DNA from: Bdellovibrionales bacterium
GTDB taxonomy: Bacteria > Bdellovibrionota > UBA2361 > JAGRAS01
Length of the DNA: 8,959 nucleotides
Direction: 5' to 3'
Assembly: GCA_020434465.1 (NCBI GenBank)
Contig: JAGRAS010000047.1
Location: 1-8,959 of the forward strand
This document shows, piece by piece, positions 1 through 8,959 of this stretch. The notes under the pieces were generated by a model. It worked only from the letters and a program-made list of their open reading frames with translations. It made no database searches and had not been told where the DNA came from. The first letter of the stretch is position 1. Every line of letters starts with the position of its first letter. Position numbers and translations under genes: made by a program.

Positions 1-2
1 TG

Positions 3-2354
3 CGCTCCGGAATTAAATTTGATGAAATCGCTATTGCTAGTGGAGGTAAAAGAGAAAATGTAATCTCGGAATGGTTTACTTGCCCAGCAATAGATGAACA
101 CGGGGAAAAACAGTATCAAGAATTAGAGAAAAGATTGAAAAAAATAGAACGTCCAGACATTAATAGACTTGCACCAAGCTTATTTTTAAGCGGTAGCTCT
201 GGAGATATTGTATATGCTAGTCGCTTTCCAGATAAGGACGCTTTTAATTTAGCACAAATTCTTCCTGACTGTATGGTGTATTCTGCGGAAATAAACAACT
301 CAGGTTCAAGCTATATAGTTGGCTCAAGAAGTGGCCTTGCAAAAGTAACAATAAACTCACAAGGTGAATTCTTTCCTAGAGAAACCCTTGAAGGAGCATA
401 TTTATCTAATGTAGTTCCAGAAATTGTAAATTTAAGATCAACAGCACGAATAAAAGTAATAGATGATTTTATTAGTGGAGTTGTACAAACAATAAAATTC
501 AATGGTAGACTAATTTTTAGAAATCCTATAAGCACAGATCAAGCTTTAGATGATATTGAACTAAATCTAAGAACCGATGATGGGAAAGACACTTCTAGCC
601 GGCCAGAAGAATTATCCACAAAAGCACTTTTTGAGCTTTTTTGTAAAATTAAAAAGAGTCAAAGTAGAAGTAAACATGGCTATCTTATACCTGAAATTAC
701 TTCTTTTCCTTCAAGGTATGGTGAGAATTTTCAGCGATTTTTTGTGCCAAGAATACTTGCACAAGAATTTATGTTGATAATGTTATATCCTAAAGATATT
801 CAACGTGAAGCACGCAGACCATATTTAGTTGAAAGAGAACAAGTAGAAATCTCAATGAGAAGCAAAGGGATAAGACTTCTCTATTCTCGCCCTGAGACAA
901 GCGATTGGATTGTTAGCGAAATCTGGAAAGATAGAGTTATTGGAATTGATTTAACAAACAATCGCCCATTTCTGCCGCCAACAAATTTCGTTTACGCAGG
1001 CCAAAGAGTAAGATCAAATCAAGGCGTAGAAATTGTTTCAACCTCCAGCCAGAGGATTGATAGGCCAAATTTTTTAAAACTTAGAAGCTTTGAACGAACT
1101 TCAAATGGAGTAGGAAATATTGGGGATAAGTTTGACTTGATTGAACGTCCTAGACAGACAATAGATATTGTTCCTTGGTTTGAGCATAATGGAAAAACTT
1201 ACGTTCTTGGAAAAGATTATCCAAGGCCACTTATGATTTTAAATCAAAACCCGCTTGATGAAAGTAAGTCTGCTGGATATACAGTTGAGCAAATTTCAGC
1301 AATGCTTGATGTTGAAGATAATAAAGATTTAAGTAGTGAAGAAATTACAGCTATTGCTTTAAAAATTCTAAAAGAAAGAGCCGGTATTCAAGATTCTGAC
1401 ATCGAAGAATACGGTAAAGATGGAATGATTCTTACAGCACCAAGTATTATAAGCGAAAGAGCTTACACCTACTATCTAAAAATTAAACCTACAAAATCTC
1501 TTAGAGAAATGACTGGTGGATATACTGGAGAATTATCTACTACAGGAAACTTAAGACCAGTAGAAGTCCAGCAGGTTTTTCTAGCCTCACAAGTTGGAGG
1601 AATAACAAGTAATCGATTAGAGCAATTAACTTATGAGATTCTCTTTGAACAAAAAAAACATATTCGATCTTGGCTTGGGTCAGAGTTAAGTCTAAAAGTT
1701 CAAAATGCTAATCATCTTGAAGAAAAAACTGTGCTTGAAGCTTTCAAAGTACCAGCAGGTCATACATTTAAAGAACTAAAAGATGCCGCAAATAGATTTT
1801 ATGAACTTTTCAGTGCTGATTTTGAAGAGAAAAATGCTTCAGGTGAGACTATTGGTCGAGCATCGCTAGAATATGCGAGACCAAAAACTGTTTCTGGATA
1901 TAGTGCCAACGTGATTGCTTTCCTTCCGATTATCCGAACTAACACAGATGCAAGAGACGATAAATTTTTAGTAGGTCTTGAACAAAGAGACCTTTCAGCA
2001 GTGCAAATATTCAATCCTGAAACTTCTTGGATTGTCGCAGCTCCAAGTTTCAGAATCGCAAGTTCAACAACTAAAATGGAACAGGCTAAGAAGTTTGTTT
2101 TAGATAAACTACCTGAGCACTTCAACACTAAAGGTTTATCACTTATTCCTGCTGGGATAAAATTCTCTCCATCTAATGGAACATGCATAGACGAGATCTA
2201 CCCTTTCTTTATGGAAGTAGATGCTGCATCAGCTAAAGACTCTAGATTTATCTGGGTTGACTTAAAAGAGTTATTTAAAAACAGAGGGTTCATTTTAGAT
2301 AGTGCTCTACGAACCCTAGTCAACAGAGCAGTTCACGCTCTTGGAATACTATAG
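3..2354 (+). CDS. Large protein with two degenerate Nudix-like regions, 5'-truncated by window edge
   Basis: The reading frame is open from base 3 without a stop, so the TTG at 135 is not the real start; 783 codons are visible and the N terminus lies outside the window. I do not recognise the whole protein. Numbering from base 3, residues about 382-496 resemble a Nudix fold: a beta-rich start (TIDIVPWF), a KILKERAGI stretch at 454-462 that matches the second half of a Nudix box, then APSIISERAYTYYLKIKP, much like the PSPG-x-S-[DE]E segment of ADP-ribose pyrophosphatases. Residues about 631-775 repeat this architecture (VIAFLPII, AKKFVLDKLPEHF at 695-707, IPAGIKFSPSNG, then a RFIWVDLKEL end). 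Of the box glutamates only E458 remains in the first copy and none clearly in the second, so hydrolase activity is doubtful. The first 380 residues are soluble-looking, with no membrane segment and no family I can name. The stop overlaps the end of prs-pncA by 6 bp, tail to tail. The coding call is very secure; the Nudix reading is an inference of moderate to low certainty. Confidence 0.85.
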   Translation, partial: RSGIKFDEIAIASGGKRENVISEWFTCPAIDEHGEKQYQELEKRLKKIERPDINRLAPSLFLSGSSGDIVYASRFPDKDAFNLAQILPDCMVYSAEINNSGSSYIVGSRSGLAKVTINSQGEFFPRETLEGAYLSNVVPEIVNLRSTARIKVIDDFISGVVQTIKFNGRLIFRNPISTDQALDDIELNLRTDDGKDTSSRPEELSTKALFELFCKIKKSQSRSKHGYLIPEITSFPSRYGENFQRFFVPRILAQEFMLIMLYPKDIQREARRPYLVEREQVEISMRSKGIRLLYSRPETSDWIVSEIWKDRVIGIDLTNNRPFLPPTNFVYAGQRVRSNQGVEIVSTSSQRIDRPNFLKLRSFERTSNGVGNIGDKFDLIERPRQTIDIVPWFEHNGKTYVLGKDYPRPLMILNQNPLDESKSAGYTVEQISAMLDVEDNKDLSSEEITAIALKILKERAGIQDSDIEEYGKDGMILTAPSIISERAYTYYLKIKPTKSLREMTGGYTGELSTTGNLRPVEVQQVFLASQVGGITSNRLEQLTYEILFEQKKHIRSWLGSELSLKVQNANHLEEKTVLEAFKVPAGHTFKELKDAANRFYELFSADFEEKNASGETIGRASLEYARPKTVSGYSANVIAFLPIIRTNTDARDDKFLVGLEQRDLSAVQIFNPETSWIVAAPSFRIASSTTKMEQAKKFVLDKLPEHFNTKGLSLIPAGIKFSPSNGTCIDEIYPFFMEVDAASAKDSRFIWVDLKELFKNRGFILDSALRTLVNRAVHALGIL

Positions 2355-4070
2355 AAATACTATCCCTCTTAATCTTTCATTAGCTCTGTTTACTCCTCTT
2401 TCAGGAAAGCGTTCTTTTGCTTCAATAACCGCAATATCTCTTTTTCTAAGCTCTTTAAAAGTTTCAAGATCATCTCCTGGCTCAAGATTCACAGCACGAG
2501 TTGCATCTAAAACTACAGAAACTTCAGATCCTAACTCTCTACCATCAAATGCTGTGTAAGCTACGCAGTAATCAAGAGCCAGCCCTGCTACATCAATTTT
2601 CACTTGAGAAAGATCTAAACCTCGTTTTTTTGCTTCTTGCTCTAAATATTGTCTTAACTCTGTTTCTTGTTCGCGTCCATTATCCCAAAATGCACTATAG
2701 CTATCAATTTCTGGATTAGTACCTTTATAAATTACTTTATCAATTCTATCTGTATCAAGTTCTGGATGAAATTCAGCGCCAATAGACCCCTGAACACAAT
2801 GATCTGGCCACATCACTTGCTTTCCTCCTTTGTGATCAACTTGAGCAAACAGTTCTTGACCAGGATGATTTGATGCAAAACTTACATGATTCCTTGGATG
2901 CCAATCTTTGCTTGCAATAATTAGATCATAATCACCATCTTTCATCAGTCTATTAACAACTTCTACTGTTGCATCTCCATCTGCTACTGCTAAGGAACCA
3001 CCTGGGCAAAAGTCATTTTGAATATCAACTAGTAATAATACTTTCATTTTTTCCTCCATTCTTGATAAACCTTTTGAATTTGTACTTAGTCCTCCGGGAA
3101 GTAGTTCAAGTTTTCTAGGAATCGCGAACCTATCAATTAAAAGTTCTCTATTTAGTGCTTGAGTAATCAGATCTGATGCTGAAACAACTTTTACGAAATC
3201 ATTATTAATTTTTTGAGACCCTGGCCAGGTATCAGTGACTATTAATTGTTTAAAGAGTCCACTATTCTTTAATTTTTCTACAGCATCGGCAGTAAAATCA
3301 GCATGAGTTGCCGCAAGAGTTACACTTTTAGCACCAGCATCAAGATATTTGCGAGCAGCACCAAGAGCCGTGCCACCACTTCTAATCATATCATCATAAA
3401 TTATTACATCTTTTCCTTTTACATCTCCTTTTATTTCGCCAACTATTTTTGTTTCAGTGCTTGAAATCCTAACTTTATTGATTAATGCATGAGGAGATTC
3501 TAATAAATTTGCAAGAGAAATTACTGCTTCATGTCTCCCAGTATCTGCCGATGCAATTACAGTATTGCTGCCAACATGAGTACTAATTGCTGTTGCGATA
3601 AGTTTTTCAGCATGTATCTGTATTGGAGTTATTTGATCTCGATTGAAAAAACTTTCAATAACTTCAGCATGAAGATCAATAAGTATAACTTTATTTAGCT
3701 CAGTTGTTTTTGGAAGATCGCTCAGCATTTGCGCGCGATTTTTTGCGATTGCTACTTCCCCTCGCCTTTTAGAACGTTCCTGAGTTGAATATCGATAAAA
3801 TGGCACAACTATGGTCAAAGTTTTTACTTCAGTTGCCAGCTCTCGCGAAAAATCTAGAACAGAAAAGAAGTGTTCGTTGTCAGTACTGCCAATAAGAACA
3901 ACATCCTTACCACGATAGTCAGCCTCAGTATCTAATTCACGATGTATTTCACCATTTGGAAATATTTCCTCAGTAAGGCTTCCAGCTATATAATTTGGAT
4001 CTTTGCATATTTGATCTCTCATATACTCATAGCCAGGAACTGCAAAAATCATTATTTCTGAACTATTCAT
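2349..4070 (-). CDS. prs-pncA: Fused ribose-phosphate pyrophosphokinase and nicotinamidase (Prs-PncA)
   Basis: Residues 1 to about 315 are PRPP synthetase, which makes PRPP from ribose 5-phosphate and ATP. Visible motifs are VVPFYRYSTQERSKRRGE (88-105, ATP-binding region), DLHAEVIESFF (132-142, metal/catalytic), KVRISSTE (199-206, flexible loop) and the PRPP loop DDMIRSGGT (226-234). Residues 342-573 are a full-length nicotinamidase (nicotinamide to nicotinate plus ammonia) with catalytic D349, K449 and C502 (in LALDYCVAYTAFDG) and metal ligands D389, H391 and H424 (KDWHPRNH, WPDHCVQG). A polar linker of about 25-30 residues (316-341) joins them. Both halves keep every key residue I checked. 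Their products, PRPP and nicotinate, are the two substrates of nicotinate phosphoribosyltransferase, so the fusion fits NAD salvage in the cytosol. ATG at 4070 has GGGAGG 7 nt upstream and its own promoter. An internal SD plus ATG at the linker end may also yield free PncA. Its 3' end overlaps the convergent gene by 6 bp. Confidence 0.95.
   Translation of the reverse strand: MNSSEIMIFAVPGYEYMRDQICKDPNYIAGSLTEEIFPNGEIHRELDTEADYRGKDVVLIGSTDNEHFFSVLDFSRELATEVKTLTIVVPFYRYSTQERSKRRGEVAIAKNRAQMLSDLPKTTELNKVILIDLHAEVIESFFNRDQITPIQIHAEKLIATAISTHVGSNTVIASADTGRHEAVISLANLLESPHALINKVRISSTETKIVGEIKGDVKGKDVIIYDDMIRSGGTALGAARKYLDAGAKSVTLAATHADFTADAVEKLKNSGLFKQLIVTDTWPGSQKINNDFVKVVSASDLITQALNRELLIDRFAIPRKLELLPGGLSTNSKGLSRMEEKMKVLLLVDIQNDFCPGGSLAVADGDATVEVVNRLMKDGDYDLIIASKDWHPRNHVSFASNHPGQELFAQVDHKGGKQVMWPDHCVQGSIGAEFHPELDTDRIDKVIYKGTNPEIDSYSAFWDNGREQETELRQYLEQEAKKRGLDLSQVKIDVAGLALDYCVAYTAFDGRELGSEVSVVLDATRAVNLEPGDDLETFKELRKRDIAVIEAKERFPERGVNRANERLRGIVFL
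3045..3057 (-). promoter_or_regulatory. Internal ribosome binding site and ATG for free PncA
   Basis: On the minus strand GGAGG (3057-3053) is followed by five A's and an in-frame ATG (3047-3045) coding Met342 of the fusion, exactly where the nicotinamidase begins (MKVLLLVDIQNDF). SD and spacing are near ideal and match those of the gene's own start. The 232-aa product would be the usual length of a stand-alone PncA. It may be a working second start, or a relic of two formerly separate genes. The GAG-GAA codons could also create GGAGG by chance. Confidence 0.5.
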
Positions 4071-4077
4071 TTATATT

Positions 4078-4083
4078 CCTCCC
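4078..4083 (-). promoter_or_regulatory. Strong Shine-Dalgarno of prs-pncA
   Basis: GGGAGG on the minus strand lies 7 nt before the ATG at 4070. It is one of the few clear SD sites in the window and supports this start over any downstream ATG. Confidence 0.8.
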
Positions 4084-4099
4084 GAAACAATATTAATTG

Positions 4100-4127
4100 C
4101 ATATAGCACGCATATATATTAAGTCAA
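4100..4127 (-). promoter_or_regulatory. Sigma70-type promoter of prs-pncA
   Basis: On the minus strand, TTGACT (4127-4122, 5 of 6 to consensus) is followed after 16 bp by TATATG (4105-4100, 4 of 6). Transcription would begin roughly 20-25 nt before the ATG, leaving a short leader that just holds the SD. This suggests that prs-pncA can be transcribed apart from the channel and YkvA-like genes upstream. No operator-like palindrome overlaps the boxes. Confidence 0.5.
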
Positions 4128-4238
4128 GCCTTTAAATTTTGAATCTATATTCTTCAGTATATACAATTAGTTATATTTTTGGTCGATCTTGGCTTTGGGT
4201 GAAGTAAGGCAAGTATAATTGTGTTCAACATATACTTT

Positions 4239-4270
4239 ATTGATTTAATAAGATGCTCTTACTCATCAAT
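4239..4270. other. Two-part hairpin in the 227-bp intergenic gap
   Basis: ATTGAT (4239-4244) pairs with ATCAAT (4265-4270), and inside it TAAGA (4249-4253) pairs with TCTTA (4257-4261) around a 3-nt loop, with a 4/3 internal bulge. It begins 28 nt past the stop of the YkvA-like gene. On the minus strand no U-run follows, so it is not a classical terminator; on the plus strand a T-rich stretch (TATTTACTTTTTT) follows. It might end or stabilise the upstream mRNA. The rest of the gap (4128-4238 and 4271-4297) shows no gene; 4211-4217 and 4231-4237 form a 7-bp inverted repeat of unknown meaning. Confidence 0.3.
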
Positions 4271-4297
4271 TATTTACTTTTTTAAGAAAAATGAAAT

Positions 4298-4705
4298 TTA
4301 TTCCGGAACATCAATATAATATTCATCCCAGCCTATTTTTTCTAGGACATGGTTAAGCACTCGAAAGTCATCATCAAAAAAAAAAAAAAAAATCTCATCT
4401 GGAAAAGGATCCTCTGCCACAGCAAAGTATCGTACCGCACCAATAATTAATCCCTGCTCCTTAGTAGAAAAGCGATCATAGTTATCTAATAATTCAATAC
4501 AAACTTTATATATGCTTGTTGCAAGATTTAAATCCATTGTAGGATTATTTGAGATTGAAGCTCTTAATTGATTCATACTATTTTCAAGTTGAGATCTTAA
4601 AACTGGAATATTGTCACTAGAAACCACCTCACAACAATTTCTAAAAACACTAGCAACTGAGGTCGGAAATTTTGGCAATGGATGTTTTTTACGTTTCCAA
4701 ATCAT
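4298..4705 (-). CDS. Small YkvA/DUF1232-like protein with a homopolymer-encoded Phe run
   Basis: This is a 135-aa protein without signal peptide. Residues 93-125 (RYFAVAEDPFPDEI, then a Phe run, then DDDFRVLNHVLEKIG) resemble the YkvA/DUF1232 core, in which a conserved P-x-P-D segment is followed by an acidic DD and a hydrophobic helix. The function of that family is not established, and the match is by eye only. The N-terminal part (about 30-90) looks helical. Five consecutive Phe codons (106-110) come from a 17-nt A/T run, so a one-base slip would destroy the conserved DDD segment and the C terminus. The gene starts 19 bp after the potassium channel stop on the same strand and probably shares its transcript. 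No clear SD precedes the ATG. Coding is likely because reading frame, codon use and operon position all agree; the family name is tentative. Confidence 0.7.
   Translation of the reverse strand: MIWKRKKHPLPKFPTSVASVFRNCCEVVSSDNIPVLRSQLENSMNQLRASISNNPTMDLNLATSIYKVCIELLDNYDRFSTKEQGLIIGAVRYFAVAEDPFPDEIFFFFFDDDFRVLNHVLEKIGWDEYYIDVPE
4376..4392. repeat. 17-nt poly-A (poly-T on the coding strand) tract inside a gene
   Basis: There are seventeen A's in a row on the plus strand, lying inside the YkvA-like gene and read as Ile-Phe(5). It is the longest homopolymer I see in the window. The frame is intact at exactly 17. Such tracts are prone to replication slippage, transcriptional slippage and sequencing length error. 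Confidence 0.95.
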
Positions 4706-4724
4706 AATGTTTCAAAGTTATAAA

Positions 4725-5798
4725 CTAATCTGTATCAAGCACTAGTTTTTCTAATTTATCAAAATCTTTTTTATACCCAAAACAAATCAAAGTAAAACCT
4801 TTCTCTAATATTGTGTCTGCACTTGGATTAAACTTCATTTGTCCTTCTAAATCTATAATTGCAGCAACAATAATTGAGGCTGTGTTACGTATGCCCGAAT
4901 CCCTCAATGATACTCCTACTATAGGTGACTCATCTGGGATGACAATTTCTTCAAGTAATAGATCTCCGGTATTTCCATTCCCTGCTAAATCCAAAAATGC
5001 AGCAACATGAGGCCTTAAAAGACCTCCAGCAACTCTTTGTCCGCCAATTCTATAAGGTGCAATAACTTTATTGGCTCCTGCTCTGATTAACCTTTTCTCA
5101 CCTACATCGTCTTCTGCCCTACTAATAATAAAAATATTTTTATTAAGTTCACGCGAAGTTAATATGATATATAAATTATCAGCATCTTTTGGCAGTAAAG
5201 AAACTAGTCTTGTTGCTCTTTCAACACCTGCAGAAATTAGACTTTCATCCAGTGTTGCATCACCTCTAACAACTAAAAATCCAGAGCTCTCTACTTCTAT
5301 AGCGCGATCTTCATCCCTTTCAATGATAACAATTTTTGGAGGTTCTTTACAGGCACCACAATATTCCTCAACTGCAATTTTAGTTAGTCTACCATATCCG
5401 CAGAAAATAGTATGACTACTCATCCAGTCTATTGCTTCATTCATTTTATCCTTTTTAAAAACCCATTTAATTTGCTTTTCAATTATTCTTCTTGCTAATA
5501 AAGATAATACACCAGTTGCTACTCCAACACCTATAAAAATTAAAACAATTGAAAAGGCTCTACCATAATTGGAAAGAGGTTTTACTTCTTGAAAGCCAAC
5601 AGTTGTAACTGTTATAGCTGTCATATATAAAGAGTCAAACCAACCCCAACCTTCAATAGTTGAATATCCTAATGTTCCAAATACCAATAAAGAAATAACT
5701 GCAAATGTGAGTAATAAAACTTCTCTTGCTTCGTAGCTAGTAGGTCCTAAATGAAAAAGCCATGCTGGGAGGTAGGATTTTCTTTTTTTTCTGTGCAT
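4725..5798 (-). CDS. Two-TM RCK-gated potassium channel
   Basis: This is a 357-aa inner-membrane channel of the MthK-like type. TM1 is about residues 27-46, the pore helix about 53-65, the selectivity filter TVGFQ at 66-70 (in TVTTVGFQEVKPLS, a common bacterial variant of TVGYGD), and TM2 about 81-103. A cytosolic RCK N-lobe (TrkA-N) spans about 128-250 with CGYGRLT (133-139), acidic E160 at the end of the second strand, RGDATLDESLISAGVERA (178-195) and GANKVIAPYRIGG (241-253). A TrkA-C lobe follows at about 278-350 (EEIVIPDESPIVGVSLRDSGI). The third glycine of the G-x-G-x-x-G nucleotide loop is Thr139, so NAD(H) binding may be altered. It should pass K+ under control of a nucleotide or ion ligand. 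It is first in a minus-strand pair with the YkvA-like gene, and is divergent from pfk across 139 bp. The start is the ATG at 5798, without a visible SD; MHRKKRKS is a normal basic N terminus for the topology. Confidence 0.92.
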   Translation of the reverse strand: MHRKKRKSYLPAWLFHLGPTSYEAREVLLLTFAVISLLVFGTLGYSTIEGWGWFDSLYMTAITVTTVGFQEVKPLSNYGRAFSIVLIFIGVGVATGVLSLLARRIIEKQIKWVFKKDKMNEAIDWMSSHTIFCGYGRLTKIAVEEYCGACKEPPKIVIIERDEDRAIEVESSGFLVVRGDATLDESLISAGVERATRLVSLLPKDADNLYIILTSRELNKNIFIISRAEDDVGEKRLIRAGANKVIAPYRIGGQRVAGGLLRPHVAAFLDLAGNGNTGDLLLEEIVIPDESPIVGVSLRDSGIRNTASIIVAAIIDLEGQMKFNPSADTILEKGFTLICFGYKKDFDKLEKLVLDTD

Positions 5799-5821
5799 TA
5801 GTTTGAGTTATTTACTTACAA

Positions 5822-5850
5822 TTAATAAATTTGAGCAAAGTTGATTTCAA
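5822..5850 (-). promoter_or_regulatory. Candidate promoter of the potassium channel gene
   Basis: On the minus strand TTGAAA (5850-5845) and TATTAA (5827-5822) are separated by 17 bp, and the channel ATG lies 23 nt beyond the -10 box. Each box has moderate consensus fit (5 of 6 and 4 of 6). In such AT-rich DNA chance matches are common, so the support is the correct spacing and placement. Confidence 0.4.
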
Positions 5851-5868
5851 CACTTAAATTTTTATACT
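5841..5868 (+). promoter_or_regulatory. Candidate promoter of the pfk-murJ operon
   Basis: TTGATT (5841-5846) and TATACT (5863-5868) are separated by 16 bp. The -35 box overlaps the oppositely oriented -35 box of the channel promoter by two bases, making the small palindrome TTGATTTCAA. TATAAC at 5868-5873 is an alternative -10. Transcription would start near 5875-5880 and give a leader of about 60 nt before pfk. Confidence 0.4.
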
Positions 5869-5878
5869 ATAACTTCCT

Positions 5879-5936
5879 ATGACGGTGCTATCTTCAATTT
5901 ACTTATGAACTTATTTTTATGAAAGACTATTCTTAA
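5879..5936 (+). other. Chain of three mini-ORFs leading into pfk
   Basis: Three very short frames follow one another: 5879-5908 (MTVLSSIYL), 5905-5922 (MNLFL) and 5919-5936 (MKDYS). Each junction is an ATGA in which the next start overlaps the previous stop. The last ends in TAA one base before the pfk ATG, and both the third mini-ORF and pfk begin ATGAAAGAC. None has a visible SD. This could be a translation-coupled leader or simple chance in AT-rich DNA; it covers nearly the whole predicted 5' UTR. Confidence 0.3.
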
Positions 5937-5937
5937 A

Positions 5938-7077
5938 ATGAAAGACAAAGGAGCTCTAGGAATAATTGTAAGCGGTGGGCCAGCGCCAGGTATCAATAAC
6001 GTAATCTTTTCAGCTTTAATCGAAGCAAGTAATTTGGGATGGAAAGTTTTTGGAGCTCAGGGGGGTTTTGAAGCCATTGATGGTAAAAGTGCTGAGGCTT
6101 GGGAAATTTTAAACCCTGATGAGTTGACTGATATTCGCTTTACTGGTGGTTCAATTCTTGGAACTTCTCGATTCAATCCTTTTGAGTCAGAAAAAAGTAC
6201 AAATGTTTTTCTTAATAGCTTAGCTCAAAAATATATTGATAAGCTTATTATTATTGGTGGTGAAGGTTCTGCCTATTTATCTTACAAATTAACGACTATT
6301 AAATCTGATATAAAAGTTATTCATGTTCCAAAGACTATTGATAATGATCTTAAGTTACCTCACTCTCATCCAAGTTTTGGATTTGAAACTGCCAGGTTTG
6401 TTGGCACTGAAATTCTAGAAACTATGCTAATTGATGCCAAAACTTCAAAGCGTTGGTTTATTGTAACAAGTATGGGTAGAAACGCTGGCTTTTTAGCCCT
6501 TGGCCTTGGTATTGCCTCAGGTGCTCATTTAACTCTAATTCCTGAAGAATTCAATACAGAAGAAAAACCAACTCTCGACGAAATTGCAGATATAGCAATG
6601 AATTGTATCAGTAAAAGAACTGCAATTGGAAAAAATTATGGCTTGATTATTATTGCTGAAGGAGTTCTGCAAAAAATAGACCCAAATTCAAATGAAAGAA
6701 TTAAAAACTGCCCACGAGATAATATAGGCAGACTTTCATATTCAAAAATTGATATTGGTGAGTTACTTCTTCCAATTATTGAAGAGAAAGTTACGGCAAT
6801 GAATTTAAAGTGTAAATTATATGCTAAAAACCTTGGCTATGAGTTAAGGTGTCATTCGCCAGTTTCTTTTGATATGGAGTATACAAAGTTTCTTGGATGT
6901 GGAGCTGTTATGCACCTTAATTCAGGAAAAACTGGAGTTATGGTTGTTAGAGATTTTGATCAATTAAGTGAAGTTCCTCTTAATGATCTTGTAGGCTCTA
7001 ATGGCAAGATGCTTAGCAGAACAGTGAATATCGGCTCAGACCTTTATAAAATTGCTGCTAAATATATGTTCAGATAA
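5938..7077 (+). CDS. pfkA: 6-phosphofructokinase of the PPi-PFK-like lineage, probably ATP-dependent
   Basis: This cytosolic enzyme phosphorylates fructose 6-phosphate to fructose 1,6-bisphosphate in glycolysis. In its 379 residues I see GGPAPGINN (13-21, phosphoryl-donor loop, PPi-type spelling), GGEGS (107-111), the catalytic PKTIDNDL (131-138; D135 equals E. coli base D127), SMGRNAGFLALG (178-189), AEG (240-242) and LGYELRCHSPVSFD (299-312, sugar-phosphate site). At the two diagnostic positions it has Gly110 (E. coli G104, typical of ATP users) and Lys132 (E. coli G124, Lys in PPi enzymes). The Gly/Lys combination is known from ATP-using members of the PPi-like clade such as trypanosomal PFK, so ATP is the likelier donor. 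Glu109 replaces the Mg-binding Asp (E. coli D103), a conservative but unusual change. The ATG at 5938 sits the expected distance before the first motif but lacks an SD. It is the first gene of an apparent operon with murJ, 15 bp downstream. Confidence 0.93.
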   Translation: MKDKGALGIIVSGGPAPGINNVIFSALIEASNLGWKVFGAQGGFEAIDGKSAEAWEILNPDELTDIRFTGGSILGTSRFNPFESEKSTNVFLNSLAQKYIDKLIIIGGEGSAYLSYKLTTIKSDIKVIHVPKTIDNDLKLPHSHPSFGFETARFVGTEILETMLIDAKTSKRWFIVTSMGRNAGFLALGLGIASGAHLTLIPEEFNTEEKPTLDEIADIAMNCISKRTAIGKNYGLIIIAEGVLQKIDPNSNERIKNCPRDNIGRLSYSKIDIGELLLPIIEEKVTAMNLKCKLYAKNLGYELRCHSPVSFDMEYTKFLGCGAVMHLNSGKTGVMVVRDFDQLSEVPLNDLVGSNGKMLSRTVNIGSDLYKIAAKYMFR

Positions 7078-7092
7078 TATTTTAAACACATT

Positions 7093-8712
7093 GTGAATGC
7101 GCCAAAACAAATATCTCTTCTTAAAGGAACAAGCATCGTTTCAAGCCTTACGATTGTTAGTAGAATTTTTGGATTTATTAGAGATTTGCTTGTTGCGAAG
7201 TTATTCGGAGCTGGTTTTTTTGCAGACGCTTTTTTTGTTGCTTTTAGAATTCCAAATTTACTTAGAAGTTTAGCTGCTGAGGGAGCTTTAACTTCTGCCT
7301 TTGTTCCTATTTTCTCTTCAGAACTTGAAAAAGGTAAAGACTTTGCTCAGCAAGCTTTAAAAGCTACTGGATCTTTAATTGTTAAATTTGTTAGTGCTTT
7401 GTGCGTACTGTCAATTATTTTTAGCCCTGAAATTGTGAGTATGATTGCGCCTGGCTTTACAAAAAATCAAGCTCAATTTGAGCTAACAGTACTACTAACA
7501 AGAATAATGCTCCCGTATCTTTTGTTTATAAGTCTTATTTCTATGATCAACGGCGCATTAAACTCTGTAGGAATTTTTGGTGCAGCCTCTTTAAGCCAGA
7601 TAATTGTGAATCTAACATTAATTATTGGTGCTTTATTAGCAGGCTTTTACCAAGATTATTCTGCTGCAATAATTTTAGCGATCTCAGTGCCTCTAGGTGG
7701 ATTTGCATCAATTATCTTACAAATCCCTTTTTTAAAAAAAGCTTCTTTATATATACTCCCAACAGGCAAAGCAGTAACTAAAGTTACCAAAGAAATTTTA
7801 AAACTAATGCTACCTGCTGTATTTGGAGCCGCTGTCTATCAAGTTGGAATTTTTCTAAACACAGCTCTTGCGTCTGTCTTATCGCCAGGTAGCGTTTCCT
7901 GGCTTTTTTACTCAGATAGAATTGTTCAATTTCCAATTGGCGTTTTTACTGTTGCCCTAGCTTCGGTTTTACTACCGTCACTTTCAAGATCAGAAGCTAA
8001 GAAAAGTAATCAAGAGTTTATTACTTCAATTCAAGATTCTATTAGATTTACAAGTTTTATTATTATCCCAACTGCTTTTGGACTTTATTATTTAGCGGAA
8101 CCAGTTGCTAGAATTGTTTTTGAACGTGGTGAATTTTCAGCTTTGGATTCAAAAATGACAGCTATCTCGATTAAAGCATTTTGCTTTGGTCTCTGGTCTG
8201 TTAGTTGTCACTCAATGTTAGTTCGTGCATTCCTAGCAAAAAAAGACACTCGCACCCCAATGTTTATTGGACTTGCCTCACTCGTAATTGGATTTATTGT
8301 TTCTATTTTTTTTATGGGGCAAGCTTATAGGAACCAAGGTTGGATTGGTAGTTTGGTTGATCTGATTCAATCCTCGGCTCCTAATTTTGTACAAAGTTTT
8401 GGTCATGTAGGCTTGGCTTTGGGATCAATTTTTTATTCTTTTGTTTCTTTGATTTTGTCCGTTTATATTCTATTACAAAGATTGGAGGGTTTTAGCTTAA
8501 AAAGCTTAATAATTTCCTCATTAAAATCAACAATTGCAAGTGTTGGTATGTGCTTAGCAATCAGTAAGTTTTTTTCTGTTTCCTCGCTCTCGTTTATTGG
8601 ACTAGTTTTAGCTATTCTTTTTGGTATCTTAATTTACATAATTATCTCTTTAATTCTACAAAGTAGCGAGCTCAAGGAAACTTTTCGCCGTTTTTCACGA
8701 TTACTTAAATAG
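7093..8712 (+). CDS. murJ: Lipid II flippase MurJ (MviN)
   Basis: This polytopic inner-membrane protein flips the peptidoglycan precursor lipid II to the periplasmic face. It has 539 residues against about 511 in E. coli. Conserved N-terminal signatures are SRIFGFIRD (23-31, with R24 and R30 matching essential E. coli R18 and R24), ADAFFVAFRIPNLLR (44-58; D45 equals D39, R58 equals R52) and EGALTSAFVP (63-72). SDRIVQFP (274-281) carries R276, matching E. coli R270, and FERGEFS is at 343-349. Hydrophobic segments run along the whole length, consistent with the family's 14 TMs. E. coli R53 is replaced by Ser59. About 25 extra residues at roughly 409-435, between late TMs, account for the added length. 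The start is GTG at 7093; the ATG at 7097 is out of frame and no other in-frame start lies after the pfk stop except a rare ATT. No SD is visible, so coupling to pfk translation (15-bp gap) is likely. Confidence 0.97.
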   Translation: MNAPKQISLLKGTSIVSSLTIVSRIFGFIRDLLVAKLFGAGFFADAFFVAFRIPNLLRSLAAEGALTSAFVPIFSSELEKGKDFAQQALKATGSLIVKFVSALCVLSIIFSPEIVSMIAPGFTKNQAQFELTVLLTRIMLPYLLFISLISMINGALNSVGIFGAASLSQIIVNLTLIIGALLAGFYQDYSAAIILAISVPLGGFASIILQIPFLKKASLYILPTGKAVTKVTKEILKLMLPAVFGAAVYQVGIFLNTALASVLSPGSVSWLFYSDRIVQFPIGVFTVALASVLLPSLSRSEAKKSNQEFITSIQDSIRFTSFIIIPTAFGLYYLAEPVARIVFERGEFSALDSKMTAISIKAFCFGLWSVSCHSMLVRAFLAKKDTRTPMFIGLASLVIGFIVSIFFMGQAYRNQGWIGSLVDLIQSSAPNFVQSFGHVGLALGSIFYSFVSLILSVYILLQRLEGFSLKSLIISSLKSTIASVGMCLAISKFFSVSSLSFIGLVLAILFGILIYIIISLILQSSELKETFRRFSRLLK

Positions 8713-8734
8713 ATAAAATACCTTAAGTATTATT

Positions 8735-8739
8735 GGGGA
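8735..8739 (+). promoter_or_regulatory. Ribosome binding site of the gene after murJ
   Basis: GGGGA ends 5 nt before the ATG at 8745. It decides the start of the partial gene that runs off the right edge. Confidence 0.55.
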
Positions 8740-8744
8740 TATAA

Positions 8745-8959
8745 ATGGGTAAGCAAGAGGCTTTGGCTGAAGATTTTTCTGAGCCAGTTCAAACTTTAAA
8801 TAAGAAAACAATTATAGCAGAATTTTTAGCGGAACAAGAGTCAACAGCTTTTAATATTGAATTGGAAAAGTCAGCTATTGCCTGTCTAAGATTAGAAGCA
8901 GAAAAAGATTTAAAAGTCAGGCGTTCTTCATTAGCTAAAAAAATTAAAAATCTAAAAAA
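8745..8959 (+). CDS. Unrecognised charged protein, 3'-truncated by window edge
   Basis: An open frame begins at ATG 8745 behind a GGGGA site and runs to the end of the window without a stop (71 codons plus 2 bases). The visible part is hydrophilic and rich in Glu, Lys, Ala and Leu: MGKQEALAEDFSEP, then a helical stretch TIIAEFLAEQESTAFNIELE and a basic end KVRRSSLAKKIKNLK. The spacing of hydrophobic residues is compatible with long helices or a coiled coil. There is no signal peptide or membrane segment. It follows murJ by 32 bp on the same strand and is probably in the same operon. I cannot name a family from this fragment. Confidence 0.65.
   Translation, partial: MGKQEALAEDFSEPVQTLNKKTIIAEFLAEQESTAFNIELEKSAIACLRLEAEKDLKVRRSSLAKKIKNLK

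Follow-up and report, generated by a model that had tools for sequence, protein, structure and literature searches.

PRPP feeds the synthesis of purines, pyrimidines, histidine, tryptophan and NAD, and is usually treated as one shared pool. In the established salvage pathway, nicotinamidase (PncA) releases nicotinate and PRPP synthetase (Prs, or PRPS) releases PRPP, and nicotinate phosphoribosyltransferase (PncB) joins both products. The closest description of the synthetase part is a bioRxiv preprint of June 2026 (PMC13252144) that divides PRPS into classes. In the parts of the preprint used here, class IV is marked by a Thr replacing R96 within an 'STMER' motif and by a FLAG-region glutamate that is kept, and 74% of class IV species are stated to carry class I as well. 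The same parts report a recombinant eukaryotic class IV PRPS that is active on ribose 5-phosphate (R5P) and a hexamer for the class IV enzyme, and they term the bacterial class II and class IV enzymes augmenters of class I, stating no pathway. The main text, as available to us, contains no word beginning with 'nicotin' or 'fusion', and its passages on NAD are assay or figure-legend text. From phages, the prs-pncB pair of Rheinheimera virus Barba19A has been read as pyridine-nucleotide salvage in the passages seen of PMC6715854. Among open-licence papers, judged by title and the start of the abstract, a report of a Prs-PncA fusion was not found.

Architecture of the fusion gene

In the window (the whole stretch of 8,959 bases analysed here), one gene encodes both a PRPP synthetase and a nicotinamidase, each as a complete half that retains its catalytic residues (Table 1). 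The listing of open reading frames gives an uninterrupted frame for the fusion, with a linker that is free of stop codons. Pfam models matched above their cut-offs along the whole protein, with Pribosyltran_N at residues 6-117 (44.9 bits, cut-off 25), Pribosyl_synth at 205-308 (46.5 bits, cut-off 27) and Isochorismatase at 344-531 (66 bits, cut-off 27). The NCBIfam models agree, ribose-phosphate diphosphokinase TIGR01251 matching at 7-308 (176.2 bits, cut-off 113; positions 2-297 of the 309 of the model) and nicotinamidase NF008623 at 343-550 (225.6 bits, cut-off 174; positions 4-204 of 213). The Prs half keeps D132, H134, D176, K199, R201, D226, D227 and T234, among which K199 and R201 are the catalytic Lys and Arg of the flexible loop, and D226 and D227 the Asp-Asp of the R5P loop. 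The PncA half keeps D349, K449 and C502, the catalytic Asp-Lys-Cys triad, as well as D389, H391 and H395; these last three are assumed to bind metal together with H424, which is invariant in the alignment of the three fusions described below.

The AlphaFold2 model of the fusion, based on an alignment of 38 sequences, reaches a mean pLDDT of 89.3, and values below 50 are confined to linker residues 317-338 and to stretches of residues 560-573. Foldseek matched the Prs half to solved PRPP synthetases (best match 8ypy_A, 4.6e-22) and the PncA half to the Acinetobacter baumannii nicotinamidase 2wta (8.0e-21), while the nearest solved PncA by sequence was 2wt9 (3.4e-46).

Table 1. Features of the fusion gene and its surroundings, in positions of the window.
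Feature	Positions	Strand	Details and basis
Whole fusion open reading frame	2349..4070	-	573 aa plus stop, ATG start
PRPP-synthetase half, residues 1-314, class IV-like	3129..4070	-	Pfam, NCBIfam, alignment, tree, AlphaFold2 model
Linker, residues 315-341	3048..3128	-	Alignment, AlphaFold2 model
Nicotinamidase (PncA) half, residues 342-573, opening at an internal ATG	2352..3047	-	Pfam, NCBIfam, residues, structure matches
Regulatory-flexible-loop motif S95-T-Q-E-R99, T96 in place of the class I Arg	3774..3788	-	Alignment; meaning of the motif from parts of PMC13252144
Ribose-5-phosphate loop D226-D-M-I-R-S-G-G-T234, R230 where class I rows have Asp	3369..3395	-	Alignment
GGAGG, Shine-Dalgarno-like, 5 nt before the internal ATG (ATG at 3047)	3053..3057	-	Lead only
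GGAGG, 7 nt before the fusion's own ATG	4078..4082	-	Start-site scan

Searches of about 5.8 billion proteins, in each of which some 8,000 candidates were scored, returned two further proteins with Prs followed by PncA: P0002 (578 aa; 60% identity by BLASTP, 59% in the alignment), which is labelled by NCBI as 'Bdellovibrionota bacterium', and P0003 (582 aa; 47% identity). In both, the two halves are called above the NCBIfam cut-offs. The uninterrupted frame and these two fused relatives led us to reject a chance open reading frame. Among the 120 matches listed of the 476 found with a profile of the three fusions, a further Prs-PncA fusion was absent; the remaining ones listed were PncA proteins, many with different partners, or single Prs proteins (P0004 and P0070). 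In a quick tree with 71 rows, the PncA halves of the three fusions form one group (SH-aLRT 96). P0004, a stand-alone Prs of 320 aa from a contig of 2,659 bases, branches within the clade of the fusions in the Prs tree, which means that either the fusion was later split in the lineage of P0004 or its history is not simple. An earlier note on this DNA had described two complete halves with catalytic residues, and the family models and the named residues bear this out. It had also asked for other proteins with Prs followed by an isochorismatase-like domain, and whether the two are always separate genes in relatives; P0002 and P0003 are such proteins and are fused, while Prs stands alone in the close relative P0004.

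The start of the PncA half allows for a second product. One transcript might give two proteins, free PncA being made also, or even mainly, from Met342; this would add to the explanation that we prefer below and not exclude it, and we rate it as a somewhat unlikely addition, to be followed as a lead only. The GGAGG five nt upstream of ATG342 speaks for it, all the more as, among the assigned starts of six genes, such a site is found at the fusion's own start only and the other five are without one; on the other hand, a site of 5 nt or longer precedes 7 of the 77 in-frame start codons that are internal to genes of the window, two of these seven, codons 419 and 420 of the fusion gene, having a longer site than codon 342. 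A retained ribosome-binding site would call for conservation of Met342 and of Glu339, which lies three codons before it, and neither residue varies among the three fusions. The linker residues P318, L321 and L328 do not vary either, however, and Glu339 is therefore not singular. The invariance also rests on three proteins, for P0002 and P0003 on their protein sequences, and Met342 has a second reason to be there, as it opens the PncA fold, beginning the first strand of that half in the AlphaFold2 model.

Class of the PRPP-synthetase half

Judged by its sequence, the Prs half differs strongly from the housekeeping enzyme. We call it class IV-like and not a proven member of class IV, because its motif is STQER or ATQER in the fusions, with Gln at position 97 where the other class IV-like rows have Met, and because the comparison in which it groups with STMER-type proteins leaves the preprint's class IV sequences and classes V-XI outside. 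In the alignment, position 96 is Thr in 140/140 class IV-like rows and Arg in 4/4 class I rows, and position 230 is Arg in all 140 of the former and Asp in all four of the latter. The FLAG Glu is found in 138 of the 140 class IV-like rows, as well as in the four class I rows, and is E41 in all three fusions. These 140 rows comprise the three fusions, 12 cellular loci, seven phage loci and 118 database hits, and since the hits were picked by a profile already bearing these features, the counts describe the group and test nothing. Class II is characterised by TTMER and the absence of the FLAG-region Glu, and the fusion has STQER and E41; class I has Arg at the position of R96, and the fusion has Thr96.

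A profile of the Prs half and six relatives, run against 194 genomes of one phylum, scored 384-471 bits on four class IV-like loci, and no other listed match exceeded 179 bits. The maximum-likelihood tree, built from 82 of the 144 sequences in the alignment and with a bootstrap that had not fully settled, parted class I from the rest (100/100) and united the three fusions with P0004 (100/99). The fusions, P0003 included, sit on a long branch.

Some class IV-like Prs proteins are longer, with 447-559 aa and an extra copy of the N-terminal lobe in front (P0133, P0137 and L082:7953-9632). The extra copy appears as two Pribosyltran_N stretches by Pfam in P0133 and P0137, and was seen by eye in L082.

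Gene neighbourhoods and a second PRPP synthetase in relatives

Within the window, an NAD gene other than the fusion was not recognised by Pfam or NCBIfam. A 739-aa open reading frame (135-2354, plus strand), for which NCBIfam gave no match at 1e-3 and Pfam none even at E 10, converges on the fusion gene and overlaps its end by 6 bases. The fusion is preceded on its own strand (4298-5798, minus strand) by a family-less 135-aa open reading frame, 227 bases away, and an ion channel with TrkA domains. They are followed by a phosphofructokinase (5938-7077, plus strand), whose best NCBIfam model is the diphosphate-dependent NF041103 at 414.8 bits, below the cut-off of 550. A riboswitch or other known RNA was rejected, as the two Rfam matches in the window (E up to 1) both lie far below the gathering score. 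The leader of the fusion is not unusually folded (z -0.26), and promoter-like sites number 3 vs 3.5 expected from shuffles.

We then turned to stand-alone relatives, at all 12 cellular class IV-like loci that the searches returned (L002, L032-L034 and L076-L083), calling NAD genes by tblastn at 1e-8 within the stretch read around each prs. The counts leave out P0002, P0003, P0004 and the myxobacterial and other database hits, and the 12 loci are not 12 independent cases, since they come from 10 genomes of one phylum, with eight of them in a single order. One or more NAD genes were found at 11 of the 12, and none at 18 class I prs control loci searched in the same way, three of which are from the same genomes and 15 of which are the highest-scoring class I matches of the Prs-half profile search. 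Nicotinate phosphoribosyltransferase or a distant relative occurs in nine of the 12 class IV-like loci, NadE in nine, PncA in eight and NadD in five, and the order PncB-Prs-NadE-PncA is seen in four (L033, L076, L077 and L079). At L002, the reading frames of PncB and Prs overlap by four bases, the PncB stop lying across the Prs start. L032 reads NrtR-PncB-Prs-NadE, with Pfam NrtR_WHD, NAPRTase and NAD_synthase above cut-off; NrtR regulons have reportedly been worked on by Rodionov and colleagues. L083 has none of the NAD genes searched for, and a Nudix gene adjoins its prs.

Only some of these NAD labels were checked against family models. The PncA of L033 is above the NCBIfam cut-off, and those of L034 and L079 pass Pfam but not NCBIfam. 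Pfam matches neither the PncA of L082 nor the NAPRT-like gene of L034, and the latter also stays below the NCBIfam cut-offs. Furthermore, several query proteins were taken from L032 and L034, so self-matches there are not independent evidence.

At five of the eight PncA loci (L076, L077, L079, L080 and L082), NadE and PncA share a single open frame, which makes for a PncA fusion of a second kind within this gene set, beside class IV-like prs. At L078, a gene divergent from the class IV-like prs (6338-7639) encodes a 433-aa protein that appears by eye to have two tandem NadD domains.

Samples of three other phyla yielded no class IV-like prs, which weighs against the role proposed below. The gene was found in 0/398 genomes of the phylum of G003, where the best five candidates per genome were scored and absence says little, in 0/100 genomes of the phylum of G002 and in 0/199 of that of G250. 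The genomes of L001, L003, L005 and L006 gave no class IV-like match above about 172 bits. A larger draw from the phylum of G001, again with the best five candidates scored per genome, gave 3/386 genomes and no new locus.

All 10 genomes that carry a class IV-like prs also carry a class I prs, and the two are readily told apart by their Pribosyltran_N scores (about 172-184 bits for the class I copies vs 47-67 for the class IV-like copies). This bears on the possibility that the organism has no PRPP synthetase besides the fused Prs, which would then be a housekeeping enzyme that happens to carry PncA. According to the parts of PMC13252144 used here, 74% of the species with class IV have a class I gene, which leaves about a quarter with none detected, but a separate class I prs was retained in each of the 10 related genomes examined, and the Prs half is without the class I residues Arg96 and Asp230. 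We thus regard this possibility as unlikely. The suspicion in the earlier note that the fused Prs is a specialised second copy and not the housekeeping one has gained ground from the class IV-type residues, from the NAD context of relatives (11/12 vs 0/18 loci) and from the accompanying class I gene (10/10). A specialised second copy for NAD salvage is well supported by the relatives; the fused Prs would be such a copy, with a class I prs and a pncB expected elsewhere in the genome of the fusion organism.

In viruses, we examined 28 loci, with seven class IV-like prs, 20 class I-like prs and one (L043) that was not classed. At the phage loci L035 and L039, a class IV-like prs lies between NadM-Nudix and NadV. 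An NAD link was present at two of the seven class IV-like and five of the 20 class I-like loci, and as NadV occurs in those five, the link in phages is not special to class IV. At L035 and L039, a small protein between prs and nadV looks macro-domain-like by eye. A viral origin of the fusion was rejected, as a relative was encoded in 0 of 50 pattern-matching stretches of viral_contigs and no single place in any of the 279 matching phage records reached 80% coverage of the protein. Among plasmids, the Prs half matched 208 records, every best place being below 60% identity.

A proposed role in NAD salvage

Taken together, we think it probable that the fusion is a bifunctional feeder enzyme of NAD salvage, a specialised class IV-like Prs and a PncA that supply PncB and were fused from an NAD gene set. 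The N-terminal half would be a class IV-like PRPP synthetase, a paralogue apart from housekeeping class I, and the C-terminal half a nicotinamidase. The PRPP and nicotinate that they would provide are the two organic substrates of PncB. The fusion would have joined two members of the set formed by PncB, class IV-like Prs, NadE and PncA, which are adjacent in relatives, and the joining may place both substrates in a fixed ratio under a single control. We expect both activities to reside in the fusion protein, which would oligomerise through its Prs half; if it is hexameric like the class IV enzyme in the available parts of the preprint (PMC13252144), several PncA domains would be arranged around a Prs core on flexible linkers.

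The earlier interpretation is partly supported by these results. Its NAD-salvage logic, in which the products of the two halves are the two substrates of PncB, holds up, whereas channelling, which it had offered beside stoichiometric supply, is not supported in the strict sense. Neither half consumes the product of the other, PncB is outside the polypeptide, and the linker is of low confidence in the model, as if flexible. Since the halves do not feed each other, the arrangement would amount to co-supply and not to channelling within one protein. Channelling would need PncB bound to the fusion, while co-supply in a fixed ratio is possible.

A different substrate for the Prs half appears very improbable. 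It could use, for example, ADP-ribose, as the phage enzyme Adps does, and make ADP-ribose pyrophosphate (ADPR-PP) for the rebuilding of NAD. Arg230 of the fusion takes the place of an Asp in the ribose-5-phosphate loop, and the function of Adps in the NARP1 pathway parallels that of PRPS (passages of PMC12774641). However, the partner here makes nicotinate, whereas Namat, in the same passages, joins ADPR-PP to nicotinamide. Stand-alone relatives, moreover, adjoin PncB or NadV, and the class IV enzyme in the available parts of PMC13252144 uses R5P; Adps itself enters this comparison through its published description. The product of the Prs half is inferred to be PRPP and not a different pyrophosphate. 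Finally, even though the window consists of just one contig of 8,959 bases, an assembly or sequencing error that joined two adjacent genes is practically excluded, because P0002 and P0003 (59% and 47% identity), on different contigs, share the architecture and are fused in the same order.

The feeder-enzyme reading also suggests a wider one, which we put forward tentatively and with less conviction than that for the fusion itself. Class IV PRPS as a group may be a dedicated PRPP supply for NAD salvage, which would explain its coexistence with class I, the fusion being the physical link that reveals it. The fusion and the neighbourhood of its stand-alone relatives thereby give the extra PRPS class a testable role, a private PRPP supply for NAD recycling, and the value of the fusion would lie in pointing to such a role of class IV-like PRPP synthetases.

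Among known systems, the Prs half resembles class IV PRPS, as described in the parts of PMC13252144 used here, in the Thr replacing R96, the FLAG Glu and the catalytic residues, and the coexistence of class IV with class I recurs in the relatives of the fusion. It differs in having STQER or ATQER in place of STMER, and in being fused to PncA. Prs is likewise grouped with nicotinate phosphoribosyltransferase in phage Barba19A, and phage KVP40 performs NAD salvage with nadV/natV; both use separate genes, with no PncA fusion in the passages seen of PMC6715854.

The PncA half shares its triad with bacterial nicotinamidase PncA (NF008623; A. baumannii 2wt9), and is here the C-terminal domain of a larger protein. 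Many of the proteins P0007-P0120, several of them named planctomycete, have a Ser/Thr protein kinase domain joined to PncA, where the partner here is Prs. PncA is also joined to another enzyme in a PncA-Nudix fusion (P0005), and to pathway enzymes in PncB-PncA fusions (P0016 and P0065) and fusions of NadE with PncA (P0049 and P0119). The fusion described here is one more in this broad set, its Prs partner being met in no paper found, and it extends a pattern in which PncA is joined to varied enzymes of one pathway: NadE, PncB and now Prs.
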